NCBI GenBank assembly: GCA_019686135.1
Contig: JADGHL010000041.1
Span: 1 to 36,826 of the forward strand
Source: Myxococcaceae bacterium
GTDB lineage: Bacteria; Myxococcota; Myxococcia; Myxococcales; Myxococcaceae
DNA: 36,826 bases
Direction of reading: 5' to 3'
Within the stretch, counting starts at the first letter, position 1. Each line of letters starts with the position of its first letter. Positions 1 through 36,826 of this stretch are shown piece by piece. Position numbers and translations under genes: made by a program. A model generated the notes under the pieces. That model was not told where the DNA came from. It saw only the letters and a list, made by a program, of their open reading frames with translations, and ran no database searches.

Positions 1-1
1 G

Positions 2-601
2 CTCCGCGCGGCGGCGGCCGAGGCGGCGGGCGAGGCGGGCGGGGAGGGGATGAGCGAGCTCGTCCGGCTCGCGCTCTCGGACGAGAGCGTCCAGGTGCGC
101 GCGGCGGCGGCGCGGGTGCTGGGGCGGCTGTCGGCAGAGGAGGCAGTGCCGCTCATCCGGGTGGCGCTGGCGGATGAAGAAGCGGAGATCGTGGCCGCGG
201 CCATCGAGGCGGCGGCGGACGCGCGGGCGCCGGAGCTGGCCCCGCGGCTGCGGGAGCTGGTGGGCGCGTCCGACAGCCTGACGGCGATTCGTGCGCTCCG
301 GGCGCTGGCGCAGCTCGGCGAGCTGGACGCACCCACCTTCACCCGGGCGGTGGCGCACGCCGATCCGGAGGTCGTGCGCGAGGCGTTGATCGCCGGCGCG
401 GCGCTTCCCGAGGCGGAGGCGCACGGGCGCGCGCTCCTGTCGCATCCCCGGTGGGATCTGCGCGCCACCGCGGCGCGGGTGCTCGCCTCGTCCGGCGGGG
501 CGGGCGCGGCGGAGGCGGTGGCGCGGGCGCTCGAGCGCGAGCCGGACGCGCTGGTGCGCGAAGCCCTGGAGGAGGCGTGCGCGCAGCTGCGCCGCCGCTG
601 A
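2..601 (+). CDS. HEAT-repeat protein of a chemosensory operon (5' end outside window)
   Basis: The frame is open from the first base, so the gene begins before the window and only its C-terminal 199 residues are visible. An internal ATG at 50 is not a convincing start because the same Ala/Glu-rich pattern continues upstream of it. The visible part is a series of roughly 30-residue alpha-helical repeats typical of HEAT/PBS-lyase repeats, with segments such as VQVRAAAARVLGRL, PEVVREALIAGA and WDLRATAARVLASSG. Such repeats make protein-protein interaction scaffolds. It ends 3 nt before cheR, so it belongs to the same operon and is probably an accessory scaffold for the chemosensory complex; that role is inferred from context only. 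No catalytic motif is visible. Confidence 0.8.
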   Translation, partial: LRAAAAEAAGEAGGEGMSELVRLALSDESVQVRAAAARVLGRLSAEEAVPLIRVALADEEAEIVAAAIEAAADARAPELAPRLRELVGASDSLTAIRALRALAQLGELDAPTFTRAVAHADPEVVREALIAGAALPEAEAHGRALLSHPRWDLRATAARVLASSGGAGAAEAVARALEREPDALVREALEEACAQLRRR

Positions 602-604
602 ACC

Positions 605-1471
605 GTGCCGTCGTGGGAAGACACCCGACCGAGGATGGACGCGGAGACGTTCCGCCACCTCCGCGATCTGGTCTACGACTACTGCGGCATCCTGGTTCGG
701 GACGACATGCAGTACGTGATGGAGCGCCGCCTCTGGCCGCGGCTGGAGGCGCACGGCCTGCGCGACTTCGGCGCCTACCACCATCTGCTCCGCTTCGATC
801 CGGGACGGAAGGCGGAGCTCGACCTCGCGGTGGAGGCGCTCACCACGCACGAGACCTACTTCTTCCGGGAACCCCACCAGCTGCGCGCGTTCTCGGAGGA
901 GCTTTTGCCGGTGCTCGCCGAACGCAACGCGCCCTGGCGCAGGCTGCGCATCTGGTCCGCGGGCTGTTCGTCGGGCGAGGAGGCCTACACCATCGCCGCG
1001 CTCATCCACGACTCCGGCCGGTTCGAGGGCTGGGACGTGGAGGTCTTCGGCACGGACATCTCGCGCCGGGTACTGGCGACCGCGCGCCAGGCGGAGTACG
1101 GCCCGTCCGCGCTTCGCGCCACAGCCCCCGAGGACACAGCGCGGTACTTCGAGGCGGTGGGCAACCGCTTCCGGGTGAAGCCGCACCTGCGCGCGCTGGT
1201 CTCCTTCGGTCACCTCAACCTGCTCGACGCGGAGATGGCGCAGCTGGTGCCGCGGATGGACGTCATCTTCTGCCGCAACGTGATGATCTACTTCGACACG
1301 CCGGCCAGAAATCGCGTGCTCCAGCTGTTCCACGGAAAGCTCGTGGAGGGCGGGTATCTCTTGTTGGGTCACTCGGAGAGCTTGATCTCGCTGAGCGCGG
1401 ACTTCGAGCTCGTCCACCTCCGCAACGATCTGGTCTACCGCCGTCCTTTGGGCCAGAAGGTGGGTGAATGA
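605..1471 (+). CDS. cheR: Chemotaxis protein methyltransferase CheR
   Basis: Transfers methyl groups from S-adenosylmethionine to glutamates of chemoreceptors, setting receptor adaptation opposite CheB. The 288-residue protein has the N-terminal helical CheR domain followed by the SAM-binding methyltransferase fold. Visible motifs are YFFRE, the SAM loop WSAGCSSGEEAYT, the acidic strand FGTDISRRVL, and FCRNVMIYFD near the C-terminus. The start is taken as GTG 605, 3 nt after the HEAT gene; ATG 635 is an in-frame alternative that would remove ten residues without touching the domain. Its last codons overlap cheB by 4 nt (ATGA), implying translational coupling. No TPR extension is present. Confidence 0.95.
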   Translation: MPSWEDTRPRMDAETFRHLRDLVYDYCGILVRDDMQYVMERRLWPRLEAHGLRDFGAYHHLLRFDPGRKAELDLAVEALTTHETYFFREPHQLRAFSEELLPVLAERNAPWRRLRIWSAGCSSGEEAYTIAALIHDSGRFEGWDVEVFGTDISRRVLATARQAEYGPSALRATAPEDTARYFEAVGNRFRVKPHLRALVSFGHLNLLDAEMAQLVPRMDVIFCRNVMIYFDTPARNRVLQLFHGKLVEGGYLLLGHSESLISLSADFELVHLRNDLVYRRPLGQKVGE

Positions 1472-2505
1472 CTTCGCGGCGGGTGACGGTGCTGGTGATC
1501 GACGATTCGGCGCAGAACCGCCGGGCGATCACCCAGCTGTTGGAGAGCGCGCCGGACGTGGAGGTGATCGGCCGCGCGAGCGACGGGGAGGAGGGCCTCA
1601 AGCAGGCTGCGGCGCTCAGGCCGGATGTCATCACCCTGGACCTGGAGATGCCGAAGCTGGACGGGTTCGCGTTCCTGCGCCTTTTGATGGCGAACGTCCC
1701 GACGCCGGTGATCGTCATCTCCTCGTACGCGCACAAATCCGACGTCTTCAAGGCGCTGGAGCTGGGCGCGTTCGACTTCATCGCCAAGCCGGCGCGGGGC
1801 AGGGACGGGGCGGAGGCGTGGCGGGCGGAGCTTCTGGAGAAGATCCGCGCGGTGCGGCTGATCCGCCCAGATCCGCGGCGACGCGATACGCCTCAGACGC
1901 TTCGTCAATCGTCGACGGGGCGGCCGCTGTTGATCGCCGCGGTGGGAGCGTCCACCGGCGGGCCGCCGGCGGTGCAGCGGCTCCTCGAGGCGTTGCCGCC
2001 GGACGCGTCGATCTGCCTGCTGGTGGCGCAACACATGCCGCCGCGCTTCACGCAGGCGTTCGCGGAACGGCTGGATCGGATCGGCCCCTGGACGGTGACC
2101 GAAGCGCGGGACGGGGACGTCCCAGCGCCGGGCCGCGCCTTCATCGCGCCGGGAGGAAAACACCTGCTCCTGGCGCGGGGACGCGGGGGCCGGCTGGAGC
2201 TGCAGACGCCCTCACCGGGGAAAGGCGACCACTACACGCCCTCGGTCGATCTGCTCTTCCGAAGCGTCGCGAAGTCCCTCAACGACCAAAGCGTGGGCAT
2301 CGTCCTCACCGGCATGGGAGCGGACGGCGCGCAGGGTGCGAAAGCCATCCACCAGGCGGGCGGTGAAGTCTGGGCGGAATCGGAAGAGACCGCCGTCATC
2401 TTCGGCATGCCCAAAGAAGCCGTCCTCACCGGCGCCGTCAAACGCATCCTCCCTCTCCACCAAATCCCCGAGGCCCTCGCCGAAACCGCTCGGAAACGTC
2501 AGTGA
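1468..2505 (+). CDS. cheB: Chemotaxis response regulator / protein-glutamate methylesterase CheB
   Basis: Removes methyl groups from (and deamidates) chemoreceptors, countering CheR; activity is controlled by phosphorylation from CheA. The 345-residue protein has a receiver domain at about 6-125 with acidic pair D12/D13, phospho-acceptor D58 (ITLDLEMP) and K107 (IAKP). A variable linker leads to the methylesterase domain at about 153-340. The catalytic triad is visible: S162 in GASTGG, H189 in AQHMP and D286 in TGMGADG. All key residues are present, so the protein should be active. It overlaps cheR by 4 nt. Its stop codon lies inside the left arm of an inverted repeat (2502-2612) that separates it from the cheY-like gene. 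Confidence 0.96.
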   Translation: MTSRRVTVLVIDDSAQNRRAITQLLESAPDVEVIGRASDGEEGLKQAAALRPDVITLDLEMPKLDGFAFLRLLMANVPTPVIVISSYAHKSDVFKALELGAFDFIAKPARGRDGAEAWRAELLEKIRAVRLIRPDPRRRDTPQTLRQSSTGRPLLIAAVGASTGGPPAVQRLLEALPPDASICLLVAQHMPPRFTQAFAERLDRIGPWTVTEARDGDVPAPGRAFIAPGGKHLLLARGRGGRLELQTPSPGKGDHYTPSVDLLFRSVAKSLNDQSVGIVLTGMGADGAQGAKAIHQAGGEVWAESEETAVIFGMPKEAVLTGAVKRILPLHQIPEALAETARKRQ

Positions 2506-2612
2506 GTGGTGACGGCTGAGGAGTGAGTAGAAGGACCTGCGGGCGCTCTGCGCCCGGGTGGGGCGCGCGCTGGCGCGCTCGCTCGATTTACCGCTCACGA
2601 CTCACCACTCAC
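2502..2612. repeat. Palindromic intergenic element between cheB and cheY
   Basis: An 11-bp perfect inverted repeat, GTGAGTGGTGA at 2502-2512 and TCACCACTCAC at 2602-2612, flanks a core. The core contains a perfect 7-bp hairpin with a 3-nt loop (2540-2546 with 2550-2556, CGGGCGC/GCGCCCG) and an alternating GC block at 2563-2578. Additional GTGAG/CTCAC half-copies lie just inside each arm. The layout resembles REP/BIME-like or small MITE-like elements, but no second copy occurs in this window. It could also act as a processing or attenuation structure within the che transcript. There is no U-tract, so a standard intrinsic terminator is unlikely. Confidence 0.55.
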
Positions 2613-2645
2613 GGGTCACCCATAGGCTCGTCTATCGTTGCGGGT

Positions 2646-3026
2646 ATGGGTTCGATTCGGGCGCTCGTGGTCGATGACTCGCAGGCAATGCGGCGCAACA
2701 TCATGGGCGCGCTCCAGCGGATGGGCGGCTTCGTCTTCGATGAGGCCGTGGACGGCGTCGACGCCCTCAAGAAGTTCTCCGAAGGGTCGTTCGACATCGT
2801 CCTCACCGACATCAACATGCCTCAGATGGACGGGCTCAAGCTGGTCCGTCACATCCGCACGGCGCTCGGCAAGACGGACATCCCGATCGTCGTCATCACC
2901 ACGGAGTCCGCCGAGGAGGACCGCAACCGGGCGATGAAGCTCGGTGCCAACGCCTATCTCGTCAAGCCGGTCCAGGCCCGCGAGGTCCAGGACGCGGTCC
3001 GCTCGCTGCTGCACCTGGAGTCGTGA
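2646..3026 (+). CDS. Single-domain CheY-like response regulator
   Basis: A stand-alone receiver domain of 126 residues. The acidic pocket D10/D11 (VVDDSQ), phospho-acceptor D55 (VLTDINMPQMDG), switch threonines T85/T86 and K107 (LVKP) are all present. It should be phosphorylated by the CheA kinase of this system and relay output to a target such as a motility apparatus; the target is not in the window. ATG 2646 is chosen because it sits directly before the first receiver strand. Codons upstream in the same frame read through the palindromic element and look non-coding. The stop overlaps the GTG of the following secreted-protein gene (GTGA at 3023-3026). Confidence 0.92.
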   Translation: MGSIRALVVDDSQAMRRNIMGALQRMGGFVFDEAVDGVDALKKFSEGSFDIVLTDINMPQMDGLKLVRHIRTALGKTDIPIVVITTESAEEDRNRAMKLGANAYLVKPVQAREVQDAVRSLLHLES

Positions 3027-5098
3027 CCGGCCCCGGGCGCTGGCTTTGTCTCCTTCTTCTGGGGCTGGCTCCGGCCGCCTCGTTCGCATCCGCAGCCCAG
3101 GTCTGGCCGTCGAAAGCCCGCCGCCTCGATGACGGCCGCGTGGAGTACGTCTACGACCTCCGCCCGCTCAAGGCGGGTCGTGTCCCCATCGATCTCGGTC
3201 CGGATGCCGATGACGCGGCGGTCGCTGCCTTCCGCAAGGCGCTCCCGCCGGAGACCCGCGTGGTCGTTTCACCGGGTGAATCGCGCCTGCGGATGGATGC
3301 GCCCGGCGGGCTGGAAGAGGCTCCGCTCTCGTCGTCGTTCGCCGGGTGCTCCGACGGCGCGTTCCGGCCAGGCCCGTCGGCCTCCCGCCCCGCGGCGTCG
3401 GGGCTTCCGGCGCTCCACCCGGATGCGCCGAAGCTGCTGGTCTCGGCGGACCTCGTGCTGTGGCGTCAGCAGTTGCTTCAGGACGAGATCGAGGCGGGGC
3501 TCCTCGAGGCGTTCCACTTCGGCGGTCTCGCCGTGGGCCGGCGCGCGGTGTTCGAGCAGATCTTCGACGCGGCGGTGGAGCGTTCGAAGCGCCTGGACGG
3601 CGATGCACGCCTCGGCGCACGCCGGCTCGCGGGCCGCCTCGCGGCGTTGATGGCCGGAAGCTCGGGCCGGCTTCCGGAGGCGGCGAGGACGGATCCGGAG
3701 ATCGCTTCGCGTGTCCGCGCCGAGGCGGAACAGCTCTTCCGCCCGCGCCCGCTTTTCCCGCCGCGCCCGATGTACGGCTGGTCGCCCCGCCTCGCCGAAG
3801 CGCGCGAGTGGGATCTGGGGCTCGCGGCGCCGCTGGGAACCGACCGTGAGGGCGTGGCGGCGGCGTTGACGCTGCTGGCGATCCTCGAAGGCGATCCGGC
3901 GCTGGCGAAGGACTTTGCGGCGCTTCGCGCGGAGCGCGATCGAATCTTCGCTGCGCCGGCCGACGATTGGTTGGAGCTCTTCCGCGCGGCGCTGGGCGAG
4001 GGCGGTGCGTCGGCGGCGCTGGGAGCGATGGACGCGTTTCTCGCGCGGCTCGGCGATGGCGCTCTCCGCGACGGGCACGGGCCGGCGCTCCTCCCCGAGC
4101 CGCGCACGCCCGTGGGCCGGTTCATCGACGGGCTCGAGCGCCCGGAGCAGCTGCACGCGATCGACGAGCTCACGCTCGCGGTCGAGGACGGCCGCGTTCT
4201 GCTGGATGCACCCGCTGGGGCGGGCTGGTGCGCGGGGCGTGACGCCTGGCGGCGCGAGCTGCTCCGGACCGGGGCTGCAGAAGAGGATCGGATCGTCGTC
4301 ACGGGCGAATACGCGGATCGCCTCACGCGCACCTTCCAGGCGCTCTACGGGATGGACGGCGAGGTCGCCTCCGCCGACGAGGAGCCGCTCACCCAGGACG
4401 AGGTCGGCGTGGCCCGGGTCCGGCTGATGGTCCCCCCGCTGCTCGAGGTGGAGCCTTTGCCCGGAGCCTGGGCGCGCGCGGCGGATGCGTGGGCCAGGCT
4501 GGGAGCGCTCGCGTCCTCGGACCGGCAACTGTCGCGCGTCTACGGGCTGTTCCCCGGTGGCGGCCGCCGTGCGTCCTCGATCGCTCAAGACGCCGCGGCG
4601 CACGAGAAGCTGCTCAGGGGCCTGTCGCTCCTCGCCGCGCTCGAGACGGGCGCCCCGCCGCCGGCATCGCCCAGAGAGCGCGCGTCGCTCGCCGCCGCCC
4701 GGCGGTTCGTTTCGACCTGGCGATCGGATCCGGAGCTGGGTCGCGATGTGCGCTTTCTCCTTCCCGTGGGCGAGGCGCCCGAGCCGGGGAGGGTGGTCCA
4801 CTCGGGCGTGCTCGGCGTCGGACGGCGCGAGCTCCTGGTCTCCTTCGAGGGGTCGCCCAGCGTCGCGATCTCGGCGAAGGATCCGTCGCTGTTCGAGGCC
4901 GACACCTCGGCGGTGCAGCGCTATCAGGTTCCGGTGCTGGTGACCGGATCGGTGACGGTTCCGCGCGCCGATCCACTGGAGCCGTCCGAGCTCCGCGCGC
5001 TCTGCGACCGGGTGGGGCGAAGCCGCGAAGCCATCCTCTCCGCTCTGCCGGAAGCGCTGGTGAAGACGATGACGCCGGTGGGAGCGGACGCGCCATAG
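3023..5098 (+). CDS. Large secreted protein of unknown function, coupled to cheY
   Basis: A 691-residue protein that I do not recognise. The N-terminus is a clear Sec signal peptide: a short basic start, then LCLLLLGLAPAASFASA, with likely cleavage after an Ala-x-Ala. So it is probably periplasmic or exported. The rest is Ala/Arg/Glu-rich and mostly helical in character, with no transmembrane segment after the signal and no obvious catalytic motif. Three cysteines are scattered through the mature part. The GTG start overlaps the cheY stop by 4 nt, so it is translationally coupled to the chemosensory operon. A periplasmic partner of the chemosensory pathway, or an unrelated gene at the operon end, are both possible. 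Confidence 0.75.
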   Translation: MTGPGRWLCLLLLGLAPAASFASAAQVWPSKARRLDDGRVEYVYDLRPLKAGRVPIDLGPDADDAAVAAFRKALPPETRVVVSPGESRLRMDAPGGLEEAPLSSSFAGCSDGAFRPGPSASRPAASGLPALHPDAPKLLVSADLVLWRQQLLQDEIEAGLLEAFHFGGLAVGRRAVFEQIFDAAVERSKRLDGDARLGARRLAGRLAALMAGSSGRLPEAARTDPEIASRVRAEAEQLFRPRPLFPPRPMYGWSPRLAEAREWDLGLAAPLGTDREGVAAALTLLAILEGDPALAKDFAALRAERDRIFAAPADDWLELFRAALGEGGASAALGAMDAFLARLGDGALRDGHGPALLPEPRTPVGRFIDGLERPEQLHAIDELTLAVEDGRVLLDAPAGAGWCAGRDAWRRELLRTGAAEEDRIVVTGEYADRLTRTFQALYGMDGEVASADEEPLTQDEVGVARVRLMVPPLLEVEPLPGAWARAADAWARLGALASSDRQLSRVYGLFPGGGRRASSIAQDAAAHEKLLRGLSLLAALETGAPPPASPRERASLAAARRFVSTWRSDPELGRDVRFLLPVGEAPEPGRVVHSGVLGVGRRELLVSFEGSPSVAISAKDPSLFEADTSAVQRYQVPVLVTGSVTVPRADPLEPSELRALCDRVGRSREAILSALPEALVKTMTPVGADAP

Positions 5099-5155
5099 GC
5101 GATCGCCCACCACGGCTGGTAGCGGTGGCCGCCCCACGCGGATAGAAGTGCGTGG

Positions 5156-5902
5156 GTGACCGAGCCGATTCTCGAGGTCCGCGGGCTGACGAAAATCTAC
5201 GGCGCGCTCCGGGCGGTGTCCGACCTCGGGTTCTCGCTCGAGCCGGGCGAGATCCTCGGGCTGGTGGGCCCCAACGGCGCCGGGAAGACCACCACGCTGC
5301 GGTGTCTTGCGGGGATCATCCCGGCCACCCGCGGCGAGGTCCGCATCGGCGGGTTCGATCTCTTTCGCGCGCCGGTCCAGGCGCGGCAGCACCTCGCGTT
5401 CCTCCCGGACGAGCCGCGGCTGTTCGAGTACCTCACGGTCCGCGAGCACCTCAACCTCACCGCCCGCCTCTACGGGGTGAAGGACTGGGTCGTGCGCGCC
5501 GAGGCGCTTTTGCGCGAGCTCGAGCTGCTCGACAAGCAGGACGTTCTGCCCTCCGAGCTGTCGCGCGGGATGAAGCAGAAGCTGTCGATCGCCTGCGGCT
5601 TCCTCCACGATCCGCGGCTGATCCTCCTCGACGAGCCCCTCACCGGGCTGGATCCGATCGGCATCCGAAAGATGAAGCAGTCGCTCAAGGCGCGGGCGGA
5701 GGCGGGCGCGGCGCTTCTCTTGTCGTCGCATCTGCTCCCGCTGGTGGAGGAGCTGTGTACGCGGATCCTGGTCATCGCCGGGGGCCGCGCGGTGGCGTAC
5801 GGCACGCTCGACGAGATCCGCAGCGCGCTCGGCGCTCAGACGAACGGGGAGGGCGCGTCGCTCGAGGATCTGTTCATCCGGATCACCCAGGCCGCGTCGT
5901 GA
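5156..5902 (+). CDS. ABC transporter ATP-binding protein
   Basis: ATPase subunit (248 residues) of an ABC exporter working with the adjacent permease. Walker A GPNGAGKTT spans 38-46, signature LSRGMKQ 135-141, Walker B LILLDE 155-160, D-loop around 165 and H192 in SSH. The Q-loop region reads FLPDEP, so the usual glutamine is not evident; related export-type ATPases often show LPD/LPE here. Start GTG 5156 is chosen because MTEPILEVRGL matches the usual N-terminus. A 7-bp hairpin (5133-5139 with 5150-5156) runs into this start codon and could lower initiation. The stop overlaps the permease start (GTGA). The substrate is unknown. Confidence 0.93.
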   Translation: MTEPILEVRGLTKIYGALRAVSDLGFSLEPGEILGLVGPNGAGKTTTLRCLAGIIPATRGEVRIGGFDLFRAPVQARQHLAFLPDEPRLFEYLTVREHLNLTARLYGVKDWVVRAEALLRELELLDKQDVLPSELSRGMKQKLSIACGFLHDPRLILLDEPLTGLDPIGIRKMKQSLKARAEAGAALLLSSHLLPLVEELCTRILVIAGGRAVAYGTLDEIRSALGAQTNGEGASLEDLFIRITQAAS

Positions 5903-7638
5903 AGATGCTCTCGATCCTGTGGTTCATCGTCGCGGCGTCCGCGAAGAACCGCGTCCGCGCGCAGCTCCGCCGGCTCAAGCAGCCGCGGTACCTCGTCGCC
6001 ACGATCGCCGGGCTCCTCTACTTCTGGAGCGTGTTTTTGCGCCGGCTGCGCTGGGACGGCGCCTTCGGAGATCTGCCCGCGCCGATGCGCGTGCTCATTC
6101 CCTTCGGCGCGGGGCTGGTGGGGGTGCTGCTGATCCTGCCTCCCTGGTTGTTCCCGAAGCAGCGCGCCGCGCTCACCTTCTCCGAGGCCGAGATCCAGCT
6201 GCTCTTTCCCGGGCCGGTCAGCCGCACCTCGCTCATCCTCTACAAGCTGGCCCGGAGCTTCCTTCTCATCTTCATCAGCGCGGCGATCGCCACGCTCCTG
6301 TTCGGGATGCGGATCTCCGGCCACGGCCTGTGGTTCCTCGTCGGGATGTGGCTGGCCCTGGCCCTGCTCACCGTGCACGAGATCGCCGCGTCCTTCGCCC
6401 GCGAGGCGCTGTGGCTGCGCGGCGCGCGCGGCGTGGCGGTCCTTTTCGCGGGGATCGGCGCGGTCGTCCTCGGCGCCGCAGCTCTCGTGTTCCGGTCGCT
6501 CCAGCAACTGTCGCTGCCGGACCCGGACACGTTGGATCTGGCCGGGCTCGCCGCCTTCGTGGAGCAGGTGGAGCGCACGCCGATCGGCCGCGCGCTCTTG
6601 CCGTTCCGGGCGCCGATCGAGGCGGCCTTCGCGCCGGATTGGATCCACTTCGCCCGCGCCGCCGCGCTCGCCGCCGCCGTGCTCTTCGCGCTCACGCTCC
6701 TTCTGTTGCGCAGCGATCACGCCTTCGAGGAGGCCTCCGTGATCGCCGCCGAGCGCCGCGCGCGCCAGCTCGAGGCCCGCCGCACCGGGCACAGGCGCCT
6801 CGTCCACAGCCAGGTCCGTTCCCGTCACCTTCCCGCGACCGGGCGCCCGGAGTGGGCGCTGGCGTGGAAGGGGCGCATCGCCGCGCGCCGGCTGTTCGGC
6901 CCGCAGCTGTTCGGGCTGGTGATCCCCGTCGTCGGCCTGTCCGGGATGCTGGTCTTGATGGTCCGGATGGGCGCGCCGATCCACACGGCCCCCGGCTGGA
7001 ACGGTGCGCTGGGGCTCGGCCTGTTCCTCTCCGCGCTGCTTCTGGTGGTGCTCGGGCCCAACGCGGTGCGCGCGGATCTGCGGATGGACCTGCCGCAGAT
7101 GGATCTTCTCCGGACGCTGCCCTTGTCGGGGGCGCAGGTCGTGGCCGGCGAGCTCCTCGGGCCGCTTGGCGTGATCGTCACCGCGCAGTGGGCGTGCCTC
7201 GGGCTGGCTCTGGTGGTGAGTCTGGCCGGCGAGCTGCCGCAGGTCCCGGTGCCGCTCCGGATCGTCCTCGTCCTGAGCGCTGCGGTCCTCACGCCGACGC
7301 TGACCCTGCTCGGGTTGATCGTCCACAACGCGGCGGTGCTCCTGTTCCCAGGCTGGGTGGCGGTGGGGATCGAACGGGCGCGCGGCTTCGAGGCGATGGG
7401 GCAGCGCCTGCTCACCTTCGTGGGCGGCTTCGTCGTGTGGATGGTCGCGCTCCTGCCGGCCGCGCTCCTGGGTGGCGTGGCGCTTCTGGTCGTCTGGACG
7501 CTGGCGGGGCCCATCCTTGCGCCGCTCGCGGCGGTGGTGGCCTCCGCGGTGTTGGGGTTCGAAGCGTTCTTCGCGGTGGTGCTGCTCGGGCGGAGGTTCG
7601 ACGCATGGGACCTGACACTCGAAGCGCCGCCCGGGTAA
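5899..7638 (+). CDS. ABC exporter permease, multi-spanning membrane protein
   Basis: A 579-residue integral membrane protein starting at GTG 5899 (alternative ATG 5905), overlapping the ATPase stop by 4 nt. About a dozen hydrophobic segments are visible. They include YLVATIAGLLYFW, VLIPFGAGLVGVLLIL, LLIFISAAIATLLFG, LFGLVIPVVGLSGMLVL, GLGLFLSALLLVVLG and a long C-terminal pair ending near the stop. A soluble, basic stretch between the halves (around 270-320) carries many arginines. The arrangement of two hydrophobic halves plus an adjacent ATPase matches the putative ABC-exporter permease families of Gram-negative bacteria. Cargo cannot be predicted from the sequence. Confidence 0.85.
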   Translation: MKMLSILWFIVAASAKNRVRAQLRRLKQPRYLVATIAGLLYFWSVFLRRLRWDGAFGDLPAPMRVLIPFGAGLVGVLLILPPWLFPKQRAALTFSEAEIQLLFPGPVSRTSLILYKLARSFLLIFISAAIATLLFGMRISGHGLWFLVGMWLALALLTVHEIAASFAREALWLRGARGVAVLFAGIGAVVLGAAALVFRSLQQLSLPDPDTLDLAGLAAFVEQVERTPIGRALLPFRAPIEAAFAPDWIHFARAAALAAAVLFALTLLLLRSDHAFEEASVIAAERRARQLEARRTGHRRLVHSQVRSRHLPATGRPEWALAWKGRIAARRLFGPQLFGLVIPVVGLSGMLVLMVRMGAPIHTAPGWNGALGLGLFLSALLLVVLGPNAVRADLRMDLPQMDLLRTLPLSGAQVVAGELLGPLGVIVTAQWACLGLALVVSLAGELPQVPVPLRIVLVLSAAVLTPTLTLLGLIVHNAAVLLFPGWVAVGIERARGFEAMGQRLLTFVGGFVVWMVALLPAALLGGVALLVVWTLAGPILAPLAAVVASAVLGFEAFFAVVLLGRRFDAWDLTLEAPPG

Positions 7639-7714
7639 CCGCCGTGCGCCGCGGGAATATCGGTCCGGTGCTTGCTCTTTGAGCCGGGCGAACCCGTTTC
7701 GAGGAGACACGGCG

Positions 7715-8536
7715 ATGGAGGAAGCACACATGAACCCGGACTCCGATCCGGCGGCCGTCCCCGCCCGGCCGCAGCGGCGCGGGCGCGGTGCCGCGGTGAT
7801 GGTGGGCGTGTTCTGCGCCCTGTTGATCGGCGCCGGGGTGGCGTACGTGCTCACGCGCCGTGAGGCATCGCCACAGGTCGTGACGCCGCCTGCCCCCGTC
7901 GTCACCGCTCCGGCGCCCGAGGCCGCGGCGCCGCCGAAGATGGCGCCCATCGAAGGCAGCGAGCCTTCGCTCAGAGAGTGGGTGGCCCGGCTGTCGCTCC
8001 CTTCGGTGTTCTCGCCGTTCTTCGAAGGAGGCGACCTCGCGCGGCGCATCGTCTCCGCGGTGTGGACCGTCTCACAGGGAGAGGTTCCCCGTCCGCTGCT
8101 GGACTTTCTGCGGCCGAAGGGCCTGTTCGAGGTGGAGACGCGGAAGGACGGGACGAGGGTGATCGCCCGATCGTCCTTCGCGCGCTACGACGCGGTGACC
8201 GCGGCGTTCGCGCAGCTCGACATGAAGACCCTGGCGCAGGCGTGGCGTGCGCTCGAGCCGGTGTTCGAGACGGCGCACCGGGAGATCGCCCCGCCGGGGC
8301 GCACCGTGCGCCAGACCCTGGACAACGCGTTGAACCACCTGCTTGCAGTGCAGGTGCCTACGGGTGACGTGGAGGTCGTCCCCGGCGAGGGTGCGCTCTG
8401 GGCCTTCCGCGACGCTGACCTCGAGCACCTCTCGCACGTGCAGAAACAGCTCGTCCGGATGGGACCGGACAACGCGCACACCATCCAGCGCAAGCTGAGG
8501 GAGTTCCGCCAGGAGCTTGGCCGCGGGGCGAAGTAG
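7715..8536 (+). CDS. DUF3014-type single-pass membrane protein
   Basis: A 273-residue protein with a short cytoplasmic N-terminus rich in Pro and Arg, one transmembrane helix (AAVMVGVFCALLIGAGVAYVL), then a Pro/Ala linker and a periplasmic domain. The domain (SLREWVARLSLPSVFSPFF, LARRIVSAVWTVSQGEVPRP, VIARSSFARYDAVTAAFAQLD, ALNHLLAVQVP) has the order of conserved blocks I associate with DUF3014; the function of that family is unknown. ATG 7715 is preferred because GAGGAG lies 8 nt upstream; ATG 7730 also has a good ribosome site and is nearly as likely. The next gene, the seleno-peroxiredoxin, begins 15 nt after the stop. Confidence 0.78.
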   Translation: MEEAHMNPDSDPAAVPARPQRRGRGAAVMVGVFCALLIGAGVAYVLTRREASPQVVTPPAPVVTAPAPEAAAPPKMAPIEGSEPSLREWVARLSLPSVFSPFFEGGDLARRIVSAVWTVSQGEVPRPLLDFLRPKGLFEVETRKDGTRVIARSSFARYDAVTAAFAQLDMKTLAQAWRALEPVFETAHREIAPPGRTVRQTLDNALNHLLAVQVPTGDVEVVPGEGALWAFRDADLEHLSHVQKQLVRMGPDNAHTIQRKLREFRQELGRGAK

Positions 8537-8551
8537 CGCTAGACAGTCTGC

Positions 8552-9028
8552 ATGGCCCTCTTCGGTGGCAACGCCCCGCGCGCAGGTGACGTCGCGCCGG
8601 ACTTCTCCGCGCAGGACACCGAGGGCCGCACCTGGACGCTCTCGGAGATGGTGAAGGACGGCACCGCGGTGCTGGCCTTCTTCCCGAAGGCGTTCACCCC
8701 CGGTTGAACGGCCGAGCTCTCGGCGTACCGGGACCGGTACGCGGACATCCAGAAGGAAGCCGGTCAGGTGCTGGCGATCTCCATGGACGATCGCGACGAG
8801 CTCGCGAAGTTCAAGGCGTCGCTGAAGGCGCCATTCCCGTTCATCCCGGACCCGGAGGGGCGGATCGTCCGGCTCTACAACGTAAAGACGCCGGTGGTGA
8901 GCTTCGCGCTCCGGTTCACCTTCGTGGTGGGCCCGGAGCGGAAGATCCTCAAGGTGGACAGCGGCCGCGACGCGATCGATCCATCGACGGCGATCGTCGC
9001 CTGCTCGCTGCCGGCGAAGAAGGCCTGA
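8552..9028 (+). CDS. Selenocysteine-containing peroxiredoxin (in-frame TGA = Sec52)
   Basis: Thiol/selenol peroxidase of the AhpC/BCP-like thioredoxin fold that reduces hydrogen peroxide or organic peroxides in the cytoplasm. From ATG 8552 the frame reads through [17 protein letters not shown] (residues 9-25) and [10 protein letters not shown], then meets TGA at 8705-8707. It continues without change of frame as [15 protein letters not shown] to the TGA at 9026. The TGA falls exactly where the family has its peroxidatic cysteine (FTPGCT). A perfect 8-bp hairpin with a GGAC loop begins 16 nt after the TGA, as expected for a bacterial SECIS. With Sec the protein is 158 residues, normal for the family. 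The only cysteine is C151 near the C-terminus (ACSLP). Automatic calling would split it into two short pieces. A plain nonsense mutation is the alternative but is unlikely given the hairpin. Confidence 0.9.
8705..8742 (+). promoter_or_regulatory. Sec codon TGA and bacterial SECIS-like stem-loop
   Basis: TGA at 8705-8707 is followed after 15 nt by a perfect 8-bp stem, GCGTACCG (8723-8730) with CGGTACGC (8735-8742), closing a 4-nt GGAC loop at 8731-8734. The distance from the TGA to the loop is 23 nt. Bacterial SECIS elements lie inside the coding region just after UGA, with an apical loop about 16-37 nt downstream and a G among the first two loop bases; all three hold here. The stem codes for AYRDRYA, so it is both coding and structural. 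It should bind SelB carrying Sec-tRNA. Confidence 0.85.
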
Positions 9029-9038
9029 GCCGCTTCGT

Positions 9039-10484
9039 CTAGAAGTCCGCGTTGCCGGGCGTGCGCGGGAAGGGGATCACGTCCCGGATGTTCCCCATCC
9101 CAGTGGCGTACTGGATCGCCCGCTCGAACCCGAGCCCGAAGCCGGCGTGCGGCACCGTCCCGTACCGGCGCAGGTCGCGGTACCACCAGTACGCTTCCTT
9201 ATCGAGCTTCAGCTCGTCCATCCGCCGGTCGAGCACGTCCAGCCGCTCCTCGCGCTGCGACCCGCCGATGATCTCCCCGATGCCCGGCGCGAGCACGTCC
9301 ATCGCCGCCACCGTGCGCCCGTCGTCGTTGAGGCGCATGTAGAAGGCTTTGATCTCCTTCGGGTAGTTCATCACCACCACGGGCCGGCCCACGAGCTCGT
9401 CCACCAGGTAGCGCTCGTGCTCGGTCTGAAGGTCCATCCCCCACCGCACCGGGAACTCGAACTTCCTCCCGCTCGCCTCCAGCCGGCGGATCGCCTCCGA
9501 GTACTCCATCCGCTCGAAGCTCGAGTCCGCGAACCGCTGCAGCCGGCCGATGATGTCCGGGTCCGGGCGGTTCGCCTCCTTCGCCTCCTTCGCCGCGCGG
9601 TCGGCGAAGAACGCCATGTCGTCGGCGCGCTCTTCCAGAAGGTCGTGGAAGAGCGCCTTGAGGAAGTCCTCGGCGAGATCGGCGTCCGCCGGCAGATCCG
9701 CGAAGGCGATCTCCGGTTCCACCATCCAGAACTCGGCGAGGTGCCGGGTGGTGTTGGAGTTCTCGGCGCGGAAGGTGGGGCCGAACGTGTACACGTTGGA
9801 GAGCGCGCACGCGTACGCCTCCACGTTGAGCTGCCCGGAGACGGTGAGGTTGGCCTGCCGGCCGAAGAAGTCTTTCGAGAAGTCCACCGCGCCGCTCTCG
9901 GTGCGCGGCAGGTTGGTCAGATCCAGCGTGGAGACCCGGAACATCTCGCCGGCGCCCTCGGCGTCGCTGCTGGTGATGATGGGCGTGTGCACCCAGAAGA
10001 AGCCGCGCCGGTCGAAGAAGCGGTGCACCGCCATCGCCAGTGTGTGGCGCACGCGGGCGATCGCCCCGAACGTGTTGGTGCGCGGCCGGAGGTGCGCCAC
10101 CGTGCGCAGGTATTCGAACGAGTGCTGCTTGGGCTGGATGGGGTAGTGGTCCGGATCCTCCACGAAGCCCAGCACCTGGATGGCCTTCGCCTGGATCTCC
10201 ACCGCCTGGGCGCGGCCCTGGCTCTTCACCAGCTCGCCGTCCACGACGAGCGAGGCGCCGGTGGTGAGCCTGAGGACCTCGCTCTCGTAGTTGGGCAGAT
10301 CCTTCGGCGCGACCACCTGGATGGGGTGGAAACCGCTGCCGTCATGAACGTGGATGAAGGAGAAGCCGGCCTTGGAGTCCCGGCGGGTGCGGACCCAGCC
10401 TTTGATCGTCACCGGGGTGCCGGGCGCGACCTTGCCCCGGAGCAGATCGGCGATGGAGGAGCGTGGATGGCTTGCGGTGGTCAT
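9039..10484 (-). CDS. asnS: Asparaginyl-tRNA synthetase
   Basis: Class II aminoacyl-tRNA synthetase that charges tRNA-Asn. The 481-residue protein has an N-terminal OB-fold anticodon-binding domain at about 20-110 ([26 protein letters not shown]) and a class IIb catalytic domain. Typical AsnRS blocks are visible: [52 protein letters not shown]-like motif 2 ([20 protein letters not shown]) and the C-terminal motif 3 [15 protein letters not shown]. Length is close to the family norm of about 465. It is convergent with the peroxiredoxin gene with only 10 nt between the stops, leaving no room for a terminator. Presence of AsnRS suggests direct Asn-tRNA charging rather than only the amidotransferase route. 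Confidence 0.96.
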
Positions 10485-10629
10485 GGCGGGCGGGAGCTAT
10501 CACACCCGCCTGCTCAACGCCGCGGCGATCCGCTCTCTTCTGGCTCCCAGAAGCCCCGACGCAGAGCGGCCGGGCGCCTGCGTGGTGACCGTTGCGCCCC
10601 AAAGATCGCTCTCGTAAGAGGCACGCACC
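10485..10629. promoter_or_regulatory. Divergent asnS / leuS intergenic region
   Basis: This 145-bp stretch must hold the promoters of both divergent synthetase genes. A 6-bp hairpin (GGCGGG 10489-10494 with CCCGCC 10505-10510) lies in the asnS 5' leader close to its start. An AAGAGG ribosome site precedes the leuS ATG. I see no T-box-like specifier or antiterminator, and no clear -35/-10 pair. Confidence 0.4.
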
Positions 10630-13140
10630 ATGTCGTCTCTGAGCGAGCGCTACGAACCGCAGCGAATCGAGCCCCTCTGGCAGCAGCGCTGGCGCGACGC
10701 GGGCATCTTCCGAGCGAACGCCCGCCCGAACGCCCCGAAGAAGTACATCCTCGAGATGCTCCCGTACCCCAGCGGGAAGATGCACATGGGGCACGTGCGC
10801 AACTACCTCATCGGGGACGTCTACGCGCGCTACTTCATGATGAAGGGCTTCGACGTCCTGCACCCGATGGGCTGGGACGCGTTCGGCCTGCCCGCCGAGA
10901 ACGCGGCGATCAAGGACAAGGTCCACCCGGCGGTGCGCACGCGCGAGAACATCGAGTCCTTCAAGAAGGAGATCATCTCGCTCGGCTACAGCTATGACTG
11001 GTCGCGGGAGATCAACACCTCGGATCCCGAGTACTACCGGTGGAACCAGTGGTTCTTCCTCCGGATGCTCGAGCGGGGGCTGGTGTACCGCCGGTTCGCC
11101 AAGGTGAACTGGTGCACCGGCTGCCTCACGGTCATCGCCAACGAACAGGTGAAGGAGGGCCGCTGCGAGCGCTGCGACTCGCCGGTGGTGGACAAGGAAC
11201 AGCCCGAGTGGGCGTTCCGGATCACCCAGTACTCGGACGCGCTGCTGGACGGGCTGGACGCGCTCACCCAGTGGCCCGAGCGCATCACCTCCATGCAGCG
11301 GAACTGGATCGGCCGCTCGTACGGCGCCGAGGTCGGGTTCGCGGTCGAGAACGCGCCCGGCGGCGAGGTGATCCGCGTCTTCACGACCCGCGTGGACACC
11401 ATCTTTGGCTGTACCTACATTGTGCTCGCGCCGGATCATCCACTGGTGGCGACGATCACCACCGCCGATCGCCGCGCGCAGGTCGAGGCCTTCGCCCGGA
11501 AGATGGCGGCGATGAGCAAGGAGGAGCGGACCGCCGAGGGCGCCACCAAGGAGGGCGTGTTCACCGGCGCGTACGCCATCCACCCGTTCACGGGCGGCCG
11601 GACGCCGGTGTGGGTCGCGAACTTCGTGCTTTCGGACTACGGCACCGGCGCGGTGATGAGCGTCCCGGCGCACGACGAACGCGACTACCAGTTCGCGAAG
11701 AAGTACGGCCTGCCGCTGAGGATCGTCGTGGAGCCCAAAGGCGGCGAGAAGCTGCCCGCCCCAGACCAGCTGGAGCGCGCGTTCACCGACGACGGCGTGC
11801 TGGTGGACTCCGGTGAGTTCACCGGGCTTCCCAGCGCAGAGGCGCGCACGAAGATGAGCGCGTGGCTGGAGGCGAACGGGAAGGGGAAGGCCACCGTCAC
11901 CTACCGGCAGCGCGACTGGGGCTTCTCGCGGCAGCGCTACTGGGGCACGCCGATCCCGATCGTCTACTGCGAGAAGTGCGACCCGGAGAAGAAGGGCATC
12001 CCGGTGCCGGACAGCGAGCTGCCGGTGACGCTGCCGGAGATCGACACCGAGAAGGTGCTCACTGGCAAGGGCGAGCCTCCGCTGGCGAAGGTCCCCGAGT
12101 GGTTGAACACGCAGTGCCCACGGTGCGGTGGCCCCGCGCGGCGCGAACCGGAGACGATGGACACGTTCGTCGACTCCTGCTGGTACTACGCGCGCTACCT
12201 CTCGCCGCACTTCGATACCCTCCCGTTCGATCCACAGGAGGCGAAGCGCTGGCTGCCGGTCGACGTCTACGTCGGCGGGCCCGAGCACGCGGTGATGCAC
12301 CTGCTCTACTTCCGCTTCTGGACGCGGGTGATGAAGGAGCTGGGCCTTTCGCCCGTGGACGAACCGGTCACCCGGCTGGTCACCCAGGGCATCGTCAATG
12401 GCCCGGACGGCCGGAAGATGTCGAAGCGGTGGGGCAACGTCGTCGCGCCGAGCGCGATCGTCGCGAAGTACGGCGCGGACACTGCGCGCACCTACGTCCT
12501 GTTCGCCGGCCCGCCCGAACGCGACTTCGACTGGTCCGATGAACAGGTGGAGGGCGCCTTCCGGTTCCTCAAGCGCGTCTACGCGCTCGCCTACAACCAC
12601 CAGGCGGTGAAGGGCGCCACCTTTGACGGGCCGTTCGAGGGCAAGGCGCTGGAGATCCGCCGCGCGGCGCACAAGGCGCTCAAGCGGGTGGGCGAGGCGA
12701 TCGAACGGCTCTCGTTCAACACGGCGATCGCCGGGACGATGGAGTACGTCAACGCGCTCTACGCCGCCCAGAACGTGCAGACGCCGGCGGAGAAGGCGGC
12801 GATGGCCGAGGCCATCCGCATCCTCACCATCGTGCTGACGCCGTTCGCGCCGCACCTGGCCGACGAGATCGCCCAGGCGTACGGCGAGGTGACGCCGGTG
12901 GTCACGCGCGAGTGGCCGGCGTTCGATCCGGCGCTGGTGGTTGACGAGCTCATCCCCTACGCGGTGCAGGTGAACGGGAAGCTGCGCGGAGAGGTGAAGG
13001 TCGCCGCGGACGCCGCCGAAGCAGAGGTGCGCGCGGCCATCGAGGCGGACGAGAAGATCCAGGCGGCGCTCAGCGGCAAAGAAATCAAGCGCGTGGTCTT
13101 CGTGCCGCGCCGGTTGGTCAACTACGTGGTGGCGGGATAG
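10630..13140 (+). CDS. leuS: Leucyl-tRNA synthetase
   Basis: Class I aminoacyl-tRNA synthetase charging tRNA-Leu. In the 836-residue protein the HIGH motif is HMGH at 52-55 (PYPSGKMHMGHVRNYL) and the KMSKS loop is KMSK at 596-599. The CP1 editing domain lies between them, with the expected TTRVDTIFGCTYIVLAP and YGTGAVMSVPAHDERD blocks that hydrolyse mischarged tRNA. A zinc-type cluster is visible at CTGCLTVI and CERCDSPV. The C-terminal domain ends IKRVVFVPRRLVNYVV, as in bacterial LeuRS. It is followed 3 nt later by a zinc-ribbon gene and then lptE; leuS next to lptE is a common order in Deltaproteobacteria. Confidence 0.98.
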   Translation: MSSLSERYEPQRIEPLWQQRWRDAGIFRANARPNAPKKYILEMLPYPSGKMHMGHVRNYLIGDVYARYFMMKGFDVLHPMGWDAFGLPAENAAIKDKVHPAVRTRENIESFKKEIISLGYSYDWSREINTSDPEYYRWNQWFFLRMLERGLVYRRFAKVNWCTGCLTVIANEQVKEGRCERCDSPVVDKEQPEWAFRITQYSDALLDGLDALTQWPERITSMQRNWIGRSYGAEVGFAVENAPGGEVIRVFTTRVDTIFGCTYIVLAPDHPLVATITTADRRAQVEAFARKMAAMSKEERTAEGATKEGVFTGAYAIHPFTGGRTPVWVANFVLSDYGTGAVMSVPAHDERDYQFAKKYGLPLRIVVEPKGGEKLPAPDQLERAFTDDGVLVDSGEFTGLPSAEARTKMSAWLEANGKGKATVTYRQRDWGFSRQRYWGTPIPIVYCEKCDPEKKGIPVPDSELPVTLPEIDTEKVLTGKGEPPLAKVPEWLNTQCPRCGGPARREPETMDTFVDSCWYYARYLSPHFDTLPFDPQEAKRWLPVDVYVGGPEHAVMHLLYFRFWTRVMKELGLSPVDEPVTRLVTQGIVNGPDGRKMSKRWGNVVAPSAIVAKYGADTARTYVLFAGPPERDFDWSDEQVEGAFRFLKRVYALAYNHQAVKGATFDGPFEGKALEIRRAAHKALKRVGEAIERLSFNTAIAGTMEYVNALYAAQNVQTPAEKAAMAEAIRILTIVLTPFAPHLADEIAQAYGEVTPVVTREWPAFDPALVVDELIPYAVQVNGKLRGEVKVAADAAEAEVRAAIEADEKIQAALSGKEIKRVVFVPRRLVNYVVAG

Positions 13141-13143
13141 CGG

Positions 13144-13758
13144 ATGGCTGCGGAGGTTCTGGTCATGTGTCCGGCGTGCGGGCGGCCCCAGCCCGAGCGG
13201 CCGGTGTGCGCCCACTGCGGCGCGCCGATGGCGGGCGCCCGGGCGGCGGGCTCCGGGGTCGACCGTCCTGTGGCAGCCACGGAAGGTCGGGAGGTCGACC
13301 TCGGCGACGGGCGGCGGCTGCGCTTCGAAGAGGACGCGCTCGTCGTGGTGACCAGATCCGGGGCGACCGGATCGCCGAGAGTGCTCGGCCCGGCGCGGAA
13401 CGTGATCGGCCGGGACGCGCCCGCGCGGCTCGAATTGAAGACGGTGCAGCGCGCCCGGTTGCGCACGGTGCGGCTGTGGCCGCTTCTGGCGCTCGTCGCC
13501 GTGTGCGCGATCCTCGCTGCGCTGAGCGACACTTGGGCGGTGCGGATCGTCCCCACCGTGCTGCTGGTGGTGGGCATCTGGCTGTTCCTCCGCGTCCGCT
13601 ACTTCGTGGTGCGATTCGAGTGCCGCGAGGGACAGGACGCGTGGCTGTTCCTCGGCGCCGGGGCGAGCGGCTCGAACCGCGGCGTCTCCGCCCAGAGCGT
13701 CTGGGCGGATCTCGCCCGCGAGCTTCAGCGCCGGGGTGTCGAGGCGCGCCCGCGCTGA
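13144..13758 (+). CDS. Zinc-ribbon protein with two membrane helices, unknown function
   Basis: A 204-residue protein beginning with a compact zinc ribbon, CPACGRPQPERPVCAHCG, a Cx2C-x9-Cx2C arrangement. A soluble segment of about 90 residues, rich in short beta-like strands, follows; then come two adjacent hydrophobic helices (LWPLLALVAVCAILAALS and IVPTVLLVVGIWLFLRV). The tail is short and basic. ATG 13144 is 3 nt after leuS; the in-frame ATG at 13165 has a better ribosome site (GGAGG 8 nt upstream) and would place the ribbon at the very N-terminus. No enzymatic motif is seen. Operon position suggests co-expression with leuS and lptE, but gives no functional clue. Confidence 0.75.
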   Translation: MAAEVLVMCPACGRPQPERPVCAHCGAPMAGARAAGSGVDRPVAATEGREVDLGDGRRLRFEEDALVVVTRSGATGSPRVLGPARNVIGRDAPARLELKTVQRARLRTVRLWPLLALVAVCAILAALSDTWAVRIVPTVLLVVGIWLFLRVRYFVVRFECREGQDAWLFLGAGASGSNRGVSAQSVWADLARELQRRGVEARPR

Positions 13759-13884
13759 CGGACGCACATGCCGCCCGTCCCGATGGACCTGCTTGTACCG
13801 CGTCGGGACGTGCGGCCGTGGACGCCGGGCCGGTGTCTCCGGCGCGCCTTGACGGACCTGCGTCCGCCGGTAGGGTGGGGTGCC

Positions 13885-14406
13885 TTGCGCGTCCGCCCCG
13901 TCATCGCTGCCTTGTGCGTTCTGGCCACCGCGTCCGGCTGTGGCTACCGCTTCGCCGCCGGCGGTCCCGCGGTGCTCCCCGAAGGCATCGGCGCGGTGCG
14001 CGCGCCCCTGTTCGGCAACCTCACGCCGGAGCCCGGGCTGGAGGTGGTCTTCACCGAGGCGCTCCGCCAGGAGCTGGCCCGCGCAGGCATCGAGACGCGC
14101 GCGGGCGCGGAGGCCGAGCTCACCGGTGACATCACCAACGTGTCCGGCGTCCCCACCGTGCTCACCACGCCCACCGGCGCGCCCGGGGACACCGTCTCGA
14201 AACTGGCCAGCTACCGGATCTTCGCCACCGCCCACCTCAAGCTCACGCGAGGCACGCGGGTCGTGAGCGAGTTCGACGTCTCCGGCTACGAGGACTACCT
14301 GCCGGGCGTGGACATCCTTCAATCGGAGTCGAACCGGCAGGCCGCGTTGGAGCGGCTGGCGCAGAGGCTGATGCGGGATGCGTTCGACCGCCTGGCCACG
14401 CGCTGA
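13885..14406 (+). CDS. lptE: LPS-assembly lipoprotein LptE-like
   Basis: Outer-membrane lipoprotein that plugs the LptD channel and helps place lipopolysaccharide in the outer leaflet. From TTG 13885 the protein is 173 residues. A short basic start and hydrophobic stretch (VIAALCVLATA) run into a lipobox ending SGC, and the mature protein starts CGYRFA, the usual LptE beginning. The following PLFGNLTPEPGLEVVFTEALRQEL and YEDYLPGVDILQSESNRQAALERLAQRLM blocks match the family. ATG 13768 is an in-frame upstream start, but it would put 39 Pro/Arg-rich residues in front of the signal peptide, so I reject it. The order leuS-lptE-(holA)-rpsT is common in related bacteria; holA is not found here. Confidence 0.8.
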   Translation: MRVRPVIAALCVLATASGCGYRFAAGGPAVLPEGIGAVRAPLFGNLTPEPGLEVVFTEALRQELARAGIETRAGAEAELTGDITNVSGVPTVLTTPTGAPGDTVSKLASYRIFATAHLKLTRGTRVVSEFDVSGYEDYLPGVDILQSESNRQAALERLAQRLMRDAFDRLATR

Positions 14407-14515
14407 CGGAGTGGGCGGGCGCTGGAGACACGACCGCCGTCGGCGCAGACCCGGTCCGGATCCACGCGACGGCGACGGGCCATTCGAATTCGAAGGAGTG
14501 GGGCCGCGGTACCGC

Positions 14516-14782
14516 CTACTTCATCGCGGCGGCGGACTTCTTCATGAGCCGGGAGATCCGGCGCGCCGCGGTGCGCTTGTGGAGCACGCCCTTGGAGGCG
14601 GCCTTGCTGAGCTTGCGCACGGCCAGGGTGACCGCGTCCGTCACCTTCGCCGGATCGTTCGAGGCGATCGCCTCGCGGGCATCCTTCACCGCGGTCTTCA
14701 CGGCCGAGCGGACGGCGGTGTTGCGCGCGCGGCGCTTCTGGGACTGACGGTTGCGCTTCTCAGCGGATCGGGTGTTCGCCAC
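14516..14782 (-). CDS. rpsT: 30S ribosomal protein S20
   Basis: Small basic protein of 88 residues that binds 16S rRNA in the 30S subunit. Sequence features are diagnostic: start MANTRSAEKRNRQSQKRR, central VKTAVKDAREAI, and the end KGVLHKRTAARRISRLMKK. The start is GTG at 14782 on the minus strand, with a GGGAG ribosome site 7 nt upstream. It is convergent with lptE; the 109 bp between them contain a 12-bp palindrome (TTCGAATTCGAA, 14483-14494) but no hairpin with a T-run. Its promoter must lie in the long non-coding stretch upstream, toward 15097. Confidence 0.97.
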   Translation of the reverse strand: MANTRSAEKRNRQSQKRRARNTAVRSAVKTAVKDAREAIASNDPAKVTDAVTLAVRKLSKAASKGVLHKRTAARRISRLMKKSAAAMK

Positions 14783-15097
14783 GGACTGCTCCCATCTCTT
14801 TCGAGCGATTGAAGGGCGCGCTACCTACTTCGCACCTCATGCTGCGTCAAGGCAGACGCGCGTGGCGTGGGGCGCAGAGCCCCGCGGCTGTGGAGAACCT
14901 GTGCGCCCGACGGGCGAAAGGGCGCGCCGGATCGACGGAATCACTTTCCACATGCGCGCGCGGAAACTCGCAGCACGGACGGATCGACGGGCGCGTTGCC
15001 TCTTGTGTCCCCAGCGACCCACAGGTTTCCCCCCAGTTTTTGCACAGAACCTGTGGACAGTTCGTCCCTTCCTGCCCCCGGGGCCTGCACGGATCGT
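14783..15097. other. Gene-free stretch upstream of rpsT with DnaA-box-like and inverted motifs
   Basis: No credible gene lies in these 315 bp. The part next to 14782 must carry the rpsT promoter. Three sites resemble the DnaA box TTATCCACA: TGTGGAGAA at 14889-14897 (one mismatch to TGTGGATAA), CTTTCCACA at 14944-14952 (two mismatches) and TGTGGACAG at 15052-15060 (two mismatches). The sequence AACCTGTG occurs at 14896-14903 and within both arms of the inverted repeat at 15019-15056. The cluster may be a regulatory region or chance; I do not claim an origin of replication. Confidence 0.4.
15019..15056. repeat. 9-bp perfect inverted repeat CCACAGGTT / AACCTGTGG
   Basis: Arms are at 15019-15027 and 15048-15056 with a 20-nt spacer that contains CCCCCC and TTTTT runs. 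It sits 42 bp beyond the stop of the minus-strand hybrid regulator gene, and about 240-270 bp upstream of rpsT. The long loop and absence of a T-run after the stem on the minus strand argue against an intrinsic terminator. A protein-binding palindrome is possible. Confidence 0.45.
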
Positions 15098-17125
15098 TCA
15101 GACCCGGGGCCATGGCAGGTCCGGGGCCGGCCCCTCACGGCGCGCCGCCGGCTCCCCGAGCGCGACGGTGCAGCGGATCCCATCCTCCAGCGGTTGCACG
15201 TCGATGTTCGCCCCCAGCTGCTCGAGCACGTGGGCCGCGAAGCGCCAGGCCAGCACGTACGCGTCCTCCTCTTCGGCTACAGGCTCCACCGGCCGCGCCC
15301 TCGCCGCCGTCCACCTGCGGGCCAGCTCCATGGGCGAGGCAACGGGGATCTCCGCCGTGAGCTCGACGGACGTCGAATGTCCGGCGCAGAGCGACAGCCG
15401 GATGGGGCCGCTCGCGGACTGTGCCAGCGGCTCGAACAGCACGCGCGCCGCGCGGACCACCGGGCGCGGGACCGAGGGCGAAGGCTCCGGCGCGTCCAGC
15501 GGCACGCCGTCCAGTTCCAGAGCGAGCCAGGCCAGCGCGCGCGCGGTGGGCTCCTGCTCCGGCTCTCCCTCGGGCGCGGGGTCCAGCTGCGCCAGCGTGG
15601 CGATCATCCGGGCGATCCGCGCGAGTCGCCGGGGCTCGTGTTCCCCCGGCAGCATTCCGGCGAGCAGCGCCACCGCCTCGCCCCGAAGGCCATCCGCTTC
15701 GCGGCGCAGATGGTCGCGCTCCCACAGCTTCATCGTCACGGCGATCAACCGGGCGATCCGCGCGAGCACCCGCAGGTCCGCGTCCACGAGCGGGTCGTGC
15801 CCGGCGCCGCACACGAGCGTCAGCGCCCCGCCGCAGTAGTCCGTGCAGGCGAGCGGGACGATCGCCCAACTCCGCGCGCCCAGCCTTCCGACCGTCTCCG
15901 GGTCCGCGACGATGGCGTGCGCCAGCTCGCGCGCAGTGCCGGCGTGCAGCTCGGGCTGCGCGGTCGTCAGAACGCGCCACAGCGCCGTCCCGGCCAGCGT
16001 CCCCAGTGGCTGTGTCACCTCCAGCCGCGCCGCGGTGTCCGCCCAGACCCGATCGCGGTGGAGCACCGCTACCCGCTCCACGCTTCCGCCGCGCAGAAGA
16101 TCGATCGAGCACCAGTCCGCGGCCCGCTCCAGCAACAGCCGGGTGAGCCGGGAGAGCAGCGCCTCCGGGCGGGTCCAGGTGGTGGCGATCTCCGCCGCGT
16201 CCGCCTGCAGCTCGGCGCGGTGGAGCATCCCCAGCGCGGCGCGGCGCGCGGCCTGCTCCCGGATGAGCAGCTGGACGTTCTCGTCGAGCGCCTGCTTCTG
16301 CGCGTGGATGTCCGCGCCGACCCCCAGCCAGCACAGAATCTCGCCGCGCTCGTCGCGTTCGGCGGTCCCGCGCAGAAGCAGCCAGCGCCACCTACCGGAC
16401 TGTTTCTCGCGGAAGCGGGCCTCCACCTCGAACATCCCGCGCGCCAAAGCGCCGGCGAGGGCGTGTCTGAGCGCGGGCTGGTCGTCCGGGTGGGCGAACT
16501 GAACCGGCTGCGCGCCCGGGCCGAAGCCCTCGAAGCGGGCCATCGCCCCGGTGACCTCGTCCACGATCCCGGAAGGGGAGAGCACGAACACCAACGCCGG
16601 GAGCTCGTGCGGCAGGGCGACGTTCAGCGGGCGTTCGGCGATCGCCGCCACCTCGTGGGCGACCCGCGCCGCCTGCGCGCCCACCTGCCTGAGCCGCTCC
16701 ACCTCCTCGCGCAGGCTGCGCGCGTACTCGTAGAGATCCACCAGCAGTCGGACCTTGGCCAGGAGCGCATGGGTGTCGAACGGCTTGGTGATGTAGTCGA
16801 TCGCCCCGGACGAATAGCCGCGGTGCATCGCCGCCTGGTCGGTGCGCTTGCCGGTGAGGAAGAGCACGGGCACGTGCCGCGTCCGTTCGCGGTGCTGCAG
16901 AAGCTCCGCGACCTCGAAGCCGTTCATGTCCGGCAGCGCCACGTCGAGGATCACCAGCGCGATCGCCCCGTCGCGGTCCTCCTCCATGGCACGGAGGGCC
17001 TGTTCGCCGGTGTCGGCGGTGATCAGATCCCATTCGGTGCTCCCCAGGATCGCCTCGAGCGCCGTGAGGTTCGGCCGGTAATCGTCGACGAGGAGGATCC
17101 CGGGGCGGTGACGTGGACCTCCCAT
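15098..17125 (-). CDS. REC-PAS-GAF signalling protein with degenerate kinase-like C-terminus
   Basis: A 675-residue cytoplasmic signalling protein. Residues 8-130 form a receiver domain with acidic pair D14/D15, phospho-acceptor D61 (LVILDVALPDMNGFE), T91 and K114 (ITKPF). A PAS-like domain lies at about 185-300 (FVLSPSGIVDEVTGAMARFEGFG ... GRWRWLLLRGTAERDERGEI) and a GAF-like domain at about 325-475. The last 180 residues sit where a histidine kinase core is expected, yet no H-box histidine, N-box or GxGxG motif is visible. Only the final stretch (AYVLAWRFAAHVLEQLGANIDV) recalls the end of an HATPase domain. It is therefore probably a sensor/receiver without kinase activity. It is transcribed in the same direction as mazG, 68 bp downstream of it. 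Confidence 0.8.
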   Translation of the reverse strand: MGGPRHRPGILLVDDYRPNLTALEAILGSTEWDLITADTGEQALRAMEEDRDGAIALVILDVALPDMNGFEVAELLQHRERTRHVPVLFLTGKRTDQAAMHRGYSSGAIDYITKPFDTHALLAKVRLLVDLYEYARSLREEVERLRQVGAQAARVAHEVAAIAERPLNVALPHELPALVFVLSPSGIVDEVTGAMARFEGFGPGAQPVQFAHPDDQPALRHALAGALARGMFEVEARFREKQSGRWRWLLLRGTAERDERGEILCWLGVGADIHAQKQALDENVQLLIREQAARRAALGMLHRAELQADAAEIATTWTRPEALLSRLTRLLLERAADWCSIDLLRGGSVERVAVLHRDRVWADTAARLEVTQPLGTLAGTALWRVLTTAQPELHAGTARELAHAIVADPETVGRLGARSWAIVPLACTDYCGGALTLVCGAGHDPLVDADLRVLARIARLIAVTMKLWERDHLRREADGLRGEAVALLAGMLPGEHEPRRLARIARMIATLAQLDPAPEGEPEQEPTARALAWLALELDGVPLDAPEPSPSVPRPVVRAARVLFEPLAQSASGPIRLSLCAGHSTSVELTAEIPVASPMELARRWTAARARPVEPVAEEEDAYVLAWRFAAHVLEQLGANIDVQPLEDGIRCTVALGEPAARREGPAPDLPWPRV

Positions 17126-17193
17126 GATCCAACGCTAATGGGCGCCGGGGGCGGTTGCGCGCCCGCCGGCGTGTGGCGCCGCTCTGCCGCTCG

Positions 17194-18363
17194 TCAGTCG
17201 CGCGCGTAGACGAGGAACGCGTTGTCGTCGGGTCCGAAGAAGCGGAACGACGCGGCCGCCGCCGCCTCCACCCGTGCGCCCAGCGCGCCGAGCTTCGAGC
17301 GGGCGGCCTGCACCGCCGCGCTGGAGGGAAGCTCCGCGCACACCGCCGCGTGGCCCGGACCTTCGGTGGACGGTTCGAAGCGCAGGAGCAGCGCGCCGGT
17401 GTCCACCTCCAGAACGGGCGAGGTGCGCGGGCAGACGCGCCAGCGCAACACGTCCGCGGCGCGCATCCAGAAGGCGGCGGTGCGCGACGGGTCCGCGCAC
17501 GGGAGGACCAGCGCCGGGACGGTCGCCCGGGGCAAATCGAGCGCGGGGGCGAGCCCGACCTCCGCCGCCTTGGCCTTCTGCCACAACGCCTCCATCTGCT
17601 CGAGGGACGCTTCGCCGAAGGGGATCCCCTGCGCGCGCAGCCCGGCTTCGATCTCGTGGAAGCGCCGGGTGAAGCGCGCGTTGGCGCCGCGGAGCGCGTC
17701 CTCCGGCGGCGTCTGGATGAACCGGGCCAGATTGGCGATCGAGAACAGCACGTCCCCGAGCTCGTGCTCGATCCGGTCGCGGTCCTTCGAGGCGATCGCC
17801 TCCTCCAGCTCGCGCAGCTCCTCGTCCAGCTTCGCGCGGACGCCGGCGAGGTCCGGCCAGTCGAAGCCGACGCGCGAGGCCTTCTCGGTGAGCCGCTCGG
17901 CCCGCTGCAGTGCCGGCGCGAACGTGGGCACTCCGTCGAGGACCGATCCCTCGCGGCCGGTCTTCTTCTTGCGCTCGGCGGCCTTGAGCTTCGCCCAGTT
18001 CTGCAGCACCTCTTCCGCCCCGGTCACCTTCGTCTCGCCGAAGACGTGGGGGTGCCGGCTTTCAATCTTGTCGCCGATCGCCCTGCACACGTCGGCCATC
18101 TCGAACTCGCCGAGCTCCGTGGCGAGCTGCGCGTGGAAGACGATCTGGAACAACAGATCGCCCAGCTCCTCGCACAGCGCCATCCAGCTTCCGCCTTCGG
18201 CGACGCGGTCCATCTCGTCGAGGACCTCGTACGCCTCTTCGATCAGATACGGCCTGAGCGAGCGGAGGTCCTGCGCGCGATCCCACGGGCACCCGCCCTC
18301 CGCCCTGAGCCTGCGCATGATGTCGCACAGCCTCAGGAGCTCCTTTCCTGCGTCCTTCGCCAT
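17194..18363 (-). CDS. mazG: MazG nucleotide pyrophosphohydrolase fused to a VOC/glyoxalase-like domain
   Basis: MazG hydrolyses nucleoside triphosphates to monophosphates, removing non-canonical nucleotides or modulating (p)ppGpp-related responses. Residues 1 to about 265 give a full two-domain MazG. The start is LRAEGGCPWDRAQDLRSLRPYLIEEAYEVLDEMD with metal-binding E43/E46 and E66/D69 (CEELGDLLFQIVFHAQ). The second MazG half has HELGDVLFSIANLAR. A C-terminal domain of about 105 residues (ATVPALVLPCADPSRTAAFW ... VLEVDTGALLLRFEP ... SFRFFGPDDNAFLVYARD) follows. It has the strand/helix pattern and the closing 'DPDGN'-like block of vicinal-oxygen-chelate proteins. Total length is 389, against about 260 for ordinary MazG. 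AGGAG precedes the ATG at 18363. The fusion is unusual and its second activity is unknown. Confidence 0.88.
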   Translation of the reverse strand: MAKDAGKELLRLCDIMRRLRAEGGCPWDRAQDLRSLRPYLIEEAYEVLDEMDRVAEGGSWMALCEELGDLLFQIVFHAQLATELGEFEMADVCRAIGDKIESRHPHVFGETKVTGAEEVLQNWAKLKAAERKKKTGREGSVLDGVPTFAPALQRAERLTEKASRVGFDWPDLAGVRAKLDEELRELEEAIASKDRDRIEHELGDVLFSIANLARFIQTPPEDALRGANARFTRRFHEIEAGLRAQGIPFGEASLEQMEALWQKAKAAEVGLAPALDLPRATVPALVLPCADPSRTAAFWMRAADVLRWRVCPRTSPVLEVDTGALLLRFEPSTEGPGHAAVCAELPSSAAVQAARSKLGALGARVEAAAAASFRFFGPDDNAFLVYARD

Positions 18364-18407
18364 CGTGGCTCCTGGAGAAAGGTTGAGGCTATCATCCGCT
18401 CCCTCGG

Positions 18408-20597
18408 ATGCGTCGCTCCCGATCGCCGGCTCTCCTCCTCCTTCTCTGTTGTTCCCTCCTGCTCGCGCCGGCCGCGGTGCGCGCGCAGGCGGATGCGGTC
18501 AATCCGCTGCAGGAGGTCGACCCGGACGCGCCCGCCGACGGGTACGCCGATGACGAGGCCCCGCCCACGCGCGATCCGCTCCTCGATCTCCCCGCTCCGG
18601 TGCGGACAAAGGCGCCCGCCCCACCGCAGCCCGCCGCGCCCGCGCCCGCCGCCGGCACGGCCGCCGGCGCCGTTGCCGCCGCGAAGCCGGACCGGGCGCC
18701 TTCCTCCGAACCCGCACCAAAGCCCGCGCCACCGGCTCCGCCTCCGGCCAAACCCGCGCCGCCGCCGATCCAGGTGCCCACCGGGACCGACGCGGATCTG
18801 CTCAAGCGCTGGCTGGCGTGGCGCGCCGCGGTGGAGAAGCCCAACCGCGCGGGCGCAGAGGAGGCGAAGCGGGAGCTGTTGTCCCTGCGCGACCAGCTGG
18901 GCGTCACCGACCTCGACGCTTTCGCCACCGCCGCGGCGCGCGGGGCGAAGACGCGGCAGGACAACGACGATCCGGTGGGGGCGATTGAGCTGGCGTCCGC
19001 CGCGGTGGAGCTGGCGCCGCATCTGGCCACGGCCCACTTCGCGCTCGCGCGCGCGTGGTTCCTGTCCGATCCCACCGACGTGGGCCGCTGGGGCCGCGAG
19101 CTCAAGGAGACCGCGGTCTCGTTCTGGCGCGATCCCCGCTTCCTCCGCGCGGCGGTGGGGGATCTCGGCGCCGCGCTCCTTGCCGCGCTGATCGCCACGG
19201 CCGCGGCGGTGATCGCGATCCTCTTTTTGCGCCGCGCGCGGTACTTCCTCCACGACTTCCACCACCTCTTCCCCCGGGCGGCGGCGCGCTGGCAGACGGT
19301 GCCGCTGGCGCTGATTCTGCTGTCGCTGCCGCTGGTGTTCCGGCTGGGCTTCATCCCGGCGCTGCTGGTGCTCTTTCTTGCGGTGAGCGCCTATCTGGGG
19401 TGGACCGAACGCGTCCTCGCCGCGGTGCTGATAGCTCTGCTCGGGCTGGCGCCCCTGGGGGCGGCGGCGATCGCCCGGGCCTCGGCGTTCTCCGGGACCG
19501 TGGCCGAAGACCTGGCGGCGCTCGAGCGCGGCGGCCCGGACGGGACGCGCGCGGCCGCACGCGTGCAGGCGCGGGTGGACGACGGCACCGCCTCCTTCGA
19601 GGAGGAGTTCGCGCTCGGGCGTTTTCTGCTGCGCCGCGGGCAGCTGGAGAAGGCCACCGGGATGTTCAAGAAGGCGGCGCTCGTGAACGGGAACGACGCC
19701 CGGCTTCTCGTGAACCTCGGCAACGCGCGACTGGGGCTGGGGGACGTGGAGACCGCGACCACCCTCTACGCGCGGGCCACCGAACAGGACGCGGAGCTGG
19801 CGGCGGGCTTCTTCAACGCGGCGCGCCTGCACTACCGCAAGGCGCAGACGCTCTACGATGCCGCCGAGGCCGCGGAGCTGGAGCGGGCGCAGTCCGCCCA
19901 GCTCGTGGCGCTGCAGCTGGACCCGTCGCTGTCGCGGTTGGTCGATCTCCCGAAGGACAAGCCGCAGCCGCTCAACCTGCTGCTCGCGTCTCCCGGCCTG
20001 ACACCCGCGGAGATCCGTGCGCACGCCACGCTGCCGGACGAAGGCGAACGGGTCCGCGCGCAGCTGACCTGGCGGCTCATCGGGATGACGCCCGGGGTGC
20101 TGGCGCACGGGTTGCCGGCGGCGCTGGCGCTGGCGGTCCTGGGGTTGGGCGCATTTGGCGGGGCGTTGTCGGTCTCGCGGGCGTGTGACAAGTGCGGCCG
20201 CGCGGTGTGCCGGCGGTGCGACCCGGAGCTCTCCGGCGGTGGCAGCCTGTGCGGCCAGTGCGTCAACGTGTTCGCGCGCAAGGGGCTGGTCGCGCCGCAG
20301 GTCAAGGTGCGCAAGCAGCTCGAGGTCGACCGCTACCAGGCGCGAAACGAGCGGCTGGCGTGGCTGTTCGGGATCGTCTGCTCCGGCGGCGGCCACCTCT
20401 ACGGCGGCGCCACCCTCCGCGGGGCGCTGTACGCGTTCTGCTTCCTGTTCCTCGTCTTCCTGGCGCTGTTCCGCGAAGGGCTCATCCGCGCGCCGTTCGG
20501 CGAGCTGCCCGTGCTGTTGCGGCTCATCCCCGCCGGGATCGTCCTTCTTTCCGTCTACTTCCTCTCCTTGCGTAGCCTGCGAAGGGCGCAGGGCTGA
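18408..20597 (+). CDS. TPR membrane protein with double zinc ribbon, unknown function
   Basis: A 729-residue envelope protein. A signal peptide (LLLLLCCSLLLAPAAVRAQA) is followed by a Pro/Ala/Lys-rich linker at about 60-130 and a helical segment. Several membrane helices follow between about 245 and 355 (LLAALIATAAAVIAILFL, VPLALILLSLPLVF, IPALLVLFLAVSAYL). A tetratricopeptide stretch at about 395-480 (GRFLLRRGQLEKATGMFKKAALVNGNDARLLVNLGNARLGLGD) suggests protein binding. After another helix comes a cysteine cluster (CDKCGRAVCRRCDP ... CGQC), a likely zinc ribbon pair, and three C-terminal helices. It starts 44 bp from the divergent mazG gene and lies 5 nt before the DUF4388 gene, so the two are probably one transcript. 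A role in assembly or secretion is only a guess. Confidence 0.75.
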   Translation: MRRSRSPALLLLLCCSLLLAPAAVRAQADAVNPLQEVDPDAPADGYADDEAPPTRDPLLDLPAPVRTKAPAPPQPAAPAPAAGTAAGAVAAAKPDRAPSSEPAPKPAPPAPPPAKPAPPPIQVPTGTDADLLKRWLAWRAAVEKPNRAGAEEAKRELLSLRDQLGVTDLDAFATAAARGAKTRQDNDDPVGAIELASAAVELAPHLATAHFALARAWFLSDPTDVGRWGRELKETAVSFWRDPRFLRAAVGDLGAALLAALIATAAAVIAILFLRRARYFLHDFHHLFPRAAARWQTVPLALILLSLPLVFRLGFIPALLVLFLAVSAYLGWTERVLAAVLIALLGLAPLGAAAIARASAFSGTVAEDLAALERGGPDGTRAAARVQARVDDGTASFEEEFALGRFLLRRGQLEKATGMFKKAALVNGNDARLLVNLGNARLGLGDVETATTLYARATEQDAELAAGFFNAARLHYRKAQTLYDAAEAAELERAQSAQLVALQLDPSLSRLVDLPKDKPQPLNLLLASPGLTPAEIRAHATLPDEGERVRAQLTWRLIGMTPGVLAHGLPAALALAVLGLGAFGGALSVSRACDKCGRAVCRRCDPELSGGGSLCGQCVNVFARKGLVAPQVKVRKQLEVDRYQARNERLAWLFGIVCSGGGHLYGGATLRGALYAFCFLFLVFLALFREGLIRAPFGELPVLLRLIPAGIVLLSVYFLSLRSLRRAQG

Positions 20598-20602
20598 CGA
20601 CC

Positions 20603-21781
20603 ATGGCGCTCAAGGGCACCCTCAAGGACTTCGGGATCGCAGACATCCTGCAGCTCATCGGTCAGCAGCAGAAGACCGGCACGCTTCACCTCAAGCAGCG
20701 CGACCAGGAGGTGCACGTCGCCTTCAAGGACGGCGCCATCGTCCGGGCGGAGAGCACCCACCGCAAGAAGAAGGAGCTCATCGGCACCATGCTGGTGCGC
20801 GCCGAGCTGATCACCGAACAGCAGCTCGCCAGCGCGCTGGAGACCCAGCGGCGGACGCTGAAGCGACTGGGCGACGTGCTCGTCGCCGCCGGGATGATTA
20901 CCCACGAGCGCTTCACCGAGATGGTGAAGCTGCAGACCACCGAGACGCTCTACGGGCTGTTCGGGTGGAAGAGCGGCACCTACGAGTTCGAACAGGGGGA
21001 GATCGAGTTCGACCCTTCCGCCGCTGTCACCTTGCGCGCCGAGTCGGTGCTGATGGAAGGGTTCCGGATGGTGGACGAGTGGCCGGTGATCAAGAAGACG
21101 ATCACCAGCTACGAGCTCACCTTCGAACGGCTCAAGGAGCTGCCCCCGCCGCCTTTGGAGGCGGACGCGTTCGATGCCGCGCTCGACGACGCGTTCGCGG
21201 AGGAGAAGCGCGAGGAGAAGCAGGGCGAGTTCAAGAGCATCGGGCCCAACGAGCGGAAGGTGATGGGCCTGGCGGTAGCGGGGCGCGACGTGCGCCGGCT
21301 CATCGACCTGAGCTGCCTGGGCGAGTTCGAGACCTGCAAGGCGCTCCTCAACCTGGTCAACCTCGGCTACCTCAAGGTGATCCCCCCCACCGGGCGGACC
21401 CACGCGGTGGGCGGTGGCGCCGAGGCAGGGGTGCTCGGCCGCGTGATGGGCGCCGTAGGCCGGGTGGCCATCTCCATGCTGGTGCTGGCGGCGATCGGCC
21501 TCGTGGCATCGCGGATCAACCTGCAGGCGTTCAGCCTGACCAGCAGCCCCAGCTCGTTCGCGGATCCCGCCGCGCAGCGGTTGATCTCCCGGGCGCAGAT
21601 GGCCCGCATCCACGCCGCGCTGGACGTGTACCGGGTGGAGCGCGGGGAGCTCCCGGAGCAGCTGCAGGCGCTGGTGGAGGCGGGGCTTCTGGCCGACAAC
21701 GACATCCGCTACCCCTGGCAAGAGCCCTACTACTACCGGCGCACCCGGGACGCCTTCGTCCTGTTGCCGCCATTACGCTGA
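20603..21781 (+). CDS. DUF4388 protein with membrane anchor and pseudopilin-like tail
   Basis: A 392-residue protein. The N-terminus (MALKGTLKDFGIADILQLIGQQQKTGTLHL) is the typical start of DUF4388/PATAN domains, which occur in Myxococcota signalling and motility proteins. Residues 55-135 (GTMLVRAELITEQQLASALETQ, LGDVLVAAGMITHERFTEMVKLQ, ETLYGLFGWKSGTYEFEQGE) resemble the type II/IV secretion ATPase N-terminal module that follows DUF4388 in many proteins. One transmembrane helix (VAISMLVLAAIGLVASRI) is near 288-306. The C-terminal 70 residues (MARIHAALDVYRVERGELPEQLQALVEAGLL) recall the soluble part of GspG pseudopilins. The order DUF4388-helix-pseudopilin-like tail is unusual. The neighbouring TPR membrane protein is a candidate partner. 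Confidence 0.8.
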   Translation: MALKGTLKDFGIADILQLIGQQQKTGTLHLKQRDQEVHVAFKDGAIVRAESTHRKKKELIGTMLVRAELITEQQLASALETQRRTLKRLGDVLVAAGMITHERFTEMVKLQTTETLYGLFGWKSGTYEFEQGEIEFDPSAAVTLRAESVLMEGFRMVDEWPVIKKTITSYELTFERLKELPPPPLEADAFDAALDDAFAEEKREEKQGEFKSIGPNERKVMGLAVAGRDVRRLIDLSCLGEFETCKALLNLVNLGYLKVIPPTGRTHAVGGGAEAGVLGRVMGAVGRVAISMLVLAAIGLVASRINLQAFSLTSSPSSFADPAAQRLISRAQMARIHAALDVYRVERGELPEQLQALVEAGLLADNDIRYPWQEPYYYRRTRDAFVLLPPLR

Positions 21782-21785
21782 CGGT

Positions 21786-21800
21786 GCCCGGCCGCCGGGC
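21786..21800 (+). terminator. Possible stem-loop after the DUF4388 gene
   Basis: GCCCGG (21786-21791) and CCGGGC (21795-21800) form a perfect 6-bp stem with a 3-nt CCG loop, 5 nt after the stop. No U-tract follows, so termination activity is doubtful. The 127-bp gap that contains it probably marks the boundary with the phoH transcript. Confidence 0.3.
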
Positions 21801-21908
21801 GAGGGGGCCTGTGGGGCTGGTGGGCTGCATGCCGACCGGAAGCTGGTTATCGTCAGGCACACCGAAGGCGCCCGTCCGTGGGCCGCCCTCGAAGGAGACG
21901 AACCCGGG

Positions 21909-22979
21909 TTGCAAGTCCAGCGCGCGCAGAAGCAGGCCGTCCCTCATACCTCCGCGAAGGTGGATCTGGGCGACAACGAGGTCGCGCAGACCGTCTGCGG
22001 AAATCACAACGAAAACCTCAAGGCGATAGAGCGTCGGCTGGGCGTCCGCGTGGGTATGCGCGGAACCGAGCTGTTGCTCTCCGGTCCTCCGGATCAGCTC
22101 TCCTTCGCGGTGAAGCTGATCGACGAGCTCGCGGACATCGTCCGGGCCGGGCGGCCGGTCTACGCGGACGACGTCGAACAGGCCATCAAGGTTTTGGGGC
22201 AGGGCGAGGAGACGCCTCGCGAGCTGTTCCTGGGCCCCGTTCTGAACCGCGGTGGTGGGCGGCAGGTCTCGCCCAAATCCATCGCCCAGAAGCGCTACGT
22301 CGACGCCATCCGCGCCCACGACATCGTCTTCGGCATCGGCCCGGCGGGCACCGGCAAGACGTACCTCGCCATGGCGATGGCGCTGGCCTTCCTCCAGGAG
22401 CGCAAGGTCAAGCGGATCATCCTGGCGCGTCCGGCCGTGGAGGCGGGCGAGAAGCTGGGCTTTCTCCCCGGCGATCTGGCGGAGAAGGTGAACCCGTACC
22501 TGCGTCCGCTCTACGACGCGCTCCACGACATGATGGACCCGGCGCGCGCGGCGGCCCTGGTAGAGCAGGGCGTGGTGGAGGTGGCGCCGCTGGCGTTCAT
22601 GCGCGGACGGACCCTCAACGACGCGTTCGTGATCCTCGACGAGGCGCAGAACACCACCATCGAGCAGATGAAGATGTTCCTCACCCGCCTGGGCTTCCAC
22701 TCGAAGGCGGTGGTCACCGGGGACATCACTCAGGTGGATCTGCCCTCCGGCCGGCAGTCGGGGCTGACCCACGCCCTGAAGATCCTCGAGGGTACCCCGG
22801 GCATCGCCTTCTCCCGGTTCAGCGACGTGGACGTGGTCCGCCACCCGCTCGTGCAGGCGGTGATCCGCGCCTATGAGAAGTCGGAACGGGAGGCCGCCGC
22901 CGAAGCGGCTGGACGCTCCTCTGCCGAGGTGTCGCACCCTTCGCCACCCGGGCAGCCAGGCGGCCCGATCGCGCCTTGA
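21909..22979 (+). CDS. phoH: PhoH-like ATPase (YbeZ group)
   Basis: RNA-associated P-loop ATPase that works with YbeY in ribosome maturation and RNA quality control. The 356-residue protein has a KH-like N-terminal part (about 30-80, LKAIERRLGVRVGMRGTELLLSG) and the PhoH domain. Walker A GPAGTGKT lies at 144-151, and Walker B VILDEAQ ends at 247; RPAVEAGEKLGFLPGD and GDITQVDLP are further family blocks. The last 30 residues are Ala/Pro-rich and probably disordered. The start is TTG 21909, with AAGGAG 10 nt upstream. It heads a run containing the PgpH-like gene and ybeY, an order conserved in many bacteria. Confidence 0.93.
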   Translation: MQVQRAQKQAVPHTSAKVDLGDNEVAQTVCGNHNENLKAIERRLGVRVGMRGTELLLSGPPDQLSFAVKLIDELADIVRAGRPVYADDVEQAIKVLGQGEETPRELFLGPVLNRGGGRQVSPKSIAQKRYVDAIRAHDIVFGIGPAGTGKTYLAMAMALAFLQERKVKRIILARPAVEAGEKLGFLPGDLAEKVNPYLRPLYDALHDMMDPARAAALVEQGVVEVAPLAFMRGRTLNDAFVILDEAQNTTIEQMKMFLTRLGFHSKAVVTGDITQVDLPSGRQSGLTHALKILEGTPGIAFSRFSDVDVVRHPLVQAVIRAYEKSEREAAAEAAGRSSAEVSHPSPPGQPGGPIAP

Positions 22980-23013
22980 TGCGCCCGCACCCCGCGTCTA
23001 GGGTGCCCCGGTC

Positions 23014-25575
23014 ATGACGGATCCGGCACCCCCGGGTCCGGCGCCCTCAGGCCGGACCCCCTTCGATGTGCTCGCGGAGCGGCTCAAGCTCCCGGCCGGT
23101 TGGAGTGGGCGTCTGACCCACATCGGGCTGCTCGCCGCGGTCTCCGTGGCCGCGTCGATGTTCATCTCCCCCGGCCTCTCCGCCCAGCAGATCCCGCTGC
23201 TGACCGAGGCGGACATCGGCCGGCCGTTCCGAGCCAACTCCGCCTCCGGGTTCAAGGCCAACCGGGACTACGAGATCGTCCACTCCAGCCGGACCGAACA
23301 GCTCCGGCAGGAGGCGCGGGCGGCGGTCAAGCCGGTCTACGACTTCAACCCCGCGGTCTCCAGCGACGTGCGGCAGGCGGTGCACGAGGCCTTCGCGGCG
23401 ATGCGCGAGGTCATCGCCAGACAGCGCGCCGCCGCCCAGCCGCCGGCGCCGCCCGGCGAGGACGGGGAGCACGAACACGGACGCGCCAACCCGCCGCCGC
23501 TCTCGGCAGCGGCGAAGAAGAAGCTCGAGGCGGAGCACAAGGCGGCCGAGGAGGCGCTGACCGCGCTGTTGGGGACCAAACGCGAGGCGTTCGAGGCCCG
23601 GATGCTCCCGCTGGAGGACGCGGACTGGGAGGAGCTGGTCCAGGCTCGCTTCTCGGAGGAGGCGGAGCAGGCGGTGCTCACGCTCATCGACCGCGCCTAC
23701 CCCGTCGAACGGCGATTCGCGGTGCCGGTGGCGGCCTCGCGCGACGAGCTGCAGCAGATCGAAGGCGGGTTCATCACCATCCGCGACGTCGTCACCCGGC
23801 AGGAGCGCCAGAGCCCGGTCGCCTCGCCCGCGGTGATCGACGTCCGGGAGGCGAAGGCGGAGCTGGACCGGTTCGCGTCGGTTCCGGGCAACATCCTGGG
23901 CGAAGGGTCCATCGCGTTGCGCCGCGCGGTGCTGCGGCTGGCCAAGCGGCAGATCCGCCCGAACCTCACCGTGAACACCGCGGAGACGGAGAACCGGCGC
24001 GTGGCCGCCGCGGCCGCGGTGAAGGACGCGGTGATTCAAATCAAGAAAGGCCAGAAGATCATCGGGGACGGCGAGCTCATCAACGAGACGCACCTGGTGA
24101 TCCTCAACGGGATGCGGGCGCAGACCGACCAGCTGGACGTCGTCCAGGTGAAGCTGGGGATCATCGGCCTCGTCGCGCTGGTGATCGCCGCGTTCTACGC
24201 ATTCCACCGCGCCGCGTTCCGCCGCTTCCGGCCCACCCGCAAGGACGCGCTGGTGCTGGGGCTCTTGCTTGTGGCCATGCTGGGGCTCATCCACGTGTGG
24301 ACCACCGTGGCGGAGGCCGTGCACGACCGGTACGGCGACATCCCGATCGAAGCTTTCCAGTACGCCATCCCGGTAGCGGCCGGGGCGATGCTCGTCCGCT
24401 TCCTCTTGTCGCAGGAGCTCGCGCTGTTCTTCGCGCTGGTCATCTCCTGCCTCGCGGGGGTGATGCTGGGCAACTCGCTCGCGTTCGGGATCTTCTCCCT
24501 CGTCGGGTCGGTGGTGGCCGCGGAGCGCATCCCCCGGGCCAAGGACCGCGTGGGGATCTTCAAGGCGGGCTTTCTCACCGGCGCGGCGAACCTCATCACG
24601 GTGCTGTTCTTCGCCTTCGCCGAGGGCAAGGGCTTCACCCTCGACAACCTCTACGTGGCGATGTTCACGCTCGTCGGCACGTCGATCGCGGTGCCGGTGA
24701 CGGTGATGGCGCTGACCCCGCTCATCGAGGCCACGTTCGGGTACGCCTCGGACATCAAGCTCCTGGAGCTGGCGAACCTCAACCACCCGGCGCTCAAGGA
24801 GCTGATCGTCCAGGCTCCCGGGACCTACCACCACTCGATCATCATGGGCTCGCTGGTGGAGCAGGCCGCGGAGGCGATCGGCGCCAACCCGCTGCTCGCA
24901 CGGAGCTGCGCCTACTACCACGACATCGGAAAGGGCCGGAACCCGCTCTACTTCGGCGAGAACCAGAAGGGTGAGAACCGGCACGACCAGCTCGCGCCGG
25001 CGATGAGCGCGGTGATCATCAAACGCCACGTCACCGAAGGGATGGAGATGGCGCGCCAGTACCGCCTTCCCAAACTGGTGGCGGACGCCATCCCGCAGCA
25101 CCACGGCACCCGCGTGGTGGGCTTCTTCTTCCACAAGGCGATGAAGGAGATCGAGGGCAAGGAGAACGCCCCGCCGATCGACGAGTCGATCTACCGCTAC
25201 CCCGGCCCCAAGCCACAGTTCCGTGAGGCGGCGCTGGTGATGATCGCCGACGCGGTGGAGGCCGCGTCGCGGTCGATGCCCGACCAGAGCACGCCCAAGC
25301 TGCAGGCGCTGGTGCAGAAGATGATCAACATGATCTTCAGCGAGGGGCAGCTGGACGAGTGCGATCTCACGCTGCGCGATCTGAACGTCATCGCCCAGTC
25401 CTTCGTGCACACCCTCGAGGGCATCTACCACGCGCGGCCGGCGTACCCGGCGGGCGCGGTGGGGCCGCGCACCTCGCAGTCCTCGCAAAACGATCCGCGG
25501 CTGCCGGCGCTCACCGGGATGCCGGGCGGCAGGGGTGAGGAGAAGGCGGATTCCAAGCGGGCAGGGAGCGCCTGA
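23014..25575 (+). CDS. 7TM-HD family phosphodiesterase (PgpH/YqfF-like)
   Basis: Members of this family hydrolyse cyclic di-AMP in the well-studied cases. The 853-residue protein has one N-terminal helix (IGLLAAVSVAASMFI) and a large extracytoplasmic domain at about 60-370, with a charged coiled-coil-like segment around 150-200. A seven-helix membrane block at about 385-570 follows, and then a cytoplasmic HD domain. HD metal ligands are visible: H in GTYHHSI, H636/D637 in YYHDIGK, later histidines in KRHVTEG and PQHHGT, and D in ADAVEAASRS. Position between phoH and ybeY matches the conserved order of this family. Whether the substrate here is c-di-AMP is unproven, as no diadenylate cyclase is in view. 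Confidence 0.9.
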   Translation: MTDPAPPGPAPSGRTPFDVLAERLKLPAGWSGRLTHIGLLAAVSVAASMFISPGLSAQQIPLLTEADIGRPFRANSASGFKANRDYEIVHSSRTEQLRQEARAAVKPVYDFNPAVSSDVRQAVHEAFAAMREVIARQRAAAQPPAPPGEDGEHEHGRANPPPLSAAAKKKLEAEHKAAEEALTALLGTKREAFEARMLPLEDADWEELVQARFSEEAEQAVLTLIDRAYPVERRFAVPVAASRDELQQIEGGFITIRDVVTRQERQSPVASPAVIDVREAKAELDRFASVPGNILGEGSIALRRAVLRLAKRQIRPNLTVNTAETENRRVAAAAAVKDAVIQIKKGQKIIGDGELINETHLVILNGMRAQTDQLDVVQVKLGIIGLVALVIAAFYAFHRAAFRRFRPTRKDALVLGLLLVAMLGLIHVWTTVAEAVHDRYGDIPIEAFQYAIPVAAGAMLVRFLLSQELALFFALVISCLAGVMLGNSLAFGIFSLVGSVVAAERIPRAKDRVGIFKAGFLTGAANLITVLFFAFAEGKGFTLDNLYVAMFTLVGTSIAVPVTVMALTPLIEATFGYASDIKLLELANLNHPALKELIVQAPGTYHHSIIMGSLVEQAAEAIGANPLLARSCAYYHDIGKGRNPLYFGENQKGENRHDQLAPAMSAVIIKRHVTEGMEMARQYRLPKLVADAIPQHHGTRVVGFFFHKAMKEIEGKENAPPIDESIYRYPGPKPQFREAALVMIADAVEAASRSMPDQSTPKLQALVQKMINMIFSEGQLDECDLTLRDLNVIAQSFVHTLEGIYHARPAYPAGAVGPRTSQSSQNDPRLPALTGMPGGRGEEKADSKRAGSA

Positions 25576-25581
25576 TTCGCA

Positions 25582-26241
25582 ATGGAGCCCGTCGCCACAG
25601 CGACGCCCTATGACCGTGCCCGCGCGCTTTCGGCCCAGGGGTTGAGCGCGCAGGAGATCCGTGCGCGGTTGATCGCCGACGGCGTGGACGCTGAATCCGC
25701 CGCAGTGGCCGCCGCCGCCGTGGCGGGCCGTGCGCCGATGCACGTGGACGCGCTCGGCGCAGAGGGCCTGCACGTTCTGTCGCTGGTGGACGAACGCGGG
25801 GTGGACGTCGAGCTCCGGTGGGACCGCGGCAGTTTCCTGGACGTGGCGATCGACCTGATCGGCGGGATCGCCTGCATCGGCTTCGGCTTCGCTTTGGTCA
25901 TCGGCTGGTCGCAGGGGCGGATGTGGACGCCGTTGATGTTCGGCGTGCTGCTCATCGCCGTGTTCCGGATCCGGTGGGCGGAGCTCGCCCAGTCGGTGCT
26001 GCGGCTGGTGATCGCCGCCACGCTGGTGACGCTGGCGTTCGCGGTCGGCGACCACGCGCCGTTGGCGGGCGCGGGCGTGTCGGTGGGCTATGGGCTCTAC
26101 CACGCCGTGCGCGGCTGGTTCGCGTACCGGCTGTTCGAACACCGCCGGCTGGGTGTGCCGGCGCCCTCACCTGTGCCTTCGCAGGGCGATCCCGCGCCCG
26201 CGGCCGCGGCAGATCCCGAGCCGCCGGTTCCGTCGCCGTAG
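25582..26241 (+). CDS. Small polytopic membrane protein, unknown function
   Basis: A 219-residue protein beginning 6 nt after the HD gene. The N-terminal 45 residues (YDRARALSAQGLSAQEIRARLIADGVDAESAAVAAAAV) look like a small helical bundle with a repeated 'QGLSAQEI/DGVDAES' feel. Three or four hydrophobic helices follow (DLIGGIACIGFGFALVIGW, TPLMFGVLLIAVFRI, LRLVIAATLVTLAFAVG). The tail is Pro/Ala-rich. No motif gives a function; co-transcription with phoH and ybeY is likely from spacing. Confidence 0.75.
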   Translation: MEPVATATPYDRARALSAQGLSAQEIRARLIADGVDAESAAVAAAAVAGRAPMHVDALGAEGLHVLSLVDERGVDVELRWDRGSFLDVAIDLIGGIACIGFGFALVIGWSQGRMWTPLMFGVLLIAVFRIRWAELAQSVLRLVIAATLVTLAFAVGDHAPLAGAGVSVGYGLYHAVRGWFAYRLFEHRRLGVPAPSPVPSQGDPAPAAAADPEPPVPSP

Positions 26242-26271
26242 CGGGCCCGCTGTGGTAGAGCGCCCGGCGCC

Positions 26272-26820
26272 ATGCGAACGCTCCGGATCGCTCTTTTCGC
26301 GTTGCCTCTGCTGTTTGCCCCGTCGGTGTTCGCGCAGCCGGCGGCGGGGATCACCTGGACCGCTCCCTCCAGCTGGAAGAAGGGCGAGCCGCGGCCGATG
26401 CGGGCCGCCACGTACGTAATCCCCGCCCAGAAGGGGGATCCGGAGGACGCGGAGCTGGGCGTGTTCGCCTTCGGGCCCGGGCAGGGCGGGTCGGTGGAGA
26501 TGAACATCCAGCGGTGGATCGGCCAGTTCCAGCAGCCGGACGGCGGTCCGTCGGACAAGGTGGCCCACGTCGCGCACCTCAAGGTCCACAAGATGGCGGT
26601 GACCACGCTCGATCTGTCCGGCACCTATGTCACCTCCATGGGCCCGCCGATGATGGGCGGCCAGAAGGTCCACAAGGAGAACTTCCGGATCCTCGGCGCG
26701 ATCGTGGAGGGGCCAGAGGGTGCGGTGTTCTTCAAGCTCGTCGGGCCGAAGAAGACCGTCGCCGCCCAGAAGAAGGCGTTCGACCGGCTGATCCAGTCGA
26801 TCCAGAAGACGCAGCCGTGA
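26272..26820 (+). CDS. Secreted protein of unknown function
   Basis: A 182-residue protein with a signal peptide (RIALFALPLLFAPSVFAQ, cleavage likely after AQ or FA). The mature domain starts ITWTAPSSWKKGEPRPMRAATYVIP. It continues with DAELGVFAFGPGQGGSVEMNIQRWIGQF and ends FDRLIQSI. This block pattern is seen in small periplasmic or lipoprotein-like proteins of many Proteobacteria and Planctomycetes whose role is unknown. The stop overlaps the ybeY GTG start by 3 nt (GTGA). Confidence 0.8.
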   Translation: MRTLRIALFALPLLFAPSVFAQPAAGITWTAPSSWKKGEPRPMRAATYVIPAQKGDPEDAELGVFAFGPGQGGSVEMNIQRWIGQFQQPDGGPSDKVAHVAHLKVHKMAVTTLDLSGTYVTSMGPPMMGGQKVHKENFRILGAIVEGPEGAVFFKLVGPKKTVAAQKKAFDRLIQSIQKTQP

Positions 26821-27338
26821 CGGTGCGCAGAAGGAACGTCCGCGCCGCCGTGACGAAGAATGTACGCGCACGGCGGCCGCGGGTGCTGGTGGACGGCTCG
26901 CACCCGAAGACCGCGCAGTACCGCCGGATGCTGATGCGCGAGGCGCGCCGGTTTTTGTCGAAGCTGGAGCTGGAGGACGTCGAGCTGTCGATCTCCCTCG
27001 TCGGCGACCGGGCGATCCGCCGGCTCAACCGGATCTGGCGCCACAAGGACAAGGCCACCGACGTGCTGAGCTTCCCCGCCGGCGAGCTCCCGCGCGGTGT
27101 CCCCGGTCCGAAGCCGCTGGGGGACGTGGTCATCTCATTGGACACGGCCCATCGCGCGGCCAGAGCGTACGAACGCACCGTCGAAGACGAACTCCGGCGC
27201 TACCTCGCGCACGGCCTGTTGCACCTGCTCGGTTACGACCACGAGCAGAGCGCCGCCGCCGCGCGGAAGATGGCGAAGCTGGAGGCGCACCTGTTGGGTG
27301 AAACGGGGATGATCGACGAAGCAGAGGGCCAGGGTTGA
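26817..27338 (+). CDS. ybeY: Endoribonuclease / rRNA maturation factor YbeY
   Basis: Zinc-dependent single-strand endoribonuclease needed for 16S rRNA 3'-end maturation and 70S quality control. The diagnostic HGxLHLxGYDH motif is present as HGLLHLLGYDH at 132-142, giving the three zinc ligands H132, H136 and H142. The conserved NRIWRHKDKATDVLSFP and LGDVVISLDTA blocks are also present. GTG 26817 is taken as start (173 residues); further GTGs at 26823 and 26850 could be used, since the first 20 residues are basic and poorly conserved. It is translationally coupled to the secreted-protein gene and lies in the phoH run. Confidence 0.94.
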   Translation: MTVRRRNVRAAVTKNVRARRPRVLVDGSHPKTAQYRRMLMREARRFLSKLELEDVELSISLVGDRAIRRLNRIWRHKDKATDVLSFPAGELPRGVPGPKPLGDVVISLDTAHRAARAYERTVEDELRRYLAHGLLHLLGYDHEQSAAAARKMAKLEAHLLGETGMIDEAEGQG

Positions 27339-27370
27339 CGCCCCGCGGGGGCGGCGCAAGGCTCCCCGGG

Positions 27371-28102
27371 ATGAGCGCACTGCAGGTCGACATCGACACC
27401 GAGACCATCCTGTTCGACGGCCGCTGGCAGACCCGCGAGGAGCTCGCGCGGACCATCCGCGCCATGCTGGATGGCGGGAACTACAACGTCGCCCGCCCGA
27501 GCGCCGCGCTCGAGCAGCTCGACGCCGCGCTGTCGGACGTCCGCACCGTGGCGTTCCGAGCCTCGCCGGAGCTCGCCGAGTCGATCTCCGAGGCCGCGCA
27601 GAAGGCGGGCCGCACCCCGGGCGCGCTCATCCGCGAGGCGGTCGGGCAGTACCTCGCGCAGCTCCGTGCCGGCACCGTGTCCGCTATGTCCGAACCGGCG
27701 AAGGCCGAACCGGAGGGGCGCCGGCCCACGCATCCGGAGATGGCGGCGGTGCACGCCGGGCAGGCGCACACGGTCCGCATGGCGGTGCCCACGCTGGAGC
27801 AGATCGCCCAATACACCCAGCCGCCCCAGCCGGAGGAGGCCAGCGAGGCGAAAGCTGCGCCTGCTCCGCCTCCCGGGCTCAAGCCGCACGCGCCGCTCGC
27901 CGGCCCGGGCGCTCTCCGCGCCGCCGGCGTTCCCAACCCGCCCGCGCCGTCGGTCGTGGTGGACCAGTCGCTCACGGTCAGCACCGAGGTGGTCACCGAG
28001 GCCGCCGCGCCGGAGGAGGCCGCGAGCGCCGTGGAGCTGACCCAGAAGCCGAAGGAGCCCGAGTCCCAGGACGCGGTGGAGCGCCGCTGGTTCGGCGGGT
28101 AG
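27371..28102 (+). CDS. Protein with a ribbon-helix-helix-like domain and Pro/Ala-rich tail
   Basis: A 243-residue protein that I do not recognise as a named family. Residues 57-98 (VRTVAFRASPELAESISEAAQKAG then TPGALIREAVGQYLAQL) have the strand-helix-helix order and hydrophobic spacing of ribbon-helix-helix DNA-binding domains. The N-terminal 55 residues are mixed, and everything after 105 is Pro/Ala/Glu-rich and probably disordered. ATG 27371 is chosen; an in-frame TTG at 27335 would overlap the ybeY stop, but adds a Gly/Arg run without family character. It could be a transcription factor or a nucleoid-associated protein. It starts 32 nt after ybeY. Confidence 0.7.
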   Translation: MSALQVDIDTETILFDGRWQTREELARTIRAMLDGGNYNVARPSAALEQLDAALSDVRTVAFRASPELAESISEAAQKAGRTPGALIREAVGQYLAQLRAGTVSAMSEPAKAEPEGRRPTHPEMAAVHAGQAHTVRMAVPTLEQIAQYTQPPQPEEASEAKAAPAPPPGLKPHAPLAGPGALRAAGVPNPPAPSVVVDQSLTVSTEVVTEAAAPEEAASAVELTQKPKEPESQDAVERRWFGG

Positions 28103-28157
28103 GCACCAGAGCGAACCCGAAGCCGCGCGCACGACCGTGTGTTACATGCCGCGGTCC

Positions 28158-29513
28158 ATGCGACGGTTTGCTCTGCTCGTCCTCCTCCTTTCGCCCCTCC
28201 TCGCCTTCGCCCAGGGGCGCGGCAGCCGCGCGCCGTGGGGGATCGGGCAGAGCCGCCCGGAGGATCTGCAGATCACCCTGGTCACCTTCGGGCCGGGGCC
28301 GGAGATCATCTCCTGGTTCGGCCACTCCGCCCTCGTGGTGGAGGACACGCGGCTGGGACAGCGGCGGCTATACAACTACGGGATGTTCGGGTTCGAGAAA
28401 CCCGGGATGCTGGTCAAGTTCGCGATGGGCCGGCTGGAGTTCTGGGTGGAGGACACCCCGTATGTGGTGCCGACCTTCCGCTTCTACGCGTCCGAACAGC
28501 GCGACGTGATTCTGCAGCTGCTCAACCTCTCACCGGCGCAGCGCGCGCAGCTGGCGCAGGCTCTGGACGAGAACGTCCAGCCACAGAACCGCTACTACCT
28601 GTACCACCACTACTTCGACAACTGCTCCACCCGGCCGCGCGACATGATCGACCGCGCCACGGGCGGGGTGCTCTCGGCGATCGGCGCGCAGCCCGCGCGG
28701 ATGACGCTGCGCGAGCACACCCGGCGGCACACCGACTACTTCCCGCCGATGAGCGTGCTGCTCGATTTTTTGATGAACGACGAGATCGACCAGCCGATCA
28801 CCCGGTACCAGGAGGCCTTCCTCCCCGCGGAGCTGATGCACCAGGTGGACGAGGCGAAGGTGACGCTCCCCGACGGGACGGTGGCTCCGCTGGTGGCCGA
28901 GAAGATCACCTGGTTCGAAGGCAAGCGGCCGAAGCCGCCGGAGACCCCGCCGAAGTACGGGCCGGCGCTTCTGGCGATCGGCCTTCTTCTGGGCGCCCCG
29001 GCGGTGCTGTGGGCGGTGTGGTACCGGCGCTCGCGCGGGCGCGCTCCGCGGATCCTCCTCGGCGTCCACAACGTGCTCGTGGGCCTTGTGCTCGGGTTGC
29101 CAGGGACGGTGTTGTTGTTGATGGGCACGCTCACCGAGCACACCGTCACGCACCACAACGAGAACCTCCTGCTCGCCAACCCGCTCACCCTCCTGGCGGT
29201 GCCGTTCGGGATCGGGCTGATGCGCGATCGCGCGAAGAGCAGCCGGGCGCTCCGGGCGATCTGGGTGCTCCTTGCGGGCATGGGTGTGCTGGAGCTCTTG
29301 TTGAAAGCGTTGCCGTGGTTCGACCAGGACAACTGGCGGATCATCGCGCTCGTGCTCCCCATTTCCCTGGGCTTCGCCGCCGCCTCCGTGGTGTATGAAG
29401 CCAGCCGCCATGCCGAACGATCGAACCGAGAAGATGACCGAGCTCCGCCAGCGCCTCGACGCGCTCCGGGGGACTCTTTGACGTCGACCGCAAACGTTCG
29501 CGCATCGCGCTGA
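28158..29513 (+). CDS. DUF4105 (Lnb-type) membrane protein
   Basis: A 451-residue protein. ATG 28158 gives a clean signal peptide (FALLVLLLSPLLAFAQ); GTG 28137 and ATG 28146 are upstream in-frame alternatives. Residues 30-220 form the periplasmic DUF4105 domain: ITLVTFGPGPEIISWFGHSAL, the NYGMFGFEKPG strand, and YYLYHHYFDNCSTRPRDMID. The latter holds the Cys expected in papain-like, Lnb-type acyltransferase folds. The FGHSAL histidine is the likely partner. Four or five C-terminal helices follow from about 270. Some DUF4105 proteins N-acylate lipoproteins; whether this one does is unknown. Its last 104 nt overlap the start and frameshift site of prfB in another frame. Confidence 0.82.
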   Translation: MRRFALLVLLLSPLLAFAQGRGSRAPWGIGQSRPEDLQITLVTFGPGPEIISWFGHSALVVEDTRLGQRRLYNYGMFGFEKPGMLVKFAMGRLEFWVEDTPYVVPTFRFYASEQRDVILQLLNLSPAQRAQLAQALDENVQPQNRYYLYHHYFDNCSTRPRDMIDRATGGVLSAIGAQPARMTLREHTRRHTDYFPPMSVLLDFLMNDEIDQPITRYQEAFLPAELMHQVDEAKVTLPDGTVAPLVAEKITWFEGKRPKPPETPPKYGPALLAIGLLLGAPAVLWAVWYRRSRGRAPRILLGVHNVLVGLVLGLPGTVLLLMGTLTEHTVTHHNENLLLANPLTLLAVPFGIGLMRDRAKSSRALRAIWVLLAGMGVLELLLKALPWFDQDNWRIIALVLPISLGFAAASVVYEASRHAERSNREDDRAPPAPRRAPGDSLTSTANVRASR

Positions 29514-30529
29514 TCGAGCGCGACGCCGCGCAGCCGGACTTCTGGAACGACAACGTCAAGGCGCAGGCGCTGCTGAAGGAGAAGGCGGGCCTCGAGAGCA
29601 CGGTCGGGCTGTTCGACCGCACCGCGCGCGCGCTGGATGACGCCGGCGTGCTGTTCGAACTCGCCGAGGAGGCGAAGGACGAGACCACCCGCGCCGAGGC
29701 CGAACAGGCGCTGGCCGCGGTGGAGGCCGACGTCGGAAAGCTCGAGTTCCAGCGGATGCTCTCGGGCGAGAACGACCGCGCCAACTGCTACATGGAGATC
29801 AACGCCGGCGCCGGCGGCACCGACTCCATGGACTGGGCGGCGATGCTCCTTCGGATGTACACGCGCTACGCCGAGTCCAAGGGCTGGAAGGTGGAGATCA
29901 ACGACTTCGTCGCCGGCGAAGAGGCGGGCGTGAAGAACGTGCAGATCCGCGTGGAGGGCGAGTACGCCTACGGCTACCTCAAGGCGGAGAACGGCGTTCA
30001 CCGGCTGGTGCGGATCAGCCCCTTCGACGCCAACGCGCGGCGGCAGACGGCCTTCGCCTCGGTGTTCGTCTACCCGGAGGTCGACGACGACATCATCATC
30101 GACATCCCGGAGAAGGACGTGCGCACGGACGTGTACCGCGCGTCCGGCGCCGGCGGGCAGAAGGTCAACAAGACCTCCTCCGCGGTCCGGCTCACCCACC
30201 TGCCAACGGGGATCACCGTGGCAGTGCAGAACGAGCGCTCGCAGCACGCCAACCGCGACGTGGCCTGGAAGATCCTCCGGTCCCGTCTCTACGAGCTGGA
30301 GCTCAAGAAGCGCGAGGCGGTCCGCGAAGAGGTGGAGGCGGGGAAGAAGGACATCGCCTTCGGATCGCAGATCCGCAGCTACGTGCTCGCCCCGTACCGG
30401 ATGGTGAAGGACCACCGCACCGGGGTGGAGACCGGCAACCCGGACGCGGTGCTGGACGGGGCGATCGAGGAGTTCATCACCGCGCAGCTGCTCGGGGTGA
30501 AGAACCCCAACCGCGGCGTCCCGGAGTAG
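29410..30529 (+). CDS. prfB: Peptide chain release factor 2, made by +1 programmed frameshift
   Basis: RF2 releases the peptide at UGA and UAA stops. The frame from ATG 29410 (alternative ATG 29434) reads 23 codons to LRGTL, then meets TGA at 29479-29481. The rest of the protein is in the +1 frame from GAC 29480 (DVDRKRSRIALIERDA) to the TAG at 30527. Family motifs in that part are SPF (RISPFDA, stop-codon recognition) and GGQ (SGAGGQKVNKT, peptide release). Total is 372 residues, or 364 from the second ATG, as expected. Its 5' end overlaps the upstream DUF4105 gene by 104 nt. Gene callers that ignore the shift will start it near 29648 and lose about 80 residues. Confidence 0.96.
29467..29482 (+). 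other. prfB programmed +1 frameshift site
   Basis: The 16 nt CGGGGG-ACT-CTTTGAC match the well-known RF2 site AGGGGG-TAT-CTTTGAC in layout. A Shine-Dalgarno-like G-run lies 3 nt before the slippery CTT, followed by the UGA stop and a C. When RF2 is scarce the ribosome slips from CTT to TTT and continues with GAC; when RF2 is abundant it stops. This is autoregulation of RF2 level. Confidence 0.93.
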
Positions 30530-30530
30530 C

Positions 30531-30765
30531 TCAGGAACGCGGGAGCTCCACCACGAAGGTCGTCTCCACGTTCGGCGCGCTCCGCGCGCTGATGGTTCCG
30601 CCGTGCGCGTCGACGATCTGCCGGGCGATGTACAGGCCCAGGCCGAGCCCGCCGTAGTGCGGTCGGAGACCGCGCGCTCGAAGCGTTCGAAGATGTGCGG
30701 GAGGTGCTCTGCGTCGATGCCGATGCCGCGGTCGGTGACCTGAAGGACGGCCCTGTCCTCGGTCG
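30531..30765 (-). pseudogene. Remnant of a histidine kinase ATPase domain, frameshifted
   Basis: Translating the minus strand from about 30765 gives VLQVTDRGIGIDAEHLPHIF then ERFERAVSDR, the N- to G1-box part of an HATPase_c domain. A one-base deletion near 30659 (CGCAC where CGCCAC is expected) shifts the frame. The other frame then continues at once as HYGGLGLGLYIARQIV followed by DAHGGTISARSAP, the G2 box, and ends with ELPRS and a stop at 30531. No dimerisation/H-box or sensor part is left upstream; the intact methionine-sulfoxide reductase gene lies there instead. So this is the decayed 3' end of a larger kinase gene. It is convergent with prfB, whose stop is 1 nt away. Confidence 0.8.
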
Positions 30766-30819
30766 ACCCCCGCGAAATCCCGTCCGACTGTCCTGCGCGG
30801 AACCCGGGTCCCCGGCCGC

Positions 30820-31314
30820 TCAGCCGCGGGGTTCGGCGAACCAGCGGACCAGGCGTTCGAGCCCTTCGCGGTCCGTCTCGTCGAACGCGTTCGGAACGGC
30901 GGAGTCCACGTCCAGCACGGCGATGAGCTCGCCCGCCGGCCCCCGCACCGGGACCACGATCTCCGAGCGGCTGCGCGCATCGCAGGTGATGTGGCCGGGG
31001 AAGGCGTGGACGTCCGGGACGATCTGCGTGGTGCCCGTGGCCGCCGCGGTGCCGCACACGCCCTTGCCGAAGGCGATCTCCAGGCACCCCAGGGTGCCCT
31101 GATAGGGGCCCACGCGCAGAAGGCGCCCGGGCGTCACCACCCGGTAGAAGCCGGTCCACAGGTGGCCGAACGCGTGGTGCACGAGGCAGCTGAGCGTCGC
31201 CATGGCGGTGACCTCGTCGTCGACACCCGCCATCACCGCGCGGAAGTGCCGGTCGAGCTCCGCGTACGCCTGCGCTCTGGGGAGGTCGCGCAGATCCAGA
31301 GTGACCTCGGCCAT
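30820..31314 (-). CDS. msrC: Free methionine-(R)-sulfoxide reductase (GAF-domain MsrC)
   Basis: Reduces free L-methionine-(R)-sulfoxide with electrons from thioredoxin, an oxidative-damage repair step in the cytoplasm. The 164-residue protein is a single GAF domain. It contains the family block GKGVCGTAAATGTTQIVPDV then HAFPGHITCDARSRSEIVVP. Cysteines C77, C87 and C111 have the 10- and 24-residue spacing of the three conserved cysteines of this enzyme family, so catalysis should be intact. ATG 31314 is chosen because MAEVTLDLRDL is a normal beginning; an in-frame upstream ATG at 31350 adds 12 poorly convincing residues. It lies just downstream of the HAD gene and probably shares its transcript. 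Confidence 0.92.
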   Translation of the reverse strand: MAEVTLDLRDLPRAQAYAELDRHFRAVMAGVDDEVTAMATLSCLVHHAFGHLWTGFYRVVTPGRLLRVGPYQGTLGCLEIAFGKGVCGTAAATGTTQIVPDVHAFPGHITCDARSRSEIVVPVRGPAGELIAVLDVDSAVPNAFDETDREGLERLVRWFAEPRG

Positions 31315-31374
31315 GGCGCGATTACTGGCCCGGCGCGTGGCCGGTTTCAATCGCTTCCCGTTCGAAGCCGGAGG

Positions 31375-32046
31375 CTAGAGGCGAGGCGTCGTAGCGCGCG
31401 AGAAGATCTGCGGGATCGCGGAACAGCCAGCGCGCGCCCGCGCGGCAAAGCCCGCGCGGCAAAGATCGTCCGGGTCGAAGCCGCCGGACAGAAGACCGAT
31501 GGTCGGAAGGTCGATCCGCCCCGCGGCTTCGGCGTCGAACGGGCTGTCGCCCACCGCCATCGCCTCCCGGGCGGAGTCGATCCCCAGCCGGGCCAGCGCG
31601 GCGGCGAAGACGTCCGGACATGGCTTGGAGCGATCCGCGTCCTCCGAGGTGGTGCGTGCGTCGATGAGGTCGTCGTTCCCGCACAGCGCGACGTAGTGGC
31701 CGATCTCCTCCGCCTTCCCGCTGGAGGCGAGGGCGATTCTCCGGCCGTCATCGCGCAGGCGCTCGAACAGCTCGCGCACCTTCGGGAAGGGCCGGACCTG
31801 TTCGAGATAGCGGGCGCGGAAGAGGGCAGAGCGGAAGTGATCGAGCTCCTCACCGAAGCGCGCGTCATCCCCGGGCCGCAAGAACCAGGGGACGAGCTGG
31901 TCGCCGCCCTTGCCGATCTGCGCGCGGATCCGCTCCAGCGGTAGTCGGTACCCGTAGCGCGCGAACGCCTCCTGCCAGCAACGGGCGTGCAGGTCGACCG
32001 AGTCCACCAGCGTTCCATCCACGTCGAAGACGACCGCGCGCAGCAT
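31375..32046 (-). CDS. HAD-superfamily hydrolase, C-terminus altered by frameshift
   Basis: A 223-residue phosphoglycolate-phosphatase/beta-phosphoglucomutase-like HAD enzyme. D8 and D10 in VVFDVDGTLVDS are the nucleophile and acid/base, LASSGKAEE carries motif II, K in SKPCPDVF is motif III, and AVGDSPFDAEAA is motif IV. A helical cap lies at about 20-85. The start at 32046 has an ideal AAGGAGGT site. Near the end, a 14-bp tandem duplication at 31437-31464 shifts the frame. Removing one copy restores a family-like ending, ARWLFRDPADLLARYDASPL, running to a stop at 31322. In the present form the last 22 or so residues are foreign. All catalytic motifs precede the lesion, so activity may persist. 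Confidence 0.82.
   Translation of the reverse strand: MLRAVVFDVDGTLVDSVDLHARCWQEAFARYGYRLPLERIRAQIGKGGDQLVPWFLRPGDDARFGEELDHFRSALFRARYLEQVRPFPKVRELFERLRDDGRRIALASSGKAEEIGHYVALCGNDDLIDARTTSEDADRSKPCPDVFAAALARLGIDSAREAMAVGDSPFDAEAAGRIDLPTIGLLSGGFDPDDLCRAGFAARARAGCSAIPQIFSRATTPRL
31437..31464. repeat. 14-bp tandem duplication inside the HAD gene
   Basis: CCCGCGCGGCAAAG occurs twice in direct succession (31437-31450 and 31451-31464). Fourteen is not a multiple of three, so the second copy causes the frameshift in the HAD gene. A replication-slippage event is the simplest origin; an assembly artefact is possible. Confidence 0.85.
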
Positions 32047-32096
32047 GAGCGACCTCCTTCTGTCATTGGACGGTGTGCACGGCGGGCCTCGGTCGC

Positions 32097-32122
32097 CAGC
32101 GCCGGATGGCACCGGCGCTGCA
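32097..32122 (+). promoter_or_regulatory. Candidate sigma-54 promoter overlapping a hairpin
   Basis: TGGCAC at 32107-32112 and CTGCA at 32118-32122 are separated by 5 nt, giving GG-N10-GC with the consensus TGGCAC-N5-TTGCA broken at one base. It is 82 bp upstream of the L,D-transpeptidase start, on its strand. The same bases form a perfect 9-bp hairpin (32097-32105 with 32112-32120, 6-nt loop), so a structural role is an alternative. No activator-binding site was identified. Confidence 0.4.
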
Positions 32123-32203
32123 ATCCCCGCGGACGATGCAGAAGGACGCGGACGTTCCGCCGCGGTGGGGGTGGCAGGCGGAACACGAAGCCGGGGAGGA
32201 CCG

Positions 32204-32950
32204 ATGCACAACGGCCACAGGATCGCCGGCGCGCTGATCGCCGCCACCCTTGTGTGCTGCGCCGAGGGGCGCGCCCAGGACAGGGTGAAGGCGGCGCGCG
32301 CGGCGCGGATGGAGGAGATCCACGCGCTCTTCGACCGGGCGCACCTCGCCTATCCGGCGAAGGAGATCTACCTGCGCGCCTTCAAGCGCGAGGGCGAGGT
32401 AGAGCTGTGGGGGGCTCCCCGCGCCGGGGCGCCGATGGTGCTGCTCAAGCGCTATTCGATCTGCATGTCGTCCGGGGGGCTGGGCCCCAAGCGCGAGCGC
32501 GGCGACGGCCAGGTCCCCGAGGGCTTCTACGAGATCGACCGCTTCAACCCCTGGAGCAACTTCCACCTCTCGCTCGGCGTGAGTTACCCGAACGCGAGCG
32601 ACCGGATCCGCGGCAAGAAGAACCCCGGCGGGGACATCTTCATCCACGGAAGCTGCGTCACCGTGGGTTGCATCCCGCTGCGTGACGGGCCGATCGAAGA
32701 GCTGTACCTGATCGCCCTGGACGCGCGGTCCTATGGCCAGCGCCGCATCCGCGTCGACATCTTCCCCACCCGGATGGATGCGGAAGGGATGGCGTACCTG
32801 AGTTATCTCGCGCGCGACCGGCCGGAGCTGATGTCATTCTGGCGGGAGCTGGAACCCGGCTACCTCGCCTTCGAAAAGTCGCGCCGTCCGCCGATGGTGA
32901 CGGTGGGCAAGGGCGGCGCCTATGTCGTCCGCCCCGTCGCCGCCTGGTAG
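32204..32950 (+). CDS. L,D-transpeptidase family protein (YkuD/YafK-like)
   Basis: Periplasmic enzyme family that makes 3-3 peptidoglycan cross-links or attaches proteins to peptidoglycan. The 248-residue protein starts at ATG 32204, with GGAGG 4 nt upstream; a hydrophobic signal (IAGALIAATLVCCAEG) follows. The catalytic block GGDIFIHGSCVTVGCIPL contains H148 and nucleophile C156 in the HG...[ST]xGC pattern typical of the YafK-type group. Upstream strands (YLRAFKREGEVELWG) and the VPEGFYEIDRFNPWSNF segment fit the fold. No peptidoglycan-binding domain is present. It is divergent from the HAD gene and followed by the ECF sigma gene. Confidence 0.87.
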   Translation: MHNGHRIAGALIAATLVCCAEGRAQDRVKAARAARMEEIHALFDRAHLAYPAKEIYLRAFKREGEVELWGAPRAGAPMVLLKRYSICMSSGGLGPKRERGDGQVPEGFYEIDRFNPWSNFHLSLGVSYPNASDRIRGKKNPGGDIFIHGSCVTVGCIPLRDGPIEELYLIALDARSYGQRRIRVDIFPTRMDAEGMAYLSYLARDRPELMSFWRELEPGYLAFEKSRRPPMVTVGKGGAYVVRPVAAW

Positions 32951-32997
32951 GGGCGGGTGGGTTCAGGTGGTCGCGCCTGGCGCGAAGAGAAGGTCGC

Positions 32998-33023
32998 GGA
33001 ACCCGATACGTTCCCCGGGTGTC
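32998..33023 (+). promoter_or_regulatory. Candidate ECF-sigma-type promoter upstream of the sigma gene
   Basis: GGAAC at 32998-33002 and GTC at 33021-33023 (followed by GG) are 18 nt apart, resembling the GGAAC...GTC -35/-10 of many ECF sigma promoters. GGAAC is also the left arm of GGAAC-N7-GTTCC. It lies 46 bp upstream of the sigma-factor start, as expected if the sigma factor autoregulates. Support is by eye only. Confidence 0.4.
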
Positions 33024-33068
33024 GGTAGCCGCAGGAAGTCGCAGCGCGATGCAGCGGAGGGTGGTGCC

Positions 33069-33668
33069 TTGTCGAGCGGGGTGCTCGAGGTCGGATTGGA
33101 CGCCGTCTCCGAACGGGTGAAGATCTCCCGCCTCCGCCGGCGGGATCCAGACGCCTTCGAGGCGCTGGTCAAGGAGCACCAGGACAAGGTCTACGACTTC
33201 TGCGTCCGGATGCTGAACGACCGCGAGGAGGCGCACGACCTGGTGCAGGAGATCTTCGTCTCGGTGCACCAGCACCTCGACAAGTTCCGGATGGACGCCC
33301 GGCTGTCCACGTGGATCTTCCGGATCACGAAGAACCACTGCATCAACCGGCTCAAGTACCTCAAGCGGCACGGGCGGGGACGGAGCGAGGAGTACGGCGA
33401 GGTCAGCGAGGCGGCGCTGCATGATGCGGTGGGCTCTCCGCAGAAGCCGGACGAGGCGCTCTCCGCGGCCCGCGAACGCGCCCTGGTCCACGCGGCGATC
33501 GCCCAGTTGGACGAGGACCAGCGGATGCTGGTGGTGCTGCGCGACATCGAGGGGTTGAGCTACGAGGAGATCGTGGAGATCACCGAGCTGGCGGAGGGCA
33601 CGGTGAAGTCGCGTCTGCACCGCGCGCGGGAGAAGCTGGCGGACATCATCGCCGGGATGGACGGGTGA
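33069..33668 (+). CDS. ECF RNA polymerase sigma factor
   Basis: A 199-residue extracytoplasmic-function sigma factor that redirects RNA polymerase. Region 2 lies at about 25-95 (DPDAFEALVKEHQDKVYDFCVRML ... AHDLVQEIFVSVHQHLDKF ... STWIFRITKNHCINRLK) and region 4 at about 135-195 (LDEDQRMLVVLRDIEGLSYEEIVEI ... GTVKSRLHRAREKL). TTG 33069 is chosen because GGAGGG sits 7 nt upstream; longer in-frame starts lie in Arg/Pro-rich, non-conserved sequence. The zinc-finger protein encoded 25 nt downstream is its likely anti-sigma. Its regulon is unknown; the L,D-transpeptidase next door suggests envelope stress, as a guess. Confidence 0.93.
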   Translation: MSSGVLEVGLDAVSERVKISRLRRRDPDAFEALVKEHQDKVYDFCVRMLNDREEAHDLVQEIFVSVHQHLDKFRMDARLSTWIFRITKNHCINRLKYLKRHGRGRSEEYGEVSEAALHDAVGSPQKPDEALSAARERALVHAAIAQLDEDQRMLVVLRDIEGLSYEEIVEITELAEGTVKSRLHRAREKLADIIAGMDG

Positions 33669-33693
33669 GCCGCGCCGGAAGGAGAATCGTGCC

Positions 33694-34050
33694 GTGCAGG
33701 TCGAACTGAGTCACAAGGAAGCCAGGAGCCTCTTCGGAGCGCTCATCGACGACGAGCTTCCGAAGCGCGAGGCGCTGCGGCTCCGTTCGCACCTCGACGC
33801 GTGCGTCGACTGCCGGAGCGGCTGGGAGCGCTACGAGCGGGCGGTCCGGATCGTCCGCGGAGTGGAGCGGGAGAAGCCACACCCCGCGCTCGCGACGCTC
33901 ATCCTCCGCCGCGTCCGCCGCCGCCGGATCCACGGCGCCCGCGCGCTGCACCTGTCGCACGTGCACAACCGCGTCCCGGTGGAGGCCATCATCCCGGTGA
34001 TGCTGGGGATCGCCGTGGCCGCGGTGCTGATCCTGATGGCGCCGCAGTGA
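33694..34050 (+). CDS. Zinc-finger anti-sigma factor, membrane-anchored
   Basis: A 118-residue protein with the zf-HC2 anti-sigma domain: an N-terminal helix, then H-x3-C-x2-C in SHLDACVDCRSGW. A basic stretch (RRVRRRRIHGAR) leads to one C-terminal transmembrane helix (AIIPVMLGIAVAAVLILM), leaving almost nothing outside the cytoplasm. Such proteins hold their sigma factor at the membrane and release it on a signal. GTG 33694 is preferred, with GGAAGGAG ending 9 nt upstream. It forms an operon with the ECF sigma gene just before it. Confidence 0.9.
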   Translation: MQVELSHKEARSLFGALIDDELPKREALRLRSHLDACVDCRSGWERYERAVRIVRGVEREKPHPALATLILRRVRRRRIHGARALHLSHVHNRVPVEAIIPVMLGIAVAAVLILMAPQ

Positions 34051-34067
34051 GCCGCCCGCAACTCCCA

Positions 34068-34157
34068 GCGAACTACCAATTGGTCCCAAAATAGTAGTTC
34101 GCGTCGGTGCCCCGCATTGCCCGCGAACTACTAGAAACTACCAATATAGTAGTTCAC
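34068..34157 (+). promoter_or_regulatory. Two palindromic operator copies before the Fic remnant
   Basis: Two 35-bp units, 34068-34102 and 34123-34157, begin GCGAACTAC and end TAGTAGTTC-(G/A)C at identical spacing, 55 bp apart. Unit 1 has perfect 9-bp arms (34068-34076 with 34094-34102). Unit 2 has perfect 9-bp arms GAACTACTA/TAGTAGTTC (34125-34133 with 34147-34155). An extra half-site AACTACCAAT at 34136-34145 repeats 34071-34080 exactly. This is AT-rich DNA in a very GC-rich genome and ends 1 nt before the Fic ATG, so it is probably the operator/promoter of that gene. Confidence 0.75.
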
Positions 34158-34158
34158 C

Positions 34159-34934
34159 ATGCAGATTCCGGAGTCCCCACCCCCATTGGACCGGGTCATC
34201 GCCGGCCTGGAGCCTCGGCGGGCGATCGAGCTGATGCTCTCCCGGCGCCCTGCCGAGGTCGATGGGGTCTACCTCCACTGGGACCAGCTCCGCCGCCGAC
34301 CGCCGCCCGAGGGACTGAGCGCGCAGGAATAATGGCTGACCATTGCCCTGTCGCGGCAGGCGCTGCAGACGGTCCTGCCCTTGACGGACCGCAACGGCAA
34401 TCCGTTCACCTTCTCCCGTTCGGACAGCGTCCAGCGGTTTCTCCACCACGTGGACACTGGGACATGCTCCGTCACCAGTACTGGCTCACCGAGTTCATCT
34501 CGATCTCCCGGATTATCCGCGGGGCGCGCAGCCAGTACGCGCGGGCGTTCCTCTACTGCGAGACCGACAAGGGGGATTTGACCTACTTCCTGCTCCACCA
34601 GCTCGAGGTGATCCGGCGGGCGATCGACGACCTCAAGAAGTACCTCCGCCGGAAGGCGGCCGAGATCCATGAGACCGAGCGGCTCCTCCGCAAAGGCGAT
34701 GACTTCAACTTCCGCCAGCGCGCGCTGATCGCGCACGCGCTGCGGCACCCGAACTCCTCGTACACGATCGAGTGGTACCGCCGGGAGAACGACGTCGTCT
34801 ACGAGACCGCGCGGCAGGATCTGCTCGCGCTCGCGAAAGCGGGCGTGCTGACGAAGAGGAAGGTGGGGCGCGCGTTCGTGTTTGACGCCCCGACGGATCT
34901 GGAGACGCGGCTGGCACGCCGGCGGAGGAAGTGA
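34159..34934 (+). pseudogene. Fic-family gene lacking its catalytic core
   Basis: From ATG 34159 the frame gives a typical N-terminus of Fic proteins with a C-terminal winged helix (MQIPESPPPLD, GVYLHWDQLRRRPPPEGLS), then a TAA at 34330 where a conserved Trp is expected. The same frame goes on as WLTIALSRQALQTVLPLTDR and then NGNPFTF to about 34455. There it jumps, in another frame, to WDMLRHQYWLTEFISISRII, a segment that normally follows the active site. About 200 residues are missing, including the HPFxDGNGR active-site motif and the inhibitory segment. The remaining 155 residues keep the C-terminal winged helix (ALRHPNSSYTIEWYRR ... KVGRAFVF). An open frame from 34107 to 34934 exists, but its first half is not the Fic frame. 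No AMP-transferase activity is possible. Confidence 0.85.
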
Positions 34935-34940
34935 GGGCCC

Positions 34941-34961
34941 CAGGCGCCGGCCTTGCGCCTG
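34941..34961 (+). terminator. Hairpin after the Fic remnant
   Basis: CAGGCGC (34941-34947) pairs perfectly with GCGCCTG (34955-34961) around a 7-nt loop, 7 nt after the Fic stop. There is no U-tract, so it is a weak terminator candidate at best. Confidence 0.3.
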
Positions 34962-34971
34962 CACGCGTTCG

Positions 34972-35000
34972 TTGCCTCATCCCACATCGTCCGGTACCTT
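34972..35000 (+). promoter_or_regulatory. Possible lysS promoter
   Basis: TTGCCT (34972-34977) and TACCTT (34995-35000) are spaced by 17 nt, 23 bp before the lysS start. Matches to TTGACA/TATAAT are 4/6 and 3/6, so this is only a plausible vegetative promoter. Confidence 0.3.
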
Positions 35001-35023
35001 GCCGCGCCCTCGTCAGGACGGTC

Positions 35024-36586
35024 ATGGCCGACACGAAGAAGCCGAACGAACCCGGCGCGCCGCAGACTGCGGAGGAGCGCGCCTCGAAGGAGCAGGAGAT
35101 CTACCAGCAGCGCCTCGAGAAGGCGCAGAAGTGGCGCGAGCTCGGCGCCAACCCGTGGGGCAACGGCTACCGCCCCGAACACCTCCTGGGTGAGATCGCT
35201 GCGAAGTACGCGGAGACCACCGGGCCGGAGCTGGAGGCGCTCTCGCCGAAGCCGGTCTACAACGTGGCCGGCCGGATCGTGGCGATGCGCTCGTTCGGCA
35301 AGGCGGCGTTCATCCAGCTGCGCGACCGTTCGGGCGAGCTGCAGGTGCACCTCAAGCAGGACGTGCTGGGCAGCCAGTACGAGCTGTTCCGCCTGTGCGA
35401 CGTGGGTGACTTCGTCGGCGTCGTCGGCACGCCGTTCCGGTCGAAGACCAACGAGCTGACGCTGGCGGCGCAGCGCTTCACCCCGCTCACCAAGTCGCTT
35501 CGGCCCTTGCCGGAGAAGTGGCACGGGCTCACCGACGTGGAGCAGCGCTACCGCCAGCGCTACCTCGACCTCATCTCCAACGAAGGCGTCCGCCAGACCT
35601 TCGTGAAGCGCACGAAGCTGGTGCAGTTCATCCGCCGCTTCCTGGACGACCGCGGCTTCATGGAGGTCGAGACGCCGATGATGCACCCGTTGGTCTCGGG
35701 TGCGGCGGCGCGGCCCTTTGTGACCCACCACAACGCCCTCGACATCCCGCTGTACATGCGGATCGCGCCCGAGCTGTACCTCAAGCGCCTCGTCGTGGGC
35801 GGGTTCGAACGCGTCTACGAGATCAACCGGAACTTCCGCAACGAGGGCATCAGCACCCGGCACAACCCCGAGTTCACGATGCTGGAGTTCTATCAGGCGT
35901 ACGCCACGTACGAGGACCTGATGGACCTCACCGAGGAGATGATCCGCGAGGCCGCGGAGCGGATCGCCGGATCCACGAAGCTGAAGTACGGTGACCACGA
36001 GCTCGACTTCGGCAACGGCTGGAAGCGGATCCCCATGCTGGAGGCGATCCGCGAGGCCGCCCCCAGCCTGTCCGACAAGGACATGCTGGATCCGGACCGG
36101 CTGCGGCACGAGCTGCTCAAGACGAAGCACCAGGACGCCGACCGCAAGGCGATCGAGCAGATGCACCATGGCGAGCTGGTGGGCGCGCTCTTCGAAGAGC
36201 ACGTGGAGCACCGCCTCATCCACCCCACCTTCATCACCCAGTTCCCCACCGCGGTGAGCCCGCTGGCGCGCCGGAACGACGTCAACCCGGAAATGACCGA
36301 TCGGTTCGAGCTGTTCGTGGCGGGCCGCGAGATCGCCAATGCGTTCTCGGAGCTGAACGATCCGCTGGACCAGAAGGGTCGGTTCCTCGCGCAGCTGGAC
36401 GCGAAGAAGCGCGGCCAGGAGGAGACGATGGACTACGACGAGGACTACATCCGGGCCCTGGAGCACGGGATGCCGCCCACCGCGGGCGAAGGCATCGGCA
36501 TCGACCGGTTGGCGATGTTGTTCACCGACGCGCCGTCGATCCGCGACGTGATCCTCTTCCCGCTCCTCAAGCCGCAGGCGAAGTAG
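35024..36586 (+). CDS. lysS: Lysyl-tRNA synthetase (class II)
   Basis: Charges tRNA-Lys. The 520-residue protein has a charged N-terminal extension (about 1-55), then an OB-fold anticodon-binding domain at about 75-165 (VYNVAGRIVAMRSFGKAAFIQLRDRSGELQVHL), and a class II catalytic core. Typical blocks are YRQRYLDLISNEGVRQTF, FLDDRGFMEVETPMM, motif 2 FRNEGISTRHNPEFTMLEFYQAY and motif 3 GEGIGIDRLAMLFTD. ATG 35024 starts MADTKKPNE; a longer in-frame GTG start is not needed. The stop codon shares its last base with the GTG of the next gene (TAGTG), implying co-translation. Confidence 0.97.
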   Translation: MADTKKPNEPGAPQTAEERASKEQEIYQQRLEKAQKWRELGANPWGNGYRPEHLLGEIAAKYAETTGPELEALSPKPVYNVAGRIVAMRSFGKAAFIQLRDRSGELQVHLKQDVLGSQYELFRLCDVGDFVGVVGTPFRSKTNELTLAAQRFTPLTKSLRPLPEKWHGLTDVEQRYRQRYLDLISNEGVRQTFVKRTKLVQFIRRFLDDRGFMEVETPMMHPLVSGAAARPFVTHHNALDIPLYMRIAPELYLKRLVVGGFERVYEINRNFRNEGISTRHNPEFTMLEFYQAYATYEDLMDLTEEMIREAAERIAGSTKLKYGDHELDFGNGWKRIPMLEAIREAAPSLSDKDMLDPDRLRHELLKTKHQDADRKAIEQMHHGELVGALFEEHVEHRLIHPTFITQFPTAVSPLARRNDVNPEMTDRFELFVAGREIANAFSELNDPLDQKGRFLAQLDAKKRGQEETMDYDEDYIRALEHGMPPTAGEGIGIDRLAMLFTDAPSIRDVILFPLLKPQAK

Positions 36587-36826
36587 TGGCGCGCCCCTTC
36601 CGCCTCACCGAATGGAACAAGCCGCTTCTGGTCACCGGCGCGGTGGTCGCCACGGTGGGCTGGGCGCTCCTCTTCTTCCACTGGTACGAGGTGGCGTTCA
36701 AGCAGGGCGCGGCCATCGAACCGGTGCTGGTTCCGGCGGCCGGGTGGGCGGGGTTGATCCACCTGGTCGCGTCCGCCGGGCGCTACGTGCTCGCCGGGCT
36801 CATGGGCGGGTTCAAGTCTTTGGGCG
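36586..36826 (+). CDS. Membrane protein, 3' end outside window
   Basis: From GTG 36586, overlapping the lysS stop by 1 nt, the frame stays open to the end of the window (80 residues). It begins MARPFRLTEWNKPLLVTGAV, with a hydrophobic helix (LLVTGAVVATVGWALLFF) and a second apolar stretch (LVPAAGWAGLIHLVA). I do not recognise the family. Coupling to lysS suggests one operon. Confidence 0.65.
   Translation, partial: MARPFRLTEWNKPLLVTGAVVATVGWALLFFHWYEVAFKQGAAIEPVLVPAAGWAGLIHLVASAGRYVLAGLMGGFKSLG

Follow-up and report, generated by a model that had tools for sequence, protein, structure and literature searches.

Known Sec peroxiredoxins and the gene in the window

Peroxiredoxins that carry selenocysteine (Sec) are a long-known family of bacterial proteins. 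PrxU of Eubacterium acidaminophilum is cited as a Sec peroxiredoxin in PMC13188914 (ref. 83 therein), and PxxxTxxU is the motif given in that work for Sec peroxiredoxins. The number of peroxiredoxin selenoproteins was put at 12 in a survey from 2006 (PMC1794560) and at 91 in 78 organisms in PMC5029168. For Anaeromyxobacter dehalogenans, probably of the same order as the genome studied here, the 2006 survey gives three Sec peroxiredoxins (PMC1794560, table 3); it was the sole relevant work that we found in the literature on Sec peroxiredoxins of myxobacteria.

The window, i.e. the whole stretch of 36,826 nt that was analysed, is contig C151 of a Myxococcaceae assembly of 5.5 Mb that is 97% complete. 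It holds a further member of this family, with the following features:

7679..8536, + strand: DUF3014 gene (PF11219, 133 bits), ending 15 nt upstream of the peroxiredoxin start
8552..9025, + strand: coding sequence of the predicted selenoprotein peroxiredoxin, 158 residues, Sec at residue 52 (PF00578, 110 bits)
8705-8707, + strand: in-frame TGA at the peroxidatic position (GGT-TGA-ACG), putative Sec codon
8723..8742, + strand: putative bSECIS hairpin, 8-bp stem GCGUACCG/CGGUACGC, GGAC loop at 8731-8734
9002..9004, + strand: codon of Cys151, invariant in 87/87 homologues, candidate resolving cysteine
9026-9028, + strand: TGA that terminates the peroxiredoxin gene, the same codon as the internal one

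The peroxiredoxin frame starts with MALFGG, and the TGA at 8705-8707 is its sole internal stop. The PF00578 (AhpC-TSA) profile runs across this codon from residue 12 to residue 133 (110.4 bits against a cut-off of 26, E 7e-32), and the TGA aligns with the peroxidatic Cys of the profile. The site reads PKAFTPG-U-TAEL and the PxxxTxxU motif is present. The first-pass annotation of this DNA had described a full peroxiredoxin interrupted by TGA at the catalytic Cys and had considered the class as not new. The first statement is borne out by the profile match within the frame 8552-9028, the second by the Sec peroxiredoxins established in bacteria, including those of A. dehalogenans. The DUF3014 gene and the peroxiredoxin gene possibly share a transcript.

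Like the known bacterial Sec peroxiredoxins the product belongs to the AhpC/TSA family and has PxxxTxxU, a predicted peroxidatic Sec and a putative SECIS hairpin after the UGA; unlike them, it is short and has one invariant C-terminal Cys. Compared with PrxU it scores 46.5 bits, whereas the cut-off of NCBIfam NF040737 is 270. By sequence, the PrxQ/BCP thioredoxin-dependent peroxidases provide the nearest curated models and solved structures (2cx3, 5epf), but the protein reaches only 60 bits against a cut-off of 140, and the resolving Cys that PrxQ has five residues after the peroxidatic one is absent from all 87 homologues, where its place is taken by S, T, K, A, Q or E. Since the protein stays below the curated cut-offs for PrxU, PrxQ and AhpC, we assigned it to no subfamily. 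As the protein scores below the cut-off of every curated NCBIfam model, a conventional gene caller would probably truncate or split the gene. Structure prediction with AlphaFold2 on three sequences gave a mean pLDDT of 38 and the model was not used.

The TGA codon among homologues

Homologues were searched for in the 96 genomes of the family and in 145 genomes of the order, the latter including the former. Among the homologues retrieved, 87 were read at the position in question: 45 have TGA and 42 have TGC or TGT; no other residue occurs. The TGA thus corresponds to a Cys codon in 42 homologues, as is characteristic of selenoprotein genes, and with every alternative codon being a Cys codon the frame and the position of the TGA are beyond chance. 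The homologues with TGA are spread over three families of the order and many genera, and their frames are open beyond the TGA. Nine pairs of Sec forms were compared; in each of them, synonymous change exceeded non-synonymous change on both sides of the TGA, and dN/dS after the TGA lay between 0.04 and 0.69. As these values are below 1, the part after the TGA is selected as protein.

These data bear on the simplest alternative, namely that a TGC or TGT codon has mutated to TGA in a pseudogene of this assembly, or that the TGA is a sequencing error. Cys forms are indeed common in the family, and TGC and TGT are each one base away from TGA. However, TGA recurs at this codon across the 45 genes just described, the frames after it are intact with dN/dS below 1, and the genome has the full Sec machinery (see below). 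Both possibilities are, for practical purposes, excluded.

Beside the codon itself, Sec and Cys forms differ in the Gly codon that precedes it (8702-8704 in the window): within the family, GGT is used in 27 of 32 Sec forms and in 1 of 32 Cys forms. GGT also precedes an in-frame TGA in the selD gene of this genome. A 5' context effect of GGT on the decoding of UGA is possible.

Sec machinery and further candidate selenoproteins

All four components of the Sec machinery were found on other contigs of the same genome: selA on C134 (595 bits), the SelB gene on C14, tRNA-Sec on C245 (74 bits against a threshold of 47, anticodon UCA) and selD on C57 (376 bits). The selD gene itself carries a single in-frame TGA (HCAG-U-AAK).

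Four AhpC-TSA genes with one in-frame TGA each are present in the genome, on C151, C239, C92 and C87; the window peroxiredoxin therefore belongs to a group of probable selenoproteins. In the C239 paralogue (L047 / L092) the TGA lies at the peroxidatic position (FTPG-U-TAEMKAF), as does the single TGA of the C92 paralogue (L091; FTPV-U-TVQMPSY). The C87 paralogue (L093), whose TGA also falls at the peroxidatic position, is PrxQ-like (DTPG-U-TAEGCGF) and keeps the resolving Cys at +5. The C239 paralogue has a signal-like N-terminus, unlike the window protein, which is without an N-terminal signal and for this reason probably cytosolic. This suggests that the same cell has one cytosolic and one periplasmic Sec peroxiredoxin.

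The first-pass annotation had placed Sec at the peroxidatic position and had predicted a SelA/SelB/SelC/SelD system. The former is supported by the conservation of the TGA in many independent genomes and by the alignment to Cys and Sec peroxiredoxins (45 TGA, 42 TGC/TGT), the latter by the genes just listed. Two findings had been named that would speak against Sec: first, the absence of all sel genes, which are present; second, sister homologues with TGC and no conserved hairpin. Cys forms do occur and their stem is often decayed, so this second expectation came true in part. It does not refute Sec, because the Sec forms do keep the stem, as expected of a SECIS element.

The hairpin downstream of the TGA

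A bacterial SECIS element is expected to have a loop of 3-14 nt with a G in the first two loop bases, the hairpin lying 16-37 nt from the UGA. The hairpin of the window consists of the 5' arm GCGTACCG (8723-8730) and the 3' arm CGGTACGC (8735-8742). With its 8-bp stem, its 4-nt GGAC loop and a distance of 23 nt from the TGA to the loop it agrees with this rule, and below the stem two further pairs can form across a G-G mismatch. Stem, loop and distance had been given in the same way before, and the coordinates are confirmed.

What had been overlooked is that the hairpin is in part a by-product of the encoded peptide. The 66-nt fold around it has a z of -1.4, and when the peptide was recoded with synonymous codons, 12% of the variants folded equally well. 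The hairpin alone is barely above chance because the conserved AYRDRYA peptide, with common codons, favours a palindrome. After this synonymous-codon control the folding energy was dropped as a test for a SECIS element, being non-specific.

The hairpin becomes convincing only through the comparison of Sec and Cys homologues. Of the cells of the stem, 96.7% are paired in 23 distinct Sec hairpins and 66.8% in 32 distinct Cys forms. The Sec value refers to families f1 and f3; the three Sec forms of f2 were left out because their downstream sequence is differently arranged. When the arms of the same Sec hairpins were slid against each other, only 14-39% were paired. With f2 included, at least six of the seven core pairs are present in 42/45 Sec forms and 15/42 Cys forms. 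Within the family, two codons of the 5' arm differ in a similar way: GCG occurs at codon +6 in all 32 Sec forms and in 23 of 32 Cys forms, and CGG at codon +8 in 30 of 32 and 11 of 32, respectively. Variation in the 3' arm of the Sec forms leads mostly to G-U pairs. In one homologue (L109) a compensatory change from A-U to U-A has taken place at the cost of two otherwise conserved tyrosines.

Other controls gave less clear results. The observed pairing value was reached by 43 of 500 shuffles and is thus only mildly exceptional, since the stem pairs hardly vary. Independent pairs on the tree show the association of Sec and hairpin in the expected direction, the pairs being too few for a significant sign test. 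Synonymous diversity, compared in windows of codons, did not set the entire stem apart; among the Sec forms, the 5' arm and the loop proved to be constrained and the 3' arm less so, with G-U tolerated. Overall, the Sec forms retain the hairpin and the Cys forms lose it, with exceptions in both directions, and the identical 8-bp stem and loop are found in three Cys forms as well. That the intact hairpins of some Cys forms are SECIS relics was considered and rejected, their share being about that resulting from synonymous codon choice. Taken as a SECIS element, the hairpin appears well supported, short of proof.

The Sec forms L122, L123 and L124 of f2 are without the common hairpin. In L122, GUCGGCG...CGCCGAC could, as judged by eye, pair around a longer loop, and the SECIS element of f2 may differ. 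The f3 homologues have a hairpin of the window type and share about 41-50% identity with the window protein; they may include the Sec peroxiredoxin genes of A. dehalogenans.

The retention of the stem also bears on a second alternative, in which the UGA is read as another amino acid such as Trp or Cys, or termination is leaky, with no Sec involved. UGA read-through has precedents in other systems and the frame is open on either side of the TGA. Yet the same gene terminates normally at a TGA, its homologues have solely Cys or TGA at this codon, the genome encodes a tRNA-Sec (UCA) and SelB, and the stem is preferentially retained in the TGA forms. We regard read-through of this kind as very improbable.

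Proposed mechanism

We propose that the gene encodes a Sec peroxiredoxin. SelB with Sec-tRNA-Sec(UCA) would bind the hairpin 8723-8742, and for this reason the UGA would be read as Sec. Sec52, as the peroxidatic residue, would attack the peroxide and become a selenenic acid, which would most likely be resolved by Cys151; a thioredoxin-like reductant would recycle the enzyme. Cys151, near the C-terminus, is proposed as the resolving residue from conservation, because it is present and the PrxQ Cys is absent in 87/87 homologues alike. For this explanation as a whole, from SelB- and hairpin-directed insertion to the likely role of Cys151, we estimate a probability of about 0.94. The frame, the position of the TGA, the sel genes, the conserved codon, the hairpin and Cys151 are directly observed, while the insertion of Sec, the activity as a peroxidase, the part of Cys151 in resolution and the reductant are predictions from sequence.

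Sec could also be inserted into a protein with the peroxiredoxin fold that works mainly as a sensor or in a redox relay. In favour of this, the protein reaches none of the curated equivalog models (PrxU, PrxQ, AhpC) and is therefore not tied to one exact subfamily or substrate. The PxxxTxxU motif and the AhpC-TSA profile are intact, however, and the motif is kept in the homologues, so that we consider a relay or sensor unlikely and prefer the peroxidase.

Sec/Cys switching in the order

How frequently Sec and Cys alternate in this lineage had escaped the first-pass annotation. When the Sec column was omitted from tree building, the resulting quick tree, with many open forks, required at least ten changes between Sec and Cys, at least six of which are forced by well-supported branches. 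Rooted on f2, the tree requires 12 steps with a Sec ancestor and losses only, and 19 with a Cys ancestor and gains only; at equal cost the counts are 10 and 12, respectively. These step counts favour the direction from Sec to Cys without settling it. SelB above the curated cut-off was found in 85 of the 96 family genomes, and Cys forms are therefore common in genomes that still have SelB. Two genomes (G004 and G007) each hold one Sec and one Cys copy.

It seems somewhat more probable than the converse that Sec was ancestral at this peroxiredoxin in the order and that Cys took its place on about a dozen occasions, with the Sec machinery retained. If true, this would be the reverse of the trend in the 2006 survey, which for peroxiredoxin counted five Cys-to-Sec events and no Sec-to-Cys event (PMC1794560). 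The unusual feature is this repeated switching, probably mostly from Sec to Cys. With SelB kept, the many switches amount to a natural experiment on keeping or dropping selenium at an active site.

Some lineages look as if they had been caught in the act of switching: G002 and G005 have weakened stems and stand beside G003, which has TGT. L032 and L033 (Sec) and L034 (Cys) are close sisters within one genus; the former two keep TGA with a stem weakened by a C-U or U-U mismatch, and L034 carries TGT after GGT and shares its hairpin with L032. L034 looks like a very recent switch from Sec to Cys.

Other features of the window

A scan of the window for frames joined by TGA returned many chance frames, as the DNA is GC-rich, and supported no second selenoprotein. 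In the window Rfam gave nothing above threshold, and ARAGORN found no tRNA. The prfB gene for release factor 2 lies at 29434-30529 on the + strand, with PCRF and RF-1 domains. It contains the classical programmed +1 frameshift site CTTTGAC at 29476-29482, with the in-frame UGA at 29479-29481 following MTELRQRLDALRGTL. Beside the putative Sec codon, the window has in this frameshift another type of UGA recoding, one that is already known, situated in the gene for the factor that competes with Sec insertion.
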